64,000 bases of DNA, from NCBI RefSeq assembly GCF_012720115.1, contig NZ_VNWN01000002.1, positions 496,001 through 560,000 on the forward strand, given 5' to 3'. Both the position numbers and the translations under genes were made by a program. Each line of letters starts with the position of its first letter. The stretch's first letter is position 1. Shown here one piece after another: positions 1-64,000 of the stretch. The DNA comes from Sneathiella chinensis. GTDB lineage: Bacteria > Pseudomonadota > Alphaproteobacteria > Sneathiellales > Sneathiellaceae. The notes below the pieces were generated by a model. That model made no database searches. It was given only the letters and a program-made list of their open reading frames with translations, and was not told the origin of the DNA.

Positions 1-233
1 CGGTGATTGTTCCCTATGCCGGCGGGCTGGAAACGGAACAGACCCTGCGGGCTGAACTGCTGGCCGCCAAGGGGGTGCTGCATGTGGCCGATGAAACAGG
101 TTTGACACCTGAAATACTGGCTGCCCGGGTGGATGAGGCGTTGCAGGGCCCACCCACCAGCGCCCGGATTGATGTGGGCGGCGCGGCCCGGACAGTTGAC
201 CTTCTGAACCACTGGCTGGATAAGCGCCCATGA
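1..233 (+). CDS. Glycosyltransferase, C-terminal end only (partial)
   Basis: The reading frame runs in from the left edge and ends at a TGA at 231-233, so only about 76 C-terminal residues are visible. The segment starts with a Pro-Tyr-Ala-Gly-Gly stretch followed by 'ETEQ', then an alternation that reads like the sugar-nucleotide-binding C-terminal half of GT-B-fold (MurG/GT28-like) glycosyltransferases. The GTG at position 3 is probably an internal valine. The stop overlaps the next ATG (ATGA at 230-233), so the two genes are translationally coupled. Glycosyltransferase is an inference from a short fragment and the neighbouring deacetylase. Confidence 0.6.
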   Translation, partial: VIVPYAGGLETEQTLRAELLAAKGVLHVADETGLTPEILAARVDEALQGPPTSARIDVGGAARTVDLLNHWLDKRP

Positions 234-1018
234 ACTACTGGACCGCCCTTGAGGAAGAACTCAACCGTTGGGAGGAAGAAGGGCGGGTCGCCACCTTCTG
301 GTGGCGGGATGATGACCTGAACGAGCCGACAGAGGCGCTGGATCGTCTGTTGTCCTTGCGGTCCCATTTCGGCATTCCCCTGACGCTGGCGGTAATCCCG
401 GACCGGGTGGACCCGGTGCTGGCTGACCTTGTGGACGGGTGCCATGTGGTGCAGCATGGCGTTTTCCATCGGAATTTCGCCGAAGAGGGCGAGAAAAAAT
501 CTGAATTTCCGCCGTCCCGCGATGATGAGGAGGTGCTGGAGGATATCCTGCAAGGACAGGCCCGCCTCAAGGATGTGTTCGAGGAAGATTTCCTGCCGGT
601 TTTTGTCCCGCCGTGGAACCGCATTGATGATGCCTATCTGGCGGGGCTGACGCAGCATGGATTTGTCGGCCTGTCCCGGTATAAAAGCCGCCGTTTCCCG
701 TTGCCGGTCCCCGGTCTGGCCGAGGTGAATACCCATGTTGATCCCATCTTCTGGAAAGGCGATCGGGGGGCTGTGCCGGAACAGGATGTCCTGCGGCTGG
801 TGACCGAGCATCTGATGGCCCGCCGTCAGGGGCTGGCGGACCCGTGGGAGCCGACCGGCCTTTTGACCCATCATCTTGTCCATAACGAGGATGTCTGGAC
901 GCTGTGCTTCAAGCTTCTTGATTTTCTGAACGCACGCCGCGCTGTCCGCTGGCTGACCCTGCCGGGAGCCATGGCGCTGATCGATGATTTTCCCGGCGTT
1001 CTTCCCGATAAAGGATAG
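230..1018 (+). CDS. Polysaccharide deacetylase-like protein
   Basis: 262 residues with the layout of a carbohydrate esterase 4/NodB-type deacetylase. WWRDDD at residues 24-29 supplies the catalytic and metal-binding aspartates, His76 and His80 in QHGVFH look like the metal-binding histidine pair, and PPWNR at 127-131 corresponds to the conserved Pro/Trp/Arg motif. No signal peptide is visible, so the protein may act on the cytoplasmic side. It is coupled by ATGA overlap to the glycosyltransferase upstream, suggesting the two modify the same glycan. Family assignment is good; the substrate is unknown. Confidence 0.8.
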   Translation: MNYWTALEEELNRWEEEGRVATFWWRDDDLNEPTEALDRLLSLRSHFGIPLTLAVIPDRVDPVLADLVDGCHVVQHGVFHRNFAEEGEKKSEFPPSRDDEEVLEDILQGQARLKDVFEEDFLPVFVPPWNRIDDAYLAGLTQHGFVGLSRYKSRRFPLPVPGLAEVNTHVDPIFWKGDRGAVPEQDVLRLVTEHLMARRQGLADPWEPTGLLTHHLVHNEDVWTLCFKLLDFLNARRAVRWLTLPGAMALIDDFPGVLPDKG

Positions 1019-1023
1019 GATGG

Positions 1024-1593
1024 ATGGCCCTGTCTGAAGCCGGATCACCGCATCCGGAAGAGAAGGTGTTCAGGTATTCTCCGCAAGAAATCCGGAAAGA
1101 ATATATTCGGATGGGCGGCGGAATTATTGCCACATTACTTCCCCTCTTGTTGTTGGGGCCGTCATCTGTCATTCTTTACCTGTTGGGAAGTATGTTCTGC
1201 CTGTTTGTGGTCTATGGAATTCGAACGTTTTTCCGTAGCCGGGCCCGGATCAGGATTACGGCGCAGGCTGTTGTCTGGGACGGGGTGCAGGTCAGATCAT
1301 TGAATTGGGAGGCACTTGAGGCTGTCAGGCTACGCTATTTTTCGACACGCAAAGATGGGGAAAAAGGCTGGTTTGATCTCAGGTTGAGCGGGAATGGCGT
1401 CCGTTTGAAGCTGGAATCCGGGATTGAAGACTTCGATGAACTTGCGGTGATCTGCCTGCGAGCAGCGCGACAGAAGGGGCTGAGCTTTGATCCGGTCACG
1501 GCGCGCAACGCGGCGGCGCTCGGATTTATGGATCACAACGCCGAGGCGGCCTCTGGATCATCAGAAGGTTTTCAGGTGGAAAAGAGTAACTGA
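1024..1593 (+). CDS. Small membrane protein of unknown function
   Basis: 189 residues. A soluble start of about 35 residues leads into a hydrophobic hairpin (roughly residues 36-68, two membrane segments around Leu/Ile-rich runs), followed by an Arg-rich turn and a soluble C-terminal domain of about 110 residues. This outline resembles bacterial PH-like/YcxB-type membrane proteins, but no diagnostic motif was found. It begins 5 bases after the deacetylase stop, and its TGA overlaps the ATG of the ABC ATPase (1591-1595), so it belongs to the same operon. Confidence 0.7.
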   Translation: MALSEAGSPHPEEKVFRYSPQEIRKEYIRMGGGIIATLLPLLLLGPSSVILYLLGSMFCLFVVYGIRTFFRSRARIRITAQAVVWDGVQVRSLNWEALEAVRLRYFSTRKDGEKGWFDLRLSGNGVRLKLESGIEDFDELAVICLRAARQKGLSFDPVTARNAAALGFMDHNAEAASGSSEGFQVEKSN

Positions 1594-3488
1594 TGTCAAA
1601 TGTGTTGCTTGTTCGTGATTTGAAGGTCGAGTTTCGGGTCGCTGAAGGAACCGTAAAGGCTGTCGACGGCGTCAGCTTCCGTGTGCCGGAAGGCAAGACG
1701 GTGGCGCTGGTCGGGGAATCCGGCTCGGGCAAGTCGGTGATCAGTCAGGCCATCATGTCCATCCTGCCGCGCACCGCCCATATCACCAAGGGCGAGATCA
1801 TCTTCTTTGATCCCATGAAGCCCGGCAACTTCTACGATATCGCCAAGTTGAAACCGGACAGCCGGGAAATGCGCAGCATTCGGGGCGGGCGGATCACCAT
1901 TATCTTTCAGGAGCCGATGACCTCCCTGTCGCCGTTGCATACCATCGGCAACCAGATTTCCGAAGCCCTGCATCTGCATCACCGCAAGACGAAAGAGGAA
2001 GGGCTGGAACTGACGCGGGACATGCTGCGCCTTGTCGGTTTCCCCAATCCGGAAGAAGCCGTTCACAGTTACCCGTTTGAACTGTCCGGCGGGCTGCGCC
2101 AACGGGCCATGATTGCCATGGCGATGATCTGCCATCCGGCGCTTCTTATCGCCGACGAGCCGACCACAGCCCTTGACGTGACCATTCAGGCGCAAATTCT
2201 GGACCTGATGCAATCCCTGCAGAAACGTCTGAAAATGGCCATTCTGCTGATTACCCATGATCTTGGGGTGGTGGCCAGCATGGCCGATGAAGTGGTGGTC
2301 ATGTATCATGGCAAGGTCATGGAACAGGGGGCGCTGGAAGATATCTTCAAGGACCCCCGGCACCCGTATCTGAAGGCCCTGCTGAAGGCGGTGCCCCGCT
2401 TCCACATGAAGGAGGGGGAGCGCCTGACCCCGATCCGCGAGATCATGCGCGATCGTAACAGCCGCTTTCTGGAGCAGGCCAATCCCCGCGGGGCGATTGG
2501 CAAGGAAGAAAAACCCATTCTGGAGGTCAGCAAGCTGACCAAGACCTTCGAGACCCGTAAGGGAACCTTCTTTGGCAGCGGCAAGAAGCAGACCGTGACC
2601 GCGGTGGATCAGGTCAGTTTTTTCATCAAGACCGGCGAATGCCTTGGGCTGGTGGGCGAATCCGGCTGCGGAAAGACGACCCTGTCCAAGATGATCATGC
2701 GGGCCATTTCCGCCACCGATGGGTCCATTGCCTATAATGACCGGGGGCGGGATCTGGACGTGTTGTCCCTGGAAGGGCAGGACCTGTTCGATTATCGCAA
2801 CAAGGTTCAGTTCATTTTTCAGGACCCGTTTTCGTCGCTTAATCCGCGCATGACCGTCTTCGATATCATTTCGGAACCACTGGTAATTCACAATATCGGC
2901 ACCCAGCGGGAGCGGGAGGAAACGGTCAAGGAACTGATGAACCTTGTCGGGTTGGATGTCCGCTTCCTGCGGCGGTATCCGCATTCTTTCTCGGGGGGGC
3001 AGCGGCAACGGATCGGCATTGCCCGGGCGCTGGCCCTGAAACCGGATCTGCTGATCTGTGACGAGCCGGTATCCGCGCTCGATGTGTCCATTCAGGCGCA
3101 GATCCTCAACCTGTTGAAGGATTTGCAAAAGGAACTGGGGCTGACCTATCTGTTCATTTCCCATAATCTGGCCGTGGTGGACTATATCGCCGACCGGATT
3201 GCGGTCATGTGTCAGGGCCGTCTTGTGGAAACGGCACCCCGTGATGAGCTGTTCCGCAATCCCGTGCATCCCTATACCAAGCGGCTGCTTGCCGCCGTGC
3301 CGGAGCCGGACCCCAATTACAGACTGGATTTTTCCCATCTGGTGTCGGAAAAAGCCTCCAATCCCGGCTTGTGGCCCCATCCCTTTACGGTGGATCAGGA
3401 TCGCAGTCCTGTTATGATGGATATCGGGGAAGGGCATTTCGTCCGTGTCGAGGAAGGAACATCGATTTCGGAGCTGCAGGCATCATGA
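1593..3488 (+). CDS. Peptide ABC transporter, double ATP-binding subunit (YejF-like)
   Basis: 631 residues containing two complete ABC ATPase domains in one chain. Domain 1 has Walker A GESGSGKS at 41-48, signature LSGGLRQR starting at 164 and Walker B LLIADEP. Domain 2 has Walker A GESGCGKT at about 355-362, signature FSGGQRQR and Walker B LLICDEP. Each domain ends in the oligopeptide-transporter extension (HPY.K.LL). This is the DppD-DppF fusion seen in YejF of the YejABEF importer. It energises the two permeases encoded downstream. The start overlaps the previous stop, and its TGA overlaps the binding-protein ATG. Confidence 0.93.
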
Positions 3489-5389
3489 TCAGGCTTTTAT
3501 TGGGCATTTCACTCTTGATTGGCGGGGGGCTCCCGGCCGGCGCCGCCATGGCGCAGGAGCCTGCCAGTATTCCCTTTTTCCAGCAGGCCGTGGCTGACGG
3601 CACGTTGCCGCCCATGCAGGACCGCCTGCCCGAGACCCCGCTGGTTGTTCCCCTTCTGGACGGACAGACCATTGGCCGGTATGGGGGCGAGCTGCGATCC
3701 CTGATCGACCGGCCAGCCGATGTCAAACTGATGTTTGTCTACGGCTACGCCCGGCTGGTGGGTTATAATACGGCGCTGGAAATCGAGCCGGATATCGTTG
3801 AAAAACTGGATGTGGAGGAAGGGCGCATCTTTACCTTCACCCTGCGGCGTGGGCATCGCTGGTCCGACGGCGCCCCGTTCACGTCCGAGGATTTCCGCTA
3901 CTGGTGGGAAGATGTGGCCAATAACCGGAAACTGTCACCGGCCGGGCCGCCCGCGGCCCTTCTGGTGGATGGGGAAATGCCGGTGGTGACCTTCCCGGAC
4001 GAGGTGACGGTGCGCTATGAATGGTCCATGCCGAACCCCAATTTCCTGCCCCATCTTGCGGGTGCGGCGCCGCTGGTGATCTACCGCCCCGCCCACTATC
4101 TGAAACCCTTCCATGAAGAGTATGTTGACCTGTCGGGCATGAACAAGGTGCAGCGGATCAAGTTCAAGGCCTGGGCGTCCAAGCATAACCGGCTGGACAA
4201 TGTCTACAAGTTCGACAACCCGGACCTGCCGACTCTGCAACCCTGGCAGAACACAACCTCGGCCCCGGCCAACCGGTTCGTCGGGGAGAGAAACCCCTAT
4301 TTCCACCGGGTCGATGCGGAGGGGAAGCAGCTTCCCTATATTGACCGGATGATCCTGTCCGTTTCGGAAGGCAAGCTGATTTCCGCCAAGGCCGCCGCCG
4401 GGGACAGTGACCTGCAGGCGCGGGCCCTGAACCTGAAGGACGCCACCTTCCTGAAAGAGAATGAAAAGCGTTCCGACTACAAAATTTTGCTGTGGCCGAC
4501 TGTGCGGGGGTCTCATATCGCCCTCTATCCGAACCTGAATGCCAGTGATCCCATGTGGCGGGACCTGATGCGGGATGTGCGGTTCCGGCGGGCCCTGTCG
4601 CTGGCCATTGACCGCGAAGAGATTAACGATGTTCTGTTTTTCGGGCTGGCGTCGGAAGGCAATAATGCGGTCCAGAAACAAAGCGTGTTCTACAGTGAGG
4701 ATCTCAGGACACGCTGGTCCGGTCTGGATCTTGAGAAGGCCAGTGCCCTGTTGGACGAGATTGGCCTGACGGCAAGAAACAAGGAAGGCATTCGCCTGCT
4801 GCCGAACGGGGAGCCGTTGGCCATTATTGTGGAGACTGCCGGCGAAAGTACCGAGCAGACGGACGTTCTGGAACTGATCCGGGATTCCTGGCGCGAGGTG
4901 GGGGTGAAGCTTTATACCAAGCCGTCGCAGCGTTCCGTCTTCCGAAACCGCATCTTTTCCGGGGAAACCATCATGTCCGTCTGGTCCGGGTATGAGAACG
5001 GCGCCCCCACACCGCGGTCCAGCCCGGCCATTCTGGCACCGACCAGCCAGCAAAGTTATCAATGGCCGAAATGGGGCCAGTTCTTTGAAACAAAGGGGCG
5101 GTCCGGTGAGGCACCGGATATGCCGGCGGCCATTCGGTTAAATGAGCTGTATGCGGAATGGCTTTATGCCGGAACGGATGAGGCGCGATCCAGAATTTGG
5201 CGGGAAATGCTGGATATCCATGTGGATCAGCAATTCAGCATCGGGCTGGTCGGGGGCATCCTGCAACCGATCGTGGTCAAAAATCATCTGAAAAATGTCC
5301 CGGAAAAGGCCATTTTCAACTGGGATCCGGGGGCGCATTTCGGCATCTATCATCCTGACCTGTTCTGGTTTGATACGCAGGCGGAATGA
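3485..5389 (+). CDS. ABC transporter periplasmic binding protein, peptide/opine family 5
   Basis: 634 residues from the ATG at 3485, which overlaps the stop of the ATPase gene (ATGA). Residues 1-25 form a signal peptide ending near AAMAQ. The mature part has SBP_bac_5 features: a GRYGGEL opening, RRGHRWSDGAPF with the 'SDG.P..AeD' motif, and an R.ALSLAIDREEIN helix. At about 610 mature residues it is longer than classical DppA/OppA. It is the dedicated receptor of this operon. The ligand is not evident; peptides or peptide-like compounds are likely given the transporter type. A longer in-frame start at 3371 lies inside the ATPase gene and was rejected. Confidence 0.9.
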   Translation: MIRLLLGISLLIGGGLPAGAAMAQEPASIPFFQQAVADGTLPPMQDRLPETPLVVPLLDGQTIGRYGGELRSLIDRPADVKLMFVYGYARLVGYNTALEIEPDIVEKLDVEEGRIFTFTLRRGHRWSDGAPFTSEDFRYWWEDVANNRKLSPAGPPAALLVDGEMPVVTFPDEVTVRYEWSMPNPNFLPHLAGAAPLVIYRPAHYLKPFHEEYVDLSGMNKVQRIKFKAWASKHNRLDNVYKFDNPDLPTLQPWQNTTSAPANRFVGERNPYFHRVDAEGKQLPYIDRMILSVSEGKLISAKAAAGDSDLQARALNLKDATFLKENEKRSDYKILLWPTVRGSHIALYPNLNASDPMWRDLMRDVRFRRALSLAIDREEINDVLFFGLASEGNNAVQKQSVFYSEDLRTRWSGLDLEKASALLDEIGLTARNKEGIRLLPNGEPLAIIVETAGESTEQTDVLELIRDSWREVGVKLYTKPSQRSVFRNRIFSGETIMSVWSGYENGAPTPRSSPAILAPTSQQSYQWPKWGQFFETKGRSGEAPDMPAAIRLNELYAEWLYAGTDEARSRIWREMLDIHVDQQFSIGLVGGILQPIVVKNHLKNVPEKAIFNWDPGAHFGIYHPDLFWFDTQAE

Positions 5390-5487
5390 AATTTGGGGGC
5401 TATGCGGGGGTAACCCTTGCGGGCAAAAAGGGAAAGCAGGGGCTGCGGGGATTGGCCGGGCTGATCGCGAATAGGGGAAGGCACTGA

Positions 5488-6516
5488 ATGTTCACGTATT
5501 TTGTACAAAGGGTATTGGTCATGATCCCCACATTGTTGGTGATCAGTATCCTGACATTTGTGATTATCCAGCTTCCGCCCGGGGATTATCTTTCCAACCA
5601 GTTGCAGGAGTTGAAGGCGCAAGGGGAATCCGCGTCCGCCGTTGCCAAGATCGCCTTCTATCGGGAGCAATACTCTCTCGACAAGCCCATGATCGAGCAA
5701 TATGCCATCTGGATGGGCTTCTGGCCCGGCCCGAACGGCTTTTCCGGCCTTTTGCAAGGGGACTGGGGGCATTCCTTTGCCTATGACCTGCCGGTCAGCG
5801 AGGTTCTGGGGGACCGGATGCTGCTGTCCTTCGTGGTCAATTTCTCGACGGTTATCTTCATCTATCTGGTGGCTTTTCCCATTGGGGTCTATTCGGCAAC
5901 CCGACAATATTCCATCGGCGACTATGGTTTTACCCTGATCGGGTATCTGGGGCTGGCAACGCCGAACTTCCTGTTGGCCATGGTGCTGCTCTATTATTTC
6001 AACGTCTATTTCGGCATCTCGATCGGCGGGTTGATGGACGAGGAATATATCGATCAGCCGTGGTCCATGGACAAGATCATGTCGGTGCTGGATCACATGA
6101 TCATTCCGGTGATCGTGATCGGGACCAGCGGTACGGCGGCCATGATCCGGCGCTTGCGGGCCAACCTGCTGGATGAACTGCAGAAACAGTATGTGACGAC
6201 CGCCAAGGCCAAGGGCGTGCCGCGCATTCGGGCCCTGGTCAAGTATCCGATCCGCATGTCCCTGAACCCGTTCATCGCCGATATCGGCAACCTGTTGCCC
6301 GATGTTATTTCCGGCTCGGTGATCGTGAGTGCGGTGCTCAGCCTGCCGACGGCGGGCCCCATGTTGTTGGAGGCGCTTCGCAATCAGGATCAGTATCTGG
6401 CCGGATCGTTCCTGATGTTTTTGGCGCTTCTGACGGTGATCGGCATGTTTATTTCCGATCTGTTGCTGGCGGCCCTTGATCCGCGCATCCGTCTTTCCGG
6501 GGGGGCGACGAAATGA
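5488..6516 (+). CDS. ABC transporter permease, DppB/YejB type
   Basis: 342 residues with an N-terminal membrane segment directly after the start (FVQRVLVMIPTLLVISILT), a periplasmic stretch, and five further membrane helices. The inner-membrane coupling loop reads AKAKGVPRIRALVKYPIR, the EAA-type motif that contacts the ATPase. It forms the channel with the permease encoded just downstream (4-base overlap). The 98 bases separating it from the binding-protein gene hold no ORF or clear hairpin and end in a GGGGAAGG ribosome site. Confidence 0.93.
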   Translation: MFTYFVQRVLVMIPTLLVISILTFVIIQLPPGDYLSNQLQELKAQGESASAVAKIAFYREQYSLDKPMIEQYAIWMGFWPGPNGFSGLLQGDWGHSFAYDLPVSEVLGDRMLLSFVVNFSTVIFIYLVAFPIGVYSATRQYSIGDYGFTLIGYLGLATPNFLLAMVLLYYFNVYFGISIGGLMDEEYIDQPWSMDKIMSVLDHMIIPVIVIGTSGTAAMIRRLRANLLDELQKQYVTTAKAKGVPRIRALVKYPIRMSLNPFIADIGNLLPDVISGSVIVSAVLSLPTAGPMLLEALRNQDQYLAGSFLMFLALLTVIGMFISDLLLAALDPRIRLSGGATK

Positions 6517-7697
6517 GCGAGATTCCAAGCCGCGACAGAAACGGAAAGCTGGAACACTGGCATTCAAATGCCCCGTTCGATCCCTATTCGGTCGAAAAGC
6601 TTTCGCCTGAGCAGGAGAAATTCTACATGGCGTCCCAGTGGCGCATGATGTGGTGGAAGTTTTGTCGGCACCGGGTGGCCGTGATCAGCGGGATCATTCT
6701 GCTGCTGTTCTATGTGTCGATCCTGTTTTCCGAATTTTTGGCGCCCTATAACCTGCATTCGCGGGATACCAAGCATATCTTTGCGCCGCCCCAGTCGATC
6801 CATATCTTCCATGAGGGCGAATTACGGGCGCCGTTTGTGTACGGGTATCGCCAGAAGCTGAATCTTGACACCCTGCGGCGGGAATACCGGGAAGATACCA
6901 GCCGGATTTATACGCTGCGGTATTTCTGCCGGGGCGACAGTTACAAATTCTGGGGGATGTTCGAAACCAACGTCCATCTGGTCTGCCCGGACGATCAACG
7001 CCGGGCCACCTTCTTCTGGCTGGGGACGGACCGTCTGGGCCGGGATATCCTGTCCCGGATTATCTATGGGACCCGGATATCCCTGACCATCGGGCTGATC
7101 GGCATTTTGATCAGTTTCACATTGGGGATCATTCTGGGCGGGATATCCGGTTATTACGGGGGCTGGATCGACAATGTGATCCAGCGATTGATCGAACTTC
7201 TGAAGTCCCTGCCGCAACTGCCCCTGTGGTTGGCGCTGTCGGCGGCCCTGCCGGTCACATGGTCGCCCATATTGGTGTTCTTCGGATTGACCATTATTTT
7301 GGGCTTGTTGGACTGGCCGGGACTGGCGCGTGCGGTGCGATCGAAATTCCTGTCCCTCAGGGAGGAAGATTTTACAACGGCGGCCCAACTGATGGGGGCC
7401 AGTCCGTCGCGCATTATCGGGCGGCACCTGCTGCCGTCCTTTGCCAGTCACCTGATTGCCAGCGCCAGCCTTGCGGTGCCCAGCATGATCCTTGGCGAAA
7501 CGGCGCTGTCCTTTCTGGGGCTGGGACTGCGGCCGCCCATAACCTCGTGGGGGGTATTGCTGAACGAGACCACCAATATCAACGCGGTGGCGACAACGCC
7601 GTGGCTGATGTATCCGGTGGTGCCGGTGATTATCATCGTGCTGGCGTTCAACTTCCTTGGTGACGGGCTTCGGGACGCGGCAGACCCCTACAAGTAG
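6513..7697 (+). CDS. ABC transporter permease, DppC/YejE type
   Basis: 394 residues. After a first membrane helix at about 50-75 comes a long periplasmic loop of roughly 120 residues with two cysteines (YFCRGD, HLVCPDD), then the LGTDRLGRDILSR motif typical of DppC/OppC, the remaining helices, and a coupling loop AAQLMGASPSRIIGRHLLP. The loop is longer than in DppC but normal for the YejE-like branch. This is the last gene of the operon and ends 5 bases before the convergent cyclase gene. Confidence 0.93.
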   Translation: MSEIPSRDRNGKLEHWHSNAPFDPYSVEKLSPEQEKFYMASQWRMMWWKFCRHRVAVISGIILLLFYVSILFSEFLAPYNLHSRDTKHIFAPPQSIHIFHEGELRAPFVYGYRQKLNLDTLRREYREDTSRIYTLRYFCRGDSYKFWGMFETNVHLVCPDDQRRATFFWLGTDRLGRDILSRIIYGTRISLTIGLIGILISFTLGIILGGISGYYGGWIDNVIQRLIELLKSLPQLPLWLALSAALPVTWSPILVFFGLTIILGLLDWPGLARAVRSKFLSLREEDFTTAAQLMGASPSRIIGRHLLPSFASHLIASASLAVPSMILGETALSFLGLGLRPPITSWGVLLNETTNINAVATTPWLMYPVVPVIIIVLAFNFLGDGLRDAADPYK

Positions 7698-7702
7698 GCG
7701 TG

Positions 7703-9085
7703 CTATCCGGTGGGGCCTGTTTCCACCAGATCAAGGCCGTCTTTCAGGACCACAAGATCGATGGGGCCGTTGACGCCGTCCACAACACGCCCGGTTCTGA
7801 CCTCCGGGGTCAGGACCGGGGCATATCCCTGTGCCAGTGCCTTTTGATAGGTTTCGTCGGTGACAAGGACGGTGGCGGCTTCCTGCTTTGCATGTTTATC
7901 GAGCTTGGAGGCCAGATTCACCGGCTCGCCAATGACTGTATATTCAAGCCGACTGTCATCACCCACGGCCCCGAACAGGATAGGGCCTGAGGTCGCGGTA
8001 AAACGGACAATAACCGGGGGCTGACCGTTCTGTTGCCGGGTTTTTGTCCACTGGTTGATCTCGTCGGTCATGGCCTCCAGCGCGGACAGGCAATCGGCGG
8101 CATAATGGTCTGTCTCGACGGCGGCCCCAAAGGTGGCCAGAATGCCATCACCCAGAAATTTATCAATTGTCCCGCCATGCTTCTGGATCAGGGGGACCAG
8201 TCGGGATTGATATTCGGCCAGAAGGGAAATGACTTCGTTGGCCGGATGCTCCGTGGAAAAGCGTGTAAATCCGGCCAGATCGCAATGCAGGATGGCGGCC
8301 CGGCGCATCTGTCCCGTTCCGGGCTTGATCCAGCTTTCCGAATGGGTGATCTTCTCGGCGATTTCTGGCGAGAAGAACCGGGAGAGATCGGCCGCCGCCG
8401 TTGCCTGAACGACCGAGTTCACCAGCAAACGCCGGGCCCTGAAAATGGCGAGGCCAAGGATCAGGGTAACCACCAGAATGCTGATGATCTTGTCGAATTC
8501 CGCGCCCAGAAGAATTTTGTGGGACATGGTATAAAGCACATAATCCTTGGTGATCTCGGACATGCCATTGTCCAGAAAGACGGCATATCCCACAAGGCCA
8601 AGCCAGCCAAGGGCCGCCATGACCCCGGCCAGCAACAGGTATCCCACTTCGAACCGCAAGGCCCGCAAGGCGATGAAGATAAACACATACAGAAGGGTCG
8701 GGGCCTTCAGATAGAAAGAGGCGGGTTGCTGATACTGGATGTGGAAGCTCCAGATCAGGAACATCAGCAGACACATATCCGCAATGACGGACAGGGTCAG
8801 GAACCAGCCCGGCAATCGGGACAGGGTGGCAACCACAATTCGAATGACGGAGAACAGAAAATAGGCGGACAGGGCGTAGGGGACAGGCGCGAACAGCGCA
8901 TCGGCAGTGAAGGTCTTGGGCGACAGGGCATAGAGAATCCAGAACACAAGAACCAGAAACAACTGCACCCAGGCAATCAGGATTTCCGCCTGATCCTGTT
9001 GTTTTCGAACGGCAACCTGAACCCGTTCCGGCAGGTGTCCGTCCGTGGTTTCGCCGAAAACGGCCTTTCTGATCAGTTCAATCAT
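7703..9085 (-). CDS. Membrane class III adenylate/guanylate cyclase
   Basis: 460 residues. About six hydrophobic segments lie between residues 35 and 225, followed by a catalytic domain. Metal-binding Asp residues lie in HCDLAGFT and FLGDGILATFGA, and the Asn region is in EYTVIGEPVNLASKL. The ATP/GTP-selecting residues cannot be decided by eye. The membrane domain carries no recognised sensor family. The gene follows the methyltransferase by 57 bases on the same strand and may be co-transcribed with it. It converges on the ABC operon with a 5-base gap. Confidence 0.88.
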   Translation of the reverse strand: MIELIRKAVFGETTDGHLPERVQVAVRKQQDQAEILIAWVQLFLVLVFWILYALSPKTFTADALFAPVPYALSAYFLFSVIRIVVATLSRLPGWFLTLSVIADMCLLMFLIWSFHIQYQQPASFYLKAPTLLYVFIFIALRALRFEVGYLLLAGVMAALGWLGLVGYAVFLDNGMSEITKDYVLYTMSHKILLGAEFDKIISILVVTLILGLAIFRARRLLVNSVVQATAAADLSRFFSPEIAEKITHSESWIKPGTGQMRRAAILHCDLAGFTRFSTEHPANEVISLLAEYQSRLVPLIQKHGGTIDKFLGDGILATFGAAVETDHYAADCLSALEAMTDEINQWTKTRQQNGQPPVIVRFTATSGPILFGAVGDDSRLEYTVIGEPVNLASKLDKHAKQEAATVLVTDETYQKALAQGYAPVLTPEVRTGRVVDGVNGPIDLVVLKDGLDLVETGPTG

Positions 9086-9142
9086 ACGGGATATATGGCT
9101 CCCCCATCCTTCATGATGCCGTCACAGAATATCATATTTTCG

Positions 9143-9976
9143 TTATTCGCGTTTGATCATCCAGATACTTGTTTCAAACGCCCCGTCCTGCAGGGGAAGA
9201 TCGCTGATCCCGCTTTGATGGAGGCGTTCTGTCATGTAACGACTTATATAGGCGCTGGAAAACAGCAGATCATAGCCGCGCCCGAGAAACAGGGGGGCGA
9301 CAACCTGTTGTTCGTTATATCCCCGCCAGTCCCAGCTTGCGGGATAGTCATCGGGCAGGAAAATGTCATGAACATGCAGGATCACGCCGGCGGGCAGGCG
9401 GGGCAGGATATCCAGAAACAGGATATCAACATCGGTGCCCGGCATGGCGATATGACTGGAGTCGATAAACAGGATATCCCCGGCTTCAAGGGTCTCGAAC
9501 AGGGACCGGTCGCATTGTTGCAAGGTGGTGTTCACAAGGGTCAGGGGCAGGCTGCTGATATCGGCGCGGGGGGCCGGATCAATGGCCGTGAACTGACAGT
9601 CCAGATTGCCATCCCGGATGGCCTGCATCATGAAGCGGGTGGAGTGGCCCGACCCCACTTCGATGATCCGCTTGGGCCGCTCCTCGCGCACCATGGTATA
9701 GGCGGCGGCGGCGTCAAGCCGCGGAAACCAGTCCTGTTCGAAACGGGGCAGGGGGGGTGTGGTGCCGGAAAATTTCCGCAGGTCTTCCAGACGGGCCTCA
9801 ATGGCCTCAAGAAAGGAGGAAAAGGCCCCTTCCTGTTTCTGCATTTCCTGCCGAAGCGCCGCGTAAGGTTTGCGGTCCTCGGGGCGGGGATGGGTGTCCG
9901 CATACCGGTAGGGAATGAAAAATCCCTGCTTTTTGAGGCCGAGAAGGGTGGAAAGGCCCATTTTCAGACGTCGCAT
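9143..9976 (-). CDS. Class I SAM-dependent methyltransferase (Methyltransf_24 type)
   Basis: 277 residues from the ATG at 9976, which is preceded by an AAGGA ribosome site; a longer reading to 10051 lacks one. Motif I reads RIIEVGSGHSTRFM, followed by an acidic TAIDPAPR strand end and GDILFIDSSHIAMPG, typical of Methyltransf_24-like enzymes that often act on sugars or glycan-linked substrates. A small N-terminal helical region precedes the fold. The substrate is unknown; the enzyme is not in a recognisable pathway cluster. Confidence 0.8.
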   Translation of the reverse strand: MRRLKMGLSTLLGLKKQGFFIPYRYADTHPRPEDRKPYAALRQEMQKQEGAFSSFLEAIEARLEDLRKFSGTTPPLPRFEQDWFPRLDAAAAYTMVREERPKRIIEVGSGHSTRFMMQAIRDGNLDCQFTAIDPAPRADISSLPLTLVNTTLQQCDRSLFETLEAGDILFIDSSHIAMPGTDVDILFLDILPRLPAGVILHVHDIFLPDDYPASWDWRGYNEQQVVAPLFLGRGYDLLFSSAYISRYMTERLHQSGISDLPLQDGAFETSIWMIKRE

Positions 9977-10094
9977 ACTGATCCTTCTTCCGGTTGGTAT
10001 GTGCAGGAATTGTTGGTAAGGGGCGGCAGAGCCTTTGTCAAATGCTCTCAAGCTATGCTACCACAAAGAAAAGTAATAATTCAGGGAAGTCCCC

Positions 10095-10850
10095 ATGACA
10101 TCGTTTTTCTCAACCAAACGCGACGATTCCGTTCTCACCATCACACTGGACAAGCCGAAACAGCATAATGTCCTGAACCCGGAGGAAATGGCCGCCCTGC
10201 AGCAGGCCTTTGAACAGGCGGCAGAGGATGCTGCCTTGCGGGTTGTGGTCCTGACCGGTGAGGGGCGGAGTTTCTGTGCCGGCGCCAATCTGGGAGAACT
10301 TGGGGACTATGATTTCGGGGCCAACCCGCTGGAAAACCTGACCAATGCCATTGAGGCAACGCCGGTTCCGGTGATCTGTTCCCTGAACGGCGGTGTTTAT
10401 GGCGGCGGAACCGACCTTGCGCTGGCTTGCGATTTCCGCATTGGTGTGGAAAGCATGAAATGCTTTGTCCCGCCGGCCCGCATCGGCATTCACTATCACC
10501 CGACCGGCATGGTGCGGGCTGTCTCCCGGTTGGGTCTTGGACCTGCCAAGCGCCTGTTCCTTGCGCTGGAGACCATGAGCGCCGCAGAACTGAAGACAAT
10601 CGGGTTTCTTGACTATCTGGTCAAGGACGAGGATTTGGCTGCCCGAACCGCGAGCCTTGCCGCCGATATCGCAAAGCTGGCCCCGCTCAGCATTCGCGGG
10701 ATGAAGGCCACCTTGAACGATATTGCCCGCTACAGCTTTGATGAGGCCGCCGCCCGCGAGGCGCAGCTTGCCTGCCTCAAATCCGAGGATTTCAAGGAAG
10801 GGCAGGCGGCACTTGCGGAAAAGCGCCCGGCCAAATTTACCGGAAAATGA
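10095..10850 (+). CDS. Enoyl-CoA hydratase/isomerase family protein
   Basis: 251 residues with the crotonase fold. GRSFCAGANLGEL forms the first oxyanion-hole loop, and NGGVYGGGTDLALACDFRI carries the second. The usual catalytic glutamates of true hydratases are not clearly placed: the segment at the first Glu position reads YGGGTDLA. Isomerase or other crotonase chemistry is therefore possible. The gene stands alone with its own GGGAAG ribosome site and faces the receiver-like gene. Family is certain, exact reaction is not. Confidence 0.85.
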   Translation: MTSFFSTKRDDSVLTITLDKPKQHNVLNPEEMAALQQAFEQAAEDAALRVVVLTGEGRSFCAGANLGELGDYDFGANPLENLTNAIEATPVPVICSLNGGVYGGGTDLALACDFRIGVESMKCFVPPARIGIHYHPTGMVRAVSRLGLGPAKRLFLALETMSAAELKTIGFLDYLVKDEDLAARTASLAADIAKLAPLSIRGMKATLNDIARYSFDEAAAREAQLACLKSEDFKEGQAALAEKRPAKFTGK

Positions 10851-10893
10851 TCTGGGGGCCCAAGATCAGGGGCGTGGGCTCCGGGCTGTGTGA

Positions 10894-11664
10894 TCAGGTA
10901 ATAGCGAACCGTTGCAGGGTATCCGCAAGGTCAGCACCGAACTGGGGGCCACGCCGGATCACCCCAACAGTCATGGGTAGGGCCTTGAGGTCCGGGTGGT
11001 TCGGCTCCAGACTGGTGAGGACGGCAACGGGAATTCCCTTTGTGGCTGGCATACTGGTCAGGGCACAGGCCAGATCGATCCCGCTAAGCCGGGGCATGAC
11101 GGCTGTTGTAATAACCAGATCGGGCTTGGTTTCCAGAATGATTTCAAGCGCTTCCAGCGGGTTGAGAACCGTCGTCACCCGATAGCCGCAGGCCGCCAGT
11201 TCCCGTTCGACCACACGGGCAGCTGTGCGCTGGGGCAGAACAAGGGTAACCTCGGTATTGGTGACCGTGATATCGGAAACATCGAAGCTGCTTTTGTGGG
11301 GCAGTTCGCGAACGACGCTGGCGATTTCCTCGGCCTGCAGGTGTTCACCGTCCAGCAGGGCGCTGATGCGGTCGCTAAACCGTTGCAGGTCGGTGACATT
11401 CTGTTCGTTGATTTCGCTGGCATTGGCCAGATATTCATCAAGACGCAAGCTGAGAGGGGTCAGGCCGGGCACATTGACAGAGCGGGCCTTCAGTCGCAGG
11501 TTTGAAGCGTCCTGTGCCAGTAGTTTTGCGGCTTCCTTGCCATCCAGTGTACCGCCCCGGATTTGCTGAAGCCGGATTTCCAGACTGGAAACCACATCGC
11601 GGGCCTCATCGCGGGCTTCACTTTCATACTGTTCTTCCAGTTCGGCTTCGGACAGGATTTTCAT
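10894..11664 (-). CDS. Receiver-like protein lacking phosphorylation residues, with N-terminal helical domain
   Basis: 256 residues. Residues 1-115 are helical and resemble an Hpt-type bundle (LRLKARSVNVPGLTPLSLRL) without the phospho-histidine. Residues 135-256 follow a CheY-type receiver pattern, but the phosphoacceptor position in LVITTAVMPRLSG is Thr187 instead of Asp, the acidic pair after strand 1 is missing, and the strand-5 Lys is Arg (VIRRGP). The conserved Thr217 (VAVLTS) remains. It should therefore act as a protein-protein module rather than a phospho-switch. It lies 154 bases downstream of hslU on the same strand. Confidence 0.75.
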   Translation of the reverse strand: MKILSEAELEEQYESEARDEARDVVSSLEIRLQQIRGGTLDGKEAAKLLAQDASNLRLKARSVNVPGLTPLSLRLDEYLANASEINEQNVTDLQRFSDRISALLDGEHLQAEEIASVVRELPHKSSFDVSDITVTNTEVTLVLPQRTAARVVERELAACGYRVTTVLNPLEALEIILETKPDLVITTAVMPRLSGIDLACALTSMPATKGIPVAVLTSLEPNHPDLKALPMTVGVIRRGPQFGADLADTLQRFAIT

Positions 11665-11818
11665 AACGTTTTCTCTTCTACTAAACCTGATGCGGAGACC
11701 CTACGGTCACAGTGTTAAACAACTGTTAAGAATTGCAAAATCAGGATGGTAAAAGAGGGGGCTGGAAGGGAGGCGGGACTGGGGCGAAGCAGAGGCATCC
11801 GCCCCGCCCCAAACCGGA

Positions 11819-13129
11819 TCAGAGAATGAACTTTGACAGGTCCATATTCTGGGTCAGTTCGCCCAGATGCTGTTTTACATAGGCGGCGTCAATTTCAATG
11901 CTGGCACCCGCGGTATCCGGGGCGGTGAAACTGATTTCATCCAGAATGCGTTCAAGGATCGTATGCAGGCGCCGGGCGCCGATATTCTCGACCGTGGCAT
12001 TTACCTCGGCCGAGATGGAGGCGATTTCCTCGATGGCGTCGTCCGTGAAACTGAGGGTGACCCCCTCTGTTTTCAGCAGGGCCACATATTGCTTGATCAG
12101 GCTGGCTTCCGGCTCGGTCAGGATGCGTTTGAAATCATCCTTGGTCAGGGCACGAAGCTCGACCCGGATCGGCAACCGTCCCTGCAATTCCGGCAGCAGG
12201 TCGGACGGCTTGGCAATATGGAAGGCACCGGAGGCAATGAACAGGATATGGTCGGTGCGGACCGTGCCATATTTGGTGCTGACAATGGTTCCTTCAATCA
12301 GCGGCAGCAGGTCGCGCTGTACGCCTTCCCGGCTGACATCGGCACCCTGACGGTCGCTGCGGGCGCAAATCTTGTCAATTTCATCCAGAAAGACAATAGC
12401 GTCATTCTCGACCAGATGAATGGCGTCCTGAACGACCTTTTCCTCGTCCAGCAGTTTGTCGCTTTCTTCCTGAATCAGGACCTTGTAGCTTTCGCGGACG
12501 GACATTTTCCGGGACTTTGTGCGCTGCGGGCCCATTTTCCCGAAGATGTCGTTCAGGTTCAGCATGCCCATCTGGGCGCCGGGCATCCCCGGAATTTCGA
12601 AAGTCGGCATGCCGCTGCCGCTATTGTCGGCGACGTTCAGTTCCACTTCCTTTTCATCCAGTTCGCCCTGCCGCAGCATCTTGCGGAATTTCTGGCGGGT
12701 ATCGCTTGATGCGTTCTCGCCGACGAGGGCGTCAAGAACCCGTTCCTCGGCAGCGATTTCCGCCTTGGCCACAACCTCCTGACGCTGCGTTTCCCGAACC
12801 ATGTTGATGGCGATCTCCATCAGGTCGCGGATAATCTGTTCCACATCGCGGCCCACATACCCGACCTCGGTAAATTTGGTGGCTTCCACCTTCAGGAACG
12901 GGGCATGCGCGAGCTTGGCAAGGCGGCGTGAGATTTCGGTCTTGCCGACACCGGTCGGGCCGATCATCAGGATGTTCTTCGGCAGGACTTCCTCGCGCAG
13001 GCCTTCGTCCAGTTGCTGGCGCCGCCACCGGTTGCGAAGGGCGATGGCAACGGAACGCTTCGCCTCTTTCTGACCAACGATATGCCGGTCGAGCTCATAA
13101 ACGATTTCGCGGGGGCTAAGGTCAGACAT
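11819..13129 (-). CDS. hslU: ATP-dependent protease ATPase subunit HslU
   Basis: 436 residues, normal length. Walker A GPTGVGKT at 57-64, Walker [11 protein letters not shown] at about 246-255, and the inserted I-domain between them. The C-terminus ends in the DLSKFIL tail that docks into HslV to open it. HslU unfolds substrates for the HslV peptidase in the cytoplasm. It starts two bases after the hslV stop, so the pair form one operon. Confidence 0.97.
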
Positions 13130-13131
13130 GA

Positions 13132-13683
13132 TTATTCAATACTCTCGATGGTGAAATTGTTGTTGGTGTATACGCAGATATCGGCCGCAATACCGAGGGC
13201 CTTGCGGGCAATTTCCTCGGCTTCCAAACCGTCCACGTCGACAAGGGCGCGGGCCGCAGACAGCGCATAGTTGCCGCCGGAGCCGATGGCGATAATCCCG
13301 TCTTCCGGTTCCAGCACATCCCCGTTTCCGGTCAGGATCAACGAGACTTCCTTGTCGGCCACGGCCATCATGGCTTCAAGGCGACGAAGATACTTGTCTG
13401 TCCGCCAGTCCTTGGCCAGTTCCACACAGGCCCGTGTCAGGTTGCCGGGATGCTGTTCCAGCTTTCCTTCCAGCCGCTCGAACAGGGTGAAGGCATCGGC
13501 GGTGGCGCCGGCAAAACCGACGATAACACTGCCGTCGGCGCCAATCCGGCGCACCTTGCGGGCATTCCCCTTGATAACGGTCTGGCCGAGGGAGACCTGG
13601 CCATCACCGGCGACAACAACCTTGCCGTTCTTGCGGACGGACAGAATGGTTGTGCCGCGCCAGCTTGTTTGTTTTTCAGACAT
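13132..13683 (-). CDS. hslV: ATP-dependent protease peptidase subunit HslV
   Basis: 183 residues of the proteasome-like N-terminal-nucleophile family. The catalytic threonine should be Thr11 in WRGTTILSV, after a ten-residue leader that has to be removed; E. coli HslV has only the initiator Met. The following [15 protein letters not shown] strand is conserved. Such a leader is commonly annotated in alphaproteobacteria. The gene precedes hslU and shares its promoter region with a divergent small gene. Confidence 0.97.
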
Positions 13684-13729
13684 CGCTTTTCTTTTAATGC
13701 TTGTGTGGTTGGATTGATCTACTGAATGA

Positions 13730-13759
13730 CGATGTAACTATTTTCAGCCGAGGGTCAAG
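13730..13759 (-). promoter_or_regulatory. Possible promoter for hslVU
   Basis: On the minus strand CTTGACC (-35, CTTG at 13756-13759) is followed after 17 bases by GTTACATCG (13730-13738). The spacing and the CTTG fit the alphaproteobacterial heat-shock sigma pattern, but the -10 half matches poorly. TTGACC could also serve a housekeeping sigma factor. Confidence 0.35.
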
Positions 13760-13864
13760 GTTCTCTCTCGTTCTTCCGGCGGTTTGGGCGGGGGGCTTGT
13801 CACAGATCCCTGTGTGGTACGTCCTGTTGAAGAACAGAGGTCAATCCCACAACAGGAGGGGAAC

Positions 13865-14074
13865 TTGAACAGTGTTGAAGGGAAGGGACGGTCAATGAAT
13901 ACAGAGAAGAATCTCAGGGCGATCTTTGAAATTCTGTCCTATTTGCATGTCGATGCCGTGCAGGATGGATATCCTGATCTTGCGGAACGGCTGGAGTTCA
14001 CAATGAACTGTGCCGAACGCCACCTGAAAGAGCTGAAACAGGCGGAGGCGGCAGTACCGGAACTGCCCGTCTGA
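13865..14074 (+). CDS. Small protein of unknown function
   Basis: 69 residues from a TTG at 13865 placed five bases behind a perfect AGGAGG (13854-13859). An internal ATG at 13895 with a weaker GGAAGGGA site would give 59 residues. The predicted protein is an acidic/basic helical peptide with two heptad-like segments and one Cys ([15 protein letters not shown]). No family was recognised. It lies between divergent hslV and hisB. Confidence 0.6.
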
Positions 14075-14184
14075 TTGGGACGCTTTTCCGCGGGAAATGC
14101 GGTCTTTGCTTGGATTTGTGGTTGCTACCTGCTATATCCACGCCATTGATCACAGGCAACTTGCGTTACCCGGAAGGAAGTTTC

Positions 14185-14784
14185 ATGCGTGAGGGTAGTA
14201 CCAAACGGACAACCAAGGAAACGCAGATTGAGGTTTGGCTCGATCTGGACGGTTCCGGAAATTATGATGTCGAGACAGGTATCGGCTTTCTTGACCATAT
14301 GCTGGAACAGTTGTCCCGCCACAGTCTGATGGATTTGAAGGTCCGGGCAAAAGGCGACCTTCATATCGATTATCACCACACGACAGAGGATACCGGCATT
14401 GCCATCGGAATGGCCTTCAATCAGGCCCTTGGCGACATGAAGGGTATCCGCCGCTACGCGTCCGCCATGATTCCCATGGATGAAACCCTGACGCGGGTCG
14501 CGCTGGATGTGTCCAACCGCCCGTACCTGATCTGGAAGGTGGATTTCACCCGCGACAAGCTGGGCGACATGGATACGGAGCTGTTCAAGGAATGGTTCCA
14601 GGCGTTTGCCCAGGCGGCAGGCATCACCCTGCATGTGGAAACCCTGTATGGTGAAAACAATCACCATATCATCGAAAGCTGCTATAAGGCGCTGGCGCGG
14701 TCCTTGCGGGATGCGGTCGAGATCGACCCCCGTAAATCCGACGCGGTTCCGTCCACCAAGGGAGTTCTTGGCGGAAGCCTGTAA
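14185..14784 (+). CDS. hisB: Imidazoleglycerol-phosphate dehydratase
   Basis: 199 residues from the ATG at 14185, preceded by a GGAAGGAAG ribosome site; the longer frame from 14110 has no such signal. It has the signatures [12 protein letters not shown] and [14 protein letters not shown], carrying the histidines and glutamates that bind the two manganese ions, and the second half repeats the pattern ([15 protein letters not shown]). It catalyses the sixth step of histidine synthesis. This is the monofunctional form. It is the first gene of the local his cluster. Confidence 0.97.
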
Positions 14785-14805
14785 GGAACGGCTGGCGACA
14801 ACGTC

Positions 14806-15219
14806 ATGCAAAACTATACCGCCTATTACCATACACAGCGCCCGCTAGACGGTGCCGGTATCGTGGTTGTGAAGGACGGGTTTTGCTGGTTTGCGTTGCT
14901 TTTGCCTTTTCTTTGGGCAGTTTGGCACAGACTCTGGCTGGCCTTTATCGGGTTTCTGCTTGTCAGCATGGCCGTGAAAACGGTGCTGGACGTTACGGGG
15001 GCCACGGGGCCTTTCCTCTGGTTTCCCGAGGCGGCCCTTGGCTTGATCTTCGCGCTGGCGGCGCAGGAATTGCGGCATATGAAGCTGATGCGAGACGGGT
15101 ACCGGGAACTTGGCCCCATTTGTGCAAATGGACGGGACGAGGCAGAAAGCCGGGTTCTGGCTTTGCTGTCTCGCAAGATGTCTGAAAACAGGAATGACCC
15201 CCTCGCTTACGAGGGTTAG
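14806..15219 (+). CDS. DUF2628 membrane protein in the his cluster
   Basis: 137 residues. A soluble start of about 20 residues is followed by an LPFLWAVWHRLWLAF segment and two to three hydrophobic helices up to about residue 87, then a polar tail with RRGYREL-like spacing (MRDGYRELG). This fits DUF2628, often found between hisB and hisH in alphaproteobacteria. Its role in or beside histidine synthesis is unknown. It is spaced 21 bases after hisB and 15 bases before hisH. Confidence 0.8.
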   Translation: MQNYTAYYHTQRPLDGAGIVVVKDGFCWFALLLPFLWAVWHRLWLAFIGFLLVSMAVKTVLDVTGATGPFLWFPEAALGLIFALAAQELRHMKLMRDGYRELGPICANGRDEAESRVLALLSRKMSENRNDPLAYEG

Positions 15220-15234
15220 AAATGGATCATTGGT

Positions 15235-15873
15235 ATGATTGCGATCATTGATTATGGATCAGGGAACCTGAGGTCTGCCGCGAAAGCCTTTGAACGGGCC
15301 GCCCGTGAAAGCGGTGTTGGCGCAGAGGTTGTGGTGACGAGCGATCCGGATGTGGCGGCAAAGGCCGACCGGATTGTCTTGCCGGGCGTGGGCGCGTTTC
15401 GGGACTGCCGGGAAAACCTTTTTTCCCTGTCGGGAATGGCCGAGGCGCTGGAAGAGGCCGTAATCAGGCGCGCCGTCCCGTTCTTCGGGATTTGCGTCGG
15501 CATGCAGCTGATGGCAAGCCGCAGCCTTGAATATGGCGAGACGGAAGGCTTTGGCTGGATCAAGGGGCAGGTTGAAAAACTGGTGCCGAACGATCCAACC
15601 CTGAAAATACCGCATATGGGATGGAATGACCTGACCCTGACCGGGGACCATGTTCTTCTGGACGGTCTGTCCACCGGGGATCATATGTATTTTGTGCACA
15701 GCTACCACATGATCCCGGACGTGTCCGGGCAGGTTCTGGCAACGGTCGATTATGGGGGAGCGGTCACGGCCATGGTTGGCCGGGACAACATGATCGGAAC
15801 CCAGTTCCACCCGGAGAAAAGTCAGGCAGCCGGTCTTCGGCTGATCGCGAATTTTCTGAACTGGAAGCCGTGA
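15235..15873 (+). CDS. hisH: Imidazole glycerol phosphate synthase, glutaminase subunit
   Basis: 212 residues of the class I glutamine amidotransferase type. The nucleophile is Cys87 in [11 protein letters not shown], and the His192/Glu194 pair is in TQFHPEKSQ. It releases ammonia from glutamine and channels it to HisF, encoded about 1.3 kb downstream. The stop overlaps a possible GTG start of the GNAT gene. Confidence 0.97.
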
Positions 15874-15887
15874 ACAGGGGGAAAGAG

Positions 15888-16445
15888 ATGGGGATGAACA
15901 GCGGGAGTGTGATCCAGCAGCCGGTCATCGAGCTTATGCAGGAACTGTCTGCGTCGGACATGGATGATTTGTGTCAGGCCACCGAAGAGGCCATTCTGGA
16001 CGGGAACGGGTTCGGGTGGCTGACACCGCCGGATCGTTCCTTGCAGGAAAAATTCTGGCGCGGTGTTTTGCTTGTTCCTGTGCGGGAACTTTATTGTGCC
16101 CGCTTTGAAGGGCGTATTTGCGGAACCGGGCAGATGGTCAAACCCTTTGCCAACAACGAGGCCGGGGCCCATATCGCCCAGATTACCACCTTTTTCGTGG
16201 CCCCCTATGCGCGCGGCCACGGATTGGCCATTGGCCTGCTTGAGGTGATCGAGCAATCTGCCCGCAGGCAGGGATTTACCATTCTGGAAGTGGACGTTCG
16301 CGAAACCCAGAAGGCGGCTATTTCCCTAATTGAAAACTGCGGCTATGAAAAGTGGGCGGAAAAAGATGATTATGCCTGGAACGGGGAAAAGTTCGTTCGG
16401 GGCTATTACTACAAAAAGAAACTGGAGGCTGTAGAGCAGTCATGA
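15888..16445 (+). CDS. GNAT family N-acetyltransferase inside the his cluster
   Basis: 185 residues from the ATG at 15888, which follows an AGGGGGAAAG ribosome site; GTG at 15870 is an alternative. The acetyl-CoA site reads [19 protein letters not shown], matching the R/Q-x-x-G-x-G/A pattern, and the C-terminal part has the [14 protein letters not shown] 'GF/GY' strand of GNAT enzymes. The substrate is unknown. Its ATGA overlap with hisA (16442-16445) shows it is transcribed with the histidine genes. Confidence 0.88.
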
Positions 16446-17176
16446 ACCTGTATCCGGCAATTGATTTGAAAGATGGAAACTGCGTCCGGTTGCTGCGCGG
16501 TGAAATGGACGCGGCAACCGTGTTCAATACGGACCCCGGCGCACAGGCGCGGGCCTTCAAGGATGCCGGGTTCAAGCGGATTCATCTGGTTGACCTTAAC
16601 GGGGCGTTCGAAGGAAAGCCGGTCAATGCCGGCGCCGTGGAACGTATTCTGGACGCCACCGATGTCCCGGCCCAACTGGGCGGTGGCATTCGCGACCTTG
16701 CAACCATCGAAATGTGGCTGGACAAGGGGATTTCCCGGGTCATTCTGGGAACCATCGCCCTTCGGGACCCTGAGATTGTCAAGCAGGCCTGCAAGGCCTT
16801 TCCGGGGCATGTGGCCGTCGGGATTGATGCCCGGGATGGCATGGTTGCCGTGGAAGGCTGGGCGGAAACCAGTGAAACCTCGGCGCTTGATCTGGCCCGC
16901 AAATTCGAGGATGCCGGTGTTGAGGCGATCATCTATACGGATATCGACCGGGACGGCGCCTTGCAGGGTGTGAATGTGGAGGCGACCGCCGAACTGGCGT
17001 CCAACATTTCCATTCCGGTCATTGCGTCCGGGGGTGTTGCTTCCATCAAGGATATCGAAAATCTTCTGGCCGTACAGGACAGCGGGATCGAGGGCGTGAT
17101 TATTGGCCGGGCCCTGTATGACGGGCGGATCGATCCGGCGGCGGCCCTGAAACTGGTGGAGCAGGCCAATGCTTAA
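16442..17176 (+). CDS. hisA: Phosphoribosylformimino-5-aminoimidazole carboxamide ribotide isomerase
   Basis: 244-residue TIM barrel. The N-terminal [11 protein letters not shown] carries the catalytic Asp8, and the opposite half has [12 protein letters not shown] with the second catalytic Asp. Phosphate-binding glycines appear in QLGGGIR and IASGGVAS. It performs the Amadori isomerisation before HisF. It overlaps both the GNAT gene and hisF. Confidence 0.97.
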
Positions 17177-17927
17177 GGCGCGTGTTATCCCGTGTCTGGA
17201 CGTCAAGGACGGACGCGTGGTCAAGGGTGTGAACTTCGTTGGCCTGAAAGATGCGGGCGATCCGGTGGAACAGGCCCGCATTTATGACGAGCAGGGCGCG
17301 GATGAACTGTGCTTTCTGGATATTACCGCCAGTTCCGACAACCGGGATACCATCTATGATGTGGTGCGCCGCACTGCAGAACAGTGCTTTATGCCCCTGA
17401 CCGTTGGCGGCGGCGTCCGTCAGGTCGAGGATGTGCGGAAACTTCTGCTGGCGGGGGCGGACAAGGTGTCCATCAATACCGCCGCTGTTCACCGGCCCGA
17501 ATTTGTCCGCGAGGCGGCGCAGAAATTCGGTAACCAGTGCATTGTTGTGGCGGTGGATGCCAAACAGACCGGTCCCGGTAAGTACGAGATTTTCACCCAT
17601 GGCGGCCGCAATGCAACCGGTATCGATGCGGTCGAGTGGGCCCAGCGTATGGCGGAATACGGGGCCGGTGAAATCCTGCTGACCTCGATGGATCGGGATG
17701 GCACCCGCGAAGGGTTCAACATTCCGCTGACCCGCGCCATTGCCGATGCGGTTCCGGTGCCGGTCATTGCGTCCGGCGGTGTTGGCAATCTGGATCACCT
17801 TGCAGAAGGGGTTCTGGAAGGTCATGCGGCGGCGGTTCTGGCCGCGTCCATTTTCCATTTCGGGGAATACAGCATTCGCGAGGCCAAGGAAGCCATGCGC
17901 GATGCCGGTATTCCGGTCCGTCTGTAG
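17169..17927 (+). CDS. hisF: Imidazole glycerol phosphate synthase, cyclase subunit
   Basis: 252-residue TIM barrel related to His[17 protein letters not shown] contains the catalytic Asp11 and [12 protein letters not shown] the second Asp. TVGGGVR and IASGGVG bind the phosphates. Together with HisH it forms imidazole glycerol phosphate and AICAR. It overlaps hisA by 8 bases. Confidence 0.97.
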
Positions 17928-17936
17928 GAGGCCTGA

Positions 17937-18266
17937 ATGAGCAACTCACCGGAAGTTCTTGAGGCCCTGTTCCAGACCATCAGGGACCGCAAGGGGGCCA
18001 ATCCCGAAACGTCCTATACAGCCAGCCTGTATGCCAAGGGCACAAAGAAAATTGCCCAGAAAGTGGGTGAGGAAGGGGTCGAACTGGCGCTTGCGGCGGT
18101 TCAGGGGGACCGCGATGAGATTGTCTCGGAAAGTGCGGACCTGTTTTACCACATGTTCGTTCTGTGGGCCGATGCCGGGGTTGAGCCTAGCGAGATTTAC
18201 GCCAAACTGGCAGAGCGGGAAGGTCTTTCCGGCCTCACAGAAAAAGCCTCAAGAAATAAAGGGTAA
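17937..18266 (+). CDS. hisE: Phosphoribosyl-ATP pyrophosphatase
   Basis: 109 residues, the stand-alone HisE form. The MazG-like helices contain KKIAQKVGEEGVELALAA and the EIVSESADLFYHMFVLW metal-binding segment. It hydrolyses PR-ATP to PR-AMP, the second histidine step. hisI, hisG and hisD are not in the window. It follows hisF by 9 bases. Confidence 0.96.
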   Translation: MSNSPEVLEALFQTIRDRKGANPETSYTASLYAKGTKKIAQKVGEEGVELALAAVQGDRDEIVSESADLFYHMFVLWADAGVEPSEIYAKLAEREGLSGLTEKASRNKG

Positions 18267-18275
18267 GGAATAATC

Positions 18276-18653
18276 ATGGCCTATGACAGCGAGAACATTT
18301 TTGCGAAAATCCTGCGCGGGGAAATCCCCAACCAGACCGTCTACGAGGATGACGGCATTCTTGCTTTTCACGATATAGCGCCGAAGACACCGGTTCATGT
18401 GCTGGTTATCCCCAAGGGCGCATATGTGGATATGGACGATTTCACCGCCAATGCCCCGGCAGAGGTGATCAGCGACTTTTTCCGCAAATCTGGCCAGATT
18501 GCCCGCGACCTTGGCGTGGTGGAAGGCGGCTATCGGATCGTGACCAACAACGGCGAAAATGCGGGCCAGATCGTTCCTCATTTCCATATCCATATCATGG
18601 GTGGCCAGAGGATCGAGGAAGGCAGCATGGCGAAGGGCATGCCCGAGGCCTGA
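18276..18653 (+). CDS. HIT family nucleotide hydrolase (HinT-like)
   Basis: 125 residues. The motif HFHIHIMGG near residue 105 is the His-x-His-x-His triad of the HINT branch, and AFHDIAPKTPVHVLVIPK is the conserved central strand. HinT-type enzymes hydrolyse purine nucleoside phosphoramidates. The gene is 9 bases after hisE, a frequent alphaproteobacterial arrangement, and converges with the cyclase fusion. Confidence 0.93.
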   Translation: MAYDSENIFAKILRGEIPNQTVYEDDGILAFHDIAPKTPVHVLVIPKGAYVDMDDFTANAPAEVISDFFRKSGQIARDLGVVEGGYRIVTNNGENAGQIVPHFHIHIMGGQRIEEGSMAKGMPEA

Positions 18654-18664
18654 GCCTTGCCTGA

Positions 18665-18684
18665 CCCAGACCCAGACCCAGACT
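18665..18684. repeat. Short CCCAGA hexamer repeat
   Basis: About three consecutive CCCAGA units and a partial fourth lie in the 56-base gap between the convergent HIT and cyclase genes. No T-run follows, so it is not a recognisable terminator. Confidence 0.6.
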
Positions 18685-18709
18685 CAGTCTCCGGTCGCCT
18701 GTTGTCCTG

Positions 18710-20425
18710 TCAGCGATCTGGCAGCGTGCGGGCGTCCTTGATGATATGAACGGTCAGGGGGTCCTTGCGTCCCCTGATCTCCACCTTGCGCTGTTCCGAT
18801 GGGCCTGTGAAGCCTGCCCTCCGGGCCACCTGATCCGAGAAAACAAGCTCGCGGTCAAAATCCTTGCTGAGGGCTTCAAGGCGACTGGCAGTGTTGACCG
18901 CATCGCCGATGGCCGTAATGGATGTGGCCTTGCCATACCCCATTTCCCCGACAATGACGGACCCCACATGAATGCCGATCCCGATCCGTAACGGGAACGC
19001 CAGATGCGATTTCAGGCTGCGGTTCATGATATCCAGTTCATCGGCCATGGAACGGGCCGCATTCAGGGCCTTGCGGCAGGCACTTTCCGGGGTGTCTTCC
19101 AGACCGAACAGGGCCATCACCCCGTCGCCGATAAACTTGTCCAGATGACCGCCGTTCTTTTCGATGGCGTCCCCCATATGCCGGAAATACTGGTTGATGA
19201 CGAAAACCACGTCATAGGGAAGTTTGTCTTCTGAAAATTGGGTGAAGGCTCTGAGGTCGGCAAACAGGATGGCGATGATTCGCTCCTGCCCCTGCAGATA
19301 ACCGGGCCGGGGGAAGCCCTGCCGGGGGGTGGCCTTGGCGGGCAGCAGGGGCGCCACGGCAAGGTTTGCAACCGGTTGCAACTGACAGGCCAGCCGGGTG
19401 CCTTCTGCGGCGCCAACCCGTTTCAGGACGGCCAGTTCCTGATCCGACGGGGGCGGCAGGCTGTCTGCGCCTTCGGAAATATGGACCCGGCAGGTGGAAC
19501 AGCGGCCCCGCCCCCCGCATACGGATGCATGCGGGATGCCGCCCAACCGGCTTATCTCCAGCAGGGTGGAGCCGACCGGGCCGGAAATGCGCTGGCCATT
19601 GGGGTAATGAATGGAAACCATCCGCTGCCGGCGGAAATGGATGATCCAGAAAACCCGGCTTGCCAGCAACCCGAGCAGGATCAGGATCAGAATTGTCATC
19701 CCCCCATCCCGGAGGGCGAAGACCCATTGCACGGTTTCTGCGTTGGCCCCGGTGGAGGCCAGAAAGGCGGTTCGCCAGTCCGCGTTGGTGGACAGGGCCT
19801 CAACCTCTCTTGCGGCTTGCAGGAAGCCGGTCAGGGCCAGAAGCGGCAAGATAAGGGACAGGCTGTAGAGAGAGGGATAAGCCCGTTCATACCACGGTTT
19901 CAGGCGCAGCCAGAAATGCAGGCCAAGGCATCCGTGAAACCACGCCACCACCAGCCCCAGTGACTGGATCAGGGAATAGAGGGGCGCCCCCACCCATATA
20001 TTGTATAGCACATAGGTATAGCTGTCCGTGACCCCGAAGGCCTCGTGCACGAAACGGGTGCCGATTACATGCAGGATGATCAGCGGCGGAATGGCAAGAC
20101 CAAGCCCGATCTGGAGGATTTCCTTGGCCGGTGTCCGCCGGAAGGATCGTTTCGACAGCAGCTTGTAAAGGGCGAGACAGAGATGGGTCGTCGCCGCCGC
20201 GAATAACATGACCGTTCCGGGTACACTGCGCCAGAGGGCGACAAAGGCGGTCCGCCCGGCTTCCATGGCCTCCAGCGACAGAAGGCCCAGAGAATGGTTG
20301 AGCAGATGCAGGGTGAGGAACAGCATCAGCACAAGGCCGCTGAACAGGCGAAGGGATTCCGGCCGGAGAAACTGTTTCATCCGGCGGGTCGGACTCTGGT
20401 CTTCCGCCTGTTCACTTGTCGTCAT
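18710..20425 (-). CDS. Membrane (cytochrome b-like) / 2Fe-2S ferredoxin / class III cyclase fusion
   Basis: 571 residues with three parts. Residues 22-265 hold about six membrane helices with many histidines (His40, His44, His81, His119, His127, His164, His170), resembling the heme-binding membrane anchors of succinate dehydrogenase/fumarate reductase. Residues 268-360 form a 2Fe-2S ferredoxin with Cys303, Cys309, Cys312 and Cys347 (CX5CX2C plus a distal Cys). Residues 382-565 are a class III cyclase with metal Asp390 and Asp434, and Asn511 and Arg515. The order suggests redox control of cAMP or cGMP synthesis. Heme binding is inferred only. Confidence 0.85.
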   Translation of the reverse strand: MTTSEQAEDQSPTRRMKQFLRPESLRLFSGLVLMLFLTLHLLNHSLGLLSLEAMEAGRTAFVALWRSVPGTVMLFAAATTHLCLALYKLLSKRSFRRTPAKEILQIGLGLAIPPLIILHVIGTRFVHEAFGVTDSYTYVLYNIWVGAPLYSLIQSLGLVVAWFHGCLGLHFWLRLKPWYERAYPSLYSLSLILPLLALTGFLQAAREVEALSTNADWRTAFLASTGANAETVQWVFALRDGGMTILILILLGLLASRVFWIIHFRRQRMVSIHYPNGQRISGPVGSTLLEISRLGGIPHASVCGGRGRCSTCRVHISEGADSLPPPSDQELAVLKRVGAAEGTRLACQLQPVANLAVAPLLPAKATPRQGFPRPGYLQGQERIIAILFADLRAFTQFSEDKLPYDVVFVINQYFRHMGDAIEKNGGHLDKFIGDGVMALFGLEDTPESACRKALNAARSMADELDIMNRSLKSHLAFPLRIGIGIHVGSVIVGEMGYGKATSITAIGDAVNTASRLEALSKDFDRELVFSDQVARRAGFTGPSEQRKVEIRGRKDPLTVHIIKDARTLPDR

Positions 20426-20499
20426 CCCCGATCCTTTCCGGTTCCTGCAAAGAGTCGAGTGAGAGAGCCGCGCAGCCCCCTGTCCCTTCCGGGGAGGGG

Positions 20500-21492
20500 T
20501 TAGCCGAGCCGACTTTCCAGCAGTTTTTTCAGGTTCTGTTCCGGGCGGGCCCCCACATGGCTGATGATTTCACCTGCCGCAAGCGAGGCAATCCGCCCGC
20601 TGTCGGCCAGACTGAACCCGTTGGTGAAGCCATAGAGGAACCCGGACGCATACAAATCCCCGGCGCCGGTTGTGTCGACAACATCGACGGACAGATCAGC
20701 CGGGACTTCCACCAGAATGTCGCCGTTCAGGATCAGTGAGCCTTTCTCGCTTCGGGTCACGCAGGCAATTTCCACCTTGTCCCGAATGGACTGGACGGCA
20801 TCCTCGAAGCTGTCGGTCTGATACAGGGATTTCAGTTCATCCTCGTTGGCGAACAGGATATCCACGCCGCCATGGATGAAATCGATGAATTCCTCGCGGT
20901 AGCGGTCCACGCAGAAACTGTCAGACAGGGTGAGGGAGACCCGCTTGTCGGCCTCATGGGCGATCCGGGCGGCCTTTCGAAAGGCTGCCTTGCCGCCTTC
21001 CGGGTCCCACAGATATCCTTCCATATAGGTCACTTCCGACGCGGCGATCATTTCGGGGTCGATATCATCCGGTCCCAGTTCCACGCAGGCCCCAAGATAG
21101 GTGTTCATGGTCCGGTGGGCATCCGGTGTGACCAGAATGAAGCTTCTGGCGGTCGCGGCCCCGTTTTCACTCATGGCCGTATCGAAGGTGACACCCGTTG
21201 CCCGGATATCGTGGGCGAAAATGGCGCCAAGCTGATCATTGCGAACCTTGCCGATATAGTTGCTGGCCCCGCCGAGGGATGCCACACCGGCAGCCGTATT
21301 GCCTGCTGATCCGCCAGAGATTTCAACGGCGGTTCCCATCTTGGCGTAAAGGTCCTCTGCCCGGGCCTCGTCAATCAGGTTCATGGAGTTCTTGACCAGA
21401 CCCTCCGTTTCAAGAAAGCTGTCTTCCACTTTCGTGATCACATCAACAATTGCATTGCCGATGCAGGTCGTGTCAAATCGTAGTCCGCTCAT
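20500..21492 (-). CDS. PfkB-family sugar/nucleoside kinase (adenosine kinase-like)
   Basis: 330 residues from the ATG at 21492, which has an AGGA ribosome site. Ribokinase-fold features are GNAIVDVI at the start, EISGGSAGNTAAGVASLGG, and the C-terminal signature VVDTTGAGDLYASGFLYG with the catalytic Asp. The N-terminal TCIGNAIVDVI pattern is typical of alphaproteobacterial proteins annotated as adenosine kinase. Substrate specificity is inferred. Confidence 0.88.
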   Translation of the reverse strand: MSGLRFDTTCIGNAIVDVITKVEDSFLETEGLVKNSMNLIDEARAEDLYAKMGTAVEISGGSAGNTAAGVASLGGASNYIGKVRNDQLGAIFAHDIRATGVTFDTAMSENGAATARSFILVTPDAHRTMNTYLGACVELGPDDIDPEMIAASEVTYMEGYLWDPEGGKAAFRKAARIAHEADKRVSLTLSDSFCVDRYREEFIDFIHGGVDILFANEDELKSLYQTDSFEDAVQSIRDKVEIACVTRSEKGSLILNGDILVEVPADLSVDVVDTTGAGDLYASGFLYGFTNGFSLADSGRIASLAAGEIISHVGARPEQNLKKLLESRLG

Positions 21493-21593
21493 TGGGTATC
21501 CTGTCAGTGATGATAGGGGACGGAGTATACTGTTTCCACAAGGGAGGGCAAGCAAGGGCTGACGATAACAGCTCTTTTGCCAGACATAAAAAA

Positions 21594-23015
21594 ATGAATG
21601 AACTGATCAAGTTAACGGCGGTCGAGGCCGTGGAAAAGCTGAAGGCGGGCGAGGTTTCCCCTCTGGAGTTGATTGACGCATCCGAGGCCCGCATTCTGGA
21701 AACCGATGATGCGGTAAACGCCCTGCCCATTCGTTGTTTCGACCGGGCGCGGGAGCATGCCGGACGCCTGATGAAAGAAACCGCGCCCGAGGGCGGCGCT
21801 CCTTATCTTTACGGCCTGCCCATCGCCATCAAGGACCTGACGCCTGTAAAGGGGGTGCGCTTTACCCTTGGTTCGCCGATTTTTGCAGATCAGGTCGCCG
21901 CGCGATCCGATATCATGGTGGAACGGCTGGAGGCCCGCGGCGGCATCGTCGTTGCCAAGGCCAACACGCCCGAATTTGGCGCCGGCGCCCAGACCTTTAA
22001 CGAGGTGCTGGGCACGACGACAAACCCGTGGGATACACGGATGACACCGGGCGGATCGTCCGGCGGGTCCGCTGCGGCCCTTGCCGCCGGTCAGGTCTGG
22101 CTGGCACAGGGCAGTGACCTTGGGGGTAGCCTGCGCATTCCGGCCAGTTTTACCGGTACGGTTGGTCTGCGACCCTCTCCGGGGCGGGTGGCCAGTGGCC
22201 CCGGTTTGCTGCCGTTTGGTCTGAATTCCGTGGAAGGCCCCATGGGGCGGACCGTTGCCGATGTGGCCCTGATGCTGGACATGATGGCGGGGGAACATGT
22301 GGCCGACCCCATCAGCCTGCCCGCCCCGGCGGTTCCGTATTCGGATTGCCTGACGCAGACCCCCAATTTTGGCAAGGTGGCCTACAGCCCGAACCTTGGT
22401 CAGTGCCCGATTGATGGCGAGGTTGCCGCGATCTGTGCGGAGGCGGCCAAATCCTTCGCTGCCTTTACCGGCGGCGTCGAGGAAGACTGCTTTGACCTGA
22501 CCGGAGGGGATTTCATTTTCCAGACCCTGCGCGCCGCCCAGTTTGCTGCGGCCCATGCGGAAAAGTTGAAAACACATCGGAACCAACTGAAGCCGGATGT
22601 GATCTGGAATATCGAGGCGGGCCTCAAGCTGACCGCCGAGGATATCGGCCGGGCCCAGCGGGAGCAAGGGGCGCTTTACGGTCGGGTTGCGGACTTCTTT
22701 GGCAGCTATGACCTGTTGATTGCCCCAACCGTCATGGTGCCGCCTTTCGATCACACCATTCGCTCCCTGACCGAGGTGGAAGGGGTCAAGTTTGACAACT
22801 ATGTGGCGTGGCTCGCCATGACCTATCTGCTGACCATTACCGGCTGTCCGGTGATCTCGGTGCCGTGCGGCTTTACCCGGTCGGGCCTGCCGGTCGGATT
22901 GCAGATCATGGCACCGCCTCACCGCGAGGATCGGGTCCTTCAGGCGGCCCATGCTTTTGAGCAGGCCCATGATTTCGCAGCCCGCGTTCCCGTGGACCCA
23001 ATTTCCGGAAAATGA
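21594..23015 (+). CDS. Amidase (amidase signature family)
   Basis: 473 residues from the ATG at 21594; an in-frame start at 21450 would overlap the divergent kinase start and was rejected. The Ser-cisSer-Lys triad elements are visible as LPIAIKDLTPVKG (Lys), PGGSSGGSAAALAAG (first Ser) and SDLGGSLRIPASF (second and nucleophile Ser). Members hydrolyse diverse amides, and gatA-like function is unlikely because no gatB/gatC is adjacent. The substrate is unknown. Confidence 0.9.
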   Translation: MNELIKLTAVEAVEKLKAGEVSPLELIDASEARILETDDAVNALPIRCFDRAREHAGRLMKETAPEGGAPYLYGLPIAIKDLTPVKGVRFTLGSPIFADQVAARSDIMVERLEARGGIVVAKANTPEFGAGAQTFNEVLGTTTNPWDTRMTPGGSSGGSAAALAAGQVWLAQGSDLGGSLRIPASFTGTVGLRPSPGRVASGPGLLPFGLNSVEGPMGRTVADVALMLDMMAGEHVADPISLPAPAVPYSDCLTQTPNFGKVAYSPNLGQCPIDGEVAAICAEAAKSFAAFTGGVEEDCFDLTGGDFIFQTLRAAQFAAAHAEKLKTHRNQLKPDVIWNIEAGLKLTAEDIGRAQREQGALYGRVADFFGSYDLLIAPTVMVPPFDHTIRSLTEVEGVKFDNYVAWLAMTYLLTITGCPVISVPCGFTRSGLPVGLQIMAPPHREDRVLQAAHAFEQAHDFAARVPVDPISGK

Positions 23016-23087
23016 CAGGAAAAACATTGCGTAAGGGCTTTTCAGCGCCTACATGGAACACAGTTTTTTTGAACAAGGGGGCAAATC

Positions 23088-23777
23088 GTGATTTCAGCCA
23101 TTAACAAGGCCATCGCCCAGATGAGTGATCCGGCGTTCCGGTCGGTTCTGATCCGGTCCATACTGTATTCCGTCGCAGCACTGTTCGTGACCTTAATCGT
23201 GATCCTGCAACTGGCATCGCTGATCCCGCCGACCGACTGGGAATGGGTCAATACCATTATCGACTGGCTGGCCGGGTTTGGCGCGTTCCTGATTGCCCTG
23301 TTCCTGTTTCCGGTGACCATGAGTGCGGTGATCGGTATCTTTCTGGATGATATCGCCGATGCGGTCGAGGCCAAGCATTACCCGACCGATCCCGCGCCCC
23401 GGCAAATCCCCCTGTGGAGCAGCATCTGGGATTCCGTCAAGTTTTTCGGGGTGATCATTGCCTGCAATATCGTCGCCCTGCCGCTTTATCTGATCCCGGT
23501 GGTGAACCTGTTTGTCTATTACACCCTGAACGGATATCTGCTCAGCCGTGAATTCTTCCAGCAGGTTGCTGTTCGCCATCACGATATGAAGGTGGTCAAT
23601 GGCTTGCGGAAGTTCGAGTATATGGAAATTTTCCTGACAGGGGTGGCGATTGCCTTCTTCATGACAATCCCGATCCTGAACCTGATCATTCCCATCGTGG
23701 CCACCGCGACCATGGTCCATTTGTACAAGGACCGGGCCAGAAAGGTGGTCTCCACCTCAAAGGATGTCTCCCTGTGA
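23088..23777 (+). CDS. EI24/CysZ-like membrane protein
   Basis: 229 residues from a GTG behind an AAGGGGG ribosome site. There are four to six hydrophobic segments, two early (about 25-48 and 60-85) and two or three later (about 125-150, 178-210). The segment NLFVYYTLNGYLLSREFF matches the EI24 family, which includes the sulfate permease CysZ; the motif with Arg-Glu-Phe is typical. Sulfate transport is possible but not shown. Its TGA overlaps the GTG of the lipoprotein gene. Confidence 0.82.
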   Translation: MISAINKAIAQMSDPAFRSVLIRSILYSVAALFVTLIVILQLASLIPPTDWEWVNTIIDWLAGFGAFLIALFLFPVTMSAVIGIFLDDIADAVEAKHYPTDPAPRQIPLWSSIWDSVKFFGVIIACNIVALPLYLIPVVNLFVYYTLNGYLLSREFFQQVAVRHHDMKVVNGLRKFEYMEIFLTGVAIAFFMTIPILNLIIPIVATATMVHLYKDRARKVVSTSKDVSL

Positions 23778-24316
23778 GGGGCGGCTTCCTGCGCACCGGG
23801 GGGCTGGTCATGGGCTGCGTGCTGTTTCTGGCGGCGTGCGGCACAACCGAGAGCCGGGATACCAACCTGTCGGCGCGGCCAGACCCGATTGCAAAAACCG
23901 GCGGTGCCGATGCGGCTGCAGGCAGCGCCAAGGCGGACCGGAAAGGCAGGGACAGCGTTTCTGCCCTGCCGAAGGAAGGCCGAGGGGTAACGAAACGGCT
24001 TGGGAGCATGCGACTGCCCAAGATTAAGTCCCTGATGGGGAAAAGCGGGGCGGATATTGTGACGCTGCTCGGGGAACCGCGCCTCAAGCGGCAGGATGCC
24101 CCGGCTGAAATCTGGCAATATCTGACCTCAGAATGCGCCCTGCACCTGATTTTCTATCCCAAGGGCGGAAGTAAGGCCGGGGGTAAGGCAGGGTCGCTTG
24201 TGGTTCAGCATATCTCTGTGAATGATCGGGAAACGGTGAAACAGATCAACGCGGACCAGTGTTTCGGCAGCCAGCTTGAACAGGCTGAAAAACCCGAGAA
24301 GGACGCCCTGTCCTAG
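23774..24316 (+). CDS. Lipoprotein of unknown function
   Basis: 180 residues starting at a GTG that overlaps the preceding stop. A signal sequence ends in a lipobox, FLAAC, with Cys22 as the lipidated residue. A low-complexity Ala/Lys/Gly stretch precedes a C-terminal domain with SLMGKSGADIVTLLGEPRL, reminiscent of the SmpA/OmlA-type fold that begins with 'G.s..dv..llG.P'. Three cysteines besides Cys22 occur. The gene overlaps the end of nth by 4 bases. Confidence 0.75.
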   Translation: MRGGFLRTGGLVMGCVLFLAACGTTESRDTNLSARPDPIAKTGGADAAAGSAKADRKGRDSVSALPKEGRGVTKRLGSMRLPKIKSLMGKSGADIVTLLGEPRLKRQDAPAEIWQYLTSECALHLIFYPKGGSKAGGKAGSLVVQHISVNDRETVKQINADQCFGSQLEQAEKPEKDALS

Positions 24317-24951
24317 GCCGCGACGGTCTTCCCCTTGAAGCCGCACAGGTCAGACACAATACATTTGTCGCATTCCGGTTTCCGCGCCTTGCACACATAC
24401 CGGCCGTGCAGGATCATCCAGTGGTGGGAATGGCGCAGATATTCCTTGGGAATACGCTTGGCCAGCTTCTTTTCCACTTCCAGCGGGGTTTTCCCCTTGG
24501 CCATGCCGGTTCTGTTGCCCACCCGGAACAGGTGGGTGTCGACTGCAATGGTTGGCTGTCCAAAGGCGATATTCAGGACCACATTCGCCGTTTTCCGTCC
24601 CACTCCGGCCAGTTTTTCCAGTTCCTCGCGGGTTTGGGGAACCTCACTGCCATGGTCGCGGATCAGGGCTTCACACAGCTTGATCACGTTCTTCGCCTTG
24701 GTCTTATACAGACCAATGGTCTTGATATAATCGCGGACCGTATCCTCGCCGAGGGCGAGCATGGCCTCGGGCGTATCAGCGATGGCAAAAAGCGGGCCGG
24801 TTGCCTTGTTGACCCCGACATCGGTTGCCTGTGCGGACAGGACCACGGCCACCAGAAGGGTGAACGGATTGACGTAATCCAGCTCCCCTTCCGGTTCGGG
24901 ATTGGCTTCGCTCATACGGCGAAAAAATTCTGTGATTTCTGCTTTTTTCAT
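24313..24951 (-). CDS. nth: Endonuclease III
   Basis: 212 residues. The helix-hairpin-helix LAGVGRKTANVVLN contains the catalytic Lys, VDTHLFRVGNRTGM contains the catalytic Asp, and the C-terminal 4Fe-4S cluster cysteines are Cys187, Cys194, Cys197 and Cys203 (CX6CX2CX5C). It is a DNA glycosylase/AP lyase for oxidised pyrimidines. Divergent from the DUF2244 gene. Confidence 0.97.
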   Translation of the reverse strand: MKKAEITEFFRRMSEANPEPEGELDYVNPFTLLVAVVLSAQATDVGVNKATGPLFAIADTPEAMLALGEDTVRDYIKTIGLYKTKAKNVIKLCEALIRDHGSEVPQTREELEKLAGVGRKTANVVLNIAFGQPTIAVDTHLFRVGNRTGMAKGKTPLEVEKKLAKRIPKEYLRHSHHWMILHGRYVCKARKPECDKCIVSDLCGFKGKTVAA

Positions 24952-24977
24952 AACTATATTTTGTTACATAGCCTCTG

Positions 24978-25541
24978 GTGCAAGGCAATGAAGATTTTCA
25001 GGGGCCGGGCGGAGAAACGGTTTTGGAACGGATCGAGCGACAGGACGAGACGGAAGAGAAGGCCCTCTATTCCCTGTTCCTGTATCCGCATCGCAGCCTG
25101 TCGCCTCAGGAGTTCCATATGCTGATGGCGGTGATCCTTCTGGGCAGTTTCATCGCCGGGATGGTTTTCCTGTTTATGGGGGCGTGGCCTGTCTTCGGCT
25201 TTTTTGGTCTGGATGTACTGGCGATATACGGGGCCTTTCATTTCAATTTCAGGGCGGCCCGCCGCGAGGATATTCTGGAAATCCGTCAGGATGCGCTTGT
25301 GGTGCGCCATCTGGCACCGGATGGGTCCGAACAGTGCCGCCGCTTTCAGGCCTACTGGTCGCGGGTCCTTCTGGAAGGGCGGTCCCTGTTTGTGGTTTGC
25401 CGGGGCGAGAGGGAAGAGATTGGTGCTTTTCTGGCGGAGGCCGAAAAAACAGAGGTGAAGGAGGCCCTCACCTCTGCCTTGCAGGATTACCGGTCCGGCA
25501 GGCTTCAGTCGCCAAGCCCCAGCACGTCCATCATGTCATAG
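24978..25541 (+). CDS. DUF2244 membrane protein
   Basis: Up to 187 residues from a GTG at 24978; a TTG at 25023 is a possible later start. The segment LYPHRSLSPQEFHML, two close membrane helices (about 48-90) and the ARREDILEIRQDALVV strand match DUF2244, which is frequent in alphaproteobacteria. The function is unknown. The last 37 bases overlap the end of dapB on the opposite strand. Confidence 0.82.
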   Translation: MQGNEDFQGPGGETVLERIERQDETEEKALYSLFLYPHRSLSPQEFHMLMAVILLGSFIAGMVFLFMGAWPVFGFFGLDVLAIYGAFHFNFRAARREDILEIRQDALVVRHLAPDGSEQCRRFQAYWSRVLLEGRSLFVVCRGEREEIGAFLAEAEKTEVKEALTSALQDYRSGRLQSPSPSTSIMS

Positions 25542-26317
25542 GTGCCAGCAGGCTTGTCCTTGGCCCAAAGAGCGGCCCGGACGGCACCGCGGGCGAAGAT
25601 GGCCCGGTCGCCAGCCTTGTGGCTGATCTCGATAATCTCGTTGTCGGCAGCGAACATGACTGTATGGTCGCCGACCACATTGCCGCCCCGAAGAACCGCA
25701 TACCCGATATCCCCGCGCTTGCGTTCGCCGGTAATGCCGTCGCGTCCCCGGTCGGCAACCGCGTCATGATCAACATTGCGGCCTTCTGCGGCGGCCTTGC
25801 CAAGAAGAAGCGCGGTGCCGGACGGCGCATCCACCTTGTGACGGTGGTGCATTTCCAGAACCTCGATATCGAAATCCTCGTCCAGAATGGCCGCGACCTT
25901 TCGGGTCAGTTGGGCCAGAAGATTGACCCCAAGGCTCATGTTGGCACCCTGCACAATCACGCCGGAAGACCCCGCCGCATTGATTTCGGCCTGTTCCTCA
26001 TTGGTCATGCCGGTGGTGCCGATCACAAGGATCTTGCCTTTTTCAGCGGCCAGTTTGGCGTGCTGAACCGTGGCCTTGGGTGAGGTGAAGTCAATCACCG
26101 CATCCACCGTATCAAACAGGGCGGCGGTATCGTCCGTGACAACGGCATCCAGTTTGACCTGACCGGCCAGCGGTCCCAGGTCTTCGCCAAGGAAGCTGGA
26201 GCCGGGGGCTTCGGTTCCGCCCGCTACCGTGCAACCGGCTGTTTCAGATACCTGTTTGATCAGCATCCGGCCCATTCGGCCCGCACATCCGATAATACCG
26301 ATTTTCATGTCACTCAT
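25505..26317 (-). CDS. dapB: 4-hydroxy-tetrahydrodipicolinate reductase
   Basis: 270 residues. The N-terminal dinucleotide motif is IGIIGCAGRMGRM. The catalytic motif reads EMHHRHKVDAPSGTAL, with the His-His pair and the Lys. It reduces HTPA with NAD(P)H in the lysine/diaminopimelate pathway; lysA lies 21 kb downstream. ATG starts at 26317 and 26308 are both possible. Confidence 0.97.
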   Translation of the reverse strand: MSDMKIGIIGCAGRMGRMLIKQVSETAGCTVAGGTEAPGSSFLGEDLGPLAGQVKLDAVVTDDTAALFDTVDAVIDFTSPKATVQHAKLAAEKGKILVIGTTGMTNEEQAEINAAGSSGVIVQGANMSLGVNLLAQLTRKVAAILDEDFDIEVLEMHHRHKVDAPSGTALLLGKAAAEGRNVDHDAVADRGRDGITGERKRGDIGYAVLRGGNVVGDHTVMFAADNEIIEISHKAGDRAIFARGAVRAALWAKDKPAGTYDMMDVLGLGD

Positions 26318-26362
26318 TCTATCCGCCCTTGAAACAAAAATTATGCTTCGGATGTAGCATAG

Positions 26363-26388
26363 AAGCCCCCCGCTGGCGAGGGGGGCTT
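26363..26388 (-). terminator. Hairpin behind dnaJ
   Basis: AAGCCCCCC (26363-26371) and GGGGGGCTT (26380-26388) form a 9-bp stem with an 8-base loop in the 82-base gap between dnaJ and dapB. On the minus strand the stem is followed by TTCTATG, a weak U-tract, so termination of dnaKJ transcripts is likely but may be partial. Confidence 0.7.
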
Positions 26389-26399
26389 TCAGCAGGAGC

Positions 26400-27533
26400 C
26401 TAGTCCTTCAGGTCGGCCAGAAATTCCTTCACCCGCGAGAAAAAACCTTCCGACTCAGGATTGTGCTTTCCCTTGCCTTCCTGTTCGAACTCGCGCAGCA
26501 GTTCTTTCTGTCGCTTGGTCAGGTTGACCGGCGTTTCCACAATGGTGTGAATATACATATCGCCATGTTCGGACGATTGCATGATGGGCATGCCCTTGCC
26601 GCGCAGACGGAATTTCTGCCCGGACTGGGTTCCCGGCGTGATGGAGACCTTGGCCCGGGCCCCGTCAAGGGTTGGAACCTCAAGATCGCCGCCAAGGGTG
26701 GCGGTGGTCATGGGAATGGGAACCCGGCAATGCAGGTTCTGGCCGTCCCGCTGGAAGATGCGGTGGCTGGCAATGGTCAGGAAAATATAGAGGTCGCCCG
26801 GCTCACCGCCCTGCATCCCCATTTCCCCTTCGCCGGACAGGCGAATGCGCGTGCCTTCATCCACACCGGCTGGAATGTTGACGGACAGTTTCTTTTCCCG
26901 CTCGATCCGGCCATCACCGCGGCAGCTCGGGCAGGGTTTTTCAATCACCCGCCCTTGTCCGTGACAGGACGGGCAGGTCCGTTCAATGGTGAAAAAGCCC
27001 TGCTGCGCCCGCACCTGACCATGACCGGCACAGGTTGAGCAGGTCACGGGGGAGGAGCCTTCGGCCGCCCCGGTGCCATCACAACTGTCGCAGCTTTCGG
27101 CAGACGGGATGCTGATCTCGGTCTGTTTGCCGTGATAGGCTTCCTCAAGGGAGATTTCCATGTTGTAGCGGAGGTCGGACCCCCGGCTGCGGCCATCGCG
27201 GCCCCGGCCCCGGCGGCCGCCCATGAAATCGCCGAACAGGTCCTCGAAAATATCGGAAAATCCGCCGGCACCCATGCCGCCGAACCCGCCGCCGCCCATA
27301 CCGCCCTGTTCAAAGGCAGCGTGACCATACTGGTCATAGGCAGCGCGTTTCTGCTCGTCTTTCAGGATTTCATAGGCTTCGTTGACTTCTTTGAAGGCGG
27401 CCTCGGCCTGTTCATCTCCGGGGTTGCGATCGGGATGATATTTCATCGCCATCTTGCGGTAGGCTTTTTTCAGCGCCGCGGCGTCATCCGATTTGCTGGC
27501 GCCCAGAACTTCGTAGTAATCGCGTTTTGCCAT
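26400..27533 (-). CDS. dnaJ: Chaperone DnaJ
   Basis: 377 residues from the ATG at 27533, which has a GGAAGGA ribosome site. The J-domain contains [10 protein letters not shown], followed by a Gly/Phe-rich linker with [10 protein letters not shown]. Four zinc-finger repeats read [24 protein letters not shown] and CPSCRGDG. It stimulates DnaK ATPase and delivers substrates. It is 96 bases downstream of dnaK. Confidence 0.97.
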
Positions 27534-27554
27534 AAGGTCCTTCCCAACCAAATG

Positions 27555-27586
27555 CCGCCCCGGATCGAAGTCTCAAGCCGGGGCGG
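27555..27586 (-). terminator. Intercistronic hairpin between dnaK and dnaJ
   Basis: CCGCCCCGG (27555-27563) pairs with CCGGGGCGG (27578-27586), giving a 9-bp GC-only stem and 14-base loop. No U-tract follows on the minus strand. It probably stabilises the dnaK message or partly attenuates read-through into dnaJ. Confidence 0.55.
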
Positions 27587-27629
27587 TCTGTTCAAGAACA
27601 AGGGTGCAGTTTAGTGTTCCGCACTGACC

Positions 27630-29549
27630 TTACTTGTCTTTTTTCTCTTCATTGACTTCCTCGAAGTCGGCGTCGACAACATCTTCATCGTTTGAGGAAG
27701 ATGTGCTGCCTTCCGCGTCGGAGCCAGCTTCGGCGGCGCCTTCGGTCTGGCTCTGGGCGTAAACAGCTTCACCCAGTTTCATGGATGCCTGTTGCAGGGC
27801 TTCCATCTTGGCCTTGATGCCTTCCACATCGTCGGAATCCTTGGCTTCGGTCAGTTCGGTCAGGGCGGTTTCAACCGGACCCTTCACGTCGTCACCAACC
27901 TTGTCACCCATTTCATCCAGCGTTTTGCGGGTGGCGTGGATGAGGCTTTCCGCCTGGTTCAGGACTTCAACCTTTTCCTTGCGGGCCTTGTCTTCCGCCG
28001 CATGCTCTTCGGCATCCTTGACCATCTGTTCGATGTCCGCATCGCTAAGACCGCTGGACGCCTGGATCTGGATCTTCTGTTCCTTGCCGGTGCCCTTGTC
28101 TTTCGCGGATACGTTGACGATACCGTTGGCATCGATGTCGAAGGTGACCTCGATTTGCGGAATGCCGCGCGGTGCGGACGGAATGTCTGTCAGGTCGAAA
28201 TTGCCCAGCAGTTTGTTGTCCGCTGCCATTTCCCGTTCACCCTGGAAGACCCGGATGGTCACCGCAGACTGGTTGTCTTCAGCGGTTGAGAAGACCTGGC
28301 TCTTCTTGGTCGGGATGGTGGTGTTGCGGTCGATCAGGCGTGTAAACACACCGCCCAGGGTTTCAATACCAAGGGACAGCGGGGTTACGTCCAGCAGCAG
28401 AACGTCTTTAACATCCCCCTGCAGAACGCCGGCCTGAATGGCGGCACCCATGGCGACAACCTCGTCCGGGTTCACACCCTTGTGCGGCTCACAACCGAAG
28501 AAGGTTTTCACGGTTTCCTGAACCTTCGGCATACGGCTCATACCACCAACAAGGATAACCTCGTCGATTTCGCCTTTCTGCAGACCGGCATCTTTCAGGG
28601 CCTTTTCGCAAGGCAGCAGTGTCCGCTTGACCAGATCGTCAACCAGATTTTCGAACTGGGCGCGGGTCAGCTTCAGCTGCATGTGCTTCGGACCGGACGC
28701 ATCAGCGGTGATGAACGGCAGGTTGATTTCGGTCGCCTGTGAAGAGGACAGCTCGATCTTTGCTTTTTCCGCCGCTTCCTTCAGGCGCTGCAATGCCATC
28801 TTGTCGTTGCGGAGGTTGATGCCGTTTTCTTTTTCAAACTCGTTGGCAAGATAATCGACCAGTTTCAGGTCGAAGTCTTCACCGCCCAGGAACGTGTCAC
28901 CGTTGGTGGAGCGGACTTCGAAAACGCCATCGCCGATTTCAAGGATGGATACGTCGAATGTACCACCGCCAAGGTCAAAAACCGCAATGGTCTGATCTTT
29001 CTTGTCCATGCCATAGGCAAGGGCAGCGGCTGTCGGCTCGTTGATGATGCGCAGGACTTCAAGGCCCGCGATCTTGCCGGCGTCCTTGGTGGCCTGACGC
29101 TGGGCGTCGTTGAAGTATGCCGGAACGGTGATGACGGCCTGTGAAACGGTTTCACCCAGATAGCTTTCAGCGGTTTCCTTCATCTTTTGCAGGATGAAAG
29201 CGGAAACCTGGCTTGGGGAATACTGTTTGCCGTGGGCTTCAACCCATGCGTCGCCATTGCCTGCCTTAACGATGTTGTAAGGCACCATTTCCTTGTCTTT
29301 TTGGGTCGTCTTGTCGTCATAGCGACGGCCGATCAGACGCTTGATGGCGAACAGGGTGTTTTCCGGGTTGGTAACGGCCTGACGCTTTGCGGCCTGACCA
29401 ACCAGTTTTTCGTCGTCGTCGGTAAAGGCAACCATGGAGGGGGTCGTGCGCGCGCCCTCGGCGTTTTCGATTACCTTTGAATTCTTGCCTTCCATAATGG
29501 CAATGCAGGAATTGGTGGTACCAAGGTCAATACCAATAACTTTAGACAT
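27630..29549 (-). CDS. dnaK: Chaperone DnaK
   Basis: 639 residues, normal length. The N-terminus [10 protein letters not shown] and the [12 protein letters not shown]-type motif (here [17 protein letters not shown]) are the Hsp70 signatures, and the tail is acidic with [10 protein letters not shown]. It is the central Hsp70 working with DnaJ and GrpE. It is transcribed from the heat-shock promoter at 29636-29669. Confidence 0.98.
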
Positions 29550-29635
29550 GTTATCCTCTTCTATATAGGCAGATCACCGCAGCCATCAGATGCACCACAA
29601 TGATCCCCGGGATTGCAAATATTAACTCGTGCTAG

Positions 29636-29669
29636 CGAATATATAGGTTCCTTCCGAAATCTGTGCAAG
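29636..29669 (-). promoter_or_regulatory. Heat-shock (RpoH-type) promoter of dnaKJ
   Basis: On the minus strand CTTG (29666-29669) is separated by 18 bases from CCTATATATTCG (29636-29647). The alphaproteobacterial RpoH pattern is CTTG, 17-18 bases, CYTATNTNNG; only the last position differs. It lies about 85 bases upstream of the dnaK start, leaving an untranslated leader of roughly 80 bases. Confidence 0.8.
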
Positions 29670-29822
29670 GGCTGGAATCGGACGAATTGGACGGAGTGGG
29701 GAATTTTTTTATACAAGGGAAAGATGGTATGGTCCGGGCAGAATTTCCTGTCCCGCCGGTAAAAGGCTTTACCTTGTGACAGCGGTTTGATACTGCAGAT
29801 TGATCCCATTGCGTGATACGAG

Positions 29823-30767
29823 GTGGCCGTGGCCCAACTTTCAGCAGATACTGGCGCCAAAAAAGCGGCGGCCCCCGATGGCAAGGCACAGCTTCATGGT
29901 CTGCTTGCGGGTCTTGGCGCCTTCACCTGCTGGGGCGTTTTCCCGCTTTATTTCCGCGAGCTTGGTGCCTTTTCCGCGCTGGAGATCATCGCGCACCGGA
30001 TTGTCTGGTCCTTGCTGCTGGTTCTGCTCATCATTCTGGTGACCGGGCGGTTTGCCAAGGTGCGGGCGGCCTTTTCCAACCGGTCGGTTCTGGCCATTTT
30101 CAGCGCCAGTACGGTTCTGATCGCCATCAACTGGCTGACCTTCGTCTGGGCGATTACCAATGGCTATGTTCTGGAAACCAGTCTGGGATACTATATCAAC
30201 CCGCTGGTCAACGTCCTGCTGGGGGTCCTGTTTCTGGGCGAGCGCCTGAACCGATGGCAGGGGCTTGCTGTTGCGCTGGCGTTGGTGGCCGTGCTGCAGA
30301 TGACGATACAGGCCGGAAGTTTCCCGTGGATTTCCCTGATGCTGGGTTTTTCCTTCGGGTTTTATGGCCTGCTTCGGAAAAAGGCCCCTGCGGAATCCGT
30401 GGTTGGGCTGACCGTGGAAACCGCCCTTCTGGCGCCCATATCCGCCCTGTATCTGGTGTATCTGTTCGCAGCAGGGGACCTGCAGAACGGAACCATCGCG
30501 GCGGGCGGCTTTTATGAGGCCGGGGATCTTCTGTTGTTGATGGGGACAGGGCTGATCACGGCAATTCCGCTGATCCTGTTTGCGGTGGGGGCGCAGCGTC
30601 TTCGCCTGTCAACGGTGGGCTTGCTGCAATATATCGCGCCCACCATGCAATTCTTTCTGGCGATTTACGTGTTCGATCAGCCGTTCGATCCGGCCACATT
30701 GATTGCTTTCGGATTAATCTGGACCGGCCTTGTGATATATTCATGGGACGGGCTTCGCAGGCGATAG
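29823..30767 (+). CDS. EamA family transporter, RarD type
   Basis: 314 residues with about ten membrane helices in two EamA halves. The start LLAGLGAFTCWGVFPLYFREL and the segment AHRIVWSLLLV match the RarD subfamily, whose E. coli member is linked to chloramphenicol resistance. The start codon is GTG at 29823. Substrate unknown. The gene is divergent from dnaK. Confidence 0.9.
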   Translation: MAVAQLSADTGAKKAAAPDGKAQLHGLLAGLGAFTCWGVFPLYFRELGAFSALEIIAHRIVWSLLLVLLIILVTGRFAKVRAAFSNRSVLAIFSASTVLIAINWLTFVWAITNGYVLETSLGYYINPLVNVLLGVLFLGERLNRWQGLAVALALVAVLQMTIQAGSFPWISLMLGFSFGFYGLLRKKAPAESVVGLTVETALLAPISALYLVYLFAAGDLQNGTIAAGGFYEAGDLLLLMGTGLITAIPLILFAVGAQRLRLSTVGLLQYIAPTMQFFLAIYVFDQPFDPATLIAFGLIWTGLVIYSWDGLRRR

Positions 30768-30800
30768 GCATTCCGGGCCCGCAATTGGCAGGGCAGGCCC

Positions 30801-31667
30801 ATGACAGTGATCTCGGCAAGTTACAAGACAGATATTCCGGCCTTTTACGGGAACTGGTTTTCCCGGCGGATGGCTGCGGGATGGGTTGCCGTGCGGAACC
30901 CGTTCAATGGTCACCTGTCCAAGATTTCCCTGCGCCCGGACGCGGTGTCCGGCTTTGTTTTCTGGACCCGCAATGCGGGGCCGTTCCTGCCTGTCCTGAA
31001 CGCGCTGGTGGCGGGTCGGTTCCCCTTTTATTTCCAGTTCACCATTACCGGTTATCCCCGCCTTCTAGAGCCGTCGGTCCTGTCGCGGGATCAGGCGATT
31101 GATCAGGTTTTGCGGCTGGCGGAACGCTATGGCCCTGCGGCCGTTGTCTGGCGGTATGACCCCATTCTTCTGTCAGACCTGACGCCCGAAGCGTTCCATC
31201 AGCAGACCTTTGCAGACATATCAGCGGCCCTTGCCGGGGCGGTGGATGAGGTGGTGGTGTCCTTTACCCGGTTTTACCGCAAGACATCGCTTAATCTGCG
31301 CCGGGTGGAAGCGGGTGCGGGACTTGCCTTTCGGGACCCGGATGCCACCGAAAAACAAGCCCTTCTGGATCGGCTGTCGTCTGTCGCTGCGGCCCATGGG
31401 CAGACCCTGACCCTTTGCACGCAACCGGAGCTGGCCGGGCCGGCGGCGGCTTGTATCAGTGCGGACCGGTTGGCGGCCATGGGCGGGACGGGATTTTCGC
31501 GAAAGATACAGGGCAATCGGGATGGCTGCCTGTGTGTCCAGTCGCGGGACATCGGTGCCTATGACAGTTGTGCGCAAGGCTGCGTCTATTGTTATGCGGT
31601 GCGCCGGGCGGAAAAGGGGCAGGCCTTTGTCCGGCATCATGATCCTGCTGCGGCGGAACTTTTGTGA
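30801..31667 (+). CDS. DUF1848 protein with C-terminal CX3CX2C motif
   Basis: 288 residues. SASYKTDIPAFYGNWF and FVFWTRN are the family signatures of DUF1848. Near the C-terminus Cys257, Cys261 and Cys264 (SCAQGCVYCYA) make a CX3CX2C motif of the kind that holds a 4Fe-4S cluster in radical SAM enzymes, where it is normally near the N-terminus; a further Cys-x-Cys pair lies about 11-13 residues before Cys257. An iron-sulfur enzyme is likely, its reaction unknown. It follows the RarD gene by 33 bases. Confidence 0.82.
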   Translation: MTVISASYKTDIPAFYGNWFSRRMAAGWVAVRNPFNGHLSKISLRPDAVSGFVFWTRNAGPFLPVLNALVAGRFPFYFQFTITGYPRLLEPSVLSRDQAIDQVLRLAERYGPAAVVWRYDPILLSDLTPEAFHQQTFADISAALAGAVDEVVVSFTRFYRKTSLNLRRVEAGAGLAFRDPDATEKQALLDRLSSVAAAHGQTLTLCTQPELAGPAAACISADRLAAMGGTGFSRKIQGNRDGCLCVQSRDIGAYDSCAQGCVYCYAVRRAEKGQAFVRHHDPAAAELL

Positions 31668-31690
31668 TCACAGGAAGGCGGGAGGCAGGC

Positions 31691-31722
31691 AAAAAAAATG
31701 CCGCCCGGTCAGGCGGCATTTT
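31691..31722. terminator. Bidirectional rho-independent terminator
   Basis: AATGCCGCC (31697-31705) pairs with GGCGGCATT (31712-31720) around a six-base loop; the A-run at 31691-31698 and the TTTT on the right extend the stem. On the minus strand it is followed by eight Us and fits the end of grpE; on the plus strand it fits the end of the DUF1848 gene. Confidence 0.88.
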
Positions 31723-31744
31723 CATGAATTGGATCGTAAACAGG

Positions 31745-32407
31745 TCAGGCTGTCTCGTCGACATGAACGGCTTTTTTCTTCTGCCCGCCCTTGGCGACGC
31801 CAACCATGGCCGGACGCAACAGGCGATCCGCGATCACGTAACCGGACTGAACAACCTGAAGAACGGTGCCGGGTTCCACATCCGGGTTTTCAATTTCGAA
31901 CATGGCCTGATGCAGGTGCGGGTCAAATTTCTTGCCCTCTGCGTCGATCCGCTCAACCTTGTGCTTTTTGAACACGTTCAGAAGGCCGGATTCGGTCATT
32001 TCAACGCCGGTTGTCAGGTTCTTGACCGCTTCATCCTCGCGGGCCTCAGCGGGAATGCTGTCCAGGGCCCGGCGCAGGTTGTCGGACACTTCCAGCATGT
32101 CGCGGGCAAATTTGGTCACCGCATAGTTATGGGCGTCTTCCTTGTCTTTTTCCGCACGGCGACGGGTGTTTTCCACCTCGGCCATGGCGCGCAGCAGCTT
32201 TTCCTTCAGGCTGGCAATTTCCTCGGCCTGCGCATTCTCAGCGGATTGCTCGGCTGCGTCACCCCCATTGGTCTTTTCCGCTTCGGACAGGGCTTCGGCA
32301 GCGCCGGCGTCAAGGTCTTCCTGGTTCAGCTCTTCCCTGTTGAGAGCGTCTTCATTTTCCAAGTTGCCATTGGTCTCGGCATTCTTTTGAGAGTTGGTCG
32401 TACTCAT
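31745..32407 (-). CDS. grpE: Nucleotide exchange factor GrpE
   Basis: 220 residues from the ATG at 32407, preceded by AGGA at suitable distance. An acidic N-terminal region leads into a long coiled coil ([19 protein letters not shown]) and the beta domain, which contains [20 protein letters not shown]. It releases ADP from DnaK. It follows hrcA by about 26 bases on the same strand, giving an hrcA-grpE operon. Confidence 0.97.
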
Positions 32408-32433
32408 TGCGTTTTTTCCTAACTGCACAAAAT

Positions 32434-33459
32434 CTAATCCAGCAACCTGCCGATCACCCGGGCGGTGTAATCCACCATCGGTATGATACGGGCATAGTTC
32501 AGGCGGGTCGGGCCGATCACCCCTACCGCGCCAACCACCTGGTTGCGACTGTTCTGATAGGGAGAGATAATCATTGACGTGCCGGAAAGCGAGAAAAGAT
32601 TATTTTCCGCTCCAATAAATATTCGGACACCGTCACCGCTTTCCGCCAGTTCCAGTAACTTAAGCCTTTCCCTGCGGGCTTCAAGACTGTCGAACAGTTC
32701 CTTGATTTTTTCAAGATCCTCAAGGGCCTGAACGTCCTGTAGCAGGTTGGCATGTCCCCGGACAATCAGGGTTTCCTTGCCGCCCCAACTGGCCAGTCCC
32801 GATTCCACGACGCTGCTTGTCAACTCGTCAAGGGCGGCCTGATGACTTTCCAGTTCCTTCCGGATGTCCTCTCTGGCCTCGCTCAGGGTTTTTCCCATCA
32901 GCCGCTGGTTCATGTAGTTGGAGGCTTCCTGCAGGGCGGAAGGAGACAGGCGGGCGGGGAGTTCAATGGTTCGATTCTCAACCAGACCATCGGCGGTGAC
33001 GATAATCACCAGCCCCCGTCCCACCCCAAGCTGGACAAATTCAATCTGGCGAATGGGGCTGTCGCTTTTCGGGGCCAGAACAAGGCTGGCGCAGTTTGAC
33101 AGGCCGGACAGCATGGAGGAGGCCTCGGTCAGGGCTTCCTCGATATTCTTGCCGTTCATGGAGCATCGGGCCTTGATGTCGGCGCGTTCCGCTTCGGTCA
33201 GGTTGCCAACCTCAAGCAGGCCATCGACAAAAAACTGCATGCCTGCCTGTGTGGGCAGGCGGCCTGCGGACACATGCGGGGCATAGAGGAGGCCGGCATC
33301 CATCAGGTCCGCCATCACATTGCGGATGGACGCCGGTGACAGGTCAAGCGTCCCCAGCTTGGACAGGGTCCGTGAGCCCACCGGCTCCCCTGTGGCCATG
33401 TAGGTTTCCACGATAACGCGGAAAATCTCGCGGCTGCGTTCGTTAAGCTCCTGTATCAT
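32434..33459 (-). CDS. hrcA: Heat-inducible transcription repressor HrcA
   Basis: 341 residues from the ATG at 33459, which gives the usual family length and start ([13 protein letters not shown]). The N-terminal winged helix contains [11 protein letters not shown], followed by a GAF-like domain and a dimerisation part. HrcA binds CIRCE elements, usually before groESL. I found no CIRCE element in this window, so its targets are elsewhere. Confidence 0.96.
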
Positions 33460-33507
33460 CTTCAATCTGTCTCTTGATCCGGGGCGGTCCCGGCTGAATT
33501 CTTCCAA

Positions 33508-33536
33508 AATGTAGTGATCGCGAAGCCTTGCGTCAA
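33508..33536 (-). promoter_or_regulatory. Likely housekeeping promoter of hrcA-grpE
   Basis: On the minus strand TTGACG (33531-33536) and TACATT (33508-33513) are exactly 17 bases apart and about 50 bases upstream of the hrcA start. Both hexamers match the sigma-70 consensus in four or five positions. Confidence 0.6.
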
Positions 33537-33592
33537 TTGGGCGCACAAGGTACAAGGTCTCAAATATCTAACATTCAATTGAAGGAATTTTC

Positions 33593-34309
33593 ATGCGCCC
33601 TTCAGGCAGAACCGCCAGTCAACTCCGCACCGTTGAAATGGAACCGGGATACGCTATCAATGCGGAAGGATCCTGCTTCGTCAAATTTGGAAATACCCAT
33701 GTTCTGTGCACGGCCAGTGTGGAAGAACGTGTCCCGCCGTTTCTCAGGAATACGGGCAAGGGCTGGGTTACGGCTGAATATGGCATGCTGCCCCGCTCCA
33801 CGAATTCCCGCATGGGCCGCGAGGCTGCCCGTGGCAAACAGCAGGGGCGGACCGTTGAAATCCAGCGTCTGATCGGTCGTTCCTTGCGGGCGGTTGTCGA
33901 TATGGAAGGGTTCGGTGAACGCCAGATTACTGTGGACTGCGACGTCATTCAGGCCGATGGCGGCACCCGCACGGCGTCCATCACAGGGGCGTATGTGGCG
34001 CTCTATCAGGCGTTTCAGAAGCTGGTCGATGACGGCAAGATTCTTGAGGTTCCCATGAAGGGGCAGGTTGCGGCCGTGTCCTGCGGCATCTACGAGGGGC
34101 AGCCGGTTCTGGACCTTGACTACAAGGAAGACAGTAACGCCCAGGCAGACGCCAATTTTGTTCTGACCACGGACGGCCGGATCATTGAGATTCAGGGCAC
34201 CGCCGAAGAAGACCCGTTCACCGAGGAGCAGTTCGCCGCCCTGTTCTCGCTTGCGAAAAGCGGGGTCAAGGAACTTGGCAAAAAGCAGAGAGAGGCTTTG
34301 GGGCTGTGA
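33593..34309 (+). CDS. rph: Ribonuclease PH
   Basis: 238 residues. [23 protein letters not shown], shortened here to its core NTHVLC, plus [21 protein letters not shown] and the [11 protein letters not shown] segment are diagnostic. It trims tRNA 3' ends using phosphate. Divergent from hrcA, as commonly seen in alphaproteobacteria. Its TGA overlaps the GTG of rdgB. Confidence 0.97.
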
Positions 34310-34929
34310 GTGAGCATCGCCAGTTCAGTGGGACCCAATTGATTGTCGCCAGTCACAATCAGGGCAAGGTGCGGGAAATCCGTGACCTTCTTGAAGGATA
34401 TGGTGTCGAGCCGGTTTCCGCTGGCGAGTTGGGCCTGCCTGAACCGGTCGAGGATGGCGATACCTTTATTGCCAATGCGGAAATCAAGGCGCTGGCCGCG
34501 GCCAAGGCGTCCGGCATGATCGCGCTCAGTGACGATTCCGGGTTTGCCGTGGATGCCCTGAACGGGGATCCGGGTATCTATTCTGCCCGTTGGGCCGGGC
34601 CGGAAAAGGATTTCGGCCTTGCCATGCGGGCGGTCGAGGACAAGCTGGAAGCATGCGGCGCGGTGGATGAAGTACAGCGGACCGCGTCCTTTATCTGTGC
34701 CCTGACGCTGGCTTGGCCGGATGGTCATGTGGAAAGTTTCGAAGGGCGTGTTAAGGGGCATGTGGTCTGGCCGCCTCGCGGGGACAAGGGGTTCGGATAT
34801 GATCCGGTCTTCCGGCCCATTGGTCAGGATGTGACCTTTGCGGAAATGGACCCCGCCGAAAAACATGCCATCAGCCACCGGGCAGATGCGTTTCGGCAGT
34901 TGATTGATGCCTGTTTCAAGCAATCATAA
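34306..34929 (+). CDS. rdgB: Non-canonical purine NTP pyrophosphatase (RdgB/HAM1)
   Basis: 207 residues from a GTG overlapping the rph stop. The motifs [11 protein letters not shown] at the start, [15 protein letters not shown] with the catalytic acidic residues, and KGFGYDPVF identify the family. It removes dITP and XTP from the nucleotide pool. Overlaps the start of hemW by about 23 bases. Confidence 0.96.
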
Positions 34930-36088
34930 CGTTCCCGATCGCGGGTTCGGGGTTTATTTCCATTGGCCGTTCTGCCGCAAGAAATGCCCTTACTGCGATT
35001 TTAACAGCCATGTGCGCGAGGCGGTGGACCAGAAGGTCTGGACCGACGCCCTGTTAAGGGAACTGGACTGGTTCGCCAGCCAGTGCCCGTCGCGCCCCGT
35101 TACCAGCATTTTCTTTGGCGGGGGCACCCCGTCCCTGATGGCCCCGGAAACCGTGGCGGCCCTGATCGACGGGGTTCGCCGTCATTTCCCGCTGTCCGAT
35201 ACACTGGAAATCTCGCTGGAAGCCAACCCCACCTCTGCCGAGGCGCAATCCTTTAAAGGATACCGGCAGGCCGGGGTTAACCGTCTTTCCATGGGGGTAC
35301 AGTCCCTGCATGACGAGGCGCTGGCCTTTCTCGGGCGGGAGCATTCGGTTGCCGAGGCCTTGGCCACCATTGAACTGGCCCGCGATATTTTTCCCAATAT
35401 CTCTTTTGATTTGATTTATGCCCTGCCGGGCCAGTCGGTGCAGGAATGGACGGCGGACCTTAAACAGGCCCTGTCCATGGCGGGGGATCATCTGTCGCTG
35501 TATCAACTGACGATCGAACCGAATACAGGCTTTGCCGGGGCAGTCCGGCGCGGGGAATTTTCCCTGCCGCCTGAAGAAAATGCCGATGCCCTGTATACGG
35601 TTACGCAGGAAATCTGCCTGCAGGCCGGGTTGCCCGCCTATGAAATATCTAATCACGCCCGCCCCGGATTTGAATGTCGGCACAACCTGACATACTGGCG
35701 GTACGGGGATTATCTGGGGATCGGCCCCGGGGCCCATGGACGCAGTGACCGGCAAGGTGTTCGAACCGCGTTCTCGCAGGTGAAAAAGCCGGAAAAATGG
35801 CTGGAGGCGGTGTCCCGGTCCGGTCACGGCACAGAGGTCGAGACCGGTATTCCAGACCCGGAAGACCGGGCCGAGGAAATGCTTCTGATGGGGCTGCGCC
35901 TTAGCGAAGGGGTCTGGTTCCGGAATTTTGAACAGGTGGTTGGCCAGCCCTTTTCCAGCATGATCCGCCCGGAGCGGGTCGAGCGTCTGGTGGCGGGCGG
36001 TTTCCTGACCCATGATGCGGGCAGGATTGTGGCAACGGATCGGGGACGGTCCGTCCTGAACGGCCTGCTGGGGGAACTGCTCGGCTGA
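34907..36088 (+). CDS. hemW: Heme chaperone HemW (radical SAM)
   Basis: 393 residues from ATG 34907 (a TTG three bases earlier is also in frame). The radical SAM motif CX3CX2C is Cys23, Cys27 and Cys30 ([10 protein letters not shown]), the HemW form without the extra Cys of Hem[12 protein letters not shown] and GVQSLHD follow. It is thought to deliver heme to target proteins. The 3' end carries an inverted repeat around the stop, before the convergent LpoA-like gene. Confidence 0.94.
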
Positions 36089-36106
36089 GCAGCTCCCGCC
36101 AGCGAG

Positions 36107-37696
36107 TTAGTTCAGTAACGGCTCGAAACTTGTCGGGGCCGGTTCCAGCAGTTCCAGCCGGTTTGTGCCAACCCGCATGATGGCAAAGGAGCGTTCCGCC
36201 ACGCCGGTCGCGGAAAAGCGGAACAATCCGTCATATCCAGAAAAACCAGCCGGATTTTCAATGGCCGCTGCCGAGAATTTTGTGGGCTTCAACGGGATGT
36301 TCTGAACGGGGGTGCTTGCTACCGGTGCATCTGTAAGGCCGGTGTCCGCCGGGACCGGGGCGCCCAAGGCGTCCGTTTTGGTCGCTGTGTCCGCAGTGTC
36401 GGGCTGTTCCGGGGACGGGGCGGCCTCGATCGCCGGCTCACGGGCCAGCAGGCCGGCAAGGGCGGTCGCATCATATCCAAGGCTGGAAATCCGCGGCGGA
36501 ACATATCCATACAGGCTTTGGAAACGGCTTTGGAAGGCTTGCGCATTTTCCGGGTCGGGGGCAGCAAACCAGCCGCCGACAAGGGCGGGTTCGGTGGTCA
36601 GGGACCGGTCGGCCCACAGGCCGGTGCCGATGAATTGGACCTTGGTTGGGTCAATGTCGTAATAGGACAGCAGCGGCGCCAGTTCGCGCAGGCGTGCCCC
36701 GCCTTCCGGCAGGATAAGGGCGTCGAAATTCACCTCGCCATAGGTATCCATTTTCTTGAGCAGTTTCAGCCTTGATTGCGAGGCGGCACTGGTTTGCTTT
36801 TCCAGTTTGGCGATTTCCTGTTTGAGCAGCCAGCGGCGGGAATCGTAGTTGGCAATTTCCTTGGCGATGTCATGCAGTTCGGGGGCGCCCGGTGGCAGGT
36901 CGGTCGGGTAGCTTCGAACCTTGCCAACCTCGACGCGGTATTTAAGGGCCGCGGCCTCCACATTTTCCACAACCGTCGATCCGAAGGGGGATTCCGGTGC
37001 CAACACTGAAAAACGGGTCAATCCGTTGCGATAGGCAAATTCCATGACGCGGTCGATCTGCTGACCGACGGTCAGGCCCATCAGGTAGACGCCATTGCCG
37101 GCCACCCGTGTATCTGTGGAAAAGGCGATGACGTTGATGTTGTTGGAAGCGGCCACGGGGCGAACGGCATCCACACTGGATGCAAACAGCGGCCCCAGGA
37201 TCACTTCGGCGCCTTCACCGGTGGCCTGAAGGGCGGCTTCGGTGGCCCCGTCCGGGGTTCCTTTGGTGTCATAGGGCAGGAGTTTCAGGCTTTTGTTCCC
37301 CTGATCGAACAGGGCCATATAGGCCGCCTTCAGCATACTGTCGCCAATCCCCTGATGAGGGCCGCTGAGAGGCAGCAGGATGGCAATGCGGACCGCTTCG
37401 GCCTCGGCAGGGGGGCGGAGGCTCAGCAGGGGTTGCTGGGTGACGGGCCCATACTCGAACTCGCCGTTCTGCAGGGCGTCCTCTGCGGCCTGCTTTTCGG
37501 CGGCATCGCTTGCCGCTTCGCCCGCTTTCTCGCCTTCAGCCGGGATTGCCTCTTTGGTGGCCGTCGGAGTTGCGGTATCCTGTCCGTTCGGAGAGCCGAA
37601 GGGGAGGGTTTGACAGCCTGCAAGGATAAAACAGGACATCACGGCCACAAGGATGGCAGGGGTGGGCCTGCTTTTGTGGGGGGATGCGGAATTCAT
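36107..37696 (-). CDS. Penicillin-binding protein activator, LpoA/LppC-like lipoprotein
   Basis: 529 residues from the ATG at 37696; the longer reading to 37756 reaches into the promoter region. The lipobox is FILAGC with Cys28. A Pro/Ala/Glu-rich linker to about residue 85 is followed by a periplasmic-binding-protein fold (AVRIAILLPLSGPHQGIG, AEVILGPLFASSV). LpoA-type proteins stimulate peptidoglycan synthases from the outer membrane. A Thr/Ala-rich insertion near residues 440-480 interrupts the C-terminal half. Confidence 0.88.
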   Translation of the reverse strand: MNSASPHKSRPTPAILVAVMSCFILAGCQTLPFGSPNGQDTATPTATKEAIPAEGEKAGEAASDAAEKQAAEDALQNGEFEYGPVTQQPLLSLRPPAEAEAVRIAILLPLSGPHQGIGDSMLKAAYMALFDQGNKSLKLLPYDTKGTPDGATEAALQATGEGAEVILGPLFASSVDAVRPVAASNNINVIAFSTDTRVAGNGVYLMGLTVGQQIDRVMEFAYRNGLTRFSVLAPESPFGSTVVENVEAAALKYRVEVGKVRSYPTDLPPGAPELHDIAKEIANYDSRRWLLKQEIAKLEKQTSAASQSRLKLLKKMDTYGEVNFDALILPEGGARLRELAPLLSYYDIDPTKVQFIGTGLWADRSLTTEPALVGGWFAAPDPENAQAFQSRFQSLYGYVPPRISSLGYDATALAGLLAREPAIEAAPSPEQPDTADTATKTDALGAPVPADTGLTDAPVASTPVQNIPLKPTKFSAAAIENPAGFSGYDGLFRFSATGVAERSFAIMRVGTNRLELLEPAPTSFEPLLN

Positions 37697-37802
37697 GGGA
37701 CTGCAAAGGTCTGGCAACTGTCTTACTCCCGGATGCCGGTTTCTCAATGAAGGCAAAAGGATATGATGCCCGGCCCAACACGGGCAAGTATATAAGTGAA
37801 TA

Positions 37803-38216
37803 TTGGCGAAATTGAAGCAGAGGGGGAGGCGGGTTTTGTCAGGACAATCACGAAGAATACAGAAGAAGCGGCGTCAGCGCGCCCACTTGAAAGGACGGCT
37901 GGCCGAGCATCTCGCCGCCCTGTTCCTGCGGCTCAAGGGCTACCGGATATTGGCGCGGGGGTATCGCCGCCCGGTGGGGGAGGTGGATATCATTGCCCGG
38001 CGGGGCACGGTGCTGGTCGCGGTTGAGGTTAAATCACGCCCCACCCTGGACGCGGCCCTTCACGCCCTTCACAACAAACAGCGCCGCCGGATCGCAAGGG
38101 CGATGGAGGCCTATCAAGGCAGCCATGCGGACTGCGCCGATCTGGATATCCGGTTCGATGTGGTGTTGGTGACGTCGCTGGTGAAGGTTCCGGTGCATCT
38201 TGAGAATGCGTGGTAG
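37803..38216 (+). CDS. YraN family protein (UPF0102)
   Basis: 137 residues. GRLAEHLAALFLRLKGY and RRPVGEVDIIARRGT with VAVEVKSR are the conserved restriction-nuclease-fold motifs of UPF0102. Its molecular role is not settled. It usually follows rsmI next to the LpoA-like gene; here only 106 bases separate the two and rsmI is absent. Confidence 0.92.
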   Translation: MAKLKQRGRRVLSGQSRRIQKKRRQRAHLKGRLAEHLAALFLRLKGYRILARGYRRPVGEVDIIARRGTVLVAVEVKSRPTLDAALHALHNKQRRRIARAMEAYQGSHADCADLDIRFDVVLVTSLVKVPVHLENAW

Positions 38217-38301
38217 AGTCGCGCCTTTATCCGGTCAAAAATCCGGTCTATAGTCCCGGAGATTGATGAGTTCGGTTAATCTGTAGCAGGATTGTATAAC
38301 A

Positions 38302-38889
38302 ATGAAGTTTTTTGGTTTTGTCGCTGTTGGTGGGGCCCTTTTGTTCGGTGCGGCCGGTTGTACGCCGGTTGGTATGGTCATCGGCGGTGCGGCGACGGCG
38401 GGTGTTACTGCCGCGCAGGAGCGGTCCATGGGCAACGCGGTGGATGACGCCGGTATCAAGGTCCAGATCCTCAATGACCTGTTGCAGGAAAATGAGAAAT
38501 TGTTCGCGGATGTGTCCACTTCGGTTGTTGAGGGACGGGTTCTGGTAACCGGTGAGGTGCCAACTCATGGCGACCGGGAAAAGGCCTCGGAAATCATCTG
38601 GAAGATCGACGGGGTTCGGCAGGTCCTGAACGAATTGCAGGTCGGGGACCGGGAAACGGTCAGCTCCGTTGCCTCCGATAGCTGGATTTCCACCAAGCTG
38701 AAGGCCCGCCTGCTTCAGGATCTGGATGTGAGGCATATCAACTATTCCATCGATACGGTGAACCAGATCGTTTATCTGTTCGGGATCGCGCAGGACCAGT
38801 CGGAACTGGATCGGGTTTTCCGCCACGCAAAGGATATTTCCGGCGTGCGCAAAATCATCAGTCACGTGGTTTTGAAAGGCAGCCGCTGA
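38302..38889 (+). CDS. BON-domain lipoprotein
   Basis: 195 residues. A signal sequence ends in the lipobox GAAGC with Cys20. Two BON domains follow (about 50-115 and 122-190), with GRVLVTGEVPTHGDREKA and IVYLFGIAQDQSELDRV as their core strands. The layout matches the outer-membrane lipoprotein DolP/YraP, which is also encoded near yraN in E. coli and supports envelope integrity. Confidence 0.9.
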   Translation: MKFFGFVAVGGALLFGAAGCTPVGMVIGGAATAGVTAAQERSMGNAVDDAGIKVQILNDLLQENEKLFADVSTSVVEGRVLVTGEVPTHGDREKASEIIWKIDGVRQVLNELQVGDRETVSSVASDSWISTKLKARLLQDLDVRHINYSIDTVNQIVYLFGIAQDQSELDRVFRHAKDISGVRKIISHVVLKGSR

Positions 38890-38981
38890 ACGGGATATCG
38901 AAACGGTCTTGTAACGTCTGTCTGAAAGGAATAAACCAGATCAGGGTGTTACAGATTTTGACAAGTTGACAGGATAGAAAA

Positions 38982-39935
38982 ATGAGCCTTGCCGTAGCCA
39001 TCCAGATGGACCCGATTGAAAGTGTGGATATCAATGGGGACAGCACATTTGTGCTGGCTCTTGAGGCTCAGGCGCGGGGCCATGCCCTGTTCCATTACGG
39101 GCCGGAAGACCTGTCCTATCTGGACGGACGGATCATTGCCAGTGCGCGTCCCCTGTCCGTCCGTCGCGAACACGGCAACCACCACAGCCTTGGCGCTGAG
39201 GAGCGGATTGATCTGGCCACGATGGATGTGGTTCTGATGCGGCAGGACCCGCCGTTCGACATGTCCTATATCACCGCGACGCATCTGCTGGAGCAGATCC
39301 ATCCGCAGACCTTGGTGGTTAACGATCCGGTCAGTGTCCGCAATGCCCCGGAGAAAATCTTTGCGACCCAGTTTGAAGGCCTGCTGCCGCCCACACTGAT
39401 TTCGTCCAACCTGAAGGAAATCAAGGCGTTTCGCGAGGAATACAAGGATATCATCATCAAGCCGCTTTACGGCAACGGAGGCGCGGGCGTTTTCCACCTG
39501 AAGCCTGAGGATGAAAACCTGACGGTTATCCATGAACTGTTCACCCAGTTTTATCGGGAACCGATGATTGTCCAGAAATACCTGCCGGAAGTCCGTCAGG
39601 GGGACAAGCGGATCATCCTTGTGGACGGGGAACCGGTGGGTGCGATCAACCGTGTGCCGCAGGTGGGCGAAGCCCGCTCCAACATGCATGTGGGCGGGGA
39701 GGCTTTGAAATCCACCCTGACCGCCCGCGAGCAGGAAATCTGCGAAGCGATCGGCCCGGCCCTGAAAGAACAGGGACTGATCTTTGTCGGGATTGATGTG
39801 ATTGGCGATTACCTGACGGAAATCAACGTGACCTCCCCGACCGGACTGCAGGAAATCAACCGCTTCGACGGTGTCAATCTGGAGGCGGTCATCTGGGATT
39901 GTATCGAGGACAAGGTGCACCGTTCCCGTAATTGA
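38982..39935 (+). CDS. gshB: Glutathione synthetase
   Basis: 317 residues of the prokaryotic ATP-grasp type. Characteristic segments are [27 protein letters not shown] and [19 protein letters not shown]. It joins gamma-glutamylcysteine and glycine. The glyoxalase enzymes near the right edge use the product. A short 92-base gap from the BON gene contains no clear terminator. Confidence 0.97.
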
Positions 39936-40019
39936 TTATTTTTTCATAAAATAGAATTACCGTCATTTTTCTACGTGCTATGATTGTCCGCAAGCAGGGA
40001 ACATCCTTGGGGGGACAGG

Positions 40020-41546
40020 ATGCAGGCGCGTATCGCAACAGTTGCTTTTCAGGGGCTTGAGGTTCGTCAGGTCCATGTTCAGGTATTGATTTCGTCCGGC
40101 TTGCCAGCCTTTACCGTGGTGGGCCTGCCGGACAAGTCCGTCGCGGAAAGCCGCGAAAGGGTGCGGGCCGCGCTGACCTCGCTTGGGCTTGGATTGCCCG
40201 CGAAACGCATTACCGTCAATCTGGCCCCGGCAGACCTTCCCAAGGAAGGCGCCCATTATGACCTGCCAATCGCCGTTGGCCTGCTGACCGCCATGGGGGT
40301 TCTCCCCGCCGAGGAAATGGACGGCTATCTGGTTATTGGGGAACTGTCCCTTGACGGGGCCTGCAACCCGGTGTCTGGCGTCCTGCCCGCCGCGGTGGAG
40401 GCCAATGCGCAGGATATGGGGATCATCTGTCCTGCCGCGTCGGGGCGTGAAGCCGCCTGGGCCGGAAATCTGGAAGTGCTGGCCCCCCGTGATTTGCTGG
40501 GACTGATCAATCATTTCAAGGGATCGCAGGTTCTCTCCCCACCGGAGCGGGGGCAGGTCAGGGATGCCGGCGACTACCTGAAACTGGAGGATATCAAGGG
40601 GCAGGAAAGCGCCAAGCGGGCGCTGGAAGTGGCCGCTGCCGGGGGCCATAACCTGTTGATGAGCGGGCCGCCGGGATCGGGGAAATCCATGCTGGCCGCG
40701 CGCCTTCCGGGCATCCTGCCGCCCCTTGATGTGTCTGAGGCGCTGGAGGTCAGCATGATCGCCAGTGTGGCCGGGGAGTTGAAGGACGGCACCATCAGTA
40801 TGATGCGTCCCTATCGGGACCCCCATCATTCCACATCGGTTGCCGCCATGGTGGGCGGCGGCCGGAATGCAAGGCCGGGCGAGGTGTCGCTGGCCCATCT
40901 TGGGGTGCTGTTTCTGGATGAGCTGCCCGAATTTGGCCGGCAGGTGCTGGAATCTTTACGCCAACCCGTCGAGGTCGGGCGCGCCGTTGTGGCCCGTGCC
41001 AATGCCCATGTGTCATACCCGGCCAGAATGCAGCTCGTGGCGGCCATGAACCCGTGCCGCTGCGGCCATATTGATGATGCGGAGCAAGCCTGTGCACGCG
41101 CCCCGAAATGCGCGGCAGACTATCGCGCCAGAATTTCCGGTCCCATGCTGGACCGTATTGATATTCATATCGACGTTCCGGCGGTGTCGGCCCTTGACCT
41201 GACCTTGCCGGCCCCGCGCGAGACATCGGAAATGGTGGCGGCTCGCGTGGCGCAGGCTCGCCAAATCCAGCGACAGCGATATCAGGACCTGTCCGTTGAG
41301 ACCCCGATCCGCACCAATGCGGAGGCCGAGGGACGACTGTTGGAGGAGGTGGCGGCCCCCGACGCTGCGGGGCGGGAGCTGCTGACGGAGGCGATCAGCC
41401 GGTTGAAACTGTCTGCCCGGGGATATCACCGGGTTCTGAAAGTTGCACGGACCCTTGCCGATCTTGAAGGAGCGGCGGAAATCGGCCATCCCCATATCGC
41501 GGAGGCCCTTGGATATCGCCGCCTGCTGTCAGGTATGGGCACCTGA
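40020..41546 (+). CDS. ComM/YifB family Mg-chelatase-like AAA+ ATPase
   Basis: 508 residues from the ATG at 40020, preceded by GGGGGGACAGG. The N-terminal part has FTVVGLPDKSVAESRERV, the AAA+ core has Walker A GPPGSGKS and Walker B GVLFLDELPEF, and the NPCRCGH segment carries the cysteines typical of this family. ComM helicases help branch migration in natural transformation in some bacteria; here the role is inferred from family only. Confidence 0.93.
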   Translation: MQARIATVAFQGLEVRQVHVQVLISSGLPAFTVVGLPDKSVAESRERVRAALTSLGLGLPAKRITVNLAPADLPKEGAHYDLPIAVGLLTAMGVLPAEEMDGYLVIGELSLDGACNPVSGVLPAAVEANAQDMGIICPAASGREAAWAGNLEVLAPRDLLGLINHFKGSQVLSPPERGQVRDAGDYLKLEDIKGQESAKRALEVAAAGGHNLLMSGPPGSGKSMLAARLPGILPPLDVSEALEVSMIASVAGELKDGTISMMRPYRDPHHSTSVAAMVGGGRNARPGEVSLAHLGVLFLDELPEFGRQVLESLRQPVEVGRAVVARANAHVSYPARMQLVAAMNPCRCGHIDDAEQACARAPKCAADYRARISGPMLDRIDIHIDVPAVSALDLTLPAPRETSEMVAARVAQARQIQRQRYQDLSVETPIRTNAEAEGRLLEEVAAPDAAGRELLTEAISRLKLSARGYHRVLKVARTLADLEGAAEIGHPHIAEALGYRRLLSGMGT

Positions 41547-41553
41547 TCGGGCC

Positions 41554-42315
41554 CTATTTCCGGACGTCCAGTTTTTCCAGATTGCTGCGGGCGGTGTCCC
41601 CGGCGGGGGTATGGGGCGCGTATTCCAGCACTTTCAGCCAGTCCTGCCGGGCCTGATCGTCATTTCCGGCAAGGCGGTGTAAAATGCCCCGCTCCACAAG
41701 GGCATCCACCAGATCGGGCTGCAGCGAGAGGGCCAGTTCCACATCCTCCATGGCGCGGATATTGTCGCCAAGCTGCCGCCATGCAGCGGCCCGGAAGGTC
41801 AGGGCGTCACTCCGCGACGGGTCAAGGCGCAGGGCCAGATCAAAATCGTTGAAGGCGTCCTGATAGTTTTCGGCTTCGGCCAGAATGCGCCCCCGGTCCA
41901 CCAGCAGGTCCGTATTGTCAGGTTCGATTTCAAGGGCTGCTGTGGCCACCGCATTGGCGCGGGGGTAATCCCCGGCCAACAGCCATGTATTGGCGGCCTG
42001 ACTGAGTGTGGGCACAACCAGAGGCGAGCCGCTTTCGCGCATGTCTTGCGCCAGTTTCTCCAGCCGGGGGGCCGCGATATGGTATTTTTTCATGCCGATC
42101 AGGGCAAGGGCGGCACAGTGACGGGCCGGAAATCCGCCGCCCTGATCCCGCCAGCTGAGGGCGGATTCAAAGGCCAGTTCCGGCTGTGTCCGGGTCAGTT
42201 TGATACAGGACTTGTATTCTTCGCCTTCCTCGCGGGCTTCTGCCAGCACGGGGGGCAGAAGCAGAACGGAAAGGGCGAAAGCGGTGAGACCGGCCTTGAG
42301 TTTCATGGAAGTCAT
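41554..42315 (-). CDS. Secreted tetratricopeptide repeat protein
   Basis: 253 residues with an N-terminal signal peptide of about 25 residues ending near LAEA. At least three consecutive TPR units follow (around ANAVATAALEIEPDN, AFNDFDLALRLDPSRSDA, MEDVELALSLQPDLVDAL). Such proteins are periplasmic scaffolds. The 179-base gap upstream, shared with the divergent SIMPL-like gene, is AT-rich and contains no clear promoter. Confidence 0.82.
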   Translation of the reverse strand: MTSMKLKAGLTAFALSVLLLPPVLAEAREEGEEYKSCIKLTRTQPELAFESALSWRDQGGGFPARHCAALALIGMKKYHIAAPRLEKLAQDMRESGSPLVVPTLSQAANTWLLAGDYPRANAVATAALEIEPDNTDLLVDRGRILAEAENYQDAFNDFDLALRLDPSRSDALTFRAAAWRQLGDNIRAMEDVELALSLQPDLVDALVERGILHRLAGNDDQARQDWLKVLEYAPHTPAGDTARSNLEKLDVRK

Positions 42316-42494
42316 GGTGCACTTAATTCGGAATTATCCAACAGGGATCACATGTTTGTCGTCTATAGATGGTTATTTTGTGACATTCGGGAAAAATCCT
42401 GAAATCATAAAAAGAAACATCGGCAGGTAGAATTGCCATAAAACGGTCCAAGTTCATACCTAATTGCAAATTACTTGCATTTGGAGATTCCAAG

Positions 42495-43247
42495 ATGAAA
42501 AAACTGATTGTGACGATTTTTGCGGTTCTGGCGTTTGCTCCGGCGGCCTATGCCGATATGAACGGGCATCCGGGACACGGGCATCCGGGGATGGGCCATC
42601 AGGATCGGGTGGTCCTGAACCTGAAAACCCAGGGGTGGGTGACCACGGAAACGGCGCGGGTTCATGTCAATTTTGACATCACCCAGCAAAAGGAAACCGC
42701 CGCAGAACTGAAGCAGCAGATCATGGCGGCGCTGGACGGACTGGCCGGAAAGGCGCAGTGGTATATTACCTCCAGCAATGAAAACAAGGACCGTACAGGC
42801 CTGACCCGGTGGATGGTCTCCGCCGAGGCCCGGGTGGGTGAGGAACACGTTTCCGGTCTTGCCGACCGGGCGGAAAAGGCAAGCCGTCCCGGCTTCAAGG
42901 TGAATGTGGGCTATGTGGATTTCTCACCCTCGCAGGCGGAATTTGAAGCCTTGCGCGGTGAATTGCGGGAAACCATTTATACCAATGCCGTCATGGAGGC
43001 AGAACGCCTGAACCGGGTCTTCAAGGACCGCACCTACAAGGTGAGCATGGTTGATTTTCTGGAACGTCAGGCCATGCCGGGCGCCCCGGCACCGCGGGTG
43101 ATGCACAGCATGAAAATGGCTGAATCCGATGCGGTCATGTCCAGTGGGGGCAGCGCGTCCAACGGCGCGACTGAACTTGCGGTTTCCCGTCGGGTCAACA
43201 TGTCTGCTACTGTTATCTTGACGGCACAGGACAAGAAAGAAAACTGA
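42495..43247 (+). CDS. Exported protein, SIMPL/DUF541-like, with His-rich N-terminus
   Basis: 250 residues. A signal peptide ends near AYAD, and the mature protein begins with a His/Gly/Pro-rich stretch (six His within about 15 residues) that could bind metal. The rest has the alternating strand/helix pattern of SIMPL proteins (TQGWVTTETARVHVNFDITQQ...). The assignment rests on pattern only. Function unknown. Confidence 0.65.
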   Translation: MKKLIVTIFAVLAFAPAAYADMNGHPGHGHPGMGHQDRVVLNLKTQGWVTTETARVHVNFDITQQKETAAELKQQIMAALDGLAGKAQWYITSSNENKDRTGLTRWMVSAEARVGEEHVSGLADRAEKASRPGFKVNVGYVDFSPSQAEFEALRGELRETIYTNAVMEAERLNRVFKDRTYKVSMVDFLERQAMPGAPAPRVMHSMKMAESDAVMSSGGSASNGATELAVSRRVNMSATVILTAQDKKEN

Positions 43248-43257
43248 AGGTGAATTT

Positions 43258-44124
43258 ATGGATGTGAAGCTGTTGTCTTTTGGGTTCGGGTTTACGGCGG
43301 AGGAAGTGGCCCGCCAGAACCCGGGCTGGAGTGTTCTCGGGACCCGACGTCATGTGCCCGAAGACAGCTCTTCCATCCCGGACAATGTCAGCCTGTTGAC
43401 CTTTGACGGGCTGACACCAATCCCTGATTTTGCGGAGCGGGCGGCAGACATCACCCATATTCTGCTGTCCATCCCACCGACCGATCAGGGGGACCCGGTG
43501 CTGTCCGTCATGGGCGAGCAACTGGCGCGATTGCCTCATCTTCGCTGGGTTGGCTATCTGTCAACAACGGGGGTTTACGGCAATCTGGACGGCGGCTGGG
43601 CCGATGAGGAAACGCCTTATAATCCCAGTGGTGTTCGCGGAAAGCGGCGGGTGGATGCGGAACTGGCCTGGCTTGCTGCCGGTCTGGATCAGGGCCTTCC
43701 GGTTCATGTCTTCAGGCTTCCCGGCATTTATGGGCCGGGCCGCAACCAGCTTGTTTCCCTGCAGCAGGGCAAGGCCCGCCGGGTCGTCAAGGACGGGCAG
43801 GTCTTTTCGCGCATTCATGTGTCGGATCTGGCGTCGATCCTGTCGGCCTCCATGCGCCAGCCGTCGCCGGGGCGGGCCTATAATGTGGCCGATGACCTGC
43901 CGGCCCCGCCGCAGGATGTGGTGTCATACGCCGCAGAATTGCTGGGAATGGACCCGCCGCCGGTCCAGGATTTTGACAGCGCGGACCTGACCCCCATGGC
44001 CAGAAGCTTTTATTCCGACAGCAAACGTATTAGAAATGACAGGATAAAGTCCGAACTTGGGGTTAAACTGGCCTATCCCACCTATCGGGAGGGGCTTGCG
44101 GCCTTGTACCGCAGGGACTTTTGA
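43258..44124 (+). CDS. NAD-dependent epimerase/dehydratase-like protein
   Basis: 288 residues. The N-terminus (LLSFGFGFTAEEVAR) occupies the position of the nucleotide-binding glycine motif, and VGYLSTTGVYG plus VFRLPGIYGPGRN and RIHVSDLASIL match the extended SDR branch that includes YeeZ. The classical Tyr-x3-Lys is not obvious, so catalytic activity is uncertain. It follows the SIMPL-like gene by 10 bases. Confidence 0.85.
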   Translation: MDVKLLSFGFGFTAEEVARQNPGWSVLGTRRHVPEDSSSIPDNVSLLTFDGLTPIPDFAERAADITHILLSIPPTDQGDPVLSVMGEQLARLPHLRWVGYLSTTGVYGNLDGGWADEETPYNPSGVRGKRRVDAELAWLAAGLDQGLPVHVFRLPGIYGPGRNQLVSLQQGKARRVVKDGQVFSRIHVSDLASILSASMRQPSPGRAYNVADDLPAPPQDVVSYAAELLGMDPPPVQDFDSADLTPMARSFYSDSKRIRNDRIKSELGVKLAYPTYREGLAALYRRDF

Positions 44125-44169
44125 CAAACAGGGTTTATAACAGGCTGATCAGTCAACGCAGGAGTTTGA

Positions 44170-44751
44170 ATGCCAAGGGTGAAATGTTTCGATCGGGAAG
44201 AGGCACTGCAAAATGCGATGCAGGCTTTCTGGCTGAAGGGGTTTGAGGCCACTTCGGTTCAGGATCTGGTCGATTGCATGGGGATCAACCGTGGCAGTCT
44301 TTATGATACGTTCGGGGACAAGCGAAACCTGTTTCTGGAAGTGCTGGATCACTACAGCCAGACCTCATTGAAACTGGCGGAGGGGATGCGGGCCGACGGC
44401 AATGCGCGGGAACAGATTTCCGCGTTTCTGCATGGCTTCATGCAGCGGAACCTGGATGATCAGCAAAACCGGGGCTGTCTGGTAACCAATACGGCGATCG
44501 AGCGCAGCCACTATGATGAAGAATGCGCGGTCCGGGTCCGGCGGCACATGGGAACGCTGGAAGCCGCGTTCGAGGCGGCCATCCGGCGCGGCCAGCATGC
44601 CGGGGATATCGTCAGCACGCAGGACGCGGCTGTTCTTGCAGCCTTCCTGATCGGAGTGTTGCAGGGCATTCGGGTGATTGCCAAAGTGAACCCTGATGAA
44701 AACAAGCTGCGCCCCATGGTGGATATGGCGCTTGCATCTCTCGATAACTAA
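44170..44751 (+). CDS. TetR family transcriptional regulator
   Basis: 193 residues. The N-terminal helix-turn-helix (AMQAFWLKGFEATSVQDLVDCMG) is followed by INRGSLYDTFGDKRNLF, the typical TetR/AcrR recognition helix. The C-terminal domain (ALASLDN end) looks like the TetR_C_16/NemR-like group. Cys residues at several positions make redox or electrophile sensing possible. Its regulated gene is probably the small membrane protein 18 bases downstream or the SDR upstream. Confidence 0.92.
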   Translation: MPRVKCFDREEALQNAMQAFWLKGFEATSVQDLVDCMGINRGSLYDTFGDKRNLFLEVLDHYSQTSLKLAEGMRADGNAREQISAFLHGFMQRNLDDQQNRGCLVTNTAIERSHYDEECAVRVRRHMGTLEAAFEAAIRRGQHAGDIVSTQDAAVLAAFLIGVLQGIRVIAKVNPDENKLRPMVDMALASLDN

Positions 44752-44769
44752 CCGGAAGCAGGAGGGGCG

Positions 44770-45054
44770 ATGGAAACCAGTCTGACGTTATGGACATCGC
44801 TGCTGGGGGCAGGCATTTATCTTTGCCTGATTGCAATTCCGTGGGCGGCCCGCAGGGTTCGGGCTTTCCTCATGATTGTTGGCTTCGGGGGCGTGGCTGT
44901 GTTGCTCGGCTTTGATGCCTATGTGGGCTTTTCTCATCAGGATATCGGTCTGGCCCTCAACCTGATGCTGCTGACCCTGACCAAGGCCGTTTTCTTTTTT
45001 GGCCTGAGCTGGCTGGTGGAACGGGTCGTCGGGGCATTCTTTTTTAAAAAATAG
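44770..45054 (+). CDS. Small membrane protein
   Basis: 94 residues with three predicted membrane helices (about 7-25, 30-50 and 62-90) and a C-terminus FFFKK. No family recognised. It starts 18 bases after the TetR gene with a GGAGGGG ribosome site. Its last codons and stop lie inside a 33-base tandem repeat, described separately. Confidence 0.65.
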   Translation: METSLTLWTSLLGAGIYLCLIAIPWAARRVRAFLMIVGFGGVAVLLGFDAYVGFSHQDIGLALNLMLLTLTKAVFFFGLSWLVERVVGAFFFKK

Positions 45055-45113
45055 GACCTGTTCAGGAAACAGGCCCGGCTTTTTCAAAAAATAGGACCTG
45101 TTCAGGAGACAGG
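45041..45113. repeat. 40-bp tandem repeat covering gene end and terminator
   Basis: Two copies, 45041-45073 and 45081-45113, differ at two positions and lie 40 bases apart. Each holds AAAAAATAGG (Lys-Lys-stop in the frame of the small membrane protein) and CCTGTTCAGG(A/G)(A)ACAGG, which folds into a 6-bp hairpin. Confidence 0.85.
45086..45113 (-). terminator. Terminator of the TlpA-like gene
   Basis: Read on the minus strand, the stem CCTGTC/AACAGG (45097-45113) is followed by TCCTATTTTTT. It begins about 10 bases after the TlpA-like stop at 45124. The first repeat copy at 45046-45073 repeats the same hairpin and T-run as a backup. Confidence 0.7.
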
Positions 45114-45123
45114 ACCGCCGCCC

Positions 45124-45705
45124 TCAGCTTGACGGGCTGTCCCCGATATAATGACGGAGCAGGGCTTTCGCATCCTCGGAATCCCATTCCGCCGGTCCGA
45201 CCAGACGGCCGATCTCGTTGCCTTGCCGGTCCACGAGGATACTGGCAGGCAGGCCAAAGACGCCCGCTGCCCGGCCCGATTTTACGGTTTTGTCATTGAG
45301 CGGTTTCAGGTGCTCGATTTTGAGGGCGGTCAGGAATTTCTCGACCTTTTCGATCCCCTGCAGGTCCTGCCCGATGGCCAGAACCTCGAACTGATCCGAC
45401 CCAAGTTCTGCCTGCAAGCGGTCCAGACTGGGCATTTCCTCCCGGCAGGGGGCGCACCATGTGGCCCAGAAATTCAGCAGCAGAACCTTGCCTTGATATT
45501 GTCCGAGAGTGTGGGTATTGCCTGTATTGTCAACGAATTGAAAATCTTTCAGGGGGCGGGGTTCGTCCAGAACGGCGAAATTTTGCATATGGCCGGTGAC
45601 CAGATCCGCGGCCTTTTCAGAGAAAGCTGTTGATGAAAAGCCACCAAACCCTGTAAATGTAAGCAGAATCAGAAGAGAAAACTGTCGAAGCATTCCGGTT
45701 TTCAT
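45124..45705 (-). CDS. TlpA-like thiol:disulfide redoxin
   Basis: 193 residues. An N-terminal signal/anchor runs to about residue 28. The active site is WCAPC (Cys84, Cys87) in NFWATWCAPCREEMPSL, followed by a thioredoxin fold with a cis-Pro at FGLPASILVD. Exported TlpA/ResA-type proteins reduce disulfides in the periplasm, for example in cytochrome c maturation. The partner is unknown. Divergent from argH with 38 bases between starts. Confidence 0.92.
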   Translation of the reverse strand: MKTGMLRQFSLLILLTFTGFGGFSSTAFSEKAADLVTGHMQNFAVLDEPRPLKDFQFVDNTGNTHTLGQYQGKVLLLNFWATWCAPCREEMPSLDRLQAELGSDQFEVLAIGQDLQGIEKVEKFLTALKIEHLKPLNDKTVKSGRAAGVFGLPASILVDRQGNEIGRLVGPAEWDSEDAKALLRHYIGDSPSS

Positions 45706-45743
45706 ATCAAGAATTGTCCAGTTACTGAAGAGAGCCCGAGATT

Positions 45744-47138
45744 ATGAGCGCAAATGAGCTTTGGGGTGGCAGATTTGCCAAAGGTCCCGCCGAAATTATG
45801 GAGCGTATCAATGCCTCCATTGGCTTCGATAAGCGACTTTATGCACAGGATATAGCCGGTTCCATGGCCCATTCAAGCATGTTGATGGAACAGGGTATTA
45901 TAAGCCGGGAAGATGGCCAGAAAATTCAGGAAGGATTGCAGACAATTCTTCGTGAGATCGAGGCCGGAAACTTCAAGACGGACCCCAAACTGGAAGACAT
46001 CCACATGCATGTGGAAGCGCGCCTGCGCGAATTGATCGGCGATCCGGCCGGTCGTCTGCACACGGCCCGCTCCCGCAATGATCAGGTGGCCACCGACATG
46101 CGGCTGTGGGTCCGGGATACCATGGATCATCTGGACGGCGAGCTGGCCGATCTGATTGATGCCCTGTTGTCACAGGCGGATGCCCATGCGGATACGGTCA
46201 TGCCGGGCTTCACCCACCTGCAGGCGGCCCAGCCGGTGACTTTCGGTCATCACATGCTGGCCTATGTGGAAATGTTCGGCCGGGACCGCTCCCGGCTGCG
46301 GGATGCGCGTGCGCGCCTGAATGAAAGCCCGCTTGGTTCTGCCGCGCTGGCAGGGACCTCGTTCCCCATTGACCGGGAAATGACGGCAAAGGCCTTGGGC
46401 TTTGACCGGCCGACAGCCAACTCCCTTGACGGGGTGTCCGATCGGGATTTCGCGCTGGAGTTCCTGTCCTTCGCGTCGATCTGTTCCATGCACCTGTCCC
46501 GTCTGGCCGAGGAAATCGTGATCTGGTCCAGTGCCCAGTTCCGCTTTGTCGAATGTTCCGACAGCTTCTCCACCGGCTCGTCCATCATGCCGCAGAAGAA
46601 AAACCCGGATGCCGCAGAACTGATCCGCGGCAAGGCCGGCCGCAGCGCCGGTGCCTTCAACGCCCTTCTGATGATGATGAAGGGGCTGCCCATGACCTAT
46701 GGCAAGGATATGCAGGAAGACAAGGAGCCGGTTTTCGATGCGGCTGACAACCTGCAGCTTTGTCTGGCGGCCATGAGTGGCATGATGCGGGATATCACGG
46801 TCAATGTGGATGTGCTGAAAGCCGCTTCGGGGGCCGGTTTCTCAACCGCGACGGATTTGGCAGACTGGCTGGTTCGCTCCCTCAACATGCCGTTCCGCAG
46901 CGCCCACCATGTCACGGGCACCCTTGTGAAGATGGCCGAGGAGCGCGGCGTCGGTCTTGAAGACCTGTCGCTTGCGGACATGCAAACCGTTGAGGCCGGG
47001 ATCACCGACGATATCTTCTCGGTTCTCGGGGTGGATAATTCCGTTGCCAGCCGGGTCAGCTATGGCGGGACGTCCCCGGTTCGGGTCCGCGAGCAGATCG
47101 CCCGCTGGAAACAGGCCCTCAAGGACATGGCAAAATGA
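45744..47138 (+). CDS. argH: Argininosuccinate lyase
   Basis: 464 residues of the fumarase/aspartase superfamily with the signature [20 protein letters not shown] and the N-terminal [20 protein letters not shown] region. It forms arginine and fumarate. Its TGA overlaps the ATG of the LptM-like gene (47135-47138), and lysA follows, an order widespread in proteobacteria. Confidence 0.97.
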
Positions 47139-47266
47139 AAAAGATGATCCTTTCCCTTGTCGCGGTCACCCTGCTGGCTGGTGGGGTTGCGGCCTGTGGC
47201 AAGAAATCGGCGCCGGTGTATAAAAAACCTGCCGAGCAGACACAAACAAAGACCAAGTTGCAATAG
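47135..47266 (+). CDS. lptM: Small lipoprotein, LptM-like
   Basis: 43 residues, start ATG overlapping the argH stop. A signal peptide ends in VAAC with Cys21, followed by [10 protein letters not shown], which matches the CG.KGPLY-type motif of LptM (YifL). LptM helps mature the LptD-LptE outer-membrane LPS translocon. The position between argH and lysA is characteristic of this small gene. Symbol assigned by motif and position only. Confidence 0.75.
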
Positions 47267-47279
47267 ACAGGACGTCTTC

Positions 47280-48545
47280 ATGGACCATTTCAATTACCGC
47301 AACGGCGAGCTGTATGCGGAAGATGTACCCGTTGCCAAAATCGCAGCCGAGGTGGGAACCCCGGTATATGTGTACTCAACGGCCACACTTGAACGCCATT
47401 TCAATGTTTTCTCGCAGGCTTTCGACGGGGCCAATGCCCTTGTCTGCTTTGCGGTCAAGGCCAACTCCAACCTTGCGGTTCTGAAAACCCTGGCGCGGTT
47501 GGGCGCGGGGGCGGACGTGGTTTCCGAAGGGGAGTTGCGGCGCGCTCTGGCGGCGGGAATCCCGGCGTCCAAGATTGTGTTTTCCGGTGTTGGCAAGAAA
47601 CCGTCCGAGATGGAACTGGCCCTTGAGGTTGGTATTCACCAGTTCAACGTGGAATCCGAACCGGAAGTCCATGTGCTGTCCGATGTGGCCAGCCGCATGG
47701 GCAAGACCGCGCAGATTGCGTTTCGGGTCAACCCGGATGTGGATGCCAAGACCCACGCCAAGATTTCCACCGGCAAGGCGGAAAACAAGTTCGGTGTTCC
47801 GTGGCAGGATGCGTCCCGCATTTATGGCGAGGCAGCGAAACTGCCGGGGATCGAGATCAAGGGTGTAGACGTGCATATCGGCTCCCAGCTCACCGATCTT
47901 GAGCCCTTTGCGAACGCTTTTGACCGGGTTCGTGAACTGGTTCAGCAGCTCCGCAGCGAAGGCCATGACATCACACGGGTCGATCTTGGCGGCGGTCTCG
48001 GGATTCCCTATGACGGAAATATTCCGCCCAGCCCGGTCTCCTATGCCAATGTGGCCCTGAACAGCATCGGAAATCTGGGGTGCCAGTTGATTTTCGAGCC
48101 GGGCCGATTAATTGTTGGTAATGCGGGTATTCTGGTATCCGAAGTGGTGTATGTGAAGCAGGGTGCCGAACGTAAATTCGTCATTCTGGATGCGGCGATG
48201 AACGATCTTGTACGCCCGGCCATGTATGATGGGTATCATCAAATTGACACAGTCAGAGAGCCAGATGGCAGTGTGTCGCTTGAGGCGGCAGATGTTGTCG
48301 GCCCTGTGTGTGAGACGGGTGATACCTTTGCCCGCGGCCGTGACCTGCCGCCGGTGGCGGCAGGGGATTTTGTCGCTTTTCGGAGTGCCGGTGCGTATGG
48401 GGCGGTGATGGCCTCCACCTATAATACGCGTCCGCTGGTGCCGGAAGTGCTGGTCAACGGGGATCACTATGCGGTGATCCGGGCGCGGCCCGAACTGGAC
48501 GCGCTGCTGGAACTTGATACAATACCGGACTGGCTGGAAAGCTAG
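47280..48545 (+). CDS. lysA: Diaminopimelate decarboxylase
   Basis: 421 residues from the ATG at 47280; a longer in-frame start at 47157 would overlap the lipoprotein. The PLP Lys is in VCFAVKANSNLAVL, and HIGSQLTDLEPF plus the LGGGLGIPY and GPVCETGDTF motifs are typical. It completes lysine synthesis. dapB, in this window, is an earlier step. Confidence 0.96.
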   Translation: MDHFNYRNGELYAEDVPVAKIAAEVGTPVYVYSTATLERHFNVFSQAFDGANALVCFAVKANSNLAVLKTLARLGAGADVVSEGELRRALAAGIPASKIVFSGVGKKPSEMELALEVGIHQFNVESEPEVHVLSDVASRMGKTAQIAFRVNPDVDAKTHAKISTGKAENKFGVPWQDASRIYGEAAKLPGIEIKGVDVHIGSQLTDLEPFANAFDRVRELVQQLRSEGHDITRVDLGGGLGIPYDGNIPPSPVSYANVALNSIGNLGCQLIFEPGRLIVGNAGILVSEVVYVKQGAERKFVILDAAMNDLVRPAMYDGYHQIDTVREPDGSVSLEAADVVGPVCETGDTFARGRDLPPVAAGDFVAFRSAGAYGAVMASTYNTRPLVPEVLVNGDHYAVIRARPELDALLELDTIPDWLES

Positions 48546-48582
48546 GAAAACCCTTTCCTGCTTCCCGGCATAAAGGGAGAGC

Positions 48583-51072
48583 ATGGAGACGAACAAGGAC
48601 AGGTTTGACGGCAGGGTGAAGCGCCAGATTGTTCTGGCGACTGTCAGCCTTGCGCTGGAACGGGCATGGCGTTCGTTCCGATACCTGTTCTGTCTTGTCC
48701 TGCTGTTCCTTGCCGTTACCTTTTTTGGAATGTGGGACGGGTTGCCTGCCAGTTTGCATCTGGCGGGGCTCGTCCTTTTTCTTGGGGCGCTTTGCTGGGC
48801 GCTGTATCGCGGCATTTCGCGATCCGGGTGGCCGACGGAAGCGCGTGTTCTGGCGTTTCTTGAGGCGCGCAACCGCTTGCCCCATCGCCCGCTCCGCTCC
48901 CTTGGGGCGGAACCTGTCTTTCAATCGGGCCAGCCCCCTATCTCCCGGCATTTATGGGACCTGCATGTACAGCGCCAGAAAAAGCTGCGACAGGCCGTCC
49001 GGGCAGGATGGCCCCGTTTCAATCTGGCCGCGCAGGATCGTTATGCCCTGCGGTCCCTGTCCATTCTGTTGCTGGTTCCGGCCGTGCTGGCGACGGGGCC
49101 GGATGCGGGGCGGCGATTGGGGCAGGCTTTTGTGCCGGCGTTTACCAGTTCTGATCTTCCGGTCGAGGCCCATGTCTGGGTGACGCCGCCGGAATATACG
49201 GGCAAGCCGCCGGTCCTTCTGTCACGGGGTGAGGATCTATCACCATCAGAGCCGGACAGGGTTATTGAGGTGCCGGAAGGCAGCCGCCTTGTAGCCCGTG
49301 TATCGGGCGGCAATGAGGATGTCCCCGTTCTGGATATGGCAGCGAAGGAGTTTGCCTTCCAACCGGTTGAGGCCCGCAGTTTCGAACTGGAAATGCCGTT
49401 GGACGCGGACGGGCCGATGACCTTGTCGAAGGGCGGGCGCGAATTGGCGCAGTGGACCCTGAAAATCATACCGGACCTGCCGCCCACCGTGACATGGCCC
49501 GCCCCGCCCGAAGTGACGGACCGGTCCGCCTTTCGCCTGTCCTATCAGGTGGCGGATGACTATGGCGTCTCCAGTCTGGAAGGGGTGATCCGCCGGGATC
49601 GGGACAACCGGGTGATCTCCCTGCAATTGCCGGTTGCCACCGGTACGAAACAGTATACCGGGAAAAGCTACCACGACCTGACGGCCCATCCGTGGGCGGG
49701 GTTGCCGGTCAGTCTGGTGCTGGAGGCAAAGGACGGCATGGGCCATGTCGGGCGCTCCGGTGTGATTCAGATGGTGTTGCCGGAACGGGTGTTTACCCAT
49801 CCGCTGGCGCAGGCCCTGATTGACCAGCGGAAAAAGCTGGTCGTTGATCCTGATAGCCGGATGGCGGTGGCCATTGCCCTGTCCGCCTTGTCCCAGCTTC
49901 CCGAAAGCCTGAACAACGATTTCACAGTGCTTCTGATGTTGTCGGTTGCCCGCTCGACGCTGGTCTACGGGCAGGGGGGCAACACCAACGATCAGGTGAT
50001 CGAGATGCTGTGGGATACGGCGCTTCGTATCGAGAACGGGGACCTTTACGCGGCTGAATATGCCCTTCGGGAAGCCGAACAAAAGCTGATGGAGGCCTTG
50101 AACAGCGACGCCAGCGACGAGGAAATCCGCAAACTGGTTCAGGAATTGAAGCAGGCAATGAACCGCTTTCTTGAGGCCATGGCCGAAAACCGCCAGCCGG
50201 GCGAGCAGACGGCGGACAACCCGTCACAGGATGGCCAGTTGGTCAACCAGCAGGACCTGCAGAATTTGCTGGATCAGATCGACCAGTTTGCCCGCTCCGG
50301 CGCACGGGATGCAGCCCGCCAGTTGCTGAGTGAATTGCAGGATATTCTGGAGAATCTCAAAACCGCTGAAGGGCGGGCTCCCTCGCAGGCCATGCGGGAA
50401 GGGCAGGAGATGCTGCGCCAGCTTGGTGATCTGATGCGCCGTCAGCAGGATGTGATGGATCAGACCTTCCGCCAATCAAGACAGGGGACACAGCCACCTG
50501 ACGGGCAGTCCGGCCAGATGCAGGGCCAACAACAGGGACAGCAGCAGGGCCAGCAACAGGGGCAAGGCGCGGAAGGGTCGGACCGGTATTCCGATATGGC
50601 CCGTCAGCAGGAAGCCCTGCGTCAGATGCTGGGCGAGATGATGAGCCGGATGGGCATGAACGGCGAAATTCCGGCGCCCTTTGGCCGGGCTGAACGGTCC
50701 ATGAACGAGGCCCGCAAGTCCCTTGAGCAGGGGCAGGGCCGGGGCGCAACCGGGGCGCAGGGCGAAGCGCTGGATCATTTGCGTCAAGGGGCTGAGGGGC
50801 TGGCCGAGCAACTGATGCAGGGAATGCAGGGCAGTGACGGTCAGGCCTTGAGTTCAGGGGAACGTGGCATGGGCCGGGACCCGCTCGGGCGGCCATTGCC
50901 TCCGACACCGGGGCAGGGCGGTAATGTGGACAGTGACAGCCGCTTTGCCATTGGGGCGGATATCAGCCGGGCCCGTCTGATCCGGGATGAATTGCGCCGC
51001 CGCCTGTCCGATCCGGGCCGCAGCCTGCTGGAAAAGGATTATCTGAAACGCCTGATGGAACGGTTCCGGTAA
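48583..51072 (+). CDS. TIGR02302/DUF4175 family membrane protein
   Basis: 829 residues. Two membrane helices near residues 38-75 and one near 146-165 are followed by a large beta-rich domain (to about residue 430) and a coiled-coil region rich in Gln and Glu. A Gly-Gln-Gln-Gln repeat stretch lies near residues 645-662, then a Met/Gly/Gln-rich tail. This arrangement is the TIGR02302 family, frequently downstream of lysA in alphaproteobacteria. Function unknown. Confidence 0.85.
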   Translation: METNKDRFDGRVKRQIVLATVSLALERAWRSFRYLFCLVLLFLAVTFFGMWDGLPASLHLAGLVLFLGALCWALYRGISRSGWPTEARVLAFLEARNRLPHRPLRSLGAEPVFQSGQPPISRHLWDLHVQRQKKLRQAVRAGWPRFNLAAQDRYALRSLSILLLVPAVLATGPDAGRRLGQAFVPAFTSSDLPVEAHVWVTPPEYTGKPPVLLSRGEDLSPSEPDRVIEVPEGSRLVARVSGGNEDVPVLDMAAKEFAFQPVEARSFELEMPLDADGPMTLSKGGRELAQWTLKIIPDLPPTVTWPAPPEVTDRSAFRLSYQVADDYGVSSLEGVIRRDRDNRVISLQLPVATGTKQYTGKSYHDLTAHPWAGLPVSLVLEAKDGMGHVGRSGVIQMVLPERVFTHPLAQALIDQRKKLVVDPDSRMAVAIALSALSQLPESLNNDFTVLLMLSVARSTLVYGQGGNTNDQVIEMLWDTALRIENGDLYAAEYALREAEQKLMEALNSDASDEEIRKLVQELKQAMNRFLEAMAENRQPGEQTADNPSQDGQLVNQQDLQNLLDQIDQFARSGARDAARQLLSELQDILENLKTAEGRAPSQAMREGQEMLRQLGDLMRRQQDVMDQTFRQSRQGTQPPDGQSGQMQGQQQGQQQGQQQGQGAEGSDRYSDMARQQEALRQMLGEMMSRMGMNGEIPAPFGRAERSMNEARKSLEQGQGRGATGAQGEALDHLRQGAEGLAEQLMQGMQGSDGQALSSGERGMGRDPLGRPLPPTPGQGGNVDSDSRFAIGADISRARLIRDELRRRLSDPGRSLLEKDYLKRLMERFR
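50517..50567 (+). repeat. Gln/Gly codon repeats in the TIGR02302 gene
   Basis: Imperfect CAGCAGCAGGGC/CAACAACAGGGA units encode four consecutive QGQQ-type peptides. The DNA repeat is a likely spot for length variation. Confidence 0.7.
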
Positions 51073-51199
51073 CGGCGCCGGTTGCGGTTTTCGAAACGCC
51101 TTGCTTTCCTGACCTCACCACGCTTTATCTTGCGGGAACCCGCATGTTGGCTTACATCTGCGCGAACGGCAATCACGGGCAGGAGCGAGGCTCACCACA

Positions 51200-52195
51200 A
51201 TGGATCATCCTTTTTCACAGTATATCCGGGCCCTTGGCAAGGGGCCGAAAATGTGGCGCGACCTCACCTTTGAGGAGGCCGAGGGCGCCATGACCCTGAT
51301 CCTGACGGGGGACGTGGACCGGCTACAGGTCGGGGCCTTCCTGATGCTGCTGCGCCGCAAGGGGGAGACCGCAGAGGAACTGGCCGGGATGGCCGCCGCC
51401 GTGCGGGCGGATGCCGGATGCCGGACCGCACCGGGGATTGCCGACTATGACTGGCCGTCCTATGCCGATCGTCACCGCCAGCAGCCATGGTTCATTCTGG
51501 CGGCGATCCTGTTGGCGGATCAGGGGCATAAAATCCTCATGCACGGGATTGAAGGATATGCCGACGGGTTGGCGCCCACCCGGCCGGGCCTGCGTCTTTT
51601 TGGTATTCCACAAGCGGACGGGCTAGACCATGCCGAGGCCCTGCTGGAGAAAGACAATCTTGTGTATGTGGGGCTGGAAACCTTCAGTCCCCGGCTTCAG
51701 GCGCTGTTTGATCTTCGGCCCCTTTTGGGGCTGCGGACGGCGGTTAATACCTTTGCCCGCGACCTCAACCCGCTTCATGCACCCTGTCAGCTTCAGGGCG
51801 TTTTTCACCCGCCCTACAAGGCAGCCCATTTGCAGACGGCCAGACTGCTTGGCCAACGGAATGCCATGGTCTTCAAGGGCGGCGGGGGCGAGGTCATGCG
51901 CAACCCCATGAAACCGGCATTGGTGGATGCACTGGTTGACGGGCAGGAAACCGTTCTGGAATGGCCCGCGCTGACAGCGGACAAGGGATATAAATGGCGG
52001 GACGAGGATTTACATCCCGCCCAACTGGTGCGCATGTGGCGCGGGGAACTGGACCTGCCGGTTCCCGAGCTTGGGATTGTCGGGACCCTGTCGGTTGCCC
52101 TTAAAATGAAGCGGTCGGACTGGTCCCTGCAACAGGCGGACGAACAGGCCCTTGCCCTTTGGCAGGGACGAGACCGCAACCGGTTCAGTCTATAA
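51200..52195 (+). CDS. Glycosyltransferase family 3 protein, TrpD2/YbiB-like
   Basis: 331 residues. The N-terminal helical domain (FEEAEGAMTLILTGDVDRLQVGAFLMLLR) and the central nucleoside-phosphorylase-like part (ILLADQGHKILMHG) follow the anthranilate phosphoribosyltransferase fold, but the phosphate loop differs from TrpD. TrpD2 proteins bind DNA and may not make tryptophan precursors. The 127-base gap before it is featureless. Overlaps the end of yaaA by 11 bases. Confidence 0.85.
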   Translation: MDHPFSQYIRALGKGPKMWRDLTFEEAEGAMTLILTGDVDRLQVGAFLMLLRRKGETAEELAGMAAAVRADAGCRTAPGIADYDWPSYADRHRQQPWFILAAILLADQGHKILMHGIEGYADGLAPTRPGLRLFGIPQADGLDHAEALLEKDNLVYVGLETFSPRLQALFDLRPLLGLRTAVNTFARDLNPLHAPCQLQGVFHPPYKAAHLQTARLLGQRNAMVFKGGGGEVMRNPMKPALVDALVDGQETVLEWPALTADKGYKWRDEDLHPAQLVRMWRGELDLPVPELGIVGTLSVALKMKRSDWSLQQADEQALALWQGRDRNRFSL

Positions 52196-52964
52196 CGCGG
52201 GTAAATACAAACTCGGTTTCGGACGACTGATCCGGCTGGAACGCATATCCGGCACTGGTGAAATCCTTCAGGCCTTCAGGCCGATCAACGCGGGTTTCAC
52301 ACAGGTATCGGGCCATCATGCCCCGTGCCCGTTTTGCGGAAAAACCAATGACTTTTGCGGCGCCGCCCTTGATCTCTTTAAAGACGGGGGTGACAACTGG
52401 AACGTTCAGGGCCTTCTTGCTAACCGCCTTGAAATATTCGTTGGACGCGCAGTTCACCAGAACCGGACTGCTATGGGCAGAGAGTTCCCGGTTCAGTTCA
52501 TCAGCCAGCAAGGTTCCCCAGAAATCATAGAGGTTCTCGCCCCGTGGATTGGCAAGGCGGGTGCCCATTTCAAGGCGATAGGGCTGGATCAGGTCAAGCG
52601 GGCGCAGCAGACCATAAAGGCCGGACAGAATCCGCACATGATCCTGCGCATAGGTCAGGTCATCTGCCGCCAGTGTCTTGACGTCGAACCCGGCATAGGT
52701 GTCCCCGTTGAAAGCGAAAATAGCCTGTTTCGCGTTGTCCGGCGTAAAGGGAAAGCCCATGGCCTGAAAACGCTGGAAATTAAGCTGGCCCAGATCGTCA
52801 CTGATCTTCATCAACCGTTTCAGGTCATCGGCGGTCAATGTCTTTGCCGTTTCCAGAAGCGCGGCGGCATCAGCCTCAAAGGTCAGGCGTGTGAATGTGT
52901 CAGGCAGGTTATCCCGATCAAAATCCATCTTTTTGGCGGGTGATACAACGGCAAGCATGGGCAA
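52185..52964 (-). CDS. yaaA: Peroxide stress protein YaaA (DUF328)
   Basis: 259 residues. SPAKKMDFD at the start, LSGLYGLLRPLDLIQPYRLEMGT (core LYGLLRPLD) and FSAKRARGMMARY are diagnostic of the family. YaaA lowers available iron and limits Fenton damage in E. coli. It is 38 bases downstream of the binding-protein gene on the same strand and so may be co-transcribed with it. Confidence 0.95.
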   Translation of the reverse strand: MPMLAVVSPAKKMDFDRDNLPDTFTRLTFEADAAALLETAKTLTADDLKRLMKISDDLGQLNFQRFQAMGFPFTPDNAKQAIFAFNGDTYAGFDVKTLAADDLTYAQDHVRILSGLYGLLRPLDLIQPYRLEMGTRLANPRGENLYDFWGTLLADELNRELSAHSSPVLVNCASNEYFKAVSKKALNVPVVTPVFKEIKGGAAKVIGFSAKRARGMMARYLCETRVDRPEGLKDFTSAGYAFQPDQSSETEFVFTRVID

Positions 52965-53002
52965 TCCACTTAAACTGTTCCGGGTTTCGTTTCTGCCTTT
53001 CT

Positions 53003-54835
53003 TTATGGCGTCTGGGACGGGGGTCCGTCAATAGGGGCCTGCCACCAGACATCCGGCCCGGTGCCATAGAAGGACGGGGTTTCCGGCAGCCCGATTGACG
53101 CAGCATGGGCCAGCCATTGTTCGTTATTGTGATACAGCGGGATCACATAGTGACCGGCCCGGAGAATACGGTCGAGGGTCCGGGTTGCAAGGATCAGGTC
53201 GTCTCGCGTGTGGGCGGCGCTGATCCGCTGGATCATGGCATCCACCGCGTCCAGACGAATACCCGGATAATTTCGGGTGCCGGGGGTGTCAGCAGCGGAT
53301 TGCCCCCAATAAAAGGCCTGTTCGTTCCCCGGGGACAGGCTTTGCGCCCAGTCGGTGACGATCATGTCAAAGTCATACTGGTTGATCCGGTTCTGGTAGC
53401 TGGCGCTATCCACAAGGCGGATATCCGTCTCAATCCCCAGCCGTTGCAGATTGACCCGAAACGGGTGCAGCAATTTCAGATACTGACTGTCATTCAGCAG
53501 GATTTCAATCTGGAACGGGCGACCTGTCTCGCGGTGGGTCAGTCGTCCGTCCTGAACCTGCCAGCCTGCCTGCAGAAGATGTTTTCGGGCCTGCCGAATG
53601 GCGCGCCTGTCTCGCCCGCTGCCATCACTGACGGGCGGGCGGACGGCGGTTCCGAAGGCACCAATGGGCAGGGTTTTCTTGAACGGGGTCAGCAGGGCCT
53701 TTTCTTCGGGGGAGGGTCTGCCCCGGGCGGCAAGGTCGGAGTTTTGGAAAAAGCTGCTGGTCCGGGAGTACAGACCATGCAACTGATTCCGGTTCATCCA
53801 TTCAAAATCCAGCAGATAGCCCAAGGCCTCGCGCACCTTTCGATCCTGGAAAATGGCGCGCCGGGTATTGAACACCAGACCCCGCATGGGGGCCGGGGTC
53901 TGTTTCGGGATCACAGTGGTTTGATAGCGGCGGTTGGCCCGGTCCGTTTCATTCAGGGACAGAACCCAGCGGGTCGGGTCTGTTTCAAAACGGGCATCAA
54001 GATCACCGGCCTTGAAGGCCTGCAGGGCCACATCCGTATCCCGGAAATAGTCCCATCGGATCGCTTCGAAATTGTGGCGGCCCTGATACTGCGGCAAATG
54101 CCATCCCCAGAAATCGGGATTGCGCCGATAGGTGATGCTGCGTCCGGGCTCCGCCGCCTGAAGGCGATAGGGGCCGGACCCCACGGGCGGGATCAGGGAT
54201 GTGGTTTCAAACGGGACCCGTTGGAAAAACCGTTCGGACAGAACGGGCATTAACCCCATGATGAGCGGCAACTCCCACACCGCTTCGCCGTCAAAGGTCA
54301 TCTTCACCGACAGCGGGCCTGTCCGTTCAATGGCGGCGACACGGGAATAATAGTGCCGGTGATTGGGGCGGCCCTTGTCCCGAAGGGTGTTTAGGGAAAA
54401 GATCACATCTTCCGCCCGGATGGGGGAACCATCCGAGAAACGGGCGTCCGGGTCCAGATGAAAGATCACCCAACGTCGGTCCTCGGCCATCTCAACCCGT
54501 CTTGCAATATTGGCATAAAGCGAGAAGGGTTCGTCCCGGGACCGGCTGAGCAGGGACTGGTACACCAGCCCGAGGCCGCGGGCCGCAACACCCTTGACCA
54601 GAAAGGGGTTGAGGCTGGGAAAGCTGCCAATGGCACCAAGACGAAGGGTGCCGCCGACCGGGGCCTTTGGGTTTACATAATCGAAATGCGAAAATCCGGG
54701 CGCATATTTAAGGTCCCCGTGCATGGCGATGCCGTGCAATTCTGCCGTCGCCCCAGTGCGGGGATGCAGCAGGGCAAGGAACAGCAGCGGGAGCAGCAGC
54801 AGGCGAAACAGGCTTTTGGGGGCGGCAGACGGCAC
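53003..54835 (-). CDS. Periplasmic oligopeptide-binding protein, YejA-like, without local permeases
   Basis: 610 residues starting at a GTG. A signal peptide of about 30 residues is followed by HGIAMHGDLKYAPGF and FDYVNPKAPVGGTLRLG, the YejA hallmark, and the SBP_bac_5 motif DARFSDGSPIRAEDV. YejA-type receptors take up peptides and microcin C. No permease or ATPase is adjacent; it may serve the YejF-like importer at the left end, which has its own receptor, or a distant one. It follows the mocR gene by five bases. Confidence 0.9.
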   Translation of the reverse strand: MPSAAPKSLFRLLLLPLLFLALLHPRTGATAELHGIAMHGDLKYAPGFSHFDYVNPKAPVGGTLRLGAIGSFPSLNPFLVKGVAARGLGLVYQSLLSRSRDEPFSLYANIARRVEMAEDRRWVIFHLDPDARFSDGSPIRAEDVIFSLNTLRDKGRPNHRHYYSRVAAIERTGPLSVKMTFDGEAVWELPLIMGLMPVLSERFFQRVPFETTSLIPPVGSGPYRLQAAEPGRSITYRRNPDFWGWHLPQYQGRHNFEAIRWDYFRDTDVALQAFKAGDLDARFETDPTRWVLSLNETDRANRRYQTTVIPKQTPAPMRGLVFNTRRAIFQDRKVREALGYLLDFEWMNRNQLHGLYSRTSSFFQNSDLAARGRPSPEEKALLTPFKKTLPIGAFGTAVRPPVSDGSGRDRRAIRQARKHLLQAGWQVQDGRLTHRETGRPFQIEILLNDSQYLKLLHPFRVNLQRLGIETDIRLVDSASYQNRINQYDFDMIVTDWAQSLSPGNEQAFYWGQSAADTPGTRNYPGIRLDAVDAMIQRISAAHTRDDLILATRTLDRILRAGHYVIPLYHNNEQWLAHAASIGLPETPSFYGTGPDVWWQAPIDGPPSQTP

Positions 54836-54840
54836 GAATA

Positions 54841-56331
54841 TTATTCCTTCGGCGACAGGGAGGCGAGAATAACCGCCAGTTTATCCACCAGTTGTGGCAT
54901 ATCTTTTTCATGGGTGCCGGCAAATCCCATGATCAGGCCGTTTGCTGGCGTCGGGTTTTGATAGAAACCGGACAGGGCGCGCAGCATCATGCCGTGCTTT
55001 TGGGCTTCCGCCTCGACTCTTTTATCGGGGATACGTCGGTCAAGGCGGACAACCAGATGCATGCCGGAGGCTTCGGGTTCAACCGATACAAGGGGGCCAA
55101 GTCGATCCCGCAGCAGGGTGATCAGGATCTTCTGCCGCTGTTCATATAACAGGCGCATGCGCCGGATATGACCAGACAGATAGCCTTCGGAAATGAAATC
55201 GGCGAGGGCCGCCTCGGGAACCGAGGGGGAGTGCCCGTCAATATTGCGCCGAATGGCGAGAAACACGTCAATCAGGTCAGGGGGAACCACCAGATACCCG
55301 ACCCGAAGACCGGAAAACATGACCTTGCTCATGGTCCCCACATAAAGAACCCGATTGTCCGTATCCAACCCCTGCAAAGAGGACAGCGGCCGGCCCGTAT
55401 AGCGGTACTCGCTGTCATAATCGTCTTCCAGAATGAACCGGTTTTCTTCTTTTGCCCATTGCAGCAGGTCCAACCTGCGGGGCAGGGACATGGTCTGTCC
55501 CAGCGGGTATTGATGCGACGGCGAGATGCAGGCGAGCCGGGCGTCCGGGGACATTTTTCTTGCCGCAGCAAGGTCGAAGCCTTCCGCATCGACCGGGACC
55601 GGAACGGGGGTCGCCCCCGATGACAGGATGGCATCGCGGGTGCCGGGATATCCCGGCTCCTCCATCCAGATGGGGTCACCCGGCTCGGCAAAGGCCTTGA
55701 TAACCAGATGGATGGCCTGTTGCGAGCCGGACAGGACAATCACCTGTTCCGGGTCACACCGTACCGCCCGGGATTGCCCCAGATGATTGGCAAGCGCCTC
55801 GCGCAGGACCTTCGATCCCCCGACCGGGTTTCCCACCAGATATTCCCGTTTGGGATTGCGCCAGTGTCGCGCCAACAGCCGCGCCCAGTCTTCATAGGGG
55901 AACAGGCCGAGCTCTGGTGTGCCGGGCGCAAAGGCCCGCCCCTGATAAAGCCGCGGCGACGCCGTGGGCAGCAGCATTCTGGCGACGCGGGACAGGGGAA
56001 TGTCGCGGGGGCCGTTTTCCGGCCGATCCCCCGACTTCATGCGGGTCAGCAGGTCGTCCGGCAATTGGCGAGAGACAAACGATCCGGCGCCAACGCGGCT
56101 TTCCATATAGCCTTCTGCCGTCAGTTGATCAAAGGCGCTCAGGACCGTGTTGCGGGACACATCAAGGTCTTTGGCCAGCATCCGGCTGGATGGCAGGCGG
56201 GTGCCAGATGTCAGGCGGCCTTCCAGAATGGCATCCCGCAGCTTCAGGAAAAGCTGTTGATGCAGCGGGGCAGGATCGTCACCATCCAGTGACAGGGCGG
56301 CCAGATAGGCATTTTTCATGCGTTTGCTCAT
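54841..56331 (-). CDS. MocR-type regulator (GntR helix-turn-helix plus aminotransferase domain)
   Basis: 496 residues from the ATG at 56331; a longer frame to 56421 runs over the msrA promoter. The N-terminal GntR winged helix holds TRLPSSRMLAKDLDVSRNTV. From about residue 115 there is a PLP fold I domain; the Schiff-base lysine lies in YVGTMSKVMFSGLR. It belongs to the PdxR/GabR group, whose effector is PLP or an amino compound. It is co-directional with the binding protein and divergent from msrA. Confidence 0.92.
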   Translation of the reverse strand: MSKRMKNAYLAALSLDGDDPAPLHQQLFLKLRDAILEGRLTSGTRLPSSRMLAKDLDVSRNTVLSAFDQLTAEGYMESRVGAGSFVSRQLPDDLLTRMKSGDRPENGPRDIPLSRVARMLLPTASPRLYQGRAFAPGTPELGLFPYEDWARLLARHWRNPKREYLVGNPVGGSKVLREALANHLGQSRAVRCDPEQVIVLSGSQQAIHLVIKAFAEPGDPIWMEEPGYPGTRDAILSSGATPVPVPVDAEGFDLAAARKMSPDARLACISPSHQYPLGQTMSLPRRLDLLQWAKEENRFILEDDYDSEYRYTGRPLSSLQGLDTDNRVLYVGTMSKVMFSGLRVGYLVVPPDLIDVFLAIRRNIDGHSPSVPEAALADFISEGYLSGHIRRMRLLYEQRQKILITLLRDRLGPLVSVEPEASGMHLVVRLDRRIPDKRVEAEAQKHGMMLRALSGFYQNPTPANGLIMGFAGTHEKDMPQLVDKLAVILASLSPKE

Positions 56332-56338
56332 GGAAAAG

Positions 56339-56358
56339 TGGTACCTTATTCTCTGGTA
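56339..56358 (-). promoter_or_regulatory. TACCA direct repeat before the mocR gene
   Basis: On the mocR strand TACCA occurs twice, 15 bases apart (56354-56358 and 56339-56343), 8 and 23 bases upstream of the ATG at 56331. Related MocR regulators such as GabR bind repeated ATACCA boxes; an autoregulatory site is possible. Confidence 0.4.
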
Positions 56359-56469
56359 ATGTGCAATTTGTTGAGGGCCAATCTGTTCTTGAGCCCGTTT
56401 GGCGCACAGGGTGCGGAGCAACAGAATGGCAGAAGAAAAGTGGATATGAGGACAAGAGCACAGAGGAGA

Positions 56470-56955
56470 ATGGCAGAGAAATCCGAAACAGCCTATTTTG
56501 CAGCCGGATGCTTCTGGGGCGTCGAGGCCGGGTTTCGCGCTCTTCCCGGTGTGGTCTCAACCGGTGTTGGCTATATGGGTGGCGATGTGCCTTTCCCCGA
56601 TTATGACGCCGTCTGTTCCGGGCTGACCGGTCATGCGGAAACCGTGGCTGTTGATTTCAATCCGGCCCTGATTTCCTATTCGGATTTGCTGGATCATTTC
56701 TGGGCCAGCCATAACCCGACCCGGAAAAACCGTCAGGGGCCGGATGTGGGGCCGCAATATCGCTCGGCCCTTTTTCCCATGAATGACCGGCAGATGGCGG
56801 AAGCACAGGCGTCGCTGGCATTGCAGCGATCCAGATTATGGTTCTGGCAGCGGATTTTTACGGAGATTTCACCGGCAGGCGATTTTTATCCCGCCGAGGA
56901 ATGGCATCAACAATATCTGGAAAAGCGGGGGCGGGGTATTCCCGTTCAGGGGTGA
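56470..56955 (+). CDS. msrA: Peptide-methionine (S)-S-oxide reductase MsrA
   Basis: 161 residues from the ATG at 56470, with FAAGCFWGVEAGF carrying the catalytic Cys and GPDVGPQYRS the substrate Tyr. It repairs oxidised methionine. ATG at 56446 would add eight residues and has a weak GAAG site, while the AGGAG at 56464-56468 sits only one base before 56470, so the start is uncertain. It is divergent from the mocR gene. Confidence 0.93.
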   Translation: MAEKSETAYFAAGCFWGVEAGFRALPGVVSTGVGYMGGDVPFPDYDAVCSGLTGHAETVAVDFNPALISYSDLLDHFWASHNPTRKNRQGPDVGPQYRSALFPMNDRQMAEAQASLALQRSRLWFWQRIFTEISPAGDFYPAEEWHQQYLEKRGRGIPVQG

Positions 56956-57426
56956 TCAGGCCACCCGTTCGCGAAATCCCTGAAACCCGAGAATGGTGGC
57001 CGTCAGGCCGTGGGTGGCACGATAGGCATTGGTCACATCGCGATAGATATTCTCGGGCGCCATCGGTTCTGCATCGCCTGTATGCAGATTGTTGGGGTTT
57101 TCCTGTTGGGCAAGCTGCTGGGTCAGGAACGCGGCGGAGCTTTGGCCGAAATCCAGTGCCGTGAAGCCGCTGGGGCGGGCCGCCCGGTCTGAAGAGCGGG
57201 GAGAGGCAGCAGATGCCGTTTCCCGCGGGTTTGTGTCATTGTCGCGGGCAAAGGCGATCCGTTTGCGATCGTTATTGACGCCGGTTTGAATGTCAGAGGC
57301 TTGCGTCCGCCGCTCGTCAGGGCGGAACGGCTGTGCTTCGGGAAGGGGGGCAGCAAGGGGCGACCGGTGAATTTCCGGCGGAATCATCGCTTTCGCGGGA
57401 TATGCTGCGGATCTGACCATGTCCAT
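56956..57426 (-). CDS. Hypothetical protein, Pro/Ala-rich
   Basis: 156 residues. The first 100 residues are low in order (Pro, Ala, Asp, Ser), and the last 60 form a helix-rich end with NAYRATHGLTATILGFQGF. No domain recognised. The gene abuts msrA at its 3' end and lies between msrA and phaR. Confidence 0.6.
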   Translation of the reverse strand: MDMVRSAAYPAKAMIPPEIHRSPLAAPLPEAQPFRPDERRTQASDIQTGVNNDRKRIAFARDNDTNPRETASAASPRSSDRAARPSGFTALDFGQSSAAFLTQQLAQQENPNNLHTGDAEPMAPENIYRDVTNAYRATHGLTATILGFQGFRERVA

Positions 57427-57447
57427 CTATACGAACAACCCTTGCGA

Positions 57448-57463
57448 CCGGCCGGGCGGCCGG
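57448..57463. repeat. GC-rich inverted repeat CCGGCC-GGGC-GGCCGG
   Basis: A perfect 6-bp inverted repeat with a 4-base loop in the 230-base gap between the hypothetical gene and phaR. A second one, GGGCACC/GGTGCCC, lies near 57589-57619. Neither has an obvious T-run, so the role as terminator for phaR is uncertain. Confidence 0.5.
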
Positions 57464-57656
57464 ACTGGAAACGTGATTGGTTAATTCTAAACTGTGGCTC
57501 GCAGAATGAACTGGTCCGTGACGTTCTGTCACAGACCCTATTCTGGGAAACAAAAATTAACAAAATCTTACCGGCTTCCGGATGGAAGGGGCACCAGATT
57601 GATTTAATGGATCGGTGCCCGATTGCAAGAGGAAGACAAATGCCGCGCGGGCGGGA

Positions 57657-58265
57657 TTATTTCTTGTCCCCCAGTTCGTCCAGACGCTTCTGCATCAGGG
57701 CCATCTGTTCCCGCATTTCCTTCATCATTTCGGTGGTGGCGTCGCTGGCCGGGGCGGCCGGTTTTTGCGGCTCCGGTTCCGGTTCGGCGGAGGGGGCCTC
57801 AAAGGCGGACGGGGAAAACAGTTTCATGGCCTGACTGAACATGGCCATGTTCTGGCGTCCCATTTCCTCAAACTGCCGATAGAGAGGGTTGTCCCGCAGA
57901 TTTTCCGGCAGGGCCTGACGCATTTTTTCCTGATTGCTGGCAAAGGACCGCATGGACATGTCCAGATAATCCGGCACGACAGATTGCAGGCTGTCGCCAT
58001 AAAAGCGGATCAGCTGCCGCAGGAAATTGATGGGCAGCAGGTTTTGCCCTTTTGCCTCTTCTTCAAAGATGATCTGTGTCAGGACGGACCGGGTGATGTC
58101 GTCGTTGGATTTCGCGTCATAGACAACGAAATCAATGCCGTCCTTTACCATCTGGCTCAGGTGATCCAGGGTGACATAGGAAGAGGTCGCCGTATTGTAC
58201 AACCGCCGATTGGCGTATTTCTTGATGACAATGGCGTCCTTGTTTTCAGAACTTTTCTCTACCAA
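57657..58265 (-). CDS. phaR: Polyhydroxyalkanoate synthesis regulator PhaR
   Basis: 202 residues from a TTG at 58265, which sits nine bases behind AGGAGAGG; the upstream ATG-initiated frame is much longer and unlikely. The DNA-binding domain starts with IVIKKYANRRLYNTATSSYVTL, of which KKYANRRLYN is diagnostic, and the C-terminal half is helical and ends in a Met/Lys coiled tail. PhaR represses PHB genes and binds PHB granules. Divergent from the phaC-side small gene. Confidence 0.93.
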   Translation of the reverse strand: MVEKSSENKDAIVIKKYANRRLYNTATSSYVTLDHLSQMVKDGIDFVVYDAKSNDDITRSVLTQIIFEEEAKGQNLLPINFLRQLIRFYGDSLQSVVPDYLDMSMRSFASNQEKMRQALPENLRDNPLYRQFEEMGRQNMAMFSQAMKLFSPSAFEAPSAEPEPEPQKPAAPASDATTEMMKEMREQMALMQKRLDELGDKK

Positions 58266-58289
58266 ACTCTTACAACCTCTCCTGTTTAG

Positions 58290-58319
58290 TGCGCCGCACA
58301 GTTCGTATTGTGCAATGCC
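58290..58319. promoter_or_regulatory. Candidate PhaR/PhbF-type operator
   Basis: TGC-GCC-GCA at 58290-58298 and TGC-AAT-GCC at 58311-58319 lie 21 bases apart between the divergent phaR and the phaC-side gene. PhbF/PhaR repressors are described to bind TGC-rich sites of the TGC-N3-GCA kind. Weak evidence, pattern only. Confidence 0.35.
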
Positions 58320-58400
58320 GTTAAGAATTTGGCAATCATAATCCTTATTTGCGGAAAGGGTGTGCTGGTCCTGCAGCCAGAGCCGGTCTATACTGGACCC

Positions 58401-58595
58401 ATGTCCGAGAAACCGAAAATTGCCGATGTGGCCGCAACCTATTTCCATCTTTGGCAGCAACAGGTTACCCTGATGGCGCAAACGGATGAGGCCGGGTTGC
58501 AGGCGCTCATTGAACAGGGGCGCCAGATCGGGGAACATTTGTCCCTAGAGGCCGCGGCACGGTGTGCAGAAAGCGAAGCGGACGCCGATGACTAG
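58401..58595 (+). CDS. Small acidic protein coupled to phaC
   Basis: 64 residues from ATG 58401. A short helix-rich protein (ATYFHLWQQQVTLMAQ, EAGLQALIEQGRQIGEHL) with two Asp/Glu-rich ends. Its stop overlaps the phaC start by eight bases, so translation is coupled. No family recognised. A phasin-like or PhaE-like helper of the synthase is imaginable but unproven. Confidence 0.6.
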   Translation: MSEKPKIADVAATYFHLWQQQVTLMAQTDEAGLQALIEQGRQIGEHLSLEAAARCAESEADADD

Positions 58596-59823
58596 CGGGG
58601 AGGCATCCGTTCGGCAACGAACCGGCCCCCGGCCCTTGGGGCTGCATCTGGGGTTGGCGCAGGCGACCCTCGCCAGTTCGCTGGCGGCGTTGGTTCCGGT
58701 TCGCGAAGGGCATTTCCCGTGGATGGCGGACCTGGCGGAAGACGCGGATCGATTGCGGCAGGACATGGCCGGGTTCGCGGTGGAGGACCTGCTGACGGAA
58801 ATCGGCCAGCACGGGCATCAGCAAATTGGGGGTATGCTGCGGGGCATACAGAAATATCATGCCCACCCCTATCGCCGGACAGAGCGCGACGTGCCCGTCC
58901 TGTGGTCTGAGGGGGGCAGCCGCCTGCTGGACTACGGCACCGAAGATCAGCCGGACACCGGCCCCGTTGCCCTGATCATTCCGTCCCTGATCAACCGATC
59001 CTATATTCTGGACCTGTTTCCGGGGCGCAGTTTTGTGGATGCGCTGGCGGCGCAGGGCATCCGTCCGCTGCTGATGGATTGGGGCGAGGTTACCGACGTG
59101 GAGCGGGACTACGGATTGGACGAGTATGTCCTGAACAAGCTGGAGCCCGCAGCCGAAGCGGTTTTTGAGGCCTGCCCGTCAGCGCCGGTTCATCTTGTGG
59201 GCTATTGCATGGGCGGTACGCTGGCCATGGCGCTGGCGACCCGGATGCAAGCCCGGTTTGCCTCATTTGTGGCACTGGCGGCACCGTGGAATTTCCATGA
59301 AGGCTTGTCGCAGGCCGGACGCCTTTTCCTGGGGGAGAGGCAGGTCTGGGAGCGGGTGCTGGGCGCCTTTGGGGAATTGCCTGTCGATATGTTGCAGGCC
59401 TTTTTCGCCAGCCTTGATCCCTCGGTGGTGTTGCAGAAATTTTCCCTGTTCGACCGCATGGACCCTGACAGCCTGCGGGCACAGGAATTCGTCGCCCTTG
59501 AAGACTGGCTGAATGATGGTGTCCCGCTGGCCGCAAAAGTGGCCGAGCAGTGCTTTCGCGAATGGTATGGCAGTAATCTGCCCTATGGCGGGGCGTGGCG
59601 GATTGGCGGAAAAATCGTCTCTCCCGAAATATTAGAAATTCCTTCTATGATTGCGGTGCCAAAATCGGATAAGATTGTTCCGCCGGGGTCCGCGTTGGGG
59701 CTGGCCGGACAGATACCGGGCGCCCGGATCATCTACCCGCCGTCCGGCCATATCGGCATGGTGGCCAGCCGTCACGCACAAGACGGCCTGTGGCGTGACG
59801 TCATCCGCTGGGTGACGCAGTAA
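58588..59823 (+). CDS. phaC: PHA synthase-like alpha/beta hydrolase
   Basis: 411 residues from ATG 58588. The lipase-like box GYCMGG has the nucleophile Cys207 instead of Ser, and the other triad members are Asp361 (KSDKIVPP) and His388 (SGHIGM). The PIYVxPxxNRxYIL-like segment is here [15 protein letters not shown]. It is shorter than class I PhaC (about 560-600 residues) and longer than class III. Polymerase activity is inferred. Confidence 0.85.
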
Positions 59824-59889
59824 CGGCGTTCAAGTCGCTTTTTTGCCGCAACTGCTAAAAATATGTTGCGATGCGATAAATATAAGGTT

Positions 59890-59916
59890 ATTTCGTAAAT
59901 ATAGTCCATTTCGTAA
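59890..59916. repeat. Direct repeat ATTTCGTAA, 18-base period
   Basis: The nine-base repeat occurs at 59890-59898 and 59908-59916 in the AT-rich leader of phaA. An 18-base spacing is just under two helical turns, so it could be a regulator site. Confidence 0.6.
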
Positions 59917-59934
59917 GAAAAATTTCTCAATTTG

Positions 59935-59959
59935 TGATAATTTTGAACTTAAATTATCA
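59935..59959. promoter_or_regulatory. Dyad TGATAATTT-N7-AAATTATCA upstream of phaA
   Basis: A perfect 9-bp inverted repeat with a seven-base spacer ending 11 bases before the GAGGAGG ribosome site of phaA. It may be an operator or an RNA hairpin controlling initiation. Confidence 0.6.
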
Positions 59960-59983
59960 TGCAAGCAGCAGAGGAGGCAGCTC

Positions 59984-61156
59984 ATGGATGTGGTGATTGC
60001 AGGTGCGGTAAGAACGCCTGTTGGTTCTTTCAATGGTTCTCTTTCATCCCTTCCCGCCCATAAACTGGGCGAGGTTGTCATCAAGGAGGCCCTGAACCGC
60101 GCCCGGACAGACCCGTCCGAGGTGTCCGAGGTGATCATGGGGCAAATCCTTGCTGCTGGTGCTGGACAGAATCCGGCCCGTCAGGCGTCCATCAATGCAG
60201 GCCTTCCCGCAGAGGTTCCTGCATGGGGGATCAATCAGCTTTGCGGGTCGGGCCTTCGGGCCGTTGCCCTTGGATATCAGGCCGTCCTGAACGGCGACAG
60301 TTCCATTGTCGTTGCGGGCGGGCAGGAAAGCATGAGTCAGGCACCCCACTGCGCCCATCTTCGCGATGGCCAGAAGATGGGGGGGCTGGAACTTGTCGAT
60401 ACCATGCTGACAGATGGCCTGATCGATGCCTTCCACGGTTATCACATGGGCAAAACCGCCGAGAATGTCGCGGCCAAATGGCAGATTACCCGTGAAGAAC
60501 AGGACGCCTTTGCCGCCGCTTCCCAGAAAAAGGCCGCCGCCGCACAGGAAAGCGGCCGGTTCCGCGACGAGATTATCCCGGTCACCATCACGACCCGCAA
60601 GGGCGAGACGGTTGTCGATCAGGATGAGTATATCCGCGGCGATACGACGGCGGAAAAACTGTCCGGGCTGCGCACCGCCTTCCAGAAAGAGGATGGCACG
60701 GTGACCGCCGGGAATGCGTCCGGTATCAATGACGGGGCGGCTGCCGTGGTCCTGATGTCCTCTGCCGAGGCCGAAAAACGGGGCGTGACCCCGCTGGCCC
60801 GCATTGTCTCATGGGCACAGAGCGGCGTCGATCCGGCCATTATGGGTTCTGGTCCCATTCCGGCCAGCCGCGCTGCCCTTGAAAAGGCCGGTTGGACGGT
60901 TGGTGATCTGGACCTGATCGAGGCCAATGAGGCCTTTGCCGCGCAGGCCTGTGCGGTGAACAAGGATCTTGGTTGGGATGTGGCCAAGGTGAATGTCAAT
61001 GGCGGGGCCATTGCAATCGGGCACCCCATTGGTGCTTCCGGGGCGCGGGTTCTTGTAACCCTGCTGCATGAAATGCAGAAACGCGACGTCAGTAAAGGGC
61101 TGGCAACGCTGTGCATCGGGGGTGGCATGGGCATTGCGTTGTGTGTTGAACGATAG
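59984..61156 (+). CDS. phaA: Acetyl-CoA C-acetyltransferase (beta-ketothiolase)
   Basis: 390 residues from ATG 59984 behind GAGGAGG. The acylated Cys87 lies in [12 protein letters not shown], the general-base His in [17 protein letters not shown], and the second Cys in [10 protein letters not shown]. It condenses two acetyl-CoA to acetoacetyl-CoA for PHB. phaB follows 46 bases downstream. Confidence 0.97.
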
Positions 61157-61202
61157 AAAAAAATAACAATAAAAACAAACACTAGGATGGGAAAATAGGG
61201 AT

Positions 61203-61925
61203 ATGAGCAGAGTAGCAATCGTTACCGGGGGGACACGTGGAATTGGCGAGGCTATTTCCATCATGCTGAAGGAAAAAGGGTATCAGGTTGCAGCCAACTA
61301 TGGTGGCAACGATGAACGGGCGCAGGAATTTTCCAAGCGCACGGGGATACCCGTCTATAAATGGGATGTGTCTGATTACAAGGCGTGCGAGGAAGGGGTC
61401 GCCAAGGTGAAGGAAGACCTTGGGCCGGTCGAGATCCTTGTCAACAATGCGGGCATTACCCGGGATGGAACCCTGCATCGCATGGATCAGGAAAGCTGGC
61501 AGAAGGTGATTGATACGGACCTTGGGTCCTGTTTCAACATGTGCCGCGCCGTCATTGAGGATATGCGCGCTGCCAAGTTTGGCCGGGTTGTGAATATCGG
61601 GTCCATCAATGGTCAGGCAGGCCAGTATGGACAGGTGAATTATGCCGCTGCAAAATCCGGTATTCATGGCTTTACCAAGGCCATGGCGCAGGAAGGCGCC
61701 GCGCAAGGCATTACCGTAAACGCCATTGCCCCCGGATATATCGATACGGACATGGTGGCCGCCGTGCCGCCGCAGGTTCTGGAAAAGATCGTTGCGAAAA
61801 TCCCGGTGGGCCGTCTTGGCAAGGCGTCGGAAATTGCCCGCGGGGTCTGTTTCCTGGTGGCGGATGACGGCGGGTTCATTACCGGCTCCACCCTGTCCAT
61901 CAATGGCGGTCAGCACATGTATTGA
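61203..61925 (+). CDS. phaB: Acetoacetyl-CoA reductase
   Basis: 240-residue short-chain dehydrogenase. TGGTRGIGEAIS binds the cofactor, NNAGITRDGTLHRM is the PhaB-like central motif, and the catalytic Tyr-Lys pair is in VNYAAAKSGIHG. It uses NADPH to make 3-hydroxybutyryl-CoA, the PHB monomer. It ends before the terminator at 62009-62055. Confidence 0.96.
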   Translation: MSRVAIVTGGTRGIGEAISIMLKEKGYQVAANYGGNDERAQEFSKRTGIPVYKWDVSDYKACEEGVAKVKEDLGPVEILVNNAGITRDGTLHRMDQESWQKVIDTDLGSCFNMCRAVIEDMRAAKFGRVVNIGSINGQAGQYGQVNYAAAKSGIHGFTKAMAQEGAAQGITVNAIAPGYIDTDMVAAVPPQVLEKIVAKIPVGRLGKASEIARGVCFLVADDGGFITGSTLSINGGQHMY

Positions 61926-62008
61926 CCGGTTTCGTCCGGGGGCGGTAGCCCTTATGGCCTGCCCTCGGACCCCGGATTTTCTGTCGGAACGATCCCGTAC
62001 CGGCACAG

Positions 62009-62055
62009 AAAGGCACGCGTTTCCCTCCCCCGATCGCGTGCCTTTTTTATTTTCC
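62009..62055 (+). terminator. Rho-independent terminator of phaAB
   Basis: AAAGGCACGCG (62009-62019) pairs with CGCGTGCCTTT (62035-62045), an 11-bp stem with a 15-base loop, followed by a TTTTTTATTTT tract. The best terminator in the window. Confidence 0.92.
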
Positions 62056-62186
62056 CCTTTCCTGATTCATTCTTTCCTGTTTCATCCTTTTCTTTATCAT
62101 CTTTGAAGTTTCGGTTTTGCTGTTATTCTGGGCGCCGGTACCCGGTCTCTGTTCCCTGTCTGTCGTTTATCTGGATTAACAGCGTG

Positions 62187-63101
62187 ATGTTTGGTTCTGC
62201 TTCTGCTTCCCGAATTTCCCGGCCGCTTGCCACCGGCGCCGGCCTGTCGGCCATTCTGCTTTGGGCGTTGCTGGCCCTGTTTACGGTTTACACCGGACAG
62301 ATCCCCCCGTTTCAACTCACCGCCATGACCTTTTTTGTCGCCTTCTGTCTGGCCTTGGCCAAGTGGCTGGTCAAGGGGGACAATATTGGTGCCCTTTTCC
62401 GGTTGCCGGGGCGGTTGTGGATGCTGGGGGTCGGCGGGTTGTTCGGCTACCATTTCTTTTATTTCATGGCGCTGAAGAATGCCCCGGCGGCGGAGGCCGG
62501 ACTGATCGCCTATCTCTGGCCGTTGTTGATTGTCCTGTTTTCAACCCTTCTTCCCAATGAACGCCTGCGGTCCTTTCATGTGTTGGGCGCCTTGCTCAGC
62601 CTGATCGGGGCCGGGGTGCTGGTGACCAAGGGGCAGGGGGTGGCCTTCGACAGCCGTTACGGCCTGGGCTATGGCGCGGCGCTGGTCTGTGCGTTTATCT
62701 GGTCCGGCTATTCGGTCCTCAGTCGTCGCTTTTCCCATGTTTCAACGGATGTGATCGGTATTTTCTGCGGTGTGACCTCGGTGCTGGCGCTGATCTGTCA
62801 TCTGGCGTTTGAACAGACCCTGTGGCCGTCCGGACTTGTGGAATGGCTGGCGGTACTCGGGCTTGGAATTGGCCCGGTCGGGGCCGCCTTTTTCCTGTGG
62901 GATGTGGGGGTCAAGCATGGGGATATTCAGGGGCTGGGCGTCTTGTCCTACCTGTCGCCGCTGCTGTCCACCCTGTTGCTGGTTGGCATGGGGGCCGCCG
63001 TTTTTTCGTGGTCCTTGGTGGCGGGGTGCCTGTTGATCACCCTTGGGGCGGCGGTCGGCTCCCTGAATATCTTCAGGGAGCTTGTCGGTAAACGGTCCTG
63101 A
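62187..63101 (+). CDS. EamA family transporter
   Basis: 304 residues from ATG 62187 (GTG 62184 also possible). Ten membrane helices in two halves; LIAYLWPLLIVLFSTLLPNERL and the ACLLITLG region mark the EamA fold. This is a second, distant copy to the RarD-like protein in the window. Substrate unknown. The 130 bases between terminator and start hold no clear promoter. Confidence 0.9.
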   Translation: MFGSASASRISRPLATGAGLSAILLWALLALFTVYTGQIPPFQLTAMTFFVAFCLALAKWLVKGDNIGALFRLPGRLWMLGVGGLFGYHFFYFMALKNAPAAEAGLIAYLWPLLIVLFSTLLPNERLRSFHVLGALLSLIGAGVLVTKGQGVAFDSRYGLGYGAALVCAFIWSGYSVLSRRFSHVSTDVIGIFCGVTSVLALICHLAFEQTLWPSGLVEWLAVLGLGIGPVGAAFFLWDVGVKHGDIQGLGVLSYLSPLLSTLLLVGMGAAVFSWSLVAGCLLITLGAAVGSLNIFRELVGKRS

Positions 63102-63114
63102 TCAGGGGATCAGA

Positions 63115-63534
63115 TTACCACTCGCCCGTATTGGGCATGCTGGCCCACGGTTCCTGCGGTGGCAGGGCATCGCCTTTTTGCAGCAGTTCGACAGAAATAT
63201 TGTCCGGGGAGCGGACAAACGCCATGCGGCCGTCGCGGGGCGGGCGGTTGATGGTGACGCCCTGATCCATCATGTGCTGGCACAGGGCATAGATATCCTC
63301 AACCTCATAGGCGAGGTGACCGAAGTTGCGCCCGCCGGAATATTCCTCCGGGTCCCAGTTATAGGTCAGTTCCACCTGCGCTTCTTCCTGTCCTTCCGGT
63401 GCCAGAAAAATCAGGCTGAACCGTCCGGCCTCGACATCCTTGCGCTTGATTTCCTTCAGGCCCAGCTTATTACAATAAAAATCAAGGCTGGCCTCCAGAT
63501 CGGATACGCGCACCATGGTATGAAGATATTTCAT
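63115..63534 (-). CDS. VOC family protein, lactoylglutathione lyase-like
   Basis: 139 residues from the ATG at 63534. The start KYLHTMVRVSDLEASLDFY and FGHLAYEVEDIYAL with the metal-binding His and Glu identify a glyoxalase I-type fold. It should convert the methylglyoxal-glutathione adduct to lactoylglutathione, the substrate of the gloB product encoded just upstream on the same strand. Confidence 0.92.
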   Translation of the reverse strand: MKYLHTMVRVSDLEASLDFYCNKLGLKEIKRKDVEAGRFSLIFLAPEGQEEAQVELTYNWDPEEYSGGRNFGHLAYEVEDIYALCQHMMDQGVTINRPPRDGRMAFVRSPDNISVELLQKGDALPPQEPWASMPNTGEW

Positions 63535-63584
63535 GACAAAGTCCTTTTGTTTAAATGAAGGATGCTTCCGGCTGGAAAACATCT

Positions 63585-63608
63585 GTCAGGGACGATGCTG
63601 CCCCTGAC
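63585..63608 (-). repeat. Inverted repeat between gloB and the VOC gene
   Basis: GTCAGGG (63585-63591) pairs with CCCTGAC (63602-63608) around a ten-base loop in the 148-base gap. No U-tract; probably an RNA hairpin in the intercistronic message. Confidence 0.45.
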
Positions 63609-63682
63609 GATTGAAATTCGGTCCATACTAGACCGGCGGCCCCCTTTGCCGTCAACCGCTTCCGGTGGTTTTGGGCAGGGGG

Positions 63683-64000
63683 TTAGAAACTGTCCTTTCG
63701 GGCGCGGGTTTCGGCAAAGATGTCGATCAGGTCCGCCCCGCCCATGCCAAGGGTTTCCTGAAGATCGGGGCTGTCCGGCCGCAGGAACGGGTTGGTGTTC
63801 TTTTCCTCTCCAAGGGTGGAGGGAACGGTTGGCTGTCCCTTGGCCCGGAGGGCCAGAATATCCTCGAAGCGTTGCTGCAGGGCCGCGTTTTGCGGTTCCA
63901 CAGACAGGGCAAAGCGGGCATTTGCCTCGGTATATTCGTGGGCGCAATAGACTTTCGTGCGATCGGGAAGGGTCAGGAACTTGCTCAGGCTGTGCCACAT
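63683..64000 (-). CDS. gloB: Hydroxyacylglutathione hydrolase, C-terminal part (partial)
   Basis: 105 residues visible; the N-terminal metallo-beta-lactamase half lies beyond the right edge. The KVYCAHEYTEANARFALSVEP segment, including the metal-ligand His, and the C-terminal TNPFLR motif of the glyoxalase II domain are clear. It hydrolyses lactoylglutathione. The apparent start at 64000 is internal. Confidence 0.93.
   Translation of the reverse strand: MWHSLSKFLTLPDRTKVYCAHEYTEANARFALSVEPQNAALQQRFEDILALRAKGQPTVPSTLGEEKNTNPFLRPDSPDLQETLGMGGADLIDIFAETRARKDSF

Follow-up and report, generated by a model that had tools for sequence, protein, structure and literature searches.

A CyaC-type adenylate cyclase with a predicted diheme membrane anchor and a [2Fe-2S] ferredoxin domain in a Sneathiella genome

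The cyclase gene and its neighbourhood

The minus strand of the window (the whole stretch of 64,000 nucleotides that was analysed) contains the gene of a CyaC-type adenylate cyclase of 571 amino acids (18710..20425, read from 20425 down to 18710), which starts with an ATG behind a good ribosome-binding site (GAAAGGAT). An earlier note on this DNA had delimited exactly the same open reading frame (18710-20425, residues 1-571) without giving the strand.

The gene directly upstream, transcribed in the same direction, encodes a PfkB-family kinase (20500..21555, minus strand; Pfam PfkB, E 4e-42) and ends 74 bases before the start codon of the cyclase. A pfkB gene occupies this position in 18 of the 74 related loci whose upstream sequence was long enough, and the pfkB-cyclase pair extends over several orders, with examples in Sneathiella, Minwuia, Oceanibacterium and Kordiimonadales. 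Downstream of the cyclase gene, and facing it, are HIT and the his operon, which are also kept in several related loci. The conserved pfkB-cyclase neighbourhood probably represents ancestral gene order; a functional link between the two genes is a possibility.

The window also encodes a second membrane-bound class III cyclase (7703..9085, minus strand; 460 amino acids) that has no ferredoxin domain, and there are 11 cyclase domains in the whole genome.

Membrane anchor, ferredoxin and cyclase domains

The N-terminal part of the protein (residues 1-270; 19616..20425, minus strand) is a six-helix membrane anchor to which AlphaFold, VIA-align, conservation and hhalign assign the diheme cytochrome b (SdhC/FrdC) fold. 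The AlphaFold model of the anchor (residues 1-270, 30 sequences, pLDDT 91.7) comprises six long membrane helices (22-48, 68-91, 100-130, 148-173, 179-212 and 229-264), and eight histidines are present in this part (positions 40, 44, 81, 119, 127, 164, 170 and 263), in agreement with the description in the earlier note of about six helices with many histidines. Four of these, H40 (codon at 20306-20308), H81 (20183-20185), H119 (20069-20071) and H164 (19934-19936, all minus strand), are invariant in 66 of 66 full-length homologues, of which 63 also retain H44.

The profile of the membrane domain yielded zero matches among PDB sequences at E 10, so that a fold search was needed. The top Foldseek match of the anchor model was FrdC of Wolinella succinogenes (probability 0.99, weak by its E-value of 0.49). 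In VIA-align, the first six ranks were all complex II membrane subunits, with Z of 11.7-13.7 (Wolinella, 13.3-13.7; D. gigas, 13.3; Chloroflexus, 11.7), and the next row scored 6.2. The best alignment, with Wolinella FrdC (1qlb_C), covers 209 residues at an rmsd of 5.8 and Z 13.7, in a range where helical bundles may reach about Z 13 through common arrangement alone; the match is nevertheless convincing because of the gap to the unrelated rows and because of the histidines. In an hhalign profile alignment, all four anchor histidines pair with histidines of SdhC-like proteins (pairwise E 5e-5); the latter sequences were drawn from a TIGR02046 search of 299 genomes of the phylum, which gave zero matches above the cut-off. 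The cyclase protein itself also scores below the cut-off of NCBIfam TIGR02046 (SdhC; E 0.4, 10.3 bits, cut-off 96). The anchor is related to SdhC in fold, outside TIGR02046 membership, and, given this weak score and the absence of PDB sequence matches, the kinship rests on the fold, the arrangement of the histidines and a profile alignment that is itself weak. The heme ligands of Wolinella FrdC, H44/H143 and H93/H182, suggest by analogy that H40/H119 and H81/H164 are the ligand pairs here.

The anchor resembles FrdC/SdhC of diheme quinol:fumarate reductase and succinate dehydrogenase in its fold and in the four putative heme-ligand histidines, whereas it has six helices instead of the five of diheme SQOR anchors, carries a ferredoxin and a cyclase at its C-terminus, and has no flavoprotein partner. 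The sixth helix would bring the polypeptide back to the cytoplasmic side, on which both the ferredoxin and the cyclase must lie.

The ferredoxin domain (residues 275-351; 19373..19603, minus strand) matches Pfam Fer2 above the curated cut-off (E 8.3e-9). Its four cysteines, spaced C303-x5-C309-x2-C312-x34-C347 and including the CX5CX2C motif recognised earlier, are all invariant in 66 of 66 homologues. The CX5CX2CX34C pattern is of the adrenodoxin/ISC/NqrF type and not of the plant type, and the phmmer and NCBIfam matches concur.

The C-terminal class IIIb nucleotidyl cyclase domain (residues 383-561; 18743..19279, minus strand) is identified by Pfam Guanylate_cyc (E 1.5e-17, above the curated cut-off), phmmer, Foldseek and its catalytic residues, which bears out the class III assignment in the earlier note. 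The metal-binding D390 and D434, the adenine-selecting K430 and T504, and the transition-state residues N511 and R515 are all present, and judging from this sequence the domain belongs to class IIIb, with ATP as the expected substrate. Cyanobacterial cyclase structures, among them the guanylyl cyclase Cya2 (2w01), were matched by phmmer. The full-length AlphaFold model (pLDDT 87.9, pTM 0.68), in which the relative placement of the domains is unreliable, matches 1wc1, CyaC of Spirulina platensis, in Foldseek (E 2.5e-16). The domain search and the AlphaFold modelling that the earlier note had proposed as checks thus returned Fer2 and Guanylate_cyc at the residues given above and six membrane helices in a complex-II-like membrane fold; the domain layout that it saw is far beyond chance.

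Lys430 is lost (replaced by Q, N, A, S or G) in 11 of the 66 family members (L039, L041, L042, L044-L046, L048-L051 and L068), and some divergent proteins among these are also without N511 or T504. Nucleotide specificity or activity may differ in the members that lack Lys430.

Kinship with CyaC and distribution of the family

The window protein aligns with CyaC of S. meliloti over nearly its full length (42% identity over 556 positions, residues 23-568, E 8e-145), with every heme-ligand, cluster and catalytic residue kept between the two. Both have the same order of six-helix tetra-histidine anchor, [2Fe-2S] ferredoxin and class IIIb cyclase. The neighbours differ: the PfkB kinase gene and the his operon adjoin the window gene, whereas LysR and TetR regulators, absent beside the window gene, adjoin S. 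meliloti cyaC. Apart from this, only residue-level divergence separates the two proteins.

The S. meliloti CyaC sequence (SMc01818) was read from CP090106.1 (L081), where the gene is annotated cyaC. In this record, a LysR gene precedes cyaC and a TetR-type gene (rutR) lies beyond two IS elements, flanks that fit the published order smc01817-cyaC-smc01819; the IS elements are two IS4-type transposases. This 3.7-Mb S. meliloti record is labelled 'plasmid pSymB', yet carries the chromosomal gene cyaC, and the label is probably wrong.

The same layout characterises cluster 1 of the 6TM cyclases, described as an isolated class IIIb group with a ferredoxin between the membrane and catalytic domains, four intramembrane histidines and two predicted hemes (eLife 2016, PMC4821796). 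Compared by this published description with cluster 1 members of alpha- and betaproteobacteria, such as Rhodopseudomonas palustris Q132R4, the window protein shares the position of the ferredoxin and the four intramembrane histidines, and no difference was seen. All sequence-level features of the CyaC-type (cluster 1) family are found in the window protein, namely, six helices, four histidines, a ferredoxin, an intact class IIIb domain and CyaC kinship; direct observations are its domains and fold, the conservation of its ligand and catalytic residues, and its full-length relationship to CyaC. The caution in the earlier note that other proteins might share this domain order was justified, as the layout is that of the published cluster. 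A unique domain order was rejected, given that cluster and the wide spread of long homologues. The window protein is a further copy of the already characterised CyaC family, not new in kind.

Matches at E <= 1e-20 were detected in 147 of 289 genomes of the class Alphaproteobacteria. About 70 of the 147, or about a quarter of the 289, encode long homologues with anchor, ferredoxin and cyclase; the remaining matches are mostly to the cyclase domain alone. Named relatives include Sneathiella, Minwuia, Oceanibacterium, Kiloniella, Pelagibius and Kordiimonadales, the nearest named genomes being Sneathiella-like (59-66%). Relatives are also encoded in 167 plasmid records, mostly of Rhizobium, including R. 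etli 'cyaCa'.

Some distant relatives have other domain sets. One is a 503-aa soluble cyclase without a membrane anchor, from a genome of the same class (G258; L055:2811-4319, plus strand). Besides its class III cyclase domain, it contains two CDGSH domains, Fer2 and, at the C-terminus, a Rieske domain, each scoring above its Pfam cut-off, so that three kinds of Fe-S domain accompany the cyclase. The protein at L170 (G528) combines Fer2 and a cyclase with a C-terminal stretch in which Rieske-like CPH...CRWHH motifs were recognised by eye. In the literature searched, we found no description of cyclases combining Rieske, CDGSH and ferredoxin domains. Soluble ferredoxin-cyclase proteins of about 300-340 amino acids with no membrane part form a widespread group in genomes of the phylum (L168-L181). 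Conversely, two proteins have the tetra-histidine anchor and the ferredoxin without a cyclase (L052:3020-4177, plus strand, 386 amino acids; L053:2974-4095, minus strand, 374 amino acids).

Proposed redox control of the cyclase

The window protein is very probably a quinone-pool-sensing CyaC-type adenylate cyclase with two hemes and a [2Fe-2S] cluster, most likely activated when oxidised. According to PMC10463352, which cites Wissig 2019 (doi 10.1111/mmi.14251), CyaC of S. meliloti contains two bound heme b, these hemes are oxidised or reduced by ubiquinone, which affects activity, and oxidation can activate the enzyme; a scheme in the same source marks a [2Fe-2S] cluster. The heme and iron-sulfur cofactors and the redox control anticipated in the earlier note are thus published for a 42% identical protein with the same ligands, and by analogy the heme and cluster content, the quinone exchange and the direction of control would be the same in the window protein.

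In the proposed mechanism, two b hemes, held by histidine pairs in the complex-II-like bundle, would swap electrons with ubiquinone/ubiquinol. The redox state would then reach the cytoplasmic [2Fe-2S] domain, the state of which would alter how active the homodimeric class IIIb cyclase is; this order of the relay, from heme to [2Fe-2S] to cyclase, is one that we infer. An oxidised quinone pool would most likely activate the cyclase, and the resulting cAMP would act via CRP-like regulators, the six proteins with cNMP-binding domains encoded in the genome being possible receivers. The function in the Sneathiella-like host is predicted from homology.

The hemes and the cluster could both be present with the [2Fe-2S] domain serving not as a relay from the quinone but as an independent input, which would respond to a soluble electron donor, to oxygen or to iron status. 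The existence of anchor-less soluble Fer2-cyclase proteins (L054, L055 and L168-L181) implies that a ferredoxin joined to a cyclase can function where no quinone is sensed. However, the anchor and the four cysteines always occur together in the full-length family (66 of 66), and PMC10463352 reports a quinone response of CyaC activity, so we consider this arrangement unlikely. Quite doubtful is a scheme in which, in this lineage, the cyclase is functionally coupled to the adjacent kinase of the PfkB family (possibly a nucleoside kinase), with quinone redox and nucleoside phosphorylation in one pathway, or in which the ferredoxin independently feeds in a second redox signal. That the anchor no longer senses redox state, with structural hemes and a cyclase that is constitutive or answers another ligand, would accord with the view that many six-helix cyclase anchors are ligand receptors (PMC4821796), but is highly improbable in the face of four histidines and four cysteines invariant in homologues down to about 35% identity and of the redox control reported for CyaC in PMC10463352. 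Least credible is cGMP or another cyclic nucleotide as the product, despite the phmmer match to Cya2 and the loss of the adenine-selecting lysine in 11 of 66 family members, as both K430 and T504, the residue pair of class IIIb adenylate cyclases, are retained in the window protein.

With the window protein regarded as a quinone-sensing cyclase of the CyaC type, no new kind of system is opened, and the family alignment supplies residues to test. Quinone-sensing CyaC cyclases appear to be common in Alphaproteobacteria, well beyond rhizobia, and, with a long homologue in about a quarter of the genomes searched, signalling of the respiratory state through cAMP is probably widespread in this class.
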